Shown: piece after piece, positions 1 through 32,685 of the stretch
Position numbering within the stretch: the first letter of the stretch is position 1
Layout: every line of letters begins with the position of its first letter
DNA from: Candidatus Gastranaerophilales bacterium
GTDB taxonomy: Bacteria > Cyanobacteriota > Vampirovibrionia > Gastranaerophilales > Gastranaerophilaceae
Direction of reading: 5' to 3'
NCBI GenBank assembly: GCA_944323995.1
Contig: CALUUN010000014.1
Span: 1 to 32,685 of the forward strand
DNA: 32,685 bases
Notes under the pieces: model-generated
Told to the model about the DNA's origin: nothing
The model's database searches: none
What the model saw: the letters and a program-made list of their open reading frames with translations, nothing else
Program-made: the position numbers and the translations under genes

Positions 1-138
1 TGCTCTTTCTTGATAATTCTGCACAAGTGTCGGGATAGTCAATGCCGCAACTATTCCAATAATCGCAAGAGTTATCAACACTTCAGCGAGCGTAAAACCT
101 CTAGACGTGTTTGCGGAATAAACAAAATTCTTTTTCAT
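1..138 (-). CDS. Type IV pilin-like prepilin, N-terminal part only
   Basis: The reverse strand from 138 reads an open 46-codon segment that runs off the left edge. It encodes a basic leader of 14 residues ending RG, followed by FTLAEVLITL and a hydrophobic helix through TIPTL. This is the class III signal peptide cleaved by prepilin peptidase after Gly, with the conserved Glu at mature position 5. Such proteins are inner-membrane pilins or pseudopilins assembled by type II secretion or type IV pilus systems. An AAAGGA ribosome site lies about 10 bases before the ATG. The gene is divergent from the small regulator genes to its right. Which pilin subtype it is cannot be told because the globular domain is outside the window. 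Confidence 0.9.
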   Translation of the reverse strand, partial: MKKNFVYSANTSRGFTLAEVLITLAIIGIVAALTIPTLVQNYQERA

Positions 139-170
139 GACTTATAATTCCTTTCTATTTAATTATAGTT

Positions 171-176
171 TATAAT
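171..176 (+). promoter_or_regulatory. Candidate -10 box (TATAAT) for the first HTH gene
   Basis: A perfect TATAAT lies here, without a recognisable -35. Transcription from it would start near 183, which argues against the possible TTG start at 176 and for the ATG at 248 of the HTH gene. Confidence 0.3.
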
Positions 177-247
177 TGCTAATAAATCAACAAAATGGTT
201 CTATATATAGAAATAGCTGCAACAATTTTACCATTAAAATTCTATGT

Positions 248-523
248 ATGCAACATGTTAATTCCAAGAAATCAGAACTTATATTCAAGGCGCTTTCTGC
301 GGCTATAAAAGAAGAAAGATTACGTCAGAAAAAATCAATAAGGCTTCTGGCGGACGAATTTGATCTGCAAAAATCTCTCATAAGCCGTTTGGAAAACTGT
401 GTCAATGAGCCCAAACTCATCTCGGTTTGGTCTGTCTGCGAAGCGCTCGGACTCAAACCCTCAGAACTCCTCTCAAGAATTGAAAATGCCCTGCCCGATG
501 AGTTTTCGTTAATTGAAAAATGA
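248..523 (+). CDS. XRE-family helix-turn-helix regulator
   Basis: This 91-residue protein has a Cro/C1-type HTH over most of its length: the run around RLRQKKSIRLLADEFDL, then QKSLISRLENC and PKLISVWSVCEALGLKPSELL is the usual five-helix pattern with a recognition helix at QKSLISRLE. It is expected to bind DNA as a small transcriptional regulator. The frame is open further upstream to a TTG at 176, but a TATAAT box overlaps that codon, so the ATG at 248 is preferred; neither start has a clear Shine-Dalgarno. Its last codons overlap the next HTH gene by 4 bases (ATGA), so the two are translationally coupled and probably work together. The target is unknown. There is no toxin-like partner, so this is not obviously a toxin-antitoxin pair. 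Confidence 0.75.
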   Translation: MQHVNSKKSELIFKALSAAIKEERLRQKKSIRLLADEFDLQKSLISRLENCVNEPKLISVWSVCEALGLKPSELLSRIENALPDEFSLIEK

Positions 524-747
524 AAGGAATTTATATTTTGGACATAAGCAAAGAAATAAAAAAATTACTAATAGATTCAGATATAACTCTCACCGAGTTA
601 GCGCGCAAAATTTCAAACGTCAAAAACAAACACTACACCGTACAGAATTTGTCGCAAAAACTCAAAAACGGTACGGTTAACGCAAAAGAAATTGCGATTA
701 TACTTGATTGTATAGGGTATTCAGTATATTTCGTTCCGAAAAAATAA
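520..747 (+). CDS. Small HTH-like protein, paralogue of the one at 14519
   Basis: This 75-residue protein overlaps the preceding XRE gene by 4 bases. Its pattern of an acidic/basic first helix, SDITLTELARKIS, QNLSQKLKNGT and IAIILDCIGYSVYFVPKK reads as a short lambda-repressor-like fold ending in a beta strand. The protein at 14519-14758 has the same layout (DVTITAFAAYMS, SSLSHKLARGT, LGYDVVFKPRK), so the two are paralogues by eye. DNA binding is inferred from this helix pattern, not shown. No promoter of its own is seen. Its stop codon directly abuts the stop codon of the convergent 46-residue ORF. Confidence 0.7.
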   Translation: MKGIYILDISKEIKKLLIDSDITLTELARKISNVKNKHYTVQNLSQKLKNGTVNAKEIAIILDCIGYSVYFVPKK

Positions 748-888
748 TTATTTATTAACCGTCAAAAATATTTCGGCAAGACGGCCGCCCTTTTTGGAGT
801 CAAAATGTATTTCTTTTTTTGTTTCTTCGGGTTTAAAATCGTCTTTCTGGTAATTAATCAAATACTTCATAAATTCAGGACTGAACAT
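748..888 (-). CDS. Small hypothetical protein, 46 residues
   Basis: The reverse strand holds an ORF from ATG at 888 to TAA at 748-750, preceded by AGGAG four bases before the ATG. The product is charged and soluble-looking, starts MFSPEFMKYLINYQKDDF, carries an EETKKEIHFD stretch and ends AEIFLTVNK. No signal peptide, membrane segment or Cys is present, and I do not recognise a family. Its stop abuts the stop of the HTH gene coming the other way. The good ribosome site and clean length make it a likely real gene below the usual length cutoff, but this is inference. Confidence 0.55.
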   Translation of the reverse strand: MFSPEFMKYLINYQKDDFKPEETKKEIHFDSKKGGRLAEIFLTVNK

Positions 889-996
889 AATACTCCTTGC
901 ACACATAAATAAACTACACATATATATAAAAACATAATTATTTTAATTCTTGCCTGATTTTAATAAAATATTTACATTTTTATTAATATATTTTAA

Positions 997-1005
997 TGAT
1001 ATAAT
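997..1005 (+). promoter_or_regulatory. Extended -10 promoter of the serine dehydratase operon
   Basis: TGATATAAT is a full extended -10 (TGn plus perfect TATAAT). No good -35 lies at 16-18 bases. The predicted start near 1012 would leave a leader of only about 10 bases, consisting of the CGGAGAG ribosome site before the ATG at 1022. Confidence 0.6.
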
Positions 1006-1021
1006 AATTCCGGAGAGATAA

Positions 1022-1690
1022 ATGAAACAGACATGTATTTTTGATATTATATCGCCGATAATGATAGGCCCGTCGAGTTCCCACACTGCAGGTGCCGTGA
1101 GATTGGGACTTCTGGCAAAAAATATTTACGGCGAAATTCCTAAAAAAGTTACCTTCAAACTTTACAATTCTTATGCCCAAACCGGTAAAGGCCACGGTAC
1201 TGAAAAAGGGCTGCTTGCGGGAGTCCTGGGGCTTGCTGTTGATGACAGAAGAATAAAAAATATTTTTGATGACGAAGTTTCCAAAAACATCAAGTACAAA
1301 TTTGAATATTATGAGGATTTCAAAAAACATCCCAATTCGGTTGATTTTGTTTTTGAAAACGGCAGAACAATGGATATTTACGGAGAATCCGTCGGTGCCG
1401 GTGAAGTATGTGTGCGCACAATTGACGGGTTTTCGGTCAAACTTACCGGAAAATATAACACGCTGATGATTGTGTACGAAGATATTCCGGGAATGATTTC
1501 GCAAGTTACGGCGCTTATTCAGGCTAAAAATATTAATATCGCCTCGCTCCACTGCGACAGATATGCAAAAGGCGAAGAAGCCTCAATGTGTATTTGCATT
1601 GACGGAGATCTCGACAACGACGTGATTGACGCCGTTAAAAAAATGGATAAAGTTTATTTTGTAAGTTACATAAAAAAATTGGAAGAATAA
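1022..1690 (+). CDS. sdaAB: L-serine dehydratase, beta subunit
   Basis: This is the small chain of the iron-sulphur L-serine ammonia-lyase, which turns L-serine into pyruvate and ammonia in the cytoplasm. The N-terminus carries the family motif IGPSSSHTAGAVRLG (residues 15-29), and the stretch around SYAQTGKGHGTEKG is also typical. The last 75 residues (from TLMIVYEDIPGMISQV to the end) form an ACT domain, usually an amino-acid sensing or dimerisation module. At 222 residues it matches the two-chain Firmicutes-type enzyme. CGGAGAG precedes the ATG. The stop is immediately followed by the ATG of the alpha subunit, so the two form one translationally coupled operon. Confidence 0.95.
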   Translation: MKQTCIFDIISPIMIGPSSSHTAGAVRLGLLAKNIYGEIPKKVTFKLYNSYAQTGKGHGTEKGLLAGVLGLAVDDRRIKNIFDDEVSKNIKYKFEYYEDFKKHPNSVDFVFENGRTMDIYGESVGAGEVCVRTIDGFSVKLTGKYNTLMIVYEDIPGMISQVTALIQAKNINIASLHCDRYAKGEEASMCICIDGDLDNDVIDAVKKMDKVYFVSYIKKLEE

Positions 1691-2572
1691 ATGGAAACAA
1701 AAGGTATAAATACGTTTGAACAGCTTCTTGAAACCTGCAATGCACGCGGAAAACGCGTCTGGCAGATTGCACAGGCTTATGAATCCGAATGGTGCGAGGT
1801 TCCTGTTAACAAAGTCAGAAAATGTGCCATGGAAAGTTTGAAAGCTATGAAAGAGGCCATTCAAACCGGTCTGAATTCAACAGAGCTTTCAATGAGCGGA
1901 ATGTGCGGAAATGATTGCAGCAAACTTCAAAAACGATTTGCCGAACGTCCGGCGCTTTTCGGCAAAACGTTTGAAAAGATTTTGACTTACGCGCTTGCAA
2001 CAAGCGAAGAAAACATAAGAATGGGAAAAATTGTAGCCTGTCCGACTGCAGGTTCCTGCGGAATTGTTCCATCGGTTATTATTGCTGTTGCCGAAGCCTT
2101 TGATATTTCGGAAGAAAGGCAGGTCAATGCTTTGATAACTGCAGGCGAAATCGGAAGAATAATTTCCGCAAAAGTTTCTCTTGCAGGTGCTGTTGCCGGT
2201 TGTCAGGCTGAATGCGGTGCCGCTGCCGCAATGGCTGCAGGTGCTGCAACCCAGCTTCTTGGCGGCCCGCCAAAACAGGTTTTGAATGCAGTGGCGCTCG
2301 CTTTGAAAAATATTCTCGGTTTAACCTGCGATCCGGTGTGCGGACTTGTTGAAGTGCCGTGCGTGAAACGTAACCCGTTTATGGCTGTTATTGCCGTGAC
2401 TGCGTGTGAACTCGCTCTTTCAGGCGTTGAATCAAAAATCCCCGTTGATGAAGTCGTTGACGCTATGGATCAAACAGGTCAGCTTATGTCGCCCGCTTTG
2501 AAAGAAAGTTCGCTCGGCGGGCTTGCACGTACCAAAACAGCGCTTGAGCTGCAAAAAAGATTGTTTTCTTAA
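1691..2572 (+). CDS. sdaAA: L-serine dehydratase, iron-sulphur alpha subunit
   Basis: This is the catalytic chain (293 residues) of the oxygen-sensitive [4Fe-4S] L-serine dehydratase. Visible motifs are ACPTAGSCGIVPS (116-128), AGCQAECGAAAAM (169-181) and CDPVCGLVEVPCVKRN (213-228). By family knowledge Cys171, Cys213 and Cys224 are the likely cluster ligands, with the fourth site open to substrate. It starts on the base after the sdaAB stop (TAAATG). Serine breakdown to pyruvate and ammonia fits a fermentative, amino-acid-using gut anaerobe. No clear terminator follows; an AT-rich 100-base gap separates it from the next small gene. Confidence 0.96.
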   Translation: METKGINTFEQLLETCNARGKRVWQIAQAYESEWCEVPVNKVRKCAMESLKAMKEAIQTGLNSTELSMSGMCGNDCSKLQKRFAERPALFGKTFEKILTYALATSEENIRMGKIVACPTAGSCGIVPSVIIAVAEAFDISEERQVNALITAGEIGRIISAKVSLAGAVAGCQAECGAAAAMAAGAATQLLGGPPKQVLNAVALALKNILGLTCDPVCGLVEVPCVKRNPFMAVIAVTACELALSGVESKIPVDEVVDAMDQTGQLMSPALKESSLGGLARTKTALELQKRLFS

Positions 2573-2675
2573 TATTGAATATGTAACAAATTGTAAACAT
2601 TCATGGAAATTCGGGCAATTCGCTATTAAATAAATACTTTATATATATAAGGTATATTAGCGAGGAGTATAAACC

Positions 2676-2873
2676 ATGAGTAACAACAGTATTGATGCAA
2701 TAAAAGGAGTCGGATACGATTATACGGCGGCAAAGGCTGATTTTACGGACGAAAAGAAGATTAAACAGACGTCGATTTTTACGACAAATCAGGTAGCTTT
2801 TGCTCCGCAGGGCGGTATCGGCCAGCTTCTTAACGGATCACAGCAGTCTTCTCAGGCAGCGTTTTCCGCCTAA
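2676..2873 (+). CDS. Hypothetical protein, 65 residues
   Basis: This short ORF has an excellent GAGGAG ribosome site 10 bases before ATG and a strong intrinsic terminator 32 bases after its stop, so it looks like a well-expressed single gene. The protein is polar, with a charged middle (KADFTDEKKIKQT) and a C-terminus rich in Gln, Ser, Gly and Ala (GGIGQLLNGSQQSSQAAFSA). There is no signal peptide or membrane helix. I recognise no family. The upstream gap 2573-2675 contains several TATA-like runs (near 2640-2658) but no confident -35/-10 pair. Confidence 0.7.
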   Translation: MSNNSIDAIKGVGYDYTAAKADFTDEKKIKQTSIFTTNQVAFAPQGGIGQLLNGSQQSSQAAFSA

Positions 2874-2904
2874 ATTTACAAATTGTTTTGTTTGATATAA
2901 AATT

Positions 2905-2926
2905 GTCCCTGAAAAGGGACTTTTTT
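2905..2926 (+). terminator. Rho-independent terminator just before coaX
   Basis: GTCCCT-GAAA-AGGGAC is a perfect 6-bp stem with a GNRA tetraloop, followed by six T. It ends the 65-residue gene. The T run stops only three bases before the coaX ATG, and the 3' arm contains AGGGA, the only Shine-Dalgarno-like sequence for coaX. Confidence 0.85.
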
Positions 2927-2929
2927 ATT

Positions 2930-3709
2930 ATGTTATTAACATCTGATATCGGAAATACAAATATTACCCTCGGACTTTTTGATAACGAAGCGCTGGTTGA
3001 AGAATACAGACTCGCATCAGACAAAGATTTGTCGCTTGAAGAATACGAGGTGCTTTTAAAATCGCTTTTTAAAGATTTTAAAATAGACGGATGTATAATA
3101 GGTTCAGTTGTTGAAGAATTGAATAATAAATTTTCAAGTGCGGTGAAAAACGTGTTTAATATTGAACCCGTTTTTCTTACAAACAAAATCAATACCGGCG
3201 TAAAAATAAAAACGGATTTTCCGGACGAAGTCGGCGCAGACAGGATTGCAAACGCCGCAGGCGCGTATATTCTCTATAAAAAACCTACAATCGTGGTTGA
3301 TTTCGGCACCGCAACAACTTTTGACATTATAAACGCAGAGGGAGAATTCATCGGAGGAATGATTGCTCCGGGTATAAATTTGCAGATGAAAGTTTTGAAT
3401 AAATTTACCTCAAAGCTCCCGAGAATTGATGTGGCTATTTCATCAAAAGCTATAGGACACAACACTACCGATGCAATTCTATCGGGTGTAATTCGCGGTA
3501 CCGCCTGCATGATTGACGGTCTTGTTCAGCAGTGCGAAAAAGAATTGGGTCAAAAAGCAGTTCTTGTCGCTACAGGCGGATATTCGGGACTTATTGCAAA
3601 TTATATGAAAAGGCCGTTTGATTTTATTAATCCGACGCTTACCCTTGAGGGCTTAAGACACCTTTATAACCTAAATGTTGTAAGTGAATTGCAAAAAGTT
3701 ACCCATTAG
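2930..3709 (+). CDS. coaX: Type III pantothenate kinase
   Basis: CoaX phosphorylates pantothenate with ATP, the first step of coenzyme A synthesis. The 259-residue protein starts MLLTSDIGNTNITLGLF, with the phosphate-binding DIGNTN motif at residues 6-11, then DRIANAAGAYILY, VVDFGTATTFDII and GGMIAPGINLQMKVL, all hallmark segments of the ASKHA-fold type III enzyme. The frame is open upstream to a TTG at 2888, but that extension crosses a terminator hairpin, and the family begins at this ATG. Its 3' end overlaps the convergent rex gene by 39 bases. Confidence 0.95.
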   Translation: MLLTSDIGNTNITLGLFDNEALVEEYRLASDKDLSLEEYEVLLKSLFKDFKIDGCIIGSVVEELNNKFSSAVKNVFNIEPVFLTNKINTGVKIKTDFPDEVGADRIANAAGAYILYKKPTIVVDFGTATTFDIINAEGEFIGGMIAPGINLQMKVLNKFTSKLPRIDVAISSKAIGHNTTDAILSGVIRGTACMIDGLVQQCEKELGQKAVLVATGGYSGLIANYMKRPFDFINPTLTLEGLRHLYNLNVVSELQKVTH

Positions 3710-4288
3710 ATTTTCGTTCCAGACCTGAACGTCTTTTGGTACGCTGAGTACGGTCGGTGTAAAATTCCAGATGTATTTTATGTTTGCGGAAACAAGAAAG
3801 TCTGCGGTTTTTTGAGCGTATTTTCCCGGAACTGTTAAGATTGCAATATCAACGTTGTTTTTGCGTGCAAGATTCGGAAGTTTGTTTACGTCAAGAATAA
3901 GCAGTTTGCCGTTTACGGTTGAGCCGATTTTTTTGCGGTCATTGTCAAAAAGCGCAATTATGTTCAGTCCGTAATTCGTGAAGTTGTCGTATTTCGCAAG
4001 CGCCATACCAAGGTTTCCCGCTCCTACTATGAATGCCTTTTTCGTCTTTGAAAATCCTAAAGTCTTTTCTATTGAGGTTTTTAGTTCTTCTACAATATAT
4101 CCTATTCTGGATTTGCCGGAATTGTTTAAAATGCTTATATCTTTTCTAACCTGCGAATCGTCAATGTTTAAAAGCGATGCAATCTGTCCGCTTGAAATAT
4201 AGGTTTCGCCGCTGTTTAAATAATCCTGTAAAATGCAGTGGTAAAGCGTTAAACGATTTATAACTTTGTCCGAAATTTTCTTGTCCAT
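3671..4288 (-). CDS. rex: Redox-sensing transcriptional repressor Rex
   Basis: Rex senses the NADH/NAD+ ratio and represses fermentation and respiration genes when NADH is low. The 205-residue protein has an N-terminal winged helix (YISSGQIASLLNIDDSQVRKDI) and a Rossmann fold beginning KAFIVGAGNLGMALAKY, with the dinucleotide-binding GxGxxG. Length is normal for the family. A GTG at 4315 would add nine residues, but it lies upstream of a TATAAT box and inside a hairpin, so ATG 4288 is chosen. There is no Shine-Dalgarno; the -10 box ends six bases before the ATG, suggesting a leaderless mRNA. The last 39 bases overlap coaX on the other strand. Confidence 0.95.
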   Translation of the reverse strand: MDKKISDKVINRLTLYHCILQDYLNSGETYISSGQIASLLNIDDSQVRKDISILNNSGKSRIGYIVEELKTSIEKTLGFSKTKKAFIVGAGNLGMALAKYDNFTNYGLNIIALFDNDRKKIGSTVNGKLLILDVNKLPNLARKNNVDIAILTVPGKYAQKTADFLVSANIKYIWNFTPTVLSVPKDVQVWNENLMGNFLQFTYNI

Positions 4289-4294
4289 AGTTTT

Positions 4295-4303
4295 ATTATA
4301 ACA
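4295..4303 (-). promoter_or_regulatory. Extended -10 promoter of rex
   Basis: On the minus strand TGTTATAAT (TGn plus perfect TATAAT) ends six bases before the rex ATG. No -35 match is seen, as often with extended -10 promoters. The start site should fall at or next to the A of ATG. Confidence 0.65.
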
Positions 4304-4306
4304 CGG

Positions 4307-4336
4307 AAAAAACACGAGGACTTAATATCCTCGTGT
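4307..4336 (-). terminator. Rho-independent terminator, minus strand, upstream of rex
   Basis: ACACGAGGA (4312-4320) and TCCTCGTGT (4328-4336) form a perfect 9-bp stem with a 7-base loop. On the minus strand the stem runs into a T tract (A run at 4307-4312 on plus). On the plus strand no T tract follows. It therefore ends leftward transcription arriving from the right and insulates the rex promoter. The nearest minus-strand gene to the right is the prepilin at 5194-5934. Confidence 0.75.
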
Positions 4337-4369
4337 ATACTTAAAAATTTTGGCGGAGGCATTTTTATC

Positions 4370-4398
4370 TTGACAAAATGTCGTAAATTTGATACACT
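4370..4398 (+). promoter_or_regulatory. Sigma70-type promoter of the toxin-antitoxin operon
   Basis: A perfect TTGACA (4370-4375), a 17-base spacer and TACACT (4393-4398) lie just before the toxin gene; the ATG at 4411 follows an AGGA ribosome site. This is the only perfect -35 noticed in the window. Confidence 0.8.
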
Positions 4399-4410
4399 AT
4401 ATACAGGAAC

Positions 4411-4749
4411 ATGCCAAAAGAGATTGAATACTATACAACTGCAGACAATAAGTGCCCGTATCTTGAATGGTTTAATACTTTATCAAGAGATTTTCAGTCT
4501 AAAGTAATTAAAAGGGTAAATAGGCTTGAAGACGGATTATACGGTGATTGTAAACGTTTGTCCGGCAGCAAACTCAGTGAATTGCGGCTCAATTTTGGCA
4601 AAGGATATCGTATTTATTTCAAAGATTTGAACAATGTAATTATTCTTATTGTTGCCGGCAGCGATAAATCAGAGCAAAAACGAACAATAAAGCAAGCCGG
4701 CGAATACCTCGAAGACTATTTAAACAGGAGTAGAACCAATGACAATTAA
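4411..4749 (+). CDS. RelE/ParE-superfamily toxin (HI1419/TIGR02683 type)
   Basis: This 112-residue protein matches the 'addiction module killer' family: IEYYTTADNKCPYLEWFNTL at the start, VNRLEDGLYGDCKRL, then SELRLNFGKGYRIYF and an end region AGSDKSEQKRTIKQAGEYL. The family is related to HigB/RelE endoribonuclease toxins and is thought to act on translation. It is first in a two-gene operon with its antitoxin, the reverse of the classical antitoxin-first order, as is usual for this family. The antitoxin ATG lies inside its 3' end (11-base overlap). It has its own consensus promoter, so it is likely intact and active; no truncation is visible. Confidence 0.9.
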   Translation: MPKEIEYYTTADNKCPYLEWFNTLSRDFQSKVIKRVNRLEDGLYGDCKRLSGSKLSELRLNFGKGYRIYFKDLNNVIILIVAGSDKSEQKRTIKQAGEYLEDYLNRSRTNDN

Positions 4750-5044
4750 ACATAACGACTTTGTTAACGAATGGCTTCAGAATAAAGACAACCAGAATGT
4801 ATACTTGCGCGACAGTCTTCTTGAATTTTCCGAAGACGGCGACTATACGGAATTTTTCCGCTCTTTAGAACAGGTTATTAAAGCACGTACTACAGTAAAA
4901 CAATTTGCTGAATCAATAGGGATGCAAAGAACCAGCCTTGTTGACTTACTGCATGGTAGAAGTAAAGCCCCGACAATTGCTACAATTAATAAAATCCTTG
5001 ACGGACTGGGTTACGAGATAAAAATACAGGAAAAATCAGCTTAA
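4739..5044 (+). CDS. HTH antitoxin (HI1420/TIGR02684 type)
   Basis: This 101-residue protein pairs with the preceding toxin. The N-terminal half (WLQNKDNQNVYLRDSLLEF and EDGDYTEFFRSLEQVIKAR) is the toxin-binding, segment-swapped part typical of the family. The C-terminal half is an HTH: TTVKQFAESIGMQRTSLVDLL then RSKAPTIATINKILDGLGYEI. GGAG lies about 10 bases before the ATG inside the toxin gene, and the 11-base overlap links their translation. It is expected to neutralise the toxin and repress the promoter at 4370-4398. A terminator follows about 95 bases downstream. Confidence 0.9.
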   Translation: MTIKHNDFVNEWLQNKDNQNVYLRDSLLEFSEDGDYTEFFRSLEQVIKARTTVKQFAESIGMQRTSLVDLLHGRSKAPTIATINKILDGLGYEIKIQEKSA

Positions 5045-5139
5045 CTCTCCTGCATGAGTTTTGTAACAGTCAGATTGGCAGTAAAAGTCCTGAAATAAAT
5101 AATTTTAAGCTCAAAAAACAAATTGCATAGTATGTGAAG

Positions 5140-5166
5140 CGGCGGAAGTTATCTTCCGCCGTTTTT
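5140..5166 (+). terminator. Rho-independent terminator of the toxin-antitoxin operon
   Basis: CGGCGGAAG-TTAT-CTTCCGCCG is a perfect 9-bp GC-rich stem followed by five T on the plus strand. On the minus strand no T run follows, so it should not stop the convergent prepilin transcript. Confidence 0.9.
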
Positions 5167-5193
5167 GGGGTTTGCATTGAAAGTTTTAACGGA

Positions 5194-5934
5194 TTATCTT
5201 CCGAATAATACCGCTCTTGCCGCATCAGATGCGGGTTCTACAGTCTGGCCGTAGAAGTATACCGGAAAGATATCGTTTACACCGGTTGATTCAACTATAC
5301 AAGCGCCGTTTGATTCATCATCGCCTGTTCCGCCTTCTTTACCTTTGGTACATACTGTTTGCGTGTTTGGATTAGTTGCACCGTTTACGTCAATAAAGCC
5401 TACGCAGGTGTCGTTTTTGGCCGAGCAGTTTGATGCTGCGGGGTTAAATGCAAACGCTGTTCCGTCAGCAAATGAAAATATTGCCCAGTCGTCAAGCTCT
5501 GATGCCTGAACAGTCTTATCCAGCGTTAATTCTTCATCTGCCGCTGTACATTCATCAGCAGGTGTGCCGGCACCTGTGCATTTTACTTCCGAATAGTACT
5601 TAATACCGTCCGTCGGCAATGTGTAGCTGTCTGTGATGTTTGTTGCTGAGTTTAATCTTTTGGTTAAAATGTACGCCATTGTTTTGTTTTCGGTTCCGTC
5701 TACATCTGCACCTGTTTTTGTGTCTGCGGCAAGTGCAGTAAAGTCATAATCTTCAAGTGCAATGTTCATCAACGCTGCCTGATTTAATGTGGACAATGCT
5801 TTTTTGTAAGCGGTCTTAAATTGCGCGCCGTTTGTGTTTGAAATCAATGTAGGTATGGTCATTGCGGCAACTACGCCGATAATACCCAGTGTAATCAGTA
5901 CTTCTGCAAGAGTAAATGCGTTTTTTCTCATCAT
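5194..5934 (-). CDS. Type IV pilin-like prepilin, cysteine-containing
   Basis: The 246-residue protein begins with a short basic leader, then FTLAEVLITLGIIGVVAAMTIPTL, the N-terminal helix of type IV pilins and type II secretion pseudopilins. The residue before the cleavage point is Ala (KNA/FTL) rather than the usual Gly. The globular part has six Cys after the helix (around VKCTG, DECTA, NCSAK, DTCVG, TVCTK, GACIV), suggesting three disulphides, and a FIDVNGATNPN segment of a kind common in gut-bacterial prepilins. GAAAGGTG precedes two tandem ATG codons (5934 and 5931). It stands alone, without pilus assembly genes next to it. A minor pilin or secretion pseudopilin role is inferred. Confidence 0.88.
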   Translation of the reverse strand: MMRKNAFTLAEVLITLGIIGVVAAMTIPTLISNTNGAQFKTAYKKALSTLNQAALMNIALEDYDFTALAADTKTGADVDGTENKTMAYILTKRLNSATNITDSYTLPTDGIKYYSEVKCTGAGTPADECTAADEELTLDKTVQASELDDWAIFSFADGTAFAFNPAASNCSAKNDTCVGFIDVNGATNPNTQTVCTKGKEGGTGDDESNGACIVESTGVNDIFPVYFYGQTVEPASDAARAVLFGR

Positions 5935-5975
5935 ATCGTTTCACCTTTCTTTTAGCCCAAATCTGCACCCCAAAA

Positions 5976-6000
5976 TCGGGTATAAATTTTTTATACCCGA
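5976..6000 (-). terminator. Perfect 11-bp inverted repeat, possible minus-strand terminator
   Basis: TCGGGTATAAA and its exact complement are separated by three bases. On the minus strand the stem is followed by four T, about 70 bases after the end of the pdxJ/zinc-protein operon, so it may terminate that operon. It also lies in the upstream region of the prepilin gene (start 5934) and could instead be an operator or leader hairpin. Confidence 0.45.
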
Positions 6001-6068
6001 TAACTAATTCTTTATAACTATATGTAAAGAAAAATTAATACTTAAGAATTAGTTTTATCTAATTCTAA

Positions 6069-6383
6069 TTAATTATTCGAACGTTTTTCTTCTTCTTTAA
6101 TAAAGTTGCAAAGCTGCTCCAGACGCTTGTCTTCCATTGCGTCAATAACTTCCTGAATATTTTTAATTTTATTGAGGGCAAAACCTGTTTCAGCGATTAA
6201 GACACAATCGTTGCAGAGTCTGCAGCCTGAGTATTCAATTGAGCCTGCAAGAGGTTTTTCCTGACCGCAGCAGTCGCATTCAAAGGTTTCAAACTCAAGC
6301 GAGGGGTCTTCTTCAATGTCGTCAATAACCATTTGTGCAACAACCTGCTGCATTTCTTTTACGATTTCTTCTTCGGATTTCAT
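6069..6383 (-). CDS. Small protein with paired CxxC motifs
   Basis: This 104-residue acidic protein has CDCC (36-39) in the middle and CRLCNDC later, a four-cysteine arrangement likely to bind zinc. A helical charged N-terminus (EEEIVKEMQQVVAQMVIDDIEED) and C-terminus flank it. I do not recognise a named family. Its ATG shares a base with the pdxJ stop (TAATG), so it is translationally coupled to pdxJ and is second in that operon. A role in PLP metabolism is not implied by the sequence. No signal peptide or membrane segment is present. Confidence 0.8.
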   Translation of the reverse strand: MKSEEEIVKEMQQVVAQMVIDDIEEDPSLEFETFECDCCGQEKPLAGSIEYSGCRLCNDCVLIAETGFALNKIKNIQEVIDAMEDKRLEQLCNFIKEEEKRSNN

Positions 6384-7093
6384 TATTTCACCAGTTCTTT
6401 CATGTCTTTTACGGCCTGTGCAAGCCCTGTAAATACGGCGCGTGAGATTATGCTGTGGCCGATATTTAATTCATACAGGCCCGGGATTTCGTGCATTCTT
6501 TTTACGTTTTCATAGTTAAGACCGTGGCCGGCATTTACTTTTAAACCCAGTGATTGAGCCAGCGCAGCCGAATTTTTCAGTTTTAAAAATTCGGTTTCTT
6601 CTTCATTGGTGCCGAATTTTTCGGAATATTGTCCGGTGTGCATTTCAATAAATTGTGCACCTGTTTTTGCTGAAGCCCGAACTTGATTTTCATCGGGGTC
6701 TATGAAAAGGCTTACCAGAATTCCGGCGTCAACAAGCGGTTTGACAAAATTTGTAATTTTTTCAAGCTGTCCTGCCACATCAAGTCCGCCTTCGGTGGTT
6801 ATTTCCTGCCTTTTTTCAGGCACAAGGCATACGGAGTGCGGTTTTATTTCAAGCGCAATCTGCTGCATCTCATCAGTTACAGCCATTTCAAGATTAAGGT
6901 TTGTTTTGAGTGTGTGGATAAGAGTTCTGACGTCTTTATCTTTTATGTGGCGTCTGTCCTCTCTCAAGTGTGTTGTAATTGATGTTGCTCCGTTAAGTTC
7001 GCAGATTTCGGCAGCTTTTATTGTGTCGGGTTCTACCCCGCCGCGTGCGTTTCTTAAAGTTGCAACGTGATCTATATTTACGCCAAGCAGCAT
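6383..7093 (-). CDS. pdxJ: Pyridoxine 5'-phosphate synthase
   Basis: PdxJ condenses 3-amino-2-oxopropyl phosphate with 1-deoxyxylulose 5-phosphate to give pyridoxine 5'-phosphate, the last ring-forming step of the DXP-dependent vitamin B6 route. The 236-residue TIM-barrel protein starts [17 protein letters not shown], and shows [16 protein letters not shown], the FIDPDENQV segment, EMHTGQY and [12 protein letters not shown], all family signatures. AAGGAG lies before the ATG, and a TATAAT box lies about 45 bases upstream. The stop codon overlaps the start of the small CxxC protein. Confidence 0.97.
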
Positions 7094-7139
7094 TTTTTGT
7101 CTCCTTATTCTTTTTGAGTTTTTAACTCTTGTTACTATT

Positions 7140-7145
7140 ATTATA
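7140..7145 (-). promoter_or_regulatory. Candidate -10 box for pdxJ
   Basis: A perfect TATAAT on the minus strand, about 46 bases before the pdxJ ATG. No convincing -35 is seen. Confidence 0.4.
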
Positions 7146-7180
7146 AAACAAAATTTTTGCTTTCTTCCGCTTTTAATATT

Positions 7181-8515
7181 TTAGTATTTACTAATCTTTA
7201 AAAGAGCTGTGTACGAGGGCAGAATTGTTATTTTTTCATCATCATTTATTGAATTGGTAACCGATTTAAGTGCTTTTTTAACATCGGGTTCAATAATAAT
7301 TTTTTCCTGCGGAACGCCTGCATATTTGAGTCTTGCGGCCATGTCATAGGCTCTTGTGCCCGAGGTTACGATATTTTTTTCGGCGTTTTTAAGCTGTTCA
7401 AAATCGCTGTCCCAGAGCCAGGAAATATCGCGTCCGTCAGCGTAATTGTCGTTTATTGCAATTATTATGTTGGAAGTCAGATCAACCGTTTTCAGAACTT
7501 CGCTTGCGCCTGCGGGGTTTTTGATAAGCTGAATGAGAGCTTTCTTGCCGTTGATTATTCTGGTTTCGGTTCTGCCGAATACAGAGCGGTATGAATCCAG
7601 AGCGCGTTGAATTTCCTGCTGATTAAAACCGTTTTCAAAAGCTGCAGTGATTGCCGCAAGAGCATTATAGGCATTATATAATCCCGCAAGATTGACTTTG
7701 AATTCAGAGGTTATGCCGTGATGTTTTACGGTAATCACTGAATAGTCGTCAAAAATTTCAGCATTTGCCGAATAGCTGCATTCAGGGCGTTTGAAACCGC
7801 ATTTTTCGCAATAATAGTGCCCTTGCTGTGCGTAAAATCTTTTTGAATATTTTAACGGTTCGGTGCACGGGCAGTTGAAAACTTCTGACGGTGCATTTGA
7901 ACTGTCTTTGCACCGGCAATTGTATTCTACGTTTTCAAACCCGAAGAAAACCGTATTGCCGCCATTTGCAAAAGACGCCACAATAGGATCGTCAGCGTTT
8001 AAAATAAGTTTTAAATCAGAATTTTTGGAAATTGCTTCTTTAATAATTTTAGCTGTAAAATCCAGTTCTCCGTAGCGGTCAAGCTGATCGCGGAAAAGGT
8101 TTGTAACCACGAGATAATCGCCTTTTACATAGTCGTAAACCTTTGTCAAAAACGCTTCATCCGTTTCTATTACGGCATAATCATACCGTTTTAGAGGCAG
8201 AATATTCAGGGCAAAAACATTTGCAATGCCGGTCAGCATGTTTGCGCCTTTGAGGTTGTGGATTACGCTGTGTCCCGTGTTTTCAAAAATATGTGCGATA
8301 AGTCCGGAGGTGGTTGTTTTGCCGTTGGTTCCGGTTACGTTTATAAAATTATTTTTTACGTATTTTTTGGAAAATGCAAGAAAATCAGGGCAGATTTTCA
8401 AAGCAATATATCCGGGATACGATGTTGCCGGCCGTCTTAAAACCTTCAATAAGCAATAGGAAAGTTTTGAAATAAAAAGCGCCGTATAAAATTTTGCATT
8501 CATAAATAGTCCCAT
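7181..8515 (-). CDS. murT: Lipid II isoglutaminyl synthase, MurT subunit
   Basis: MurT is the Mur-ligase-like chain of MurT/GatD, which amidates the D-Glu of the peptidoglycan stem to D-isoglutamine. The 444-residue protein has the P-loop VTGTNGKTTTSG (60-71), a Cys cluster C200, C202, C215, C217, C236, C239, C246 that forms the MurT zinc ribbon inserted in the ligase domain, and a C-terminal DUF1727 domain with NDNYADGRDISWLWD (356-369). An ATG at 8503, four codons in and preceded by GGGA, is an equally good start and fits the family length better. The amidotransferase partner gatD normally lies beside murT, but none is in this window. Confidence 0.93.
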   Translation of the reverse strand: MGLFMNAKFYTALFISKLSYCLLKVLRRPATSYPGYIALKICPDFLAFSKKYVKNNFINVTGTNGKTTTSGLIAHIFENTGHSVIHNLKGANMLTGIANVFALNILPLKRYDYAVIETDEAFLTKVYDYVKGDYLVVTNLFRDQLDRYGELDFTAKIIKEAISKNSDLKLILNADDPIVASFANGGNTVFFGFENVEYNCRCKDSSNAPSEVFNCPCTEPLKYSKRFYAQQGHYYCEKCGFKRPECSYSANAEIFDDYSVITVKHHGITSEFKVNLAGLYNAYNALAAITAAFENGFNQQEIQRALDSYRSVFGRTETRIINGKKALIQLIKNPAGASEVLKTVDLTSNIIIAINDNYADGRDISWLWDSDFEQLKNAEKNIVTSGTRAYDMAARLKYAGVPQEKIIIEPDVKKALKSVTNSINDDEKITILPSYTALLKISKY

Positions 8516-8556
8516 AAGTGTATTCCAATTTGAACCGAGTTATTTTATACTTCAAA

Positions 8557-8562
8557 TATAAT
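8557..8562 (+). promoter_or_regulatory. Candidate -10 box in the murT/8584 divergent gap
   Basis: TATAAT lies 21 bases before the ATG at 8584. No -35 at correct spacing was found, so support is only moderate. Confidence 0.4.
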
Positions 8563-8583
8563 ACAAAAGTAAGAATAAGAGAA

Positions 8584-8940
8584 ATGTATTTTTTAATTGC
8601 AATAGTTTTAATAGCAGAATTAATTATCGCAATCACGGTGATTTGTCTTATAAACAAATTGGACAAAAAAGTTCTGATGTTGAATGAGCGCGTAACTTCA
8701 ATACGCCCGCAGATAAAAGGTGCACTTGATAAGATGAAAAACGGAGTTGAACAGCTTGTTAAAGGTGTGCATACGCTGTGCAAATATGCCGAAATTAAAA
8801 AACATGAGTATACGGTTGCAATTGTGCGGAATATATTAATCTATCTTTTGCTTTTTACATTGAAAGGCAGAAGCAAAAAGTGTGTTTCAGCCATGCAGCT
8901 TGCGGTTGTATTAAAAGACTGCTGGGATAAAGGATTGTAA
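8584..8940 (+). CDS. Membrane-anchored protein of unknown function
   Basis: This 118-residue protein begins with a membrane helix (MYFLIAIVLIAELIIAITV), followed by a helical, charged segment (INKLDKKVLMLNERVTS then QIKGALDKMKNGVEQLVKGV) and a second hydrophobic stretch (RNILIYLLLFTL). A GTG at 8518 opens the frame earlier, but the TATAAT at 8557 and the membrane start favour ATG 8584, with AAGAGA just before it. It is first in a run of four small envelope genes (two YtxH, one DUF948-like), so an envelope or membrane-scaffold role is inferred. I recognise no named family. Confidence 0.7.
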   Translation: MYFLIAIVLIAELIIAITVICLINKLDKKVLMLNERVTSIRPQIKGALDKMKNGVEQLVKGVHTLCKYAEIKKHEYTVAIVRNILIYLLLFTLKGRSKKCVSAMQLAVVLKDCWDKGL

Positions 8941-8963
8941 TTCGTAAAAAAATGTGTTATGAT
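8935..8963 (+). promoter_or_regulatory. Promoter of the first YtxH gene
   Basis: TTGTAA (8935-8940), a 17-base spacer and TATGAT (8958-8963), with TG one base before the -10 box (extended form). The predicted start near 8970 excludes translation from the ATG at 8952 and supports the ATG at 8991. Confidence 0.6.
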
Positions 8964-8990
8964 AACGAAAAGAAAGTCGAGGTACACAAG

Positions 8991-9302
8991 ATGAGCAAAA
9001 ATAAATCATTTATGTTTGGAATGGGTCTTATCGCAGGTGTTATAGGCGGTGTAATCGCGGGTGTTCTTTACGCTCCCAAACCGGGTGAAGAATCAAGACG
9101 CGAGCTTAAAGAAGCTGCCTGCAAACTCTATGAAGATAATTCTCCGGCAATTTCAGAAGCTAAAAAACAGGCGCTTGAGTCGGTTGATCTTATGCGTTAC
9201 AAACTCGAAAGACAATTGCGTAAATTCAGCAATATGCTTAAAAACAGGAAATTAAGAAAAGCCAAAGAACTGGAAGACGGCGAAAGTGAGTTTACATACT
9301 AA
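8991..9302 (+). CDS. YtxH domain-containing protein
   Basis: The 103-residue protein has a glycine-rich membrane helix (FGMGLIAGVIGGVIAGVLYA) followed by the signature APKPGEESRREL, then a charged helical tail. This is the YtxH/gas-vesicle-GvpP-like small envelope family, often stress related in Gram-positive bacteria, with no known biochemical activity. GAGG precedes ATG 8991; an in-frame ATG at 8952 lies within the predicted -35/-10 region and is not used. It is a paralogue of the gene at 9751, with the DUF948-like gene between them. Confidence 0.85.
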   Translation: MSKNKSFMFGMGLIAGVIGGVIAGVLYAPKPGEESRRELKEAACKLYEDNSPAISEAKKQALESVDLMRYKLERQLRKFSNMLKNRKLRKAKELEDGESEFTY

Positions 9303-9321
9303 AAAATAAAGGAAAAAAACA

Positions 9322-9681
9322 ATGGACTTTTCACAAATAGCGTTAAATCAAGGACTTACTTTTCTGGCATGGGTTACAAGCATTGTGCTTGTTGTGGTTG
9401 CCGGTTTTCTGGTAAAACTGCTTATTGACCTGTCAAAGTTGTCAAAAAATTTGAACGAAACATCAATTATGCTTAATACGGAGTTAAAACCGACTCTGAA
9501 TGAGTTAAGCGAAACACTGCACACTATTAACGAACTTGTAAAAAGTACGGACAAAGGCGTTGACAGTGTAAAAACGGTTATAGAAAGAGTGGTCGGCAAA
9601 ACAAAAATGCTTTCGGAAACCATTTTTGGCGGATTTTTGAAAGGTTTTGTTTCAATGCTCGGACTATTCTCTAAAAAATAG
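9322..9681 (+). CDS. DUF948-like membrane protein
   Basis: The 119-residue protein has one N-terminal membrane helix (LAWVTSIVLVVVAGFLVKLL) and a long amphipathic helix with regular hydrophobic spacing (LSKLSKNLNETSIMLNTEL, LNELSETLHTINELVKSTD). This is the DUF948 layout, and DUF948 genes commonly sit beside ytxH genes, as here. It is likely a bitopic membrane protein with a coiled coil. Its start has AAAGGA about seven bases upstream. It is 19 bases after the first YtxH gene and 69 bases before the second, and is presumably co-transcribed. Confidence 0.8.
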   Translation: MDFSQIALNQGLTFLAWVTSIVLVVVAGFLVKLLIDLSKLSKNLNETSIMLNTELKPTLNELSETLHTINELVKSTDKGVDSVKTVIERVVGKTKMLSETIFGGFLKGFVSMLGLFSKK

Positions 9682-9688
9682 CCGTTTT

Positions 9689-9708
9689 CGGGGATTGAAA
9701 AATCTCCG
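9689..9708 (+). other. GNRA-tetraloop hairpin between DUF948 and YtxH genes
   Basis: CGGGGATT-GAAA-AATCTCCG forms an 8-bp stem with one G-U pair. No T run follows, so it is not a terminator; it may stabilise or mark a processing site in the operon mRNA. Confidence 0.45.
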
Positions 9709-9750
9709 GTTACCGTAAAATGTAAAAGAACAAGAAAAGGAGTAAGATAT

Positions 9751-10020
9751 ATGTCAGCAACAAGATTTTTAGCAGGTTTTATAGTAGGCGGTGCAATAGG
9801 TGCCATTACAGGTATTCTGCTTGCCCCCAAATCAGGTGAAGAAACCCGCGCAATGTTAGCCGATTCCGCAAAAGAAGCAATGAGAAAGGCTGATGAAACA
9901 GTTAAAGAAATTCAATCAAAAGCGGATGACGTTGTTTCCGATTTGCAAAGAAAAGGCGACGAAATTAAAGACAAACTTCAAAACCTTATTAATCAGCAAA
10001 AACAGGAAGCTGAAGCGTAA
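9751..10020 (+). CDS. YtxH domain-containing protein
   Basis: The 89-residue protein starts with the membrane segment FLAGFIVGGAIGAITGILLA, then APKSGEETRAML, the YtxH signature. The rest is a long charged helix with heptad-like spacing (KADETVKEIQSKADDVVSDL), similar to LEA-type or apolipoprotein-like helices. AAAAGGAG lies before the ATG. It closes the four-gene envelope cluster and is followed directly by a strong bidirectional terminator. It is a paralogue of the gene at 8991. No enzyme motif is present. Confidence 0.88.
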   Translation: MSATRFLAGFIVGGAIGAITGILLAPKSGEETRAMLADSAKEAMRKADETVKEIQSKADDVVSDLQRKGDEIKDKLQNLINQQKQEAEA

Positions 10021-10027
10021 GAAATCT

Positions 10028-10057
10028 AAAAAAGGCGCCTTTCAAGGCGCCTTTTTT
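10028..10057. terminator. Bidirectional Rho-independent terminator
   Basis: A 14-bp perfect inverted repeat centred on two bases, A6-GGCGCC-TT against AA-GGCGCC-T6, gives T runs on both strands. It serves the YtxH cluster on plus and the lspA-rluA-lapA operon on minus. Confidence 0.92.
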
Positions 10058-10067
10058 AATCTGTCGG

Positions 10068-10418
10068 TTATTTATTCAAAGCGTCGTTGAGAGCTTTTTC
10101 CAGAGTTGCAATTTTGGCTTCCAAAACTTCAACGCGCGACGCGCTTGAAGAATTTGTTACCGAGCTTTTTTCAAGTTCTCTTTTGTAGGCGTTTAACTTT
10201 TCTTTTTGCGTAAGATAAAACCGTCCCATCAGGCAGATTCCGGCAAATAGTCCGACAACAAGCACTATAAGGGTGTATATTGCAATGTTTAAATTTACCG
10301 CAGGTTCACTGCCCGCAGCGGAAAGTTTCAAGGTAAGTATTTCAGGCGCATTGATTATGGCTATATAAATTACTCCCAAAACCGGAATATATGATACTAT
10401 GTTGATTAATTTTTTCAT
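10068..10418 (-). CDS. LapA-domain-like membrane protein
   Basis: This 116-residue protein has two predicted membrane helices (IVSYIPVLGVIYIAIINA and IAIYTLIVLVVGLFAGICLM), then RFYLTQKEKLNAYKREL and a C-terminal coiled coil (VEVLEAKIATLEKALNDAL). The arrangement resembles the LapA (DUF1049) family of small inner-membrane proteins, known in E. coli for a role in lipopolysaccharide assembly; the match is by pattern only. Its ATG overlaps the pseudouridine synthase stop by 4 bases (ATGA), so it is the last gene of that operon. Confidence 0.65.
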   Translation of the reverse strand: MKKLINIVSYIPVLGVIYIAIINAPEILTLKLSAAGSEPAVNLNIAIYTLIVLVVGLFAGICLMGRFYLTQKEKLNAYKRELEKSSVTNSSSASRVEVLEAKIATLEKALNDALNK

Positions 10419-11338
10419 TGAATTCTCCTGTTTCTGTAATAATTTAAAACTCTGCTTATTTTTTCATCGGGTTCAATTTCCAATTCTATTATCTCACCGG
10501 TAACCGGTTTTGTAAACCTCAAATAATATGATTGCAAAACCTGCTCTTGTGTCTTAACTCTGCCTTCTCCCGCACCGTAAAGTGTGTCGTTATACACGGG
10601 ATGTTTCATATAACTCATATGCACTCTTATTTGGTGTGTACGTCCGGTAATAAGGGTTAATTCCACATAAGTAGCTTCTTTAAATCTTTCCAGAATTTTT
10701 AAAAGAGTTATGCTTTCTTTTCCGCCGTCTTTGACCGGAACCACAGCCATTTTGTGAGGCTGTTTCGGGTGGCGCCCTATCGGAAGTTCTATTCTGTCCT
10801 CATCACGGTTGTAATTTCCTTTTAAAATTGCTCTGTATTTTTTTGTTATTGCACGATTTTTAATTTGTTGAGCGAGAAATTCGTGCGTAGTATTATTTTT
10901 TGCAATCATTAAAAGTCCGGAAGTATTTCTGTCAAGCCTGTGGACAATTCCGCGTCTGAATTCTCCGTTTATGTCAGAGAGATTTTCTCCGTATTTGTAT
11001 AAAAGCGCGTTGACAAGAGTATTTTCGCGTTCGGTTGATGTCGGATGAGTAAGCATTCCGGAGGGTTTATTTACAACCAGCATGTTGTCATCCTCATAAA
11101 CAATATCAAGCGGAATATTTTGCGGCTCAATTTTTATTTCTTCGTTTTCAAGTTTGTCAAATTCAATCTTGTCGCCTTCTTTAAGAGTATAAGCCGGCTT
11201 TTTGATTGAATTATTAACAAGGATTTTTCCTTCTTTTATATAATTCTGGATTTTTGATCTTGAAATATCCTGAAACATTGCCGCAAGACAGTTATCAAGA
11301 CGTGTGTTTTCATCATTTTCATCAATAAAAATTATCAT
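10415..11338 (-). CDS. RluA-family 23S rRNA pseudouridine synthase
   Basis: The 307-residue enzyme isomerises uridines to pseudouridine in structured RNA, most likely in 23S rRNA (RluD-like). An N-terminal S4 RNA-binding domain (TRLDNCLAAMFQDISRSKIQ, KEGKILVNNSIKKPA) is followed by the catalytic domain with VVNKPSGMLTHPT, the active-site motif GIVHRLDRNTSGLLMIAKN containing the catalytic Asp, and the C-terminal LITGRTHQIRVHM motif. The rluD/rluA/rluC assignment cannot be made from sequence alone. It overlaps lspA by 4 bases upstream and the LapA-like gene by 4 bases downstream; lspA-rluD adjacency is common in bacteria. Confidence 0.94.
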   Translation of the reverse strand: MIIFIDENDENTRLDNCLAAMFQDISRSKIQNYIKEGKILVNNSIKKPAYTLKEGDKIEFDKLENEEIKIEPQNIPLDIVYEDDNMLVVNKPSGMLTHPTSTERENTLVNALLYKYGENLSDINGEFRRGIVHRLDRNTSGLLMIAKNNTTHEFLAQQIKNRAITKKYRAILKGNYNRDEDRIELPIGRHPKQPHKMAVVPVKDGGKESITLLKILERFKEATYVELTLITGRTHQIRVHMSYMKHPVYNDTLYGAGEGRVKTQEQVLQSYYLRFTKPVTGEIIELEIEPDEKISRVLNYYRNRRIQ

Positions 11339-11799
11339 AGTTTCTTTTTAAGCAGAATTGTTATTATAATTGCAATTACACCAAGATTTATAAATATATC
11401 CGATATATTAAAAACCGGAAATTCCATAAAATTAAGCTCAACGTAATCTCTTACAAAGCCAAGCGCAATCCTTTCGTGCAGATTTCCGCCTATTCCTGCG
11501 CTCAACATTGCAAGAAAGAAAAGTGTTCTCATTGAAATTGTTGAGATATGGCGTATTATGTAGGCAACTATTCCGCAGATTGCAACAACAGACGCGATTA
11601 TAAGAATTTCGCGCGAGTCTTTCAAAATGCTGAATGCCGCACCGGTGTTTTCAACATAATTAAGAGAAAATGCCCCGTTTGAGTACGAAAAACCGTGCAT
11701 AAGCTGCGAAACAATCATATCCGAAAGATAAAGCGTTATAAATACAAAAAAAGCAAAGCATAACGAAAAATAGAAATATTTACTTATCTTTTTCTGCAT
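11335..11799 (-). CDS. lspA: Lipoprotein signal peptidase (signal peptidase II)
   Basis: LspA removes signal peptides from diacylglyceryl-modified prolipoproteins in the inner membrane. The 154-residue protein has four hydrophobic segments and the family motifs NYVENTGAAFSIL (47-59), GGNLHERIALGFVRDYVE (104-121) and FPVFNISD (127-134). The catalytic pair would be Asp118 and Asp134. The usually invariant Asp of GNxxDR is Glu109 here (GNLHER). ATG 11799 has GAGG six bases upstream and is preferred over an ATG at 11817. It overlaps the NTF2-like gene by 20 bases. Confidence 0.92.
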   Translation of the reverse strand: MQKKISKYFYFSLCFAFFVFITLYLSDMIVSQLMHGFSYSNGAFSLNYVENTGAAFSILKDSREILIIASVVAICGIVAYIIRHISTISMRTLFFLAMLSAGIGGNLHERIALGFVRDYVELNFMEFPVFNISDIFINLGVIAIIITILLKKKL

Positions 11800-12673
11800 T
11801 TTGAACCTCATTTTCAACGTTTACTCTTGTAAGGATGAATGCAATTCCCGCAAGGTAAACTCTTATTCTGCCAGTGCCTGCCGCTTCTGATTTGCTTATA
11901 CCTACGGATGCGATGTTATATTCATTTTTTCCGTTTTTGTTTGCATAGAACATTCTTTCAAGAATATTATCATCGGGGAATTTTCTAAAAACTTCTTCGT
12001 TTCTGTTTTGCGGGTAAGTAATTTCTTCACGTCCGATAGAAGCAATTGCCATGGCGTTTTCCGGCATGTCAATAGTCAGGGTTGACGTATAATATTCACC
12101 GGGTTTTACGGATTTCGGCGCGTTAAGTTCCATGTTTATAAATCTCGTATCGCCGTATTTGAGATAAGATTTTTCGTCGCTTATTTTTTCACCGGAAATC
12201 AGCCATTTGCCGTTGGTTTTTGTAAAATAATAAGTCCCGTTTGAATGCGAAGTTAATTCGCCGTAGATTTTTACGCCCTCTTCAATTTGAGTTACAGCGG
12301 CGAGCGAAGTTTCATAGACATCGGCTGCGGCTTTGCTGCCGTTGATTTTTATATCCTTAATTTCGGAGGTATAGGTTATGTCGGGATAAGATTCCCAGGT
12401 TTCTTTAACAAGTTCAAAATATTCATTTTTCGTAATGCCGTCAGCGCTTACAAAATCCTGAGAATACAGCGTGGAAAGTCCGATATGATCAAACTTGGAA
12501 GCATATTTATCCTGTTTTGCAAGAACGCGTTCAATGTCTTTGCGGGCTTTTCTCTCCTGACGGTTTTTGGTAATTTCCGCTTTTTTGTCAGCGAAAAATC
12601 CGGCCTGTGCAGGCACAGACAGGTTTGTAAATAAAAATATTCCTAAAATAACCGATGTAAATAATCTTTTCAT
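11780..12673 (-). CDS. Secreted protein with NTF2-like domain
   Basis: The 297-residue protein starts with a Sec signal peptide, MKRLFTSVILGIFLFTNLS through VPAQA, with likely cleavage before GFFADKK. A basic linker precedes a region that fits the NTF2/SnoaL-like fold: ARKDIERVLAKQDKYAS, LSTLYSQDFVSADG, KNEYFELVKETWESYPD, IKINGSKAAADV and YYFTKTNGKWLISGEKI. The second half (from SVKPGEYYTSTLTIDMPENA) is a predicted beta-rich domain of unknown type. There is no lipobox. The frame is open 12 codons further, but a TATAAT ends seven bases before this ATG and no ribosome site exists, suggesting a leaderless mRNA. It heads the operon with lspA. Confidence 0.8.
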   Translation of the reverse strand: MKRLFTSVILGIFLFTNLSVPAQAGFFADKKAEITKNRQERKARKDIERVLAKQDKYASKFDHIGLSTLYSQDFVSADGITKNEYFELVKETWESYPDITYTSEIKDIKINGSKAAADVYETSLAAVTQIEEGVKIYGELTSHSNGTYYFTKTNGKWLISGEKISDEKSYLKYGDTRFINMELNAPKSVKPGEYYTSTLTIDMPENAMAIASIGREEITYPQNRNEEVFRKFPDDNILERMFYANKNGKNEYNIASVGISKSEAAGTGRIRVYLAGIAFILTRVNVENEVQNAEKDK

Positions 12674-12680
12674 GGCTTTT

Positions 12681-12709
12681 ATTATACGATAAAAAAAGAA
12701 ACAGGGCAA
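12681..12709 (-). promoter_or_regulatory. Promoter of the NTF2-like/lspA operon
   Basis: On the minus strand TTGCCC (12704-12709), a 17-base spacer and a perfect TATAAT (12681-12686). The -10 box ends seven bases before the ATG at 12673, placing the start site at or one base before the start codon. Confidence 0.65.
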
Positions 12710-12749
12710 GCGTTCAATTATGAACGGCTGCCAACATCCTGGGGGATGT

Positions 12750-14414
12750 TTAAATTCTTTCTTCTATGGATTCCAACTTTTTATTAATTTCAATTATTTG
12801 ATTTTTGAGTTTTTGATTTTCGATTTTAAGTTTTTTATTTTCGTTTTCCAGAGAATTTATGCGTACTTCAATTTTGCTAATTTTTTGTAATACAATTTTT
12901 AATTCGTTAATTATCCCTTGAACAAAGCTGTCGAGTTCTTTTACCGCATTAACAAGTGTATATGTTATAAAATCCTTATTCAAATACAAAAAACCGTCCG
13001 GTGATTTTGTAACAGCGTCAGGAATAATTTTTTGCATATCTTGTGCCATGACACCTATTCTGTTACCTGATTTTTTATCTTTTTTCCAGGTAAAATCATA
13101 AACCTTCATCTCACGGATTTTGTCAAGTCCGTATTTGTTTTCGCCCTTGATGTTTTTTAATCTTTTGTCTGAAGTTTGTACAACTTCAACAGCCTGTATT
13201 ATACCGCCTGCAACAAGTTTGTTCGGAACAAATACAATGTTTTCGGTATTGCCGTTATATCCGGATAATCTGTCACATGCCTGATATCCGATGCATGTTT
13301 TATTTGAACCGACTCTCCATAAACTGCTGTAGGCTCCTATAGCGATATTATTTTCACTTATATAACCATTATACTCACTTGTTCCGGTTCCTGCTTTATA
13401 ACCTATGGCTATGTTGTTATTTCCGCCGCCCATTCTTTCTATTGCCTGTGCTCCTATGGCAATGTTGCCGGAGCCGCCAACTTCTTCCCAGCCGAACTGT
13501 TCATACATTGTATTTCTTCCGATTGCAATATTATCTTCATGTCCTACAGTACCTTTTGATAATGCACCAACTCCGAGAGCAATATTATAGCGCCCATTAC
13601 TGTCTGAAAGGGGAGCAGTGTAACCGTCACCAGAGCCAATAGCTATATTCCCAATATTTGATTCAGAACTGTTGTTCGCAAAATTTGCGATAATTCCGAT
13701 ATTACCGCTGCCTTGTATGCCTGCTAACGCCTGCTCTCCTATCCCGATATTACCGTTGCCGCTGGACGATGCTAACGCCAGCTCTCCTATTCCGATATTA
13801 CCTCCGTCACTTGCAGTTTCGTTCATACTCTGATAACCGATGGCAACATTTGAATAATTTGTTAATTTGTTGCCGGCCTGGTAGCCTATGGCAATATTTC
13901 CTCCGGCGGTGATTGAGCCGGACAGCGCTTCATCACCAATGGCAACATTATGCCGTGAAGTTGTTTCACTTGCTAAACTGTTGTGTCCAACTGCAACGTT
14001 GCCGATACCTGTAGTCATGCTGTGCATTGCTCCTATACCGAAAGCGGTATTATTCTGTCCGGTTAAGTTTGTATAATTGTCTCTGCTGCCTAAAAATAAG
14101 CTGTCAGTTGTGGCTTTTAAAGCGCCTAGTATGGTATTTTTGTTTTTGAATAAAATATGATTTTGATTTGTGTTATCTGTATTAAGAGTTAATCTGTTAG
14201 AGGGATCAGTACTGCTTTTACTGTTTTGGCCAATCATTGCACTTTGTTCGCTCGCGAGTCCGTAATATATATCGGAGTTGTTGCTTGCAAAACGCCACGG
14301 ACTGCTCAGGTCAACACTTTTTCTCTTTGTCATGAACGGTGCAAATGCGGCAAGCAATATGGTTAGTATCAGCATTACAACCATCATTTCCGCAAGAGTA
14401 AATCCTTTTTTCAT
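12750..14414 (-). CDS. Prepilin-anchored fibre: YadA-head-like repeats plus peptidase S74 chaperone
   Basis: The 554-residue protein is a three-part chimera. Residues 1-30 are a type IV prepilin leader and helix (MKKGFTLAEMMVVMLILTI, Gly before the cleavage site, Glu at mature position 5). Residues about 122-394 hold some 16 copies of an N(I/V)AIG-type unit with a period of 16-22 residues, as in YadA/trimeric-autotransporter heads and some phage fibres. The C-terminus has VVQTSDKRLKNI, DFTWKKDK and RIGVMAQDMQKIIPDAV, the S74 intramolecular chaperone of phage tail spikes, followed by a long coiled coil. By family knowledge self-cleavage would fall between Ser415 and Asp416, freeing 139 residues. 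GAGG precedes this ATG; another ATG lies at 14426. A trimeric surface or pilus-associated fibre is inferred. Confidence 0.88.
   Translation of the reverse strand: MKKGFTLAEMMVVMLILTILLAAFAPFMTKRKSVDLSSPWRFASNNSDIYYGLASEQSAMIGQNSKSSTDPSNRLTLNTDNTNQNHILFKNKNTILGALKATTDSLFLGSRDNYTNLTGQNNTAFGIGAMHSMTTGIGNVAVGHNSLASETTSRHNVAIGDEALSGSITAGGNIAIGYQAGNKLTNYSNVAIGYQSMNETASDGGNIGIGELALASSSGNGNIGIGEQALAGIQGSGNIGIIANFANNSSESNIGNIAIGSGDGYTAPLSDSNGRYNIALGVGALSKGTVGHEDNIAIGRNTMYEQFGWEEVGGSGNIAIGAQAIERMGGGNNNIAIGYKAGTGTSEYNGYISENNIAIGAYSSLWRVGSNKTCIGYQACDRLSGYNGNTENIVFVPNKLVAGGIIQAVEVVQTSDKRLKNIKGENKYGLDKIREMKVYDFTWKKDKKSGNRIGVMAQDMQKIIPDAVTKSPDGFLYLNKDFITYTLVNAVKELDSFVQGIINELKIVLQKISKIEVRINSLENENKKLKIENQKLKNQIIEINKKLESIEERI
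13233..14051 (-). repeat. Degenerate tandem repeats coding for the N(I/V)AIG head
   Basis: About 16 imperfect units of roughly 48-66 bases code for the beta-roll motif. Unit starts are spaced 17, 17, 17, 16, 17, 16, 16, 18, 21, 18, 22, 17, 22, 16 and 20 codons apart. The repeats have diverged at nucleotide level but share phrases for NIAIG and GYQ. Copy number may change by recombination. Confidence 0.85.
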
Positions 14415-14433
14415 CCTTATCCTCATTTCTATA

Positions 14434-14491
14434 TGTCATATATGTCAATATTATGATGTATATGACAAAAAATGTCAAGATTTAACATAAT
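14434..14491 (+). promoter_or_regulatory. Promoter with TGTCA boxes before the HTH gene at 14519
   Basis: ATGACA (14462-14467), an 18-base spacer and CATAAT (14486-14491) make a fair promoter for the HTH gene. TGTCATATA (14434-14442) and its complement TATATGACA (14459-14467) form an inverted repeat that includes the -35, and TGTCA recurs at 14443-14447 and 14473-14477. This looks like an operator in the gap between the divergent HTH and fibre genes. Confidence 0.5.
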
Positions 14492-14518
14492 GCCTTTATA
14501 TTTTTAATGGAGGTATAA

Positions 14519-14758
14519 ATGCAGAAAAATAAGATTAAGGAACGGATAAAGGCTCTTTTTGTCTGGCGTGACGTGACCATTACCGCATTTGCTGCATATA
14601 TGTCAAAAAAGTTTGGCAAAAATTATTCGCAATCAAGCCTATCGCATAAACTTGCGCGCGGCACTATTTCCTTTAAAGCGGTTTTGGAGATAGCTGATAT
14701 TTTGGGTTATGATGTTGTGTTCAAGCCGCGTAAAGATTGGGAGGAATTTAAAATTTAA
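14519..14758 (+). CDS. Small HTH-like protein
   Basis: The 79-residue protein has a consensus GGAGG ribosome site. Its order of elements (RIKALFVWRDVTITAFAAYM, QSSLSHKLARGTISFKAVL, IADILGYDVVFKPRK) is that of a short lambda-repressor-like HTH ending in a beta strand, and it is a paralogue of the protein at 520-747. It is divergent from the fibre gene across a 104-base gap with TGTCA repeats, so it may regulate itself and the fibre. It lies 53 bases before leuS, but leuS seems to have its own promoter. Confidence 0.75.
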   Translation: MQKNKIKERIKALFVWRDVTITAFAAYMSKKFGKNYSQSSLSHKLARGTISFKAVLEIADILGYDVVFKPRKDWEEFKI

Positions 14759-14787
14759 TTGTTTTTTTCTTTCCTTTATGCTAGCAT
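14759..14787 (+). promoter_or_regulatory. Candidate promoter of leuS
   Basis: TTGTTT (14759-14764), a 17-base spacer and TAGCAT (14782-14787), with TG one base before the -10. No room for a T-box leader exists between it and the ATG at 14812. Confidence 0.45.
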
Positions 14788-14811
14788 TCAAACATCAGGG
14801 AGAGAAAAAGA

Positions 14812-17286
14812 ATGAAACAAAGTTATTTTCCGCAGGAAATCGAAAAAAAATGGCAAAAAATCTGGGAAGAATCAGGTGCGTTTAAAACACCGGATACAAG
14901 TGATAAGCCGAAATACTATGCGTTATCTATGTTCCCGTATCCGTCAGGAAAACTTCACATGGGACATGTAAGAAATTACACCATAACGGATGTAATTGCC
15001 AGATTTAAAAAAGCTCAAGGGTATAATGTTTTACATCCGATGGGCTGGGACAGCTTCGGGCTTCCGGCGGAAAACGCGGCGATGAAACACGGCGCAGATC
15101 CGGAAACCTGGACTGACGAAAATATCGCTTATATGACAAAACAATTAAAAATGCTCGGTCTTTCTTACGACTGGGACAGAGAAGTTACTACCTGCAAACC
15201 CGATTATTACAAATGGACGCAGTGGCTTTTTCTGCAGCTTTATAAAAAAGGACTTGCATATAAAAAAGAAGCTGCCGTTAACTGGTGCGAACAGTGCGGA
15301 ACAGTTCTTGCAAACGAACAGGTTATTGACGGCAAATGCTGGCGTTGTGACAGTGTAGTTGAAAAAAAATATCTTTCGCAGTGGTTCTTAAAGATTACTG
15401 ATTATGCGGATGTTTTGCTTGAAGATTTAGACAAACTTTCCGGCTGGGGTGACAACGTGAAAACCATGCAGGCAAACTGGATAGGCAAATCGCACGGCGC
15501 AATTTTGAAATTCAAAGTAGTTGAAAAAGATTTGGAAATCCCTGTTTATACAACACGTCCTGATACGGTTTACGGCATAACATACCTTGTTGTTGCGCCG
15601 GAATACAAAGATATAGAAGCCTTAACATCACCCGAACAAAAATCAGCAGTTGAAGCGTACCGCGCAAATGCACGCAAAATGACCGAGATTGAACGGCTTT
15701 CGACCGACAGGGTAAAAACAGGCGTCGCTTTGGGAACTCATGCAATAAACCCGTTTACGGGTGAAAAATTCCCGCTCTGGACAGCGGATTATGCGCTTGC
15801 GGAATACGGAACAGGTGCAGTAATGGCTGTTCCCGCTCACGATACCCGTGACTTTGATTTCGCTAAAAAATATAATCTGCCGGTTAAAGTTGTTATTCAA
15901 AATCCTGAAAGCCCCTCAGATTGCAAACAAGAGGCCTATATTGACCCCGGAGTTCTTATAAATTCAGGGGAATTTAACGGAATAAACAACGAAGATGCAA
16001 AAAAACTTATTACGGAAAAAGCCGTAAAAGAAGGTTTCGGCGAATTTAAAACCCAGTACAGACTCCGCGACTGGCTGATTTCACGACAAAGATACTGGGG
16101 TGCTCCGATTCCGGTTGTTTATTGCGACAAATGCGGAATTGTTCCGGTCGATGAAAAAGATTTACCGGTATTATTGCCGAAAGATGTTGATTTCTCGGTT
16201 GTGGGCAAATCACCTATAACCACTTCTAAAACATTTGCGCAAACCACCTGCCCGCACTGCGGAGGGCCTGCAAGGCGCGAAACCGATACTATGGATACAT
16301 TTATGTGTTCCAGCTGGTATTATTTAAGGTATTCGGATGCTAAAAATTCCGAAAAACCGTTTGACAGAAATCTTGTAAATAAATGGCTTCCGGTTGACCA
16401 GTATGTCGGCGGAATTGAGCATGCTATTTTGCACCTTTTGTATTCAAGATTTTTCACAAAAGCGCTCAGGGATTTAGGACTTTTGGATTTTGACGAGCCC
16501 TTTAAAAATCTTTTGACTCAGGGTATGGTTTTAAAAGACGGGTCAAAAATGTCCAAATCAAAAGGCAACACGGTAGATCCAGACGAAATCTTTGAAAATT
16601 ACGGCGCGGATACGGCAAGATTGTTTATCCTGTCTGACTCGCCTCCGGCACGTGATTTTGACTGGTCGGATGCCGGTGTTGAAGGCTGTTACAAGTTTTT
16701 GAACAGAGTTTGGAGACTTGTCGCTTCCAATGCTGAAAATATTAGTCTGAATTTTGAATTACCTTTATCGCTAAAAAAAGAAAACGACGATCTCGTTCGT
16801 CTGGTTCATATTGCGATTAAAGGGATTACAAATGACATATCAAACGATTTTCAGTTCAATACGGTAATTTCAAAATACAGAGAATTGACAAATTCAATTT
16901 ATGACTGGCAGGGCAAAAAATCGGTTATGGATGATGAGGACAAAGCTGTCTTGAGCTTTGCGATTGTTTCATTGCTAAAACTTATGTCGCCTGTTGCGGT
17001 GCATTTGACCGAAGAAGCATGGCATGAGCTGGGCGGTAAAACTTCAATACATTCAGAACCGTGGCTCAAGTGGGATGAAAATCTCGCTAAAGCAAGTTCA
17101 ATCACTCTTGTTGTTCAGGTTAACGGAAAGGTCAAAGACAAACTTGAAGTTGATGAAGGACTTTCGGAAGCCGAACTCAAGCAGACCGCAATGGAAAGTC
17201 CCAAGATTAAAGAATTAATCGCAGGACACGACATCGTAAAAGTAATTGTGGTTCCCAAAAAACTAGTAAATATCGTTATAAAATAA
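14812..17286 (+). CDS. leuS: Leucyl-tRNA synthetase
   Basis: LeuRS charges tRNA-Leu with leucine using ATP. The 824-residue class I enzyme has the HIGH motif as HMGH (49-52, in PYPSGKLHMGHVRNY) and KMSKS at 579-583. A zinc knuckle is visible as CEQCG and CWRCD, and a second as CDKCG and CPHCGG. The editing (CP1) domain carries TTRPDTVYGITYLVV, and the C-terminus ends with the usual VQVNGKVKDKLEVDEGLS tRNA-binding region. Length and layout are those of normal bacterial LeuRS. GGGAGAG precedes the ATG. Two tandem terminators follow the stop. Confidence 0.98.
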   Translation: MKQSYFPQEIEKKWQKIWEESGAFKTPDTSDKPKYYALSMFPYPSGKLHMGHVRNYTITDVIARFKKAQGYNVLHPMGWDSFGLPAENAAMKHGADPETWTDENIAYMTKQLKMLGLSYDWDREVTTCKPDYYKWTQWLFLQLYKKGLAYKKEAAVNWCEQCGTVLANEQVIDGKCWRCDSVVEKKYLSQWFLKITDYADVLLEDLDKLSGWGDNVKTMQANWIGKSHGAILKFKVVEKDLEIPVYTTRPDTVYGITYLVVAPEYKDIEALTSPEQKSAVEAYRANARKMTEIERLSTDRVKTGVALGTHAINPFTGEKFPLWTADYALAEYGTGAVMAVPAHDTRDFDFAKKYNLPVKVVIQNPESPSDCKQEAYIDPGVLINSGEFNGINNEDAKKLITEKAVKEGFGEFKTQYRLRDWLISRQRYWGAPIPVVYCDKCGIVPVDEKDLPVLLPKDVDFSVVGKSPITTSKTFAQTTCPHCGGPARRETDTMDTFMCSSWYYLRYSDAKNSEKPFDRNLVNKWLPVDQYVGGIEHAILHLLYSRFFTKALRDLGLLDFDEPFKNLLTQGMVLKDGSKMSKSKGNTVDPDEIFENYGADTARLFILSDSPPARDFDWSDAGVEGCYKFLNRVWRLVASNAENISLNFELPLSLKKENDDLVRLVHIAIKGITNDISNDFQFNTVISKYRELTNSIYDWQGKKSVMDDEDKAVLSFAIVSLLKLMSPVAVHLTEEAWHELGGKTSIHSEPWLKWDENLAKASSITLVVQVNGKVKDKLEVDEGLSEAELKQTAMESPKIKELIAGHDIVKVIVVPKKLVNIVIK

Positions 17287-17309
17287 AAAAGAGCCGAAAG
17301 GCTCTTTTT
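17286..17309 (+). terminator. Rho-independent terminator of leuS
   Basis: AAAAAGAGCC-GAAA-GGCTCTTTTT: a 10-bp stem with a GNRA tetraloop and five T, starting at the leuS stop codon. Confidence 0.92.
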
Positions 17310-17352
17310 CAAGATAAATACAGATAAATATAAATAAATTTACACATAGACT

Positions 17353-17380
17353 AAAAGGCGGTTAATATAACCGTCTTTTT
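17353..17380 (+). terminator. Second hairpin terminator before murC
   Basis: AAAAGGCGGTTA-ATA-TAACCGTCTTTTT forms a 12-bp stem with one G-U pair and a T5 tail. It backs up the leuS terminator and isolates the murC operon. Confidence 0.8.
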
Positions 17381-17427
17381 AAATATTAAAAAATGATAAC
17401 ATTCAGCCCGCGGGAGTTTTTTAGTAT

Positions 17428-17433
17428 TATAAT
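17428..17433 (+). promoter_or_regulatory. Candidate -10 box of the mur operon
   Basis: A perfect TATAAT lies 31 bases before the proposed TTG start of murC at 17465. No clear -35 is present. Confidence 0.45.
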
Positions 17434-17464
17434 AGAAAAAGTAAATAGCATAAGGGATAGAAAA

Positions 17465-18835
17465 TTGAGAGAGAAATATTATTTTATTGCAATAGGCGGA
17501 ATAGGAATGAGCGGGCTTGCAAAATACCTTCTGGAAAACGGTTACGAGGTATCGGGCTCAGATATTAATGACAGCAAATATATTGACAAATTGCGTAATC
17601 TCGGTGCAAAAGTTTATATAGGGCATGATGAAAGGAATTTGCCGGATGATTGTGTTGTTGTGGCAAGTACGGCGATTAAGGAAAATAACCCCGAGATGCA
17701 AAAAGCAAAACGTCTGGGGTTGAAAATTTATCACAGGTCAGATGTGCTTGCAAAACTATCAAAAATGGGAAAATTTTTCCTCGGATATTCCGGCACTCAC
17801 GGCAAAACAACGACAAGCGGACTTTCCGCTTATGTTCTTGAAAAAGCCGGTCTGAAACCTTCTTATGTGGTCGGCGGAATGCTTCCGGATATCGGTACGA
17901 ACGCACATTCACAGGATGGAAAATTTTTCTGCGCGGAACTTGATGAAAGCGACGGCACTATAGTTAAATATTCGCCCGATATAGTTGTTGTCAATAACCT
18001 TGAAGCCGACCATCTTGATTTTTATAAGAACGGCTTGCAGTCAATTGTTGAAACGTTCGACAAATTTATTTCAAATCTCAAACCCGATGCCAAAGTTTTG
18101 ATTAATAACGACTGCAAAGGTGCCGTGCAGTTAAAAGGCAGAAAATTTATTACGTACGGCTTGAATGACGCTGACTATATTGCAAAAAATATTGAATACA
18201 ATGAAGATTTCACAACATTTGATATTTATTATAAAGGTGAGTTTTTAACAGATTTGAAAATCTGTCTGAAAGGCCAGCATAATGTTTATAATGCACTTGC
18301 CGTGTTTGCAAGTTTGAATGAGGCAGGGGTTGATATTAATCTTGTAAAACCGCATTTTGCAACATTTACCGGTATGGGCAGACGATTTGAAAAAGTTTGT
18401 GAATTTGGCGGGATATCGGTTTATGACGATTATGCGCACCATCCGACCGAAATCAAAGTAACCCTTTCTTCCGCAAAATCCTTCAAAAACAGAAATGTTA
18501 TTGCGGTTTTTCAACCCCACAGATATACAAGATTATCTAATCTCTGGGAAGATTTTCTGAGTGCGTTTGGTGATGTGCAAAGAGTTGTCGTAACAGATGT
18601 TTACGCAGCATCGGAAACCCCGATTGAGGGAATAAATTCTGAAAAATTTGCGGAAGAACTTTCAAAAAAACATCCGGCTGAATATATGTCAGGCGATATT
18701 AAATCTGTTGCAAAACAGCTTCTGCCTACGCTAAAATCGGGTGATGTCGTTATAGGATTAGGCGCCGGAACAATTACAAATCTCGGTAAAGAGCTTCTTA
18801 CGTTGAGCAGGGAGACTGTTAATGCAGGAAAATGA
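17465..18835 (+). CDS. murC: UDP-N-acetylmuramate--L-alanine ligase
   Basis: MurC adds L-Ala to UDP-MurNAc, the first amino acid of the peptidoglycan stem, in the cytoplasm. Visible motifs are FIAIGGIGMSGLAKYLL at the N-terminus, the ATP loop GYSGTHGKTTTSG, NNLEADHLDFY, YDDYAHHPTEI and FQPHRYTR. The frame is open to an ATG at 17393, but a TTG at 17465 has AAGGGA seven bases upstream, follows a TATAAT box, and gives the normal MurC N-terminus and length (456 residues); the ATG has no ribosome site. It is first in the murC-murB-ddl-ftsQ-nadE-folC run and overlaps murB by 14 bases. Confidence 0.93.
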   Translation: MREKYYFIAIGGIGMSGLAKYLLENGYEVSGSDINDSKYIDKLRNLGAKVYIGHDERNLPDDCVVVASTAIKENNPEMQKAKRLGLKIYHRSDVLAKLSKMGKFFLGYSGTHGKTTTSGLSAYVLEKAGLKPSYVVGGMLPDIGTNAHSQDGKFFCAELDESDGTIVKYSPDIVVVNNLEADHLDFYKNGLQSIVETFDKFISNLKPDAKVLINNDCKGAVQLKGRKFITYGLNDADYIAKNIEYNEDFTTFDIYYKGEFLTDLKICLKGQHNVYNALAVFASLNEAGVDINLVKPHFATFTGMGRRFEKVCEFGGISVYDDYAHHPTEIKVTLSSAKSFKNRNVIAVFQPHRYTRLSNLWEDFLSAFGDVQRVVVTDVYAASETPIEGINSEKFAEELSKKHPAEYMSGDIKSVAKQLLPTLKSGDVVIGLGAGTITNLGKELLTLSRETVNAGK

Positions 18836-19733
18836 TTTTGATATTTCAAAACTTACATCATTCAAAGTGGGCGGAAAAATACGTAAAGTTTATTTTCCGG
18901 AATCTGTTGATGAATTTGTTAAAATATTAAAATCAGAACCCGATGCGGTTGTTGCCGGTAATCTTTCAAATGTCCTTGTTTCATCAGACGGTTACGACGG
19001 TGTTTTAATATGCACCAAACGCATGGATGAAATTAAAATTGACGGAAATCTGGTTACCGCAAGCGCGGGCGTCAGAGGAACAAAGTTGTCAAAACTTGCT
19101 GCGGCAAACGGTTTGAGCGGTTTGGAATTTATGATAGCGTTTCCGGGTTCTGTCGGCGGCGAAGTCTATATGAATGCCGGTGCGCACGGGCAGATGGTTT
19201 CGGATGTGCTTAAATCCGCTAAAATTTATTCTCCGGAAAACGGTATTTTGAACTTTTCAAATAAAGAAATGAAATTTGCGTACAGATCTTCAATCTGCCG
19301 TGAAATGCCTTATGTAATTCTTGAAGCTGAATTTGAACTGAAACCGGACACTTCGGATAACATTCAAAAAAGAATGAACGAGAATCTGACTTTCAGACAG
19401 GAAAAACAGCCGTCTTTAACTTTGCCTAACTGCGGCAGTGTTTTTAAAAATCCCGAAGGTGATTCCGCAGGCCGGCTTTTGGAAGCTGCCGGCGCAAAAC
19501 AAATGAAAGCGGGCGGCGCCCGCGTCTTTGAAAAACATGCAAATTTTATAATTAACGATAACAATGCTACATCATCAGATATCCTGATTCTTATGGATAA
19601 AATGTCATCTGCCGTTGAAAATAAATACGGTATAAAACTTATTCCGGAGGTCAGATATCTGGGTAACAATAACGAAAAAGAGGTTGAATTATGCAGGAAA
19701 TTAAAAATGGAATCAATAAAAATTCAAAAATAG
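18822..19733 (+). CDS. murB: UDP-N-acetylenolpyruvoylglucosamine reductase
   Basis: MurB uses FAD and NADPH to reduce enolpyruvyl-UDP-GlcNAc to UDP-MurNAc. The 303-residue protein shows the FAD-domain segments SNVLVSSDGYDGVLI and GLEFMIAFPGSVGGEVYMNA, YRSSICREMPYVILEAEFEL, the catalytic-Ser segment LPNCGSVFKNP, and the C-terminal PEVRYLG that carries the catalytic Glu. Length and the compact C-terminal domain fit type II MurB. It overlaps murC by 14 bases and ddl by 43 bases; the extra C-terminal tail after PEVRYLG lies in the ddl overlap. murC-murB adjacency is common, and murB-murC fusions are known. Confidence 0.96.
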   Translation: MQENDFDISKLTSFKVGGKIRKVYFPESVDEFVKILKSEPDAVVAGNLSNVLVSSDGYDGVLICTKRMDEIKIDGNLVTASAGVRGTKLSKLAAANGLSGLEFMIAFPGSVGGEVYMNAGAHGQMVSDVLKSAKIYSPENGILNFSNKEMKFAYRSSICREMPYVILEAEFELKPDTSDNIQKRMNENLTFRQEKQPSLTLPNCGSVFKNPEGDSAGRLLEAAGAKQMKAGGARVFEKHANFIINDNNATSSDILILMDKMSSAVENKYGIKLIPEVRYLGNNNEKEVELCRKLKMESIKIQK

Positions 19734-20641
19734 CCGTTCTTTGCGGCGGCATGTCGTCGGAAGCCGAGGTTTCAATGCGTTCGGGCAAAGGATGCTTTGA
19801 CGCTTTGCAAAGATTAGGGTATAAAAATTCACAAATGGTTGTTGTGGATAAAGATATCGCGCTTAAATTAAAAGACGGCAAATTTGACTGTGCGTTTAAT
19901 GCGCTTCACGGCAAATACGGCGAGGACGGATGTATTCAGGGCGTGCTTGAAATTTTGCAAATCCCGTATACAGGATGCGGCGTTATGTCGAGTTCAATTT
20001 GTATGAATAAAGAGTTTACCAAACGTATTTTGTCAACAAATTCGGATATTATAATGGCAAAATCGGCTTTTGTAAGAAAGGGCGATGATTTGTTTGAAGC
20101 CGTGAAAGGGCTTAAGTATCCGCTTTTTGTAAAACCGGTGAGCGAGGGTTCAAGTTTCGGTATGACTAAAGTTGACAGAAAAGAAGATTTGAAATCAGCT
20201 TATGAACTTGCGGTAAAATACAATGACGATGTGTTGATAGAAGAATTTATTGACGGATTTTTTGTAACAGTCGGCGTTCTTGAAAAAGACGGCAAGCCTT
20301 TTGCAACCGAAATTCTTGAAATAAGACCCAAGACAGAATGGTATGATTTTGAGGCAAAATACACAAGCGGAATGTCCGAATTTATCTGTCCCGCAAACCT
20401 TTCCGCTGATGTCACGGAACGTGTGAAACAGGCTGCGGTTATGGCTTTTGAAACAGCCGGATGCAGAAGTGTTTCCAGAATTGATTTTATGATGAAAGAT
20501 GATATCCCTTATCTTCTCGAAATCAATACAAGCCCCGGAATGACCGCTACAAGCGATTTGCCGGCTCAGGCTGCAGCTATGGATATTGACTATGACAATC
20601 TGGTACAATTGATTTTAAACAGTGCAGGATTAAATAAATAA
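19691..20641 (+). CDS. ddl: D-alanine--D-alanine ligase
   Basis: Ddl joins two D-Ala with ATP to make the terminal dipeptide of the peptidoglycan stem. The 316-residue ATP-grasp protein has KIAVLCGGMSSEAEVSMRSG at the N-terminus, NALHGKYGEDGCIQG, FVKPVSEGSSFGMTKV, the metal/substrate region RIDFMMKDDIPYLLEINTSPGMTATS, all family signatures. GAGG precedes the ATG inside murB. The stop shares a base with the ftsQ ATG (TAATG), giving tight coupling. Nothing in the sequence suggests a D-Ala--D-Lac variant, but I did not test the specificity residue in detail. Confidence 0.97.
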   Translation: MQEIKNGINKNSKIAVLCGGMSSEAEVSMRSGKGCFDALQRLGYKNSQMVVVDKDIALKLKDGKFDCAFNALHGKYGEDGCIQGVLEILQIPYTGCGVMSSSICMNKEFTKRILSTNSDIIMAKSAFVRKGDDLFEAVKGLKYPLFVKPVSEGSSFGMTKVDRKEDLKSAYELAVKYNDDVLIEEFIDGFFVTVGVLEKDGKPFATEILEIRPKTEWYDFEAKYTSGMSEFICPANLSADVTERVKQAAVMAFETAGCRSVSRIDFMMKDDIPYLLEINTSPGMTATSDLPAQAAAMDIDYDNLVQLILNSAGLNK

Positions 20642-21522
20642 TGACTGAATACGAAGAATTTGAAAGTCCGGAAGAACTTTTAAAAACAAAACAAAGAGAA
20701 AGAGAAGTAAGAAAAGGCAGAAAAAAACAGAGCTTTTTCAAAGGTCTGCTGCGTTTTTTGACCGGCTGTGCAATTATTGCCGGCGTATACCAGTTTTCAG
20801 CGCTTGACGGCTGGTATCTGCCTCAAACTGCTTTTAAAAATCCGGATCCGGCCCGTGTTCAGATTGTTAATAACAGAATCGTAAAAACCGATAAAATCAA
20901 ATCGGTAATAAAAGATGTTCAGGTGCCAAAGCTGCCTTTGTATATGGCAAATCTTAACGAATTAAAATACAAATTAATTTCTCTTGCACCGGTTGAGGAT
21001 GTTTATATAAGACGTTATGCTTTCCCCGCAAGAATTTTGATTATTATAAGAGAGGCAGTGCCGGTTATATCAATTCTTCCGGATGAAAAAGTAAAACCGG
21101 TTGCCGCATTCACAAAGGACGGACGTCTTATAACCGGTGCGGATTATCTGCCGCTGCCGCCCGAATACGCGACTATTAGAGTACTTTCCTACGGAAATAA
21201 GGGTGATGATTATACAAAATGGGATGCCGCAAAAGTGCTGCAGATTGAAAAAATTGCCCGTTATGTTGAAACCTTTGCACGCGAAAGCGTTGAATACATT
21301 GATTTGAGAAATCCGGATGATGTTTATGTGAAAATTAAAACCGTCTTAATCCGCCTCGGCAAGCCCGATGAGGATATATTCGGCAGAATTAAACGAATTC
21401 CCACCATATTGCCTCAGGTGCAAAAAGTCAAAGGTAAAGTTAAATACATTGATTTGAGCTGGGAAAAAGTTAACTATTTGAAATTAAGGAGCAATAATGA
21501 GAACAGCACTGGCGCAGACTAG
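20641..21522 (+). CDS. ftsQ: Cell division protein FtsQ/DivIB-like
   Basis: FtsQ is a bitopic membrane protein linking early and late divisome parts. The 293-residue protein has a charged cytoplasmic N-terminus (to about residue 33), one membrane helix (GLLRFLTGCAIIAGVYQFSA, about 36-56), then a POTRA-like domain (DKIKSVIKDVQVPKLPLYM, LNELKYKLISLAPVEDVYI, RILIIIREAVPVISIL) and the FtsQ C-terminal region ending in VKGKVKYIDLSWEKV. The position after murC-murB-ddl is the classical mur/fts order. Identity is by topology, motifs and context. It overlaps nadE by 26 bases. Confidence 0.88.
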   Translation: MTEYEEFESPEELLKTKQREREVRKGRKKQSFFKGLLRFLTGCAIIAGVYQFSALDGWYLPQTAFKNPDPARVQIVNNRIVKTDKIKSVIKDVQVPKLPLYMANLNELKYKLISLAPVEDVYIRRYAFPARILIIIREAVPVISILPDEKVKPVAAFTKDGRLITGADYLPLPPEYATIRVLSYGNKGDDYTKWDAAKVLQIEKIARYVETFARESVEYIDLRNPDDVYVKIKTVLIRLGKPDEDIFGRIKRIPTILPQVQKVKGKVKYIDLSWEKVNYLKLRSNNENSTGAD

Positions 21523-22909
21523 ATTTAAAACAGCTGATTTTGAATTTAATTACGGACAGATTATTGAAAAAATTGAAAATACGGATTGTGATTTGATAAT
21601 TTTCCCCGATTATGACCTTGAAGAAACCGGCGGGAAAGATCTTGTGTATGATGAAAAATGCCTTGAAGCGGAATCTTTGATGTATGAAAAGATTGCGGCT
21701 AAAAATTACGACAAGGCTGTTTTAATCGGAAATATTCTGATACAAAACGGAGAAATTTCAATCTCTGATGACGGCTTTTTCGTTATTTACGGCAAAAATG
21801 TTTATGTCGATGAGATTTACCGCGATGATGTGATTTGTGATCTTTATGTCCTTGCAAAAAACAAGTACTTTGTCTTAAATTCCTATAATGACTTTGTTGA
21901 GAGCATAAATTCAAGAAATGATTTTATTTATGTGAATGCGGTCGGGATGGCCGATGAAAACGTTTATGCGGGCGGAAGTTTCGCAAAAAACAGAGAAAAC
22001 GAACTTGTTTTGATGATGCCTGTTTGTGAAACGGATTGTCAGGTTGTTGATTTTGAAAACAAAATTGAGTTTATTGAAGAACCGGTTGAGGAACTTGTTT
22101 ATAAAGTTACGACTTTCGGATTAAAAGAGTATTGTGAAAATACGGGATTTAAAAAAGTAGTGCTGGGGTTATCAGGCGGGATTGACAGTGCGTTAACCGC
22201 AGTTCTCGCAGCACGCGCAATCGGGCCGGAAAATGTTCTCGGTATTTTAATGCCCAGTATGTATTCATCAGAAGGCAGCATAACAGATTCGGTTAAACTT
22301 GCGCAGATTCTCGGGATTAAAACCGAGAAACATTCAATTACGCCGCTTTTTGATAATTTTATGGAAAAAGTCGGTCATGAATTAAAAGGCGACCTTGCCG
22401 AAGAAAATCTTCAGGCACGTTTGAGGGCGCTTATTTTGATGTTTTTCTCAAACCGCGATAACAGGCTGCTTTTATCTACCGGCAACAAATCCGAAATAGC
22501 AATGGGATTCGGTACTCTGTACGGCGATATGGCGGGCGGGATGAATTTGATCTGTGATTTAACAAAGACAAATGTTTATAAACTTTCAAATTATATCAAC
22601 CGTGATTACGAAATTATTCCGCAGGAAATTATAGACAAAGCGCCCTCTGCAGAACTTCATCCGGGGCAAAAAGATCAGGACAGACTGCCCGAGTACGCAG
22701 TTCTGGACGATATTATCGAAATGTATATTGAGCAAAACAAACCTTTTGACGAAATCGCCGAAAAATACGGTGAAAATCTTGTTCAAGATACAATAAAGAA
22801 AATATATCGTGCGCAGTTCAAACGCAGGCAGGCATGTTTAGGGATAAGGCTTACCGAGCGTGCATTCTGCAGTAATGTTGATTTACCGGTTGTTCAGAGG
22901 TTTTATTGA
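21497..22909 (+). CDS. nadE: NAD(+) synthase with degenerate glutaminase domain
   Basis: NadE amidates nicotinate adenine dinucleotide to NAD+ with ATP. The 470-residue protein has a C-terminal synthetase with the ATP loop LGLSGGIDSALTAVLA (223-238), LSTGNKSEIAMGFGTLYGDM and KDQDRLPEYAVLDDI. The N-terminal nitrilase-like domain is short (about 200 residues) and eroded: the usual catalytic Glu in FPE is Asp38 (FPDYDLEETGG), the Lys-containing KxxLPN segment is missing or deleted, and the CED motif is C114-D (VICDLY), although VNAVGMADENVYAGGSF is kept. It may therefore depend on free ammonia. A GGAG site precedes the ATG inside ftsQ. Confidence 0.93.
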   Translation: MRTALAQTRFKTADFEFNYGQIIEKIENTDCDLIIFPDYDLEETGGKDLVYDEKCLEAESLMYEKIAAKNYDKAVLIGNILIQNGEISISDDGFFVIYGKNVYVDEIYRDDVICDLYVLAKNKYFVLNSYNDFVESINSRNDFIYVNAVGMADENVYAGGSFAKNRENELVLMMPVCETDCQVVDFENKIEFIEEPVEELVYKVTTFGLKEYCENTGFKKVVLGLSGGIDSALTAVLAARAIGPENVLGILMPSMYSSEGSITDSVKLAQILGIKTEKHSITPLFDNFMEKVGHELKGDLAEENLQARLRALILMFFSNRDNRLLLSTGNKSEIAMGFGTLYGDMAGGMNLICDLTKTNVYKLSNYINRDYEIIPQEIIDKAPSAELHPGQKDQDRLPEYAVLDDIIEMYIEQNKPFDEIAEKYGENLVQDTIKKIYRAQFKRRQACLGIRLTERAFCSNVDLPVVQRFY

Positions 22910-22911
22910 TT

Positions 22912-24060
22912 ATGAAATATGAAGAAGCGGTCAGTCTTTTGACAGGTCAGGGAAAATTTCATATTGAACTCGGACTTGACAGAATTTCAAAAATTCTTGC
23001 ATTGCTTAAAAATCCGCAGGATAAACTCAAATGTATTCATGTCGCAGGAACCAACGGCAAAGGTTCGGTGTGCGCGGTTATTGCCGCAGTTTTGCAGGAA
23101 GCGGGTTTTAAAACAGGACTTTATACAAGTCCGCATATTTTTGATTATACGGAAAGAATAAAAATCTCAGGAGAAAATATTTCGCAGAAAGATTTTGCAA
23201 AATATACCGCTAAAATTTGCAAAATCGCCGATAAAAACAAAATTCCACTGACTGAATTTGAAGTTTTGACAGCTGTTATGTTTAAGTATTTTGCGGACAA
23301 AAAAGTTGATGTTGTTGTCCTCGAAACCGGTCTTGGCGGTCGTTTCGACGCTACAAACGTAATAAAAGAAAATTTGTGCGCCGTCATAACTCATATAGAT
23401 TTTGACCATACCGAAAGATTGGGCAAAACGCTTTCTCAAATAGCTTTTGAAAAAGCAGGTATTATCAAAGAAAATTGTCCGGTAATTGTATCTGAAGGTT
23501 ATGAGGTATTTAAAGACACTGCGGATAAAAAAAATTCGCTGTATATACTGGTGTCGCCTTTTGAAGATACTTCAAATCTCTCTTTGAAAGGTTTGTATCA
23601 GCAGGAAAATCTTTCGCTTGCGTTGTCTGCAGTCAGATATCTTTTCCCGAAAATTCCTCAGTCGGTGATTCAATATGCCATTTCAAAGGTTCAGCATCCC
23701 TGCCGTTTTCAGTATATAAAAGAAAAAAATATGATAATTGATGCCGCCCATAATCCGAACGGTATTCACGCCCTCAGGCAGAGTCTTGATTACTATTATC
23801 CGGATTTGCAAAGGAGATTTGTTTTCGGGTGTTTGAAAAACAAAGATTACAAAGCTATGGTTGAGGAATTGTTTGATAAAAATGATGAAATTTATTTTTA
23901 TCATTTTAATTACCCGAATTCGGCCTCAACAGAAGAACTGCAGGCAGTATGTCCTTATGAATCAAAAGAGTTTGAGGAAAAATTTGATTATTCGGACGGC
24001 AAACTCACAATTGTTTGCGGTTCATTTTATATGATATCCGAAATTCTTCCGAAATTATAA
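22912..24060 (+). CDS. folC: Folylpolyglutamate synthase / dihydrofolate synthase
   Basis: FolC adds glutamate to dihydropteroate and to tetrahydrofolates. The 382-residue Mur-ligase-like protein has the P-loop IHVAGTNGKGSVCAVIAAVL near residue 45, TSPHIFDYTERIKI, VLETGLGGRFDATNVI, ITHIDFDHTERLGKTL, the PVIVSEG segment and DAAHNPNGIHAL. It is somewhat short for the family. ATG 22912 is chosen; a TTG at 22906 overlapping the nadE stop has better spacing to the AGAGG site, so the start is uncertain by two codons. It is the last gene of the mur operon. Its stop codon directly abuts the stop of the convergent glycosyltransferase, with no terminator between. Confidence 0.95.
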   Translation: MKYEEAVSLLTGQGKFHIELGLDRISKILALLKNPQDKLKCIHVAGTNGKGSVCAVIAAVLQEAGFKTGLYTSPHIFDYTERIKISGENISQKDFAKYTAKICKIADKNKIPLTEFEVLTAVMFKYFADKKVDVVVLETGLGGRFDATNVIKENLCAVITHIDFDHTERLGKTLSQIAFEKAGIIKENCPVIVSEGYEVFKDTADKKNSLYILVSPFEDTSNLSLKGLYQQENLSLALSAVRYLFPKIPQSVIQYAISKVQHPCRFQYIKEKNMIIDAAHNPNGIHALRQSLDYYYPDLQRRFVFGCLKNKDYKAMVEELFDKNDEIYFYHFNYPNSASTEELQAVCPYESKEFEEKFDYSDGKLTIVCGSFYMISEILPKL

Positions 24061-25617
24061 CTAATCCGAACTGCCTTTTGACATCATTTCTTCAATCAGA
24101 TTGTTAAGTCTTGCCGGTGAAAATTTGGAGCAGCTGTTCCAGATTAAGGTGGGCTTCGGCTGTTTTAACGAAGGACTCGGATAATCGCAGCTGCAGGTGC
24201 CTTTAAGCATATTGGTTGACCCGTCCACGCTTGATGTGAAATGTGAACAGCAGTTGCAGATTTTTAGTATAAATCCGTAATCGTCAAGTTTCGACTTTAA
24301 TTCCTGAAGCGCATCTATCATTCTCAAATGGCCGCCCGTTGTATACTTTTTGTTCTTGAATATAAATCTGACTTTTGAAAGTTCTTTGTCCGAGATAAAT
24401 TCAAGTTTGCAGGGCAGGTCGCTTTTGCCTGTTGAAACAACAACATCAATAGAAAGTTTGTCTTTTTCGCTGGAAACTCTGCCGTCGCCTATTCCGGCAA
24501 GTATAGCTCTTATCGGAGGAAGATTTTTAATTATATGACATATTGAATACAAAGGATAAAATACAAGCAAACAAATTTCTTTGACTGAAAGTTTTGAATT
24601 TATTAAACTGATTGCAAAGCCTGCCGCAAGAAGTATAAATGAGAACAACACGACTTTGAAATCGACAAAGAAATAGTATTTGTAAGAATGTTTTAAAATC
24701 CACAGGTATCCGAGAACCAGCACCCAGAAGTTAGGCGCAATGAGCGAAAATACGTGTTCCGTGAATACAAAATTCTTTGTGAAAATACCCTTTAAGCATT
24801 TTGTAAATAATTTCAGCCGCTGCGAAATTCTCGGACGTCTGAAAATATATCCTTCAGCGTTTACAAAGGTTTTTATGTTCGGATTATAGGTGCACTTGTA
24901 TCCGATTTTAGAAAGCAAAAGACTGTATTTAAGTTCACTGTCAATATTTTTGAAATCAACGGCGCCTATTCTGTCGACGATTTCCTTTTTCATTATAAGA
25001 ACGCCGGAATCCGCATCGCATGCAAGGCCGAAAAGTGCGCGCGCCTGTCTTATAAAGTTCATGTGATATTTTTGATAAACAGCCTTGATGCTGTCAATTA
25101 TATCCAGATTATCGGTAAGCATTAAGGTTTCGCCGCTCAATACGGAATTTTTTACGAGAGCGGAATTTGCGGTTGACAAAAAGTCGGTTGAAATGCTTCT
25201 GTTTCCGTCAATAAAAATATAGGAATCAATCCACTGATCCTGCGCAAGTTGTTCTATTAAAAGCGAAACGGCTTTATCTTTTCCGAGGGTTCCGTTATCC
25301 TTAAAATGCACAACGTTCACGAATCTGTTCGTGTTGAAAATTGTTTCCGAACCGTCGGTGCAGTTGTCAAGAATTGCAAACACCTTAAAACTGTCAATCG
25401 GATAATCCTGAAGTTTGAGTTGATTGATTATACTTTCAAGAGTTGCTTTATTATTGTGAGAGTATATTACGACAGCAAGATGATCTTTTTCTTCATATTG
25501 CGCATATCTTTTTTCAATTTTGAAGGGCTTATCTTTAAGGTTTCTCAAAGCCAGTGCAAGAAAGTATATCGAATAAATTGCGATATATACGTATAATATG
25601 TCTAAAAAATATTCCAT
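24061..25617 (-). CDS. Membrane glycosyltransferase family 2 with C-terminal Cys-rich region
   Basis: The 518-residue protein has an N-terminal membrane helix (residues 5-25), a GT-A domain (LAVVIYSHNNKATLESII 48-65, DNCTDGS 84-90, FIDGN 135-139 in the DxD position, DADSGVLIM 201-209) and a further membrane region (about 285-370). This resembles cellulose/poly-GlcNAc synthase-type GT2 enzymes, but no QxxRW motif is seen. The tail holds six close Cys (454, 456, 457, 475, 477, 496), in CNCC, TCSCDYPSPS and WNSCSKF, which may bind metal. AGGAAGGA precedes the ATG. It is likely to act on a cell-surface polysaccharide; donor and product are unknown. Confidence 0.85.
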   Translation of the reverse strand: MEYFLDILYVYIAIYSIYFLALALRNLKDKPFKIEKRYAQYEEKDHLAVVIYSHNNKATLESIINQLKLQDYPIDSFKVFAILDNCTDGSETIFNTNRFVNVVHFKDNGTLGKDKAVSLLIEQLAQDQWIDSYIFIDGNRSISTDFLSTANSALVKNSVLSGETLMLTDNLDIIDSIKAVYQKYHMNFIRQARALFGLACDADSGVLIMKKEIVDRIGAVDFKNIDSELKYSLLLSKIGYKCTYNPNIKTFVNAEGYIFRRPRISQRLKLFTKCLKGIFTKNFVFTEHVFSLIAPNFWVLVLGYLWILKHSYKYYFFVDFKVVLFSFILLAAGFAISLINSKLSVKEICLLVFYPLYSICHIIKNLPPIRAILAGIGDGRVSSEKDKLSIDVVVSTGKSDLPCKLEFISDKELSKVRFIFKNKKYTTGGHLRMIDALQELKSKLDDYGFILKICNCCSHFTSSVDGSTNMLKGTCSCDYPSPSLKQPKPTLIWNSCSKFSPARLNNLIEEMMSKGSSD

Positions 25618-25640
25618 GGATCTATTCCTTCCTCTCCAAC

Positions 25641-25669
25641 ATTGTAGTTAAAACCATAAAAAATTTCCA
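25641..25669 (-). promoter_or_regulatory. Candidate promoter of the glycosyltransferase gene
   Basis: On the minus strand TGGAAA (25664-25669), a 17-base spacer and TACAAT (25641-25646), 23 bases before the ATG. Confidence 0.5.
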
Positions 25670-25692
25670 TTACATGTAAATAAATGTTTAAT

Positions 25693-25718
25693 AAAAAAGG
25701 CGGACAAAACAGTCCGCC
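25693..25718 (-). terminator. Rho-independent terminator of ycf23
   Basis: GGCGGAC and GTCCGCC (7-bp perfect stem, 6-base loop) followed by six T on the minus strand, 22 bases after the ycf23 stop. Confidence 0.9.
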
Positions 25719-25740
25719 CGCAAATTATTCAATTAAGTCT

Positions 25741-26499
25741 TTAAACTAATTCAAAAGTTTTAACTGCATTTTTGTCAGCGATTTCAACGAGTTTTTTGAT
25801 GGTAGCCATCATAGAAAGTGTTGAATCCATTTTGTTAATGCAAGATCCTGCGCCGATAGCTGATGCACCTGCCGCAAAAGCAAACGGAGCAGTTGTCGGG
25901 TTGATACCTGTAGCTGTCATAACAGGGATTTCAACATTTCTTACAAGTTCAATTGTGTTTGAAATAGTAAGTTCCGCTCTTTCCATAAGGCCTCTTACGC
26001 CGTCAGCTTGAGAATCTTTAGAGAAGTGGCCTTCTGTCTGAATCAGGTTAACACCCATAACTTCAAGTTCTCTTGCAAGTTCAATTTGTTCTGCAATAGA
26101 GATTTCGCCCGGAATTGTAACAGAGAAGAAAGTTTCTTTTCCGTCAAGAAGTGCAAGTGTTTCTTTAACAAGGCTCAATACTTCTTTTGCAGAGAAAGAA
26201 ATTCCTTTTTTGTATAAAACATCAAAGTTGCCGAGTTCAATTGCATCAGCGCCGAGTTCAACTGCTTTTGCAAGTTCGGCCGGTACTATTGAAGAAACAA
26301 ATAAAGGAAGTTCAGTCATTGAACGAATTTCTTTTACGATTTCTTCTTTAGCGCAGATATCAACAGCGCTTGCGCCTGAGTTTTCAGCGGAGGCAACTAC
26401 TTTTTTGATATTTTGAATATCAAAATTGTCAATGCCTGCGATAACTTTAACCGCTTTTTTCTCTTGTAAGTGTTGTTTAAATAAATCAATTCTTGCCAT
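25741..26499 (-). CDS. ycf23: Ycf23 / DUF561 family protein
   Basis: The 252-residue protein is a TIM-barrel-like member of the Ycf23 family, conserved in cyanobacteria and encoded in some algal plastids, of unknown function. Matching stretches are KVIAGIDNFDIQNIKKVV, ASAVDICAKEEIVKE, LPLFVSSIVPAELAKAVELG, DAIELGNFDVLYKKGISFSA, FFSVTIPGEISIAEQIELA and MTATGINPTTAPFAFAAGAS. ATG 26499 is preferred over TTG 26505; AAGGAG lies nine bases before it. A consensus promoter and a strong terminator make it a single-gene unit. No cofactor motif is clear beyond the glycine-rich phosphate-site-like loop at ATGINPTT. Confidence 0.9.
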   Translation of the reverse strand: MARIDLFKQHLQEKKAVKVIAGIDNFDIQNIKKVVASAENSGASAVDICAKEEIVKEIRSMTELPLFVSSIVPAELAKAVELGADAIELGNFDVLYKKGISFSAKEVLSLVKETLALLDGKETFFSVTIPGEISIAEQIELARELEVMGVNLIQTEGHFSKDSQADGVRGLMERAELTISNTIELVRNVEIPVMTATGINPTTAPFAFAAGASAIGAGSCINKMDSTLSMMATIKKLVEIADKNAVKTFELV

Positions 26500-26522
26500 A
26501 ATCAAATTCTCCTTCTTGCTGA

Positions 26523-26551
26523 ATTATACATTAAAATTTTAATAATTTCAA
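26523..26551 (-). promoter_or_regulatory. Promoter of ycf23
   Basis: On the minus strand TTGAAA (26546-26551), a 17-base spacer and a perfect TATAAT (26523-26528), 23 bases before the ATG. Confidence 0.8.
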
Positions 26552-26628
26552 GACTAACCCCAAAATAATAATTTACGGGAATACTAAGCTCAAGAAATTT
26601 TTACATAATAATATCAAGAGGAAACAAT

Positions 26629-27297
26629 ATGCTAAAAAGGTTTTTATGCGTAATATGTGCTTTTACAATTTCGTTTGCTCCGGTGTGTGCGGTAAATTAC
26701 GAGCCTGACGAAAAAATTAACATAACGGTGTATGAAAAAATTAATCCCGCAATAGTTGCGATAGATGCACAGCTTTCAGACGGTGTTTCAGCCGGAACCG
26801 GCTGCGTAATTTCAAAAGACGGCGTTATATTAACCGGTTCTCATGTTGTGGAGGATTGCATAGATATTGATGTAACCCTTTCAAACGGGCATGTTTATAA
26901 AGCAAAAATTCTGGCAAAAATGGGTAAAAACAAAGATCTTGCTCTTTTAAAAATAGAGCCGAAAACACCGTTAAAAACGGTAAGTTTCGGAGATTCCGAA
27001 AACATAAAAGTCGGTCAGAAAGTTCTCACAATCGGAAATCCTTTCGGATTTTCGGGAACCTTAACGCAGGGGATTGTGTCAAGAATTGATTATGCAAAAA
27101 ACAGAATCCAAACAGATGCGGCAATAAATCCCGGCTGTTCCGGCGGCCCTTTGTTGAATTCTGCAGGCGAGGTTATCGGAATTAACCAGTCTATTTATAA
27201 TCCGGATAACAATATTTCCAATATCGGAATAGGTTTTGCAATACCCATAAATGATGCAAAAAACTTTATTAAAAATGCTAATCTTGCAAAAAATTAG
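26629..27297 (+). CDS. Secreted trypsin-like serine protease, Deg/HtrA type without PDZ
   Basis: The 222-residue protein has a signal peptide ([18 protein letters not shown], likely cut after VCA at 21) and a complete trypsin-fold Deg protease domain: His72 in LTGSHVVED, Asp103 in [10 protein letters not shown], Ser171 in [12 protein letters not shown]. The usual NPGNSGGP has Cys170 instead of Asn, and TNxHVV has become TGSHVV. No PDZ domain follows, so the usual PDZ regulation and cage assembly are absent. A periplasmic or surface quality-control or maturation protease is inferred. AGAGGA precedes the ATG. The mlaE-like gene follows 22 bases later, with its own promoter overlapping this gene's end. 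Confidence 0.92.
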
Positions 27298-27313
27298 CTG
27301 TTCGTGATATATT
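27284..27313 (+). promoter_or_regulatory. Promoter of the MlaE-like permease gene
   Basis: TTGCAA (27284-27289), an 18-base spacer and TATATT (27308-27313), with TG one base upstream of the -10. The -10 ends six bases before the ATG at 27320; the -35 lies within the end of the protease gene. Confidence 0.6.
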
Positions 27314-27319
27314 TTTTGT

Positions 27320-28057
27320 ATGATAAATTTTTTCGGGTTATGCGTTATTAATTTTATAAAAAGTATAAAGTATTTGCTGCAGCGGCAGGTAAGGTTTTCG
27401 AGCGTAATAAGTCAGGCCGCATCCATAAGCTATGACTCATTAACTATTTCGCTTTGCATTGCATTTATTGCTGCTGCGGTTATTGCAATTCAGGTTTCAA
27501 AACAATTTTTGATGACAGGTGCGGAAACCTATATCGGCGGAACAATTGCAATTGTTATGATAAGAGAAATCGCTCCGGGGTTTGTAGCGCTTGCAATAGG
27601 CGCACGCGCGGGAACGGCAATTTCCGCGGAAATTGCAAACATGCAGGTTACATCGCAGATAGATGCAATGAAAACATTAAAAGTCGATCCGGTCGGGTAT
27701 TATTTTACCCCGAGAATACTTGCTGCAATGATTACAGTCCCTATGGTGGTGTTGCTGGCGGAAGTTGTCGGAGTTCTGGGCGGCATGCTGGTTTCATCGG
27801 CCACAATTGATTTGCATCCTGCAAGGTATATGAGTTCTGTCTGGGCATGGCTTTCAACGCGCGATATTTACATAAGCCTTTTAAAAGCCTCAATTTTCGG
27901 CGGATTGATTGCACTTGTCTGCGCGACTCAGGGGTATGAAACCAGAGGCGGAGCAAAAGAAGTCGGAATTTCTACAACTCAGGCGGCAATCCTTTCAACG
28001 CTTTATATGCTTATTGCGGATTTTCTGGTGAATCTTGTGTTTTATATTGCAAAATAA
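27320..28057 (+). CDS. mlaE: MlaE/Ycf63 family ABC transporter permease
   Basis: The 245-residue membrane protein belongs to the MlaE permease family, which forms the inner-membrane part of phospholipid transporters between the two membranes of diderm bacteria; cyanobacterial and plastid versions are Ycf63/TGD1. Signatures are FIAAAVIAIQVSKQF, VMIREIAPGFVALAIGARAGTAI, SAEIANMQVTSQIDAMKTL and a five-to-six-helix layout. It implies an outer membrane. The ATPase and MlaD-like partner are not in the window. No ribosome site is present and the -10 box is six bases away, suggesting a leaderless mRNA. It ends six bases before the convergent GspE-like stop. Confidence 0.93.
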   Translation: MINFFGLCVINFIKSIKYLLQRQVRFSSVISQAASISYDSLTISLCIAFIAAAVIAIQVSKQFLMTGAETYIGGTIAIVMIREIAPGFVALAIGARAGTAISAEIANMQVTSQIDAMKTLKVDPVGYYFTPRILAAMITVPMVVLLAEVVGVLGGMLVSSATIDLHPARYMSSVWAWLSTRDIYISLLKASIFGGLIALVCATQGYETRGGAKEVGISTTQAAILSTLYMLIADFLVNLVFYIAK

Positions 28058-28063
28058 GAAAAA

Positions 28064-29446
28064 TCATGCCAGATACTTTTGTATTGTATCTTTGTCAAAC
28101 ACTTCAATGCTGTCTTTTGAATGAATGAATATCATGCAGCTGATAAGTGATTTGAGGGTTTCAAAGTCCGAAAACGCCATTTTGTTGCGCATATCTTCCA
28201 TATTGTTTGCGAGAAACTCCATTATGACGGTTTTGTTTTCAAATACAAGGCTTGCAAAATAATCGAACGATTCTTTGGTTTTAATGCCTTCAAGATAAAT
28301 CAAATCCGGCGATTGAAAAGCAATAAATCTTGATGCTTTATCCATGTTGAAACCGACGTTTTCGTTCAGTTCGCACTGGTTAACTCCTTTGAGTGAATAT
28401 TTGGCGATACTTTCAACCGTCATAATATTTTTGGTATTATCTTTTACCGCTTCAAGCAGGAGCGAATAAATAACATGGGTTTTTCCGCTCAAAGGTGAAC
28501 CGCACACAAGGATTATGCCGGGTTGTTTGAGCGCGGATTTAACGATTTTGCGGGGTTTATCGGATTCAATAATTTTGTCGAGTGATTTGGGCGGCTTGTA
28601 TATTTTGAGAAATATTCTTTCGCCCATAATTGTCGGGAATGTTGATATGCTTGCGACAAGCTGAATGTCGTCTACTTTAAAATTTAATTTGCCAAGCTGC
28701 GGAACCTCGGAAACCGACGGGTCAAGTTCGGCAAGTGTTTTTAATTTTGCAGTGAAAGATGCCGTCAATACTGAAGGTACAACGCCTTTGTTTATAAGCT
28801 CTCCGTTTTTCTTAAAGTTTACGCCGAAACCTGTATCTTCACCCTGAAAAGTTACTTCATGAACCCCTTCAATTATCGCCTGTTTCAATATTGCGCGTAT
28901 AATTTTTTGGATATGGTTTCCGCTCAAATCTTCGCTGTGGAGCTCATCTCTCCAGTCGTAGCCGGAATCTGCGTCTGTATAAATTTCACCGACAGTGCTG
29001 TCGGTTTTGTAGTATTCTTCAATTTTTTTGATAATGGATGTTTCTGAAGAAATTACCGGCTCAATTGAACATTCGGCGCTTTCAATAATTTTGTCTATCG
29101 CAAACAAATCCAGAGGATCCGCCATTGCAACCGTGAGGGTATCCTCAATTTTGAAAAGCGGAATAATTCTGTACTTGCGGGCGTCTGAAAAGTTTACATA
29201 CTTAAGACATGCACTGTCAAGCGTGTAATCATCCAGATTTACGTAAGGGATATGGAGTTTTGCTTCCAAAAATTTTAAAAGTGCATCTTCTGTTATAACG
29301 CCGGAATTTATAAGAGCCTGCCCGATATTTATGTTCTGAGCGTTAGAAATTTCCTCCGCCTGTTCAATAACCTCATATTGCACAAGTCCTGCCCTTACAA
29401 GGTCGTATTTAAGTTTTTCCAGTGTTTTGTTAGTTACTGTTTCCAT
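28064..29446 (-). CDS. Divergent GspE/PilB-type assembly ATPase
   Basis: The 460-residue protein has an N-terminal MshEN-type domain (IGQALINSGVITEDALLKFL 41-60, FSDARKYRIIPLFKIEDTL, VAMADPLDLFAIDKI) and a type II secretion/type IV pilus ATPase core. Walker A is intact as GSPLSGKT (316-323). Other signatures are eroded: the Walker B line is PDLIYLEGI, with EG in place of GE (386-387); the Asp-box Arg is Ala265 (VASISTFPTIMGERI); the His box (TLHTN) and the zinc CxxC pair are not recognisable. It may be a weakly active or regulatory paralogue of PilB. It is co-transcribed with the receiver gene, one base downstream of its stop. Confidence 0.88.
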   Translation of the reverse strand: METVTNKTLEKLKYDLVRAGLVQYEVIEQAEEISNAQNINIGQALINSGVITEDALLKFLEAKLHIPYVNLDDYTLDSACLKYVNFSDARKYRIIPLFKIEDTLTVAMADPLDLFAIDKIIESAECSIEPVISSETSIIKKIEEYYKTDSTVGEIYTDADSGYDWRDELHSEDLSGNHIQKIIRAILKQAIIEGVHEVTFQGEDTGFGVNFKKNGELINKGVVPSVLTASFTAKLKTLAELDPSVSEVPQLGKLNFKVDDIQLVASISTFPTIMGERIFLKIYKPPKSLDKIIESDKPRKIVKSALKQPGIILVCGSPLSGKTHVIYSLLLEAVKDNTKNIMTVESIAKYSLKGVNQCELNENVGFNMDKASRFIAFQSPDLIYLEGIKTKESFDYFASLVFENKTVIMEFLANNMEDMRNKMAFSDFETLKSLISCMIFIHSKDSIEVFDKDTIQKYLA

Positions 29447-29447
29447 T

Positions 29448-29810
29448 TTAATTCAGATACTCTTTAACTTTTTTAACTACTTCATCCAGATCAAACGGTT
29501 TTGTAATATATTCATCCGCGCCGGTTTCTTCACCGATAAGTTTGTCTTCTTCCTGAGAACGCGCTGTTATCATCAAGATGGGAATATTTTTGTATTTGTT
29601 ATCATATTTTAAAAGCCGGCTGATTTTGTAGCCGTTAATTTTCGGCATCATAACATCAAGAATAATCAAATCCGGAATAATTTCTTTTGCGAGTTTCAGT
29701 CCGTCCTCGCCGTTATATGCGCAGTAGCAGATGAAATCCGCACCTTCCAGCACAAATTTAAGACTTTCGACTATATCCTGTTCGTCATCAACTATTAAAA
29801 TTTTTTTCAT
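29448..29810 (-). CDS. Single-domain response regulator (CheY-like)
   Basis: The 120-residue protein is a receiver domain only: acidic pair Asp8-Asp9 (ILIVDDEQD), phospho-acceptor Asp52 (LIILDVMMPKING), Thr82 (MITAR) and Lys104 (YITKPF) are all present, so it should be phosphorylated. It has no output domain and must act by protein contact, as CheY, PilG or PilH do. The partner may be the GspE/PilB-like ATPase encoded next in the same operon, or another pilus component; this is inference from context. A sensor kinase lies 0.9 kb away. An AAAAGG ribosome site precedes the ATG. Confidence 0.95.
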   Translation of the reverse strand: MKKILIVDDEQDIVESLKFVLEGADFICYCAYNGEDGLKLAKEIIPDLIILDVMMPKINGYKISRLLKYDNKYKNIPILMITARSQEEDKLIGEETGADEYITKPFDLDEVVKKVKEYLN

Positions 29811-29831
29811 ACCTTTTCCCCTGTCAATATT

Positions 29832-29840
29832 ATTATACCA
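29832..29840 (-). promoter_or_regulatory. Extended -10 promoter of the receiver/ATPase operon
   Basis: TGGTATAAT on the minus strand (TGn plus perfect TATAAT), 21 bases before the ATG. No -35 is seen. Confidence 0.6.
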
Positions 29841-29949
29841 TGTTTGGTTTGCGGCAAGGAGAATGTTACATTTCGTAAAAATAATAATTTTTTACTGTCA
29901 AAGAAAATTTTTTTGGTGTTTTATAAAGTTCTGACAGAAAGGCAAAAAC

Positions 29950-30756
29950 ATGATAAACAAAATTTCCACAATTATTCCGAAATACAGATTTAACAGCGGC
30001 TGGAGAAGAATGGGAGCCGTTGTGCATGAAAAAGACACACGTACGACAAAAGAGCTTTTAAACAATATTGAATATTTTTCAAAATACGAAGGCAATCCGG
30101 TAAAAATTCTTCTTCCGGAGATTAAGAATATGAATCCGAAATACCTCGGACTTGTATCAGATACGCTTGAGATGGCAAATTCATGCGCAATGATGCCGGG
30201 CAGATCACTTTTAAACAAAACTCTTCCGAATAATAAAACAGTTTTGGAAATGCTTTTGCCTAAGTTTGTAAAAGCGGCAAAAAATGAGCACAAAGCACTG
30301 GATTTTGCCGCGGAAGTTATCAGCAATACCGATCAAAAAGCCTCCGAAAGATTTCTGGCCGAACTTTCACTTTCGGATATTCTTGATAACCCGAAAAAGA
30401 GCGAAATTTTCGGAGCGGCAATTCCCATGGTAAAAGATGTAGCGGAATCTACACTCAAACCGCCTTATATCGCAAATAATTCTCTTGAAACTTTTATGAG
30501 TTTTATTAAAATCCTCACCGCAGATAATGCAAAGCCTGAAAAAGTAAGGTTATTCAAGGATTTTTCCGATTTTATTTCAAAAACTTTCAAGAGCAAAAAA
30601 CCGATAACCGTGCCGGATTTTGTATATTCGGATGTTCCGAACGAAAAAATTCTTGATAATATGAAAACGCTTGCGCAGATGGCTCCTGAACTTGAAAAAC
30701 AAAATTCCAAAATAGATGTTGTAAATTTTGTTTTGAATAACACTAATTTAAAGTAA
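29950..30756 (+). CDS. Hypothetical helical protein, 268 residues
   Basis: I recognise no family. The protein is soluble-looking, without signal peptide or membrane helix, and reads as mostly alpha-helical with alternating charged and hydrophobic stretches (KELLNNIEYFSKYEGNPVKI, EMLLPKFVKAAKNEHKALDF, SLETFMSFIKILTADNAKPE). A helical-repeat or scaffold-like fold is possible but speculative. A few Cys and Met (SCAMMPG) are present without a metal-site pattern. AAAGG precedes the ATG. Its end overlaps the end of the sensor kinase gene by 14 bases in convergent orientation. Confidence 0.75.
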   Translation: MINKISTIIPKYRFNSGWRRMGAVVHEKDTRTTKELLNNIEYFSKYEGNPVKILLPEIKNMNPKYLGLVSDTLEMANSCAMMPGRSLLNKTLPNNKTVLEMLLPKFVKAAKNEHKALDFAAEVISNTDQKASERFLAELSLSDILDNPKKSEIFGAAIPMVKDVAESTLKPPYIANNSLETFMSFIKILTADNAKPEKVRLFKDFSDFISKTFKSKKPITVPDFVYSDVPNEKILDNMKTLAQMAPELEKQNSKIDVVNFVLNNTNLK

Positions 30757-32452
30757 GCAGTTTTTCTGTTTCAGACGGAACCTCACTTACCGGAACCGCA
30801 AAATAGAATCTGGAACCTTTTTCAAGTTCGCTGTCGCACCAGATTGCACCGTTGTGAGCCTGCAGGAGCTGTTTTGCAATCGGAAGTCCGAGGCCTGAAC
30901 CGCCGACTTTGCGGGATAGAGAATTTTCTATCTGCGCGAATTTGTCGAAAGCCCGCAAAAGATCTTTTTCCGCAATTCCTATTCCCTGATCTTCGACACA
31001 TACAACAATGTATTTGCCGCGGAGTTTTTCCAGATCTTCTTTAAAACAGTCGTTTGCGGTAATTTGTGAGGCGTCCGCAATATGAGAGCGGATAGTGATG
31101 GTTTTGCCTTCGGGGGTGAATTTTATAGCATTAGAAACAAGATTTGTCAAAACCTGTTCAAGTCTTTGTGAATCCGCGTAAATTTCCGGCAGATCGGGTG
31201 TTTCTTCCGCAATAAGGTTGAGCCCCTTTTCTTTTGCAACAACCGAGAGCGAGGATTTTACGTAATCAATTACCGAATGTATATTCATATTTGCAAAATG
31301 ATAATCCATTTTTCCGGCTTCAATTTTTGAAAGGTCAAGAAGGTCGTTAATAATTCCCGCGAGCCTGCTGACATTACGCTGCGCCATTGTCAGAAATTTT
31401 ACGCCGGAGTCGTTAATCTCGCCGCATCTTTTGCTTGAGAGGATGTCAAGAGAATTTTTTATTGCGGTCAGCGGTGTTCTTAATTCGTGAGAAACAATTG
31501 AAATAAATTCGGATTTAAGCCGTTCAAGTTTTTCAAGTTTGAGGTTGGTTTCTTTGATTTCTTGATAGAGCGTTGCGCTTTTGAGCGGAAGCGAAACCTG
31601 CTGCGCAATTGTCTGGAAACAGGTTGCATCATCCGAGGTGAACGGAGTTTCTTTAAAAATTTCTATGCAGCCGAAGAAATTATCTCCGAGACTTATCGGT
31701 GCAAACATGTTATCATATCTGAAAAGCGTAAATGTAAACCTGTTTGCCGGATATTTGACTGTTTTTATGACTTTTAAAGTTTCCGCGTCGATTTCAAACG
31801 GCGGTTTTTTGTTTTCGAATAAAGATTTGTAATTCAGGACTGTTCTGAGTTTTATTGCACTCAAAAGTTCGTCCGAGATTTCATAGAGCGAATTTAAAAT
31901 TAACACAGGCTGTTCTTCGGTGCAAAAAGCAAGCGTGCAGGTCAGGTCAAAACTTAATGATTTGTCCATGCCTTCAATCATGTAGTTAACGAGTTTTTCT
32001 TTGTCGAGAGAGCCCGCAAATTGAGAACTTGTGCTGTAGAGCACGTTTAACCTGTAGAGGCTGTCCGCAAGATTTCTGTTTGTGTCGGAGAGCTGCTCCA
32101 GTGAATTTTTTGTTTTAAGGCTGGCCGTTATGGTGGAAGTAATAAGACTTTCCGACATGTCATCAGTCAAGAATGCATTAATATATTTTGTTATATCGGG
32201 TTCTATTATTCCGTTTTGCGAAAGCAAAATGAACGCAGTTGAGCCGGTTACCGATTTAAGTTTTTTTATAATGTGTTTGACACTTTGAAGCGCACTGTCA
32301 AATATAACTGCATCCGGCGGGTTGATTTCCGCAATTTCAAGTATGGAATTTTCGTCGCAGGAGTTTAAAAATTCAAAAGGCTTTTTGTCAAAAATCTTTG
32401 AATATTGTTTAATTTTATCTGCTCTTTCCGATATGAATAAAATCTTCCCCAT
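30743..32452 (-). CDS. Sensor histidine kinase with pseudo-receiver and GAF-like domains
   Basis: The 569-residue protein has an N-terminal receiver-like domain (residues 1-110) that keeps Asp52 (AVIFDSAL) but lacks the acidic pair and the conserved Lys, so it is likely a pseudo-receiver. A GAF-like sensor region follows (about 135-295, including PISLGDNFFGCIEIFKETPF), then a coiled linker, HisKA with phospho-acceptor His322 (IVSHELRTPLTAI), and HATPase with the N-box around Asn441 (NLVSNAIKFTPEG), DQGIGIAEKD and GGSGLGLPIAKQLL. No membrane helix is seen, so it is cytosolic. The start has no ribosome site; an extended -10 lies seven bases upstream. The ligand is unknown. Confidence 0.94.
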   Translation of the reverse strand: MGKILFISERADKIKQYSKIFDKKPFEFLNSCDENSILEIAEINPPDAVIFDSALQSVKHIIKKLKSVTGSTAFILLSQNGIIEPDITKYINAFLTDDMSESLITSTITASLKTKNSLEQLSDTNRNLADSLYRLNVLYSTSSQFAGSLDKEKLVNYMIEGMDKSLSFDLTCTLAFCTEEQPVLILNSLYEISDELLSAIKLRTVLNYKSLFENKKPPFEIDAETLKVIKTVKYPANRFTFTLFRYDNMFAPISLGDNFFGCIEIFKETPFTSDDATCFQTIAQQVSLPLKSATLYQEIKETNLKLEKLERLKSEFISIVSHELRTPLTAIKNSLDILSSKRCGEINDSGVKFLTMAQRNVSRLAGIINDLLDLSKIEAGKMDYHFANMNIHSVIDYVKSSLSVVAKEKGLNLIAEETPDLPEIYADSQRLEQVLTNLVSNAIKFTPEGKTITIRSHIADASQITANDCFKEDLEKLRGKYIVVCVEDQGIGIAEKDLLRAFDKFAQIENSLSRKVGGSGLGLPIAKQLLQAHNGAIWCDSELEKGSRFYFAVPVSEVPSETEKLLTLN

Positions 32453-32459
32453 AATAATA

Positions 32460-32487
32460 ATGTTATCAGGGAATTGATTTTTTGCAA
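32460..32487 (-). promoter_or_regulatory. Candidate promoter of the sensor kinase gene
   Basis: On the minus strand TTGCAA (32482-32487), a 16-base spacer and TAACAT (32460-32465) preceded by TGA, an extended -10 arrangement. The -10 ends seven bases before the ATG at 32452. The -10 match is only 4 of 6. Confidence 0.4.
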
Positions 32488-32508
32488 ATAATTTATTTTT
32501 TTTAAAAC

Positions 32509-32537
32509 TTGCATTTTTCCAAAAAATCTGCTATATT
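32509..32537 (+). promoter_or_regulatory. Promoter of the gene at the right edge
   Basis: TTGCAT (32509-32514), a 17-base spacer and TATATT (32532-32537), followed by an AAAGGGG ribosome site and ATG at 32581. Confidence 0.65.
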
Positions 32538-32580
32538 AAAACAGTAGTACGACACAAGAGCAACGAAAGGGGCTAAAAGT

Positions 32581-32685
32581 ATGATGAATAGTGGATTTCA
32601 GCCTAAATGGGGGGGGGTACTTCTTTAAGCTCTCACCGTGCGGGTTTCGGGGTATTTAGGAGTAAAGCGTTAAGCAAAAGCACCG
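32581..32685 (+). CDS. Start of a gene interrupted by a G9 tract
   Basis: A promoter, AAAGGGG eight bases before tandem ATG codons, and MMNSGFQPKWGG mark a real gene start. As sequenced, the run of nine G at 32609-32617 puts the frame into a TAA at 32626-32628 after 15 codons. With one more G (or two fewer) the frame stays open to the window edge, reading TSLSSHRAGFGVFRSKALSK after the tract. The gene is thus either phase-variable, a pseudogene, or affected by a homopolymer sequencing error. I do not recognise the product. Only its first codons are visible. Confidence 0.55.
32609..32617 (+). repeat. Homopolymeric G9 tract
   Basis: Nine consecutive G in a strongly AT-rich region, codons 10-13 of the edge gene. 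No comparable G or C run was noticed elsewhere in the window. Confidence 0.85.

What the first reader, a model, noticed from the sequence alone, without database searches (positions are those of the whole stretch)
12750..14414. Prepilin signal fused to a YadA-head-like repeat fibre and a self-cleaving S74 chaperone
One ORF joins three parts not normally combined: a type IV prepilin leader and helix (GFTLAEMM), about 16 N(I/V)AIG beta-roll units, and a phage-tail-spike peptidase S74 domain with the Ser-Asp site (TSDKRLK) plus a terminal coiled coil. S74 domains trimerise fibres and then cut themselves off. With a prepilin N-terminus this predicts a trimeric fibre held in the inner membrane or carried by a pilus or pseudopilus, a possible new class of pilus-associated adhesin in this lineage. 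Autotransporter heads need a beta-barrel anchor, and none is present here.
Basis: partly seen in the sequence, partly recalled or inferred. Interest (0 to 1): 0.75.

Follow-up and report, generated by a model that had tools for sequence, protein, structure and literature searches.

The report
Pilus-type anchor carrying phage-like trimeric fibre
A gut relative of cyanobacteria makes a surface fibre whose base is a type IV pilus anchor and whose end is built like a phage tail fibre; the fusion is real, conserved and probably an adhesin, but this domain pairing had already been listed in a 2021 survey.

Summary
Window 12750-14426 (-) is one intact ORF (558 aa): prepilin leader and helix (N_methyl, E 6e-7), a YadA-type beta-roll head of about 15 rungs, and a Peptidase_S74/ICA domain (E 7e-14) with the Ser-Lys dyad (S419, K424) and a coiled coil. 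It is no assembly fusion: 60 of 62 complete S74 ORFs in relatives start as prepilins and 86 of 90 keep the dyad. At the same chromosomal place in other species the helix stays 90% identical while the head falls to 31-38%.

Best reading: a trimeric modular type IV pilin. S74 acts as a trimerisation chaperone that cuts itself off, leaving a YadA-like head on prepilin helices for display by the genome's type IV pilus machine. Trimerisation, cleavage and tip position are inferred.

The pairing is not new: Raynaud et al. 2021 (PMC8179133) list prepilin+S74 among the 15 commonest modular-pilin architectures. New here: the chaperone reading, the YadA head, the lineage distribution, and clusters of three S74-prepilins. 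Side finding: 86 prepilin matches and two prepilin-targeting diversity-generating retroelements in this 1.75-Mb genome.

The parts
12750..14426 (-). S74 modular prepilin gene (558 aa from ATG 14426; 554 aa from the likelier ATG 14414)
14403..14426 (-). class III prepilin leader, M(RIRM)KKG, cut expected between G8 and F9 by prepilin peptidase
   Evidence: N_methyl hit; G/A-1 F1 E5 conserved in 29-row alignment; peptidase gene at G000:C5:16329
14322..14402 (-). N-terminal transmembrane / pilin alpha1-N helix, aa 9-35
   Evidence: AlphaFold helices; 90% identical between positional orthologues
14103..14321 (-). linker and base region aa 36-108 (PWR..NNSDIYYGL..AMIGQ), conserved in the family, no pilin-fold domain recognised
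   Evidence: alignments A2 and A3; low-confidence model
13221..14102 (-). YadA/BpaC-type beta-roll head, about 15 rungs, aa 109-402
12927..13172 (-). Peptidase_S74 / ICA trimerisation chaperone, aa 419-500
13155..13172 (-). SDxxxK motif with dyad Ser419 (13170-13172) and Lys424 (13155-13157)
   Evidence: invariant in the alignments; 86 of 90 ORFs; equals MyRF S587/K592 and endoNF S911/K916 (PMC8326128)
12753..12977 (-). C-terminal coiled-coil helix, aa 484-558
   Evidence: AlphaFold helix 484-557; coiled-coil PDB matches
14450..14478 (-). promoter-like TTGACA-17-CATAAT (11 of 12) upstream of the gene
   Evidence: consensus match only
14434..14467 (.). inverted repeat TGTCATATATGTCA / TGATGTATATGACA overlapping that promoter, possible operator

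Best explanation
A trimeric, self-processing modular type IV pilin that most likely works as an adhesin. (1) The prepilin is inserted in the inner membrane through its N-terminal helix; the rest faces the periplasm (inferred from the class III leader). (2) The C-terminal S74/ICA domain with its coiled coil brings three chains together and seeds folding of the beta-roll head (inferred from S74 homology and conservation). (3) The trimerised S74 cuts itself at the Ser-Lys dyad and leaves as a fragment of about 140 aa; the head stays on the anchor because the anchor is N-terminal of the cut (topology shown, cleavage inferred). (4) Prepilin peptidase removes the leader and the single type IV pilus machine takes the three-helix base into a filament, most simply at its tip, as for CofB/TcpB (inferred). 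(5) The variable head binds a surface or ligand in the gut (inferred).
For: All three modules are detected by independent methods. The fusion is conserved: 60 of 62 complete S74 ORFs in relatives start as prepilins. In a scan of named genomes, 58 of 64 S74 ORFs whose start could be judged carry the prepilin motif and 3 more begin inside the prepilin helix (one further pattern hit, L263, was false and is not counted). None of 70 uncut S74 ORFs at viral loci is a true prepilin; two pattern hits are internal motifs. The dyad is invariant in both alignments and present in 86 of 90 ORFs. Machinery is present: PilB, PilC and one secretin in one operon, a prepilin peptidase, further T2SSE ATPases as PilT candidates. 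All 35 S74-positive relatives have a secretin, though so do the S74-negative ones. Positional orthologues keep the helix at 90% while the head falls to 31-38%, between flanking genes that stay 64-93% identical (LeuS, RluA, LspA 84-93%), and head length varies, as expected of an exposed binding fibre. In two other families S74-prepilins sit in tight operons with another prepilin, like minor-pilin operons. Precedents: trimeric tip minor pilins TcpB/CofB (PMC9565799); S74 fibres of a cellular bacterium with demonstrated S74 cleavage (PMC10769870).
Against: No trimer, cleavage or pilus localisation has been shown. Only the alpha1-N helix of a pilin is present; neither model shows a pilin globular domain, so incorporation into a filament is less certain than for modular pilins such as PilB of S. 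sanguinis. The S74 region is poorly modelled as a monomer (pLDDT about 37-50 for much of 400-460). Whether a trimeric beta-roll passes the secretin was not tested. Four of 90 family ORFs lack the dyad lysine by the pattern used.
Confidence: 0.62

Rival explanations
1. Inner-membrane-anchored trimeric periplasmic protein: the prepilin helix serves only as a processed membrane anchor, and the fibre never enters a pilus.
For: No pilin globular domain is recognisable after the helix. In the window's genome the gene is not next to pilus genes.
Against: The conserved leader with E5, typical of assembled pilins; fast, length-variable head evolution fits outside exposure; tight operons with another prepilin in f6 and f7.
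Confidence: 0.18
2. Heteromeric pilus-tip complex: where three S74-prepilins lie together they form a 1:1:1 heterotrimer through their S74 domains, comparable to GspI-J-K.
For: Three S74-prepilins in tandem plus one non-S74 prepilin in f7 (two genomes) and f6 (G045, G048; in G040 three S74 genes, in G051 the cluster is cut by the contig end). In genus g8, 13 of the 16 S74-positive genomes listed carry exactly three S74 genes and three carry four; they are clustered in the one read in full. The f7 trio forms one clade, so triplication looks lineage-specific.
Against: Known S74 domains make homotrimers. The window's genome has two unlinked copies and other genomes one to twelve, so trios are not general. 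The tree rests on 103 columns.
Confidence: 0.12
3. Phage-derived remnant: a tail-fibre gene captured from a prophage with no host function.
For: Head plus S74 resembles phage tail fibres (PHROG hits; BFVD hits).
Against: No phage genes among the annotated neighbours; housekeeping neighbours (lspA, leuS, mur genes) at the same place in three species. GC 0.387 equals the window's. Dyad and prepilin leader kept across families, which decay would not do.
Confidence: 0.04
4. Protease acting on other proteins: S74 works in trans, as the 2021 survey's wording 'peptidase activity' could suggest.
For: Pfam name Peptidase_S74; PMC8179133 groups it under predicted peptidases.
Against: In the studied S74/ICA proteins cleavage is of the protein itself and needs the trimer (PMC8326128, PMC10769870). 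The domain follows a trimeric-adhesin-type head, as chaperones of phage fibres do.
Confidence: 0.03

Closest known systems
Modular type IV pilins (Raynaud et al. 2021, PMC8179133), architecture IPR012902-IPR030392
   Same: Prepilin N-terminus fused to a non-pilin module; exactly the prepilin + S74 pair was counted among the 15 most frequent architectures.
   Different: No pilin globular module recognised here; additional YadA-type head; S74 read here as an in-cis trimerisation chaperone rather than a working peptidase module. Whether these lineages were in that survey's dataset could not be checked.
CofB (ETEC CFA/III) and TcpB (V. cholerae TCP) trimeric tip minor pilins (PMC9565799)
   Same: Prepilin helix followed by a trimeric beta-rich body; predicted tip position.
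   Different: CofB/TcpB have a pilin domain and other folds; no S74 domain or YadA head is described for them.
MAT fibres of Bdellovibrio bacteriovorus (PMC10769870)
   Same: Cellular, phage-like trimeric fibres, 13 of them ending in S74 with SDxxxK; self-cleavage shown for Bd3182; multigene family with diverse tips.
   Different: They start with a signal peptide and a conserved beta-rich N-terminal domain, not a prepilin; the solved tips are beta-helical.
YadA/BpaC trimeric autotransporter heads
   Same: Beta-roll of N(I/V)AIG rungs (1p9h E 2e-5; BpaC 7o23 Z 12.2).
   Different: No autotransporter beta-barrel anchor; rung motifs mostly 16-22 residues apart; S74 chaperone at the C-terminus.
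Phage tail fibres/spikes with ICA domain (endosialidase, T5 pb1) and MyRF
   Same: C-terminal ICA domain, Ser-Lys dyad, coiled coil.
   Different: The anchor is a prepilin helix N-terminal of the head. In MyRF the membrane segment lies on the other side of the cut, so cleavage frees the N-terminal part; here it can free only the chaperone.

Membership tests
Type IV (modular) pilin | class III leader: short basic stretch, G/A at -1, F1, E5 | tested here: met
   N_methyl E 5.7e-7; motif conserved
Type IV (modular) pilin | uninterrupted hydrophobic alpha1-N helix | tested here: met
   helix 11-34 in the model
Type IV (modular) pilin | pilin globular (alpha-beta) module after the helix | tested here: inconclusive
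   none seen in two AlphaFold models, but confidence there is low
Type IV (modular) pilin | pilus assembly machine and prepilin peptidase in the genome | tested here: met
Type IV (modular) pilin | incorporation into a filament | not testable with these tools
   needs microscopy or proteomics
Peptidase_S74 / ICA chaperone | domain over curated cut-off near the C-terminus | tested here: met
   52.2 bits against 22; MyRF 7dc3 E 9e-8 by profile
Peptidase_S74 / ICA chaperone | Ser-Lys catalytic dyad SDxxxK | tested here: met
   S419/K424; 86 of 90 relatives
Peptidase_S74 / ICA chaperone | trimerisation and self-cleavage | not testable with these tools
   only single-chain models can be made here
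YadA-type trimeric autotransporter adhesin | beta-roll head of NxAIG rungs | tested here: met
YadA-type trimeric autotransporter adhesin | C-terminal outer-membrane beta-barrel anchor domain | tested here: not met
   the C-terminus is S74 plus a helix; no anchor domain in the Pfam output, so it is not filed as a trimeric autotransporter
CofB/TcpB trimeric tip minor pilin | sequence or fold similarity of the ectodomain | tested here: inconclusive
   no CofB/TcpB or the rows, but only 33 chains were compared there
Bdellovibrio MAT fibre | signal peptide plus conserved N-terminal beta domain of about 130 aa | tested here: not met
   the N-terminus is a prepilin

The most novel reading that the evidence does not exclude
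A distinct lineage-wide class of pilus adhesin in which the pilin is reduced to its anchoring helix, a phage-type ICA chaperone replaces the autotransporter barrel as the means of making trimeric YadA-type heads, and, where three such genes lie together, the chaperones assemble a heterotrimeric pilus tip.
Probability: 0.15. Interest if true: 0.75.

Novelty: new variant of a known kind. Interest (0 to 1): 0.5.

Why it matters
If right, it shows how a bacterium can present trimeric adhesin heads without an autotransporter barrel: a type IV pilus carries them, and a phage-type chaperone folds them and leaves. It gives a testable reason for S74 domains on pilins, which the 2021 survey left as a possible peptidase. 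It also points to type IV pili as a main surface interface of Gastranaerophilales, gut bacteria known here mostly from metagenomes, many of whose genomes devote dozens of genes to prepilins.

Tried and rejected
Assembly-made fusion: rejected by conservation across genera and families. Assignment as a trimeric autotransporter: rejected, no anchor domain. MyRF-like release of the functional part by cleavage: rejected on topology, since the anchor is N-terminal and only the chaperone can leave. Phage origin of the whole gene: no prepilin fusion among the S74 ORFs of the 80 viral loci; two pattern hits were internal motifs without a leader. S74-prepilin as a target of the retroelements: no template match. 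A 'fourth prepilin' next to the g8 trio was a false pattern hit; it is an MFS transporter. Ancient orthology of the three trio members: not supported, the f7 trio groups together. Foldseek against PDB gave nothing significant; the head assignment rests on the profile search and the second-look aligner. The genome contigs list kept only the best 80 of 419 relatives, so distribution outside the phylum was not assessed; S74 genes of photosynthetic cyanobacteria were not checked for prepilin starts. The survey's supplementary dataset could not be opened.

Full report
What is there. Window 12750-14426 on the minus strand is one intact ORF of 558 aa. Pfam finds N_methyl at aa 4-27 and Peptidase_S74 at aa 419-473, both above their curated cut-offs. 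The likelier start is Met5 (14414), preceded by GAGG at six bases, and the strongest promoter-like match of the region, TTGACA-17-CATAAT, lies just upstream at 14478-14450. The GC content of 0.387 equals that of the window.

Head. Pfam did not report YadA_head at E<1. Thirteen strict N(I/V/T)(A/G)hG motifs occur against a shuffle mean of 0.065, mostly 16-22 residues apart. A profile of 29 relatives finds the YadA head 1p9h (E 2e-5), MyRF ICA 7dc3 (9e-8), a phage tail fibre 8jov (2.5e-6) and, weakly, the pilin PilE1 (0.016) among PDB sequences. The AlphaFold monomer (mean pLDDT 67) has about 15 evenly spaced rungs, a single N-terminal helix 11-34, and a long C-terminal helix; S74 itself is not confidently modelled as a single chain. 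Second-look alignment ranks trimeric-autotransporter heads first (BpaC Z 12.2; YadA Z 10.0 at rmsd 2.4) and includes the MyRF ICA domain at Z 4.4. Z values of that size should be read with care for repeats, but the sequence profile agrees independently.

Conservation. The window's genome has a second S74-prepilin (G000:C1:163233). S74 occurs in 35 of 59 relatives and 85 of 291 genomes of the phylum. Of 90 distinct S74 ORFs extracted, 62 have complete 5' ends. 57 match the prepilin pattern directly; three more have it upstream of, or further inside, a mis-called start. Of the other two, one is a remnant without its N-terminus and one belongs to another family. SDxxxK is kept in 86 of 90. In MyRF the equivalent Ser and Lys are each essential and the cut lies before the serine (PMC8326128). 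A scan of named species genomes returned Gastranaerophilales and related or unassigned MAGs as the best 80 of 419 relatives; 58 of 64 S74 ORFs that could be judged carry the prepilin motif, and three more start inside the prepilin helix. S74 ORFs at 80 viral-contig loci (25-45% identity) have no prepilin leader.

Evolution in place. The gene lies between leuS and the block sec-lspA-rluA-lapA. The same arrangement holds in two other species (L199/L036 and L213), where LeuS is 92-93%, RluA 89%, LspA 84%, LapA 70-71% and the secreted protein 64-65% identical. The S74-prepilin's helix is 90% identical there, its head 31-38% and S74 52-55%. The second locus, near glmU, shows the same trend with 2 to 26 rung motifs. 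Strong anchor conservation with a fast, length-variable head is what a surface-exposed binding fibre would show.

Pilus machine. One operon holds PilC, PilB and the only secretin; a prepilin peptidase and further T2SSE ATPases are elsewhere. All 59 relatives searched have a secretin, including every S74-positive one. In family f7 four prepilin genes are tandem: three with S74 and one without. The same 3+1 arrangement is found in two f6 genomes (G045, G048), three S74 genes in tandem in a third (G040), and a contig-cut cluster in a fourth. In genus g8, 13 of 16 S74-positive genomes listed have exactly three S74 genes. The f7 trio forms one clade, so the sets of three look like separate triplications (103 columns only).

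Mechanism. Shown by sequence: topology (anchor, head, chaperone, coil), conserved leader, conserved dyad, complete core machine. Inferred: trimerisation, cleavage in cis, loss of a chaperone fragment of about 140 aa, assembly at the pilus tip, adhesion. The main weakness is the lack of a recognisable pilin globular domain, which leaves an inner-membrane-only role possible.

What is known. [quoted passage not shown] Trimeric tip minor pilins exist (TcpB, CofB; PMC9565799), and S74-processed cellular fibres exist (Bdellovibrio MAT; PMC10769870). Type IV pilus genes have been reported in a termite-gut Gastranaerophilales genome (PMC5877343). The present case combines these ideas; it is a new variant, not a new kind.

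Side finding. The genome has 86 N_methyl matches, with 41 prepilins in one similarity cluster. Two reverse transcriptases sit beside Avd-like genes and template repeats that match the 3' ends of 15 and 7 dispersed prepilins. Mismatches fall on template adenines: 301 of 686 A against 77 of 1303 other bases for the first template (one weak, non-terminal hit included in that count), and 124 of 266 against 25 of 736 for the second. This is the signature of diversity-generating retroelements acting on prepilins. The S74-prepilins are not among their targets. A 2019 paper mentions putative pilin structures among retroelement targets (PMC6642488), so the principle is not new, but the scale here merits its own study.

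Noticed in passing
G000:C19 (L152:1-3691) and G000:C8 (L185:1318-3009); window:1-138 carries a truncated member of the target family: Two diversity-generating retroelements (RT, Avd-like gene, template repeat) whose templates match the C-terminal ends of 15 and 7 dispersed prepilins, with mismatches concentrated on template adenines (44-47% of A against 3-6% of other bases).
   Followed up: partly
whole genome G000; relatives: 86 prepilin-type N_methyl matches in a 1.75-Mb genome with one secretin and one PilC; many relatives have 60-111, others under 20.
   Followed up: partly
L052, L053 (f7), L054-L057 (f6), L047 (g8): Clusters of three S74-prepilin genes, in f7 and f6 in a tight operon with a fourth prepilin lacking S74; a possible heteromeric pilus-tip complex.
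   Followed up: partly
window:14434-14467 and ORF 14519-14758 (+): An inverted repeat overlaps the S74-prepilin promoter and lies next to a divergent 79-aa ORF with a weak DUF6471/HTH match; similar sequence sits at the same place in L036/L199. Possible dedicated regulator.
   Followed up: partly
window:28064-29446 (-): A second MshEN + partial T2SSE ATPase (PilB-like, 460 aa) outside the main pilus operon.
   Followed up: no
window:5194-5934 (-): Another prepilin (246 aa) in the same window.
   Followed up: no
window:11780-12709 (-): Secreted-looking 309-aa protein without any family match, conserved (64-65%) between the S74-prepilin and lspA in three species.
   Followed up: no
G035, G105, G317: Some genomes carry 11-12 S74 genes, several at contig ends, suggesting recent amplification and repeat-broken assemblies.
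   Followed up: no
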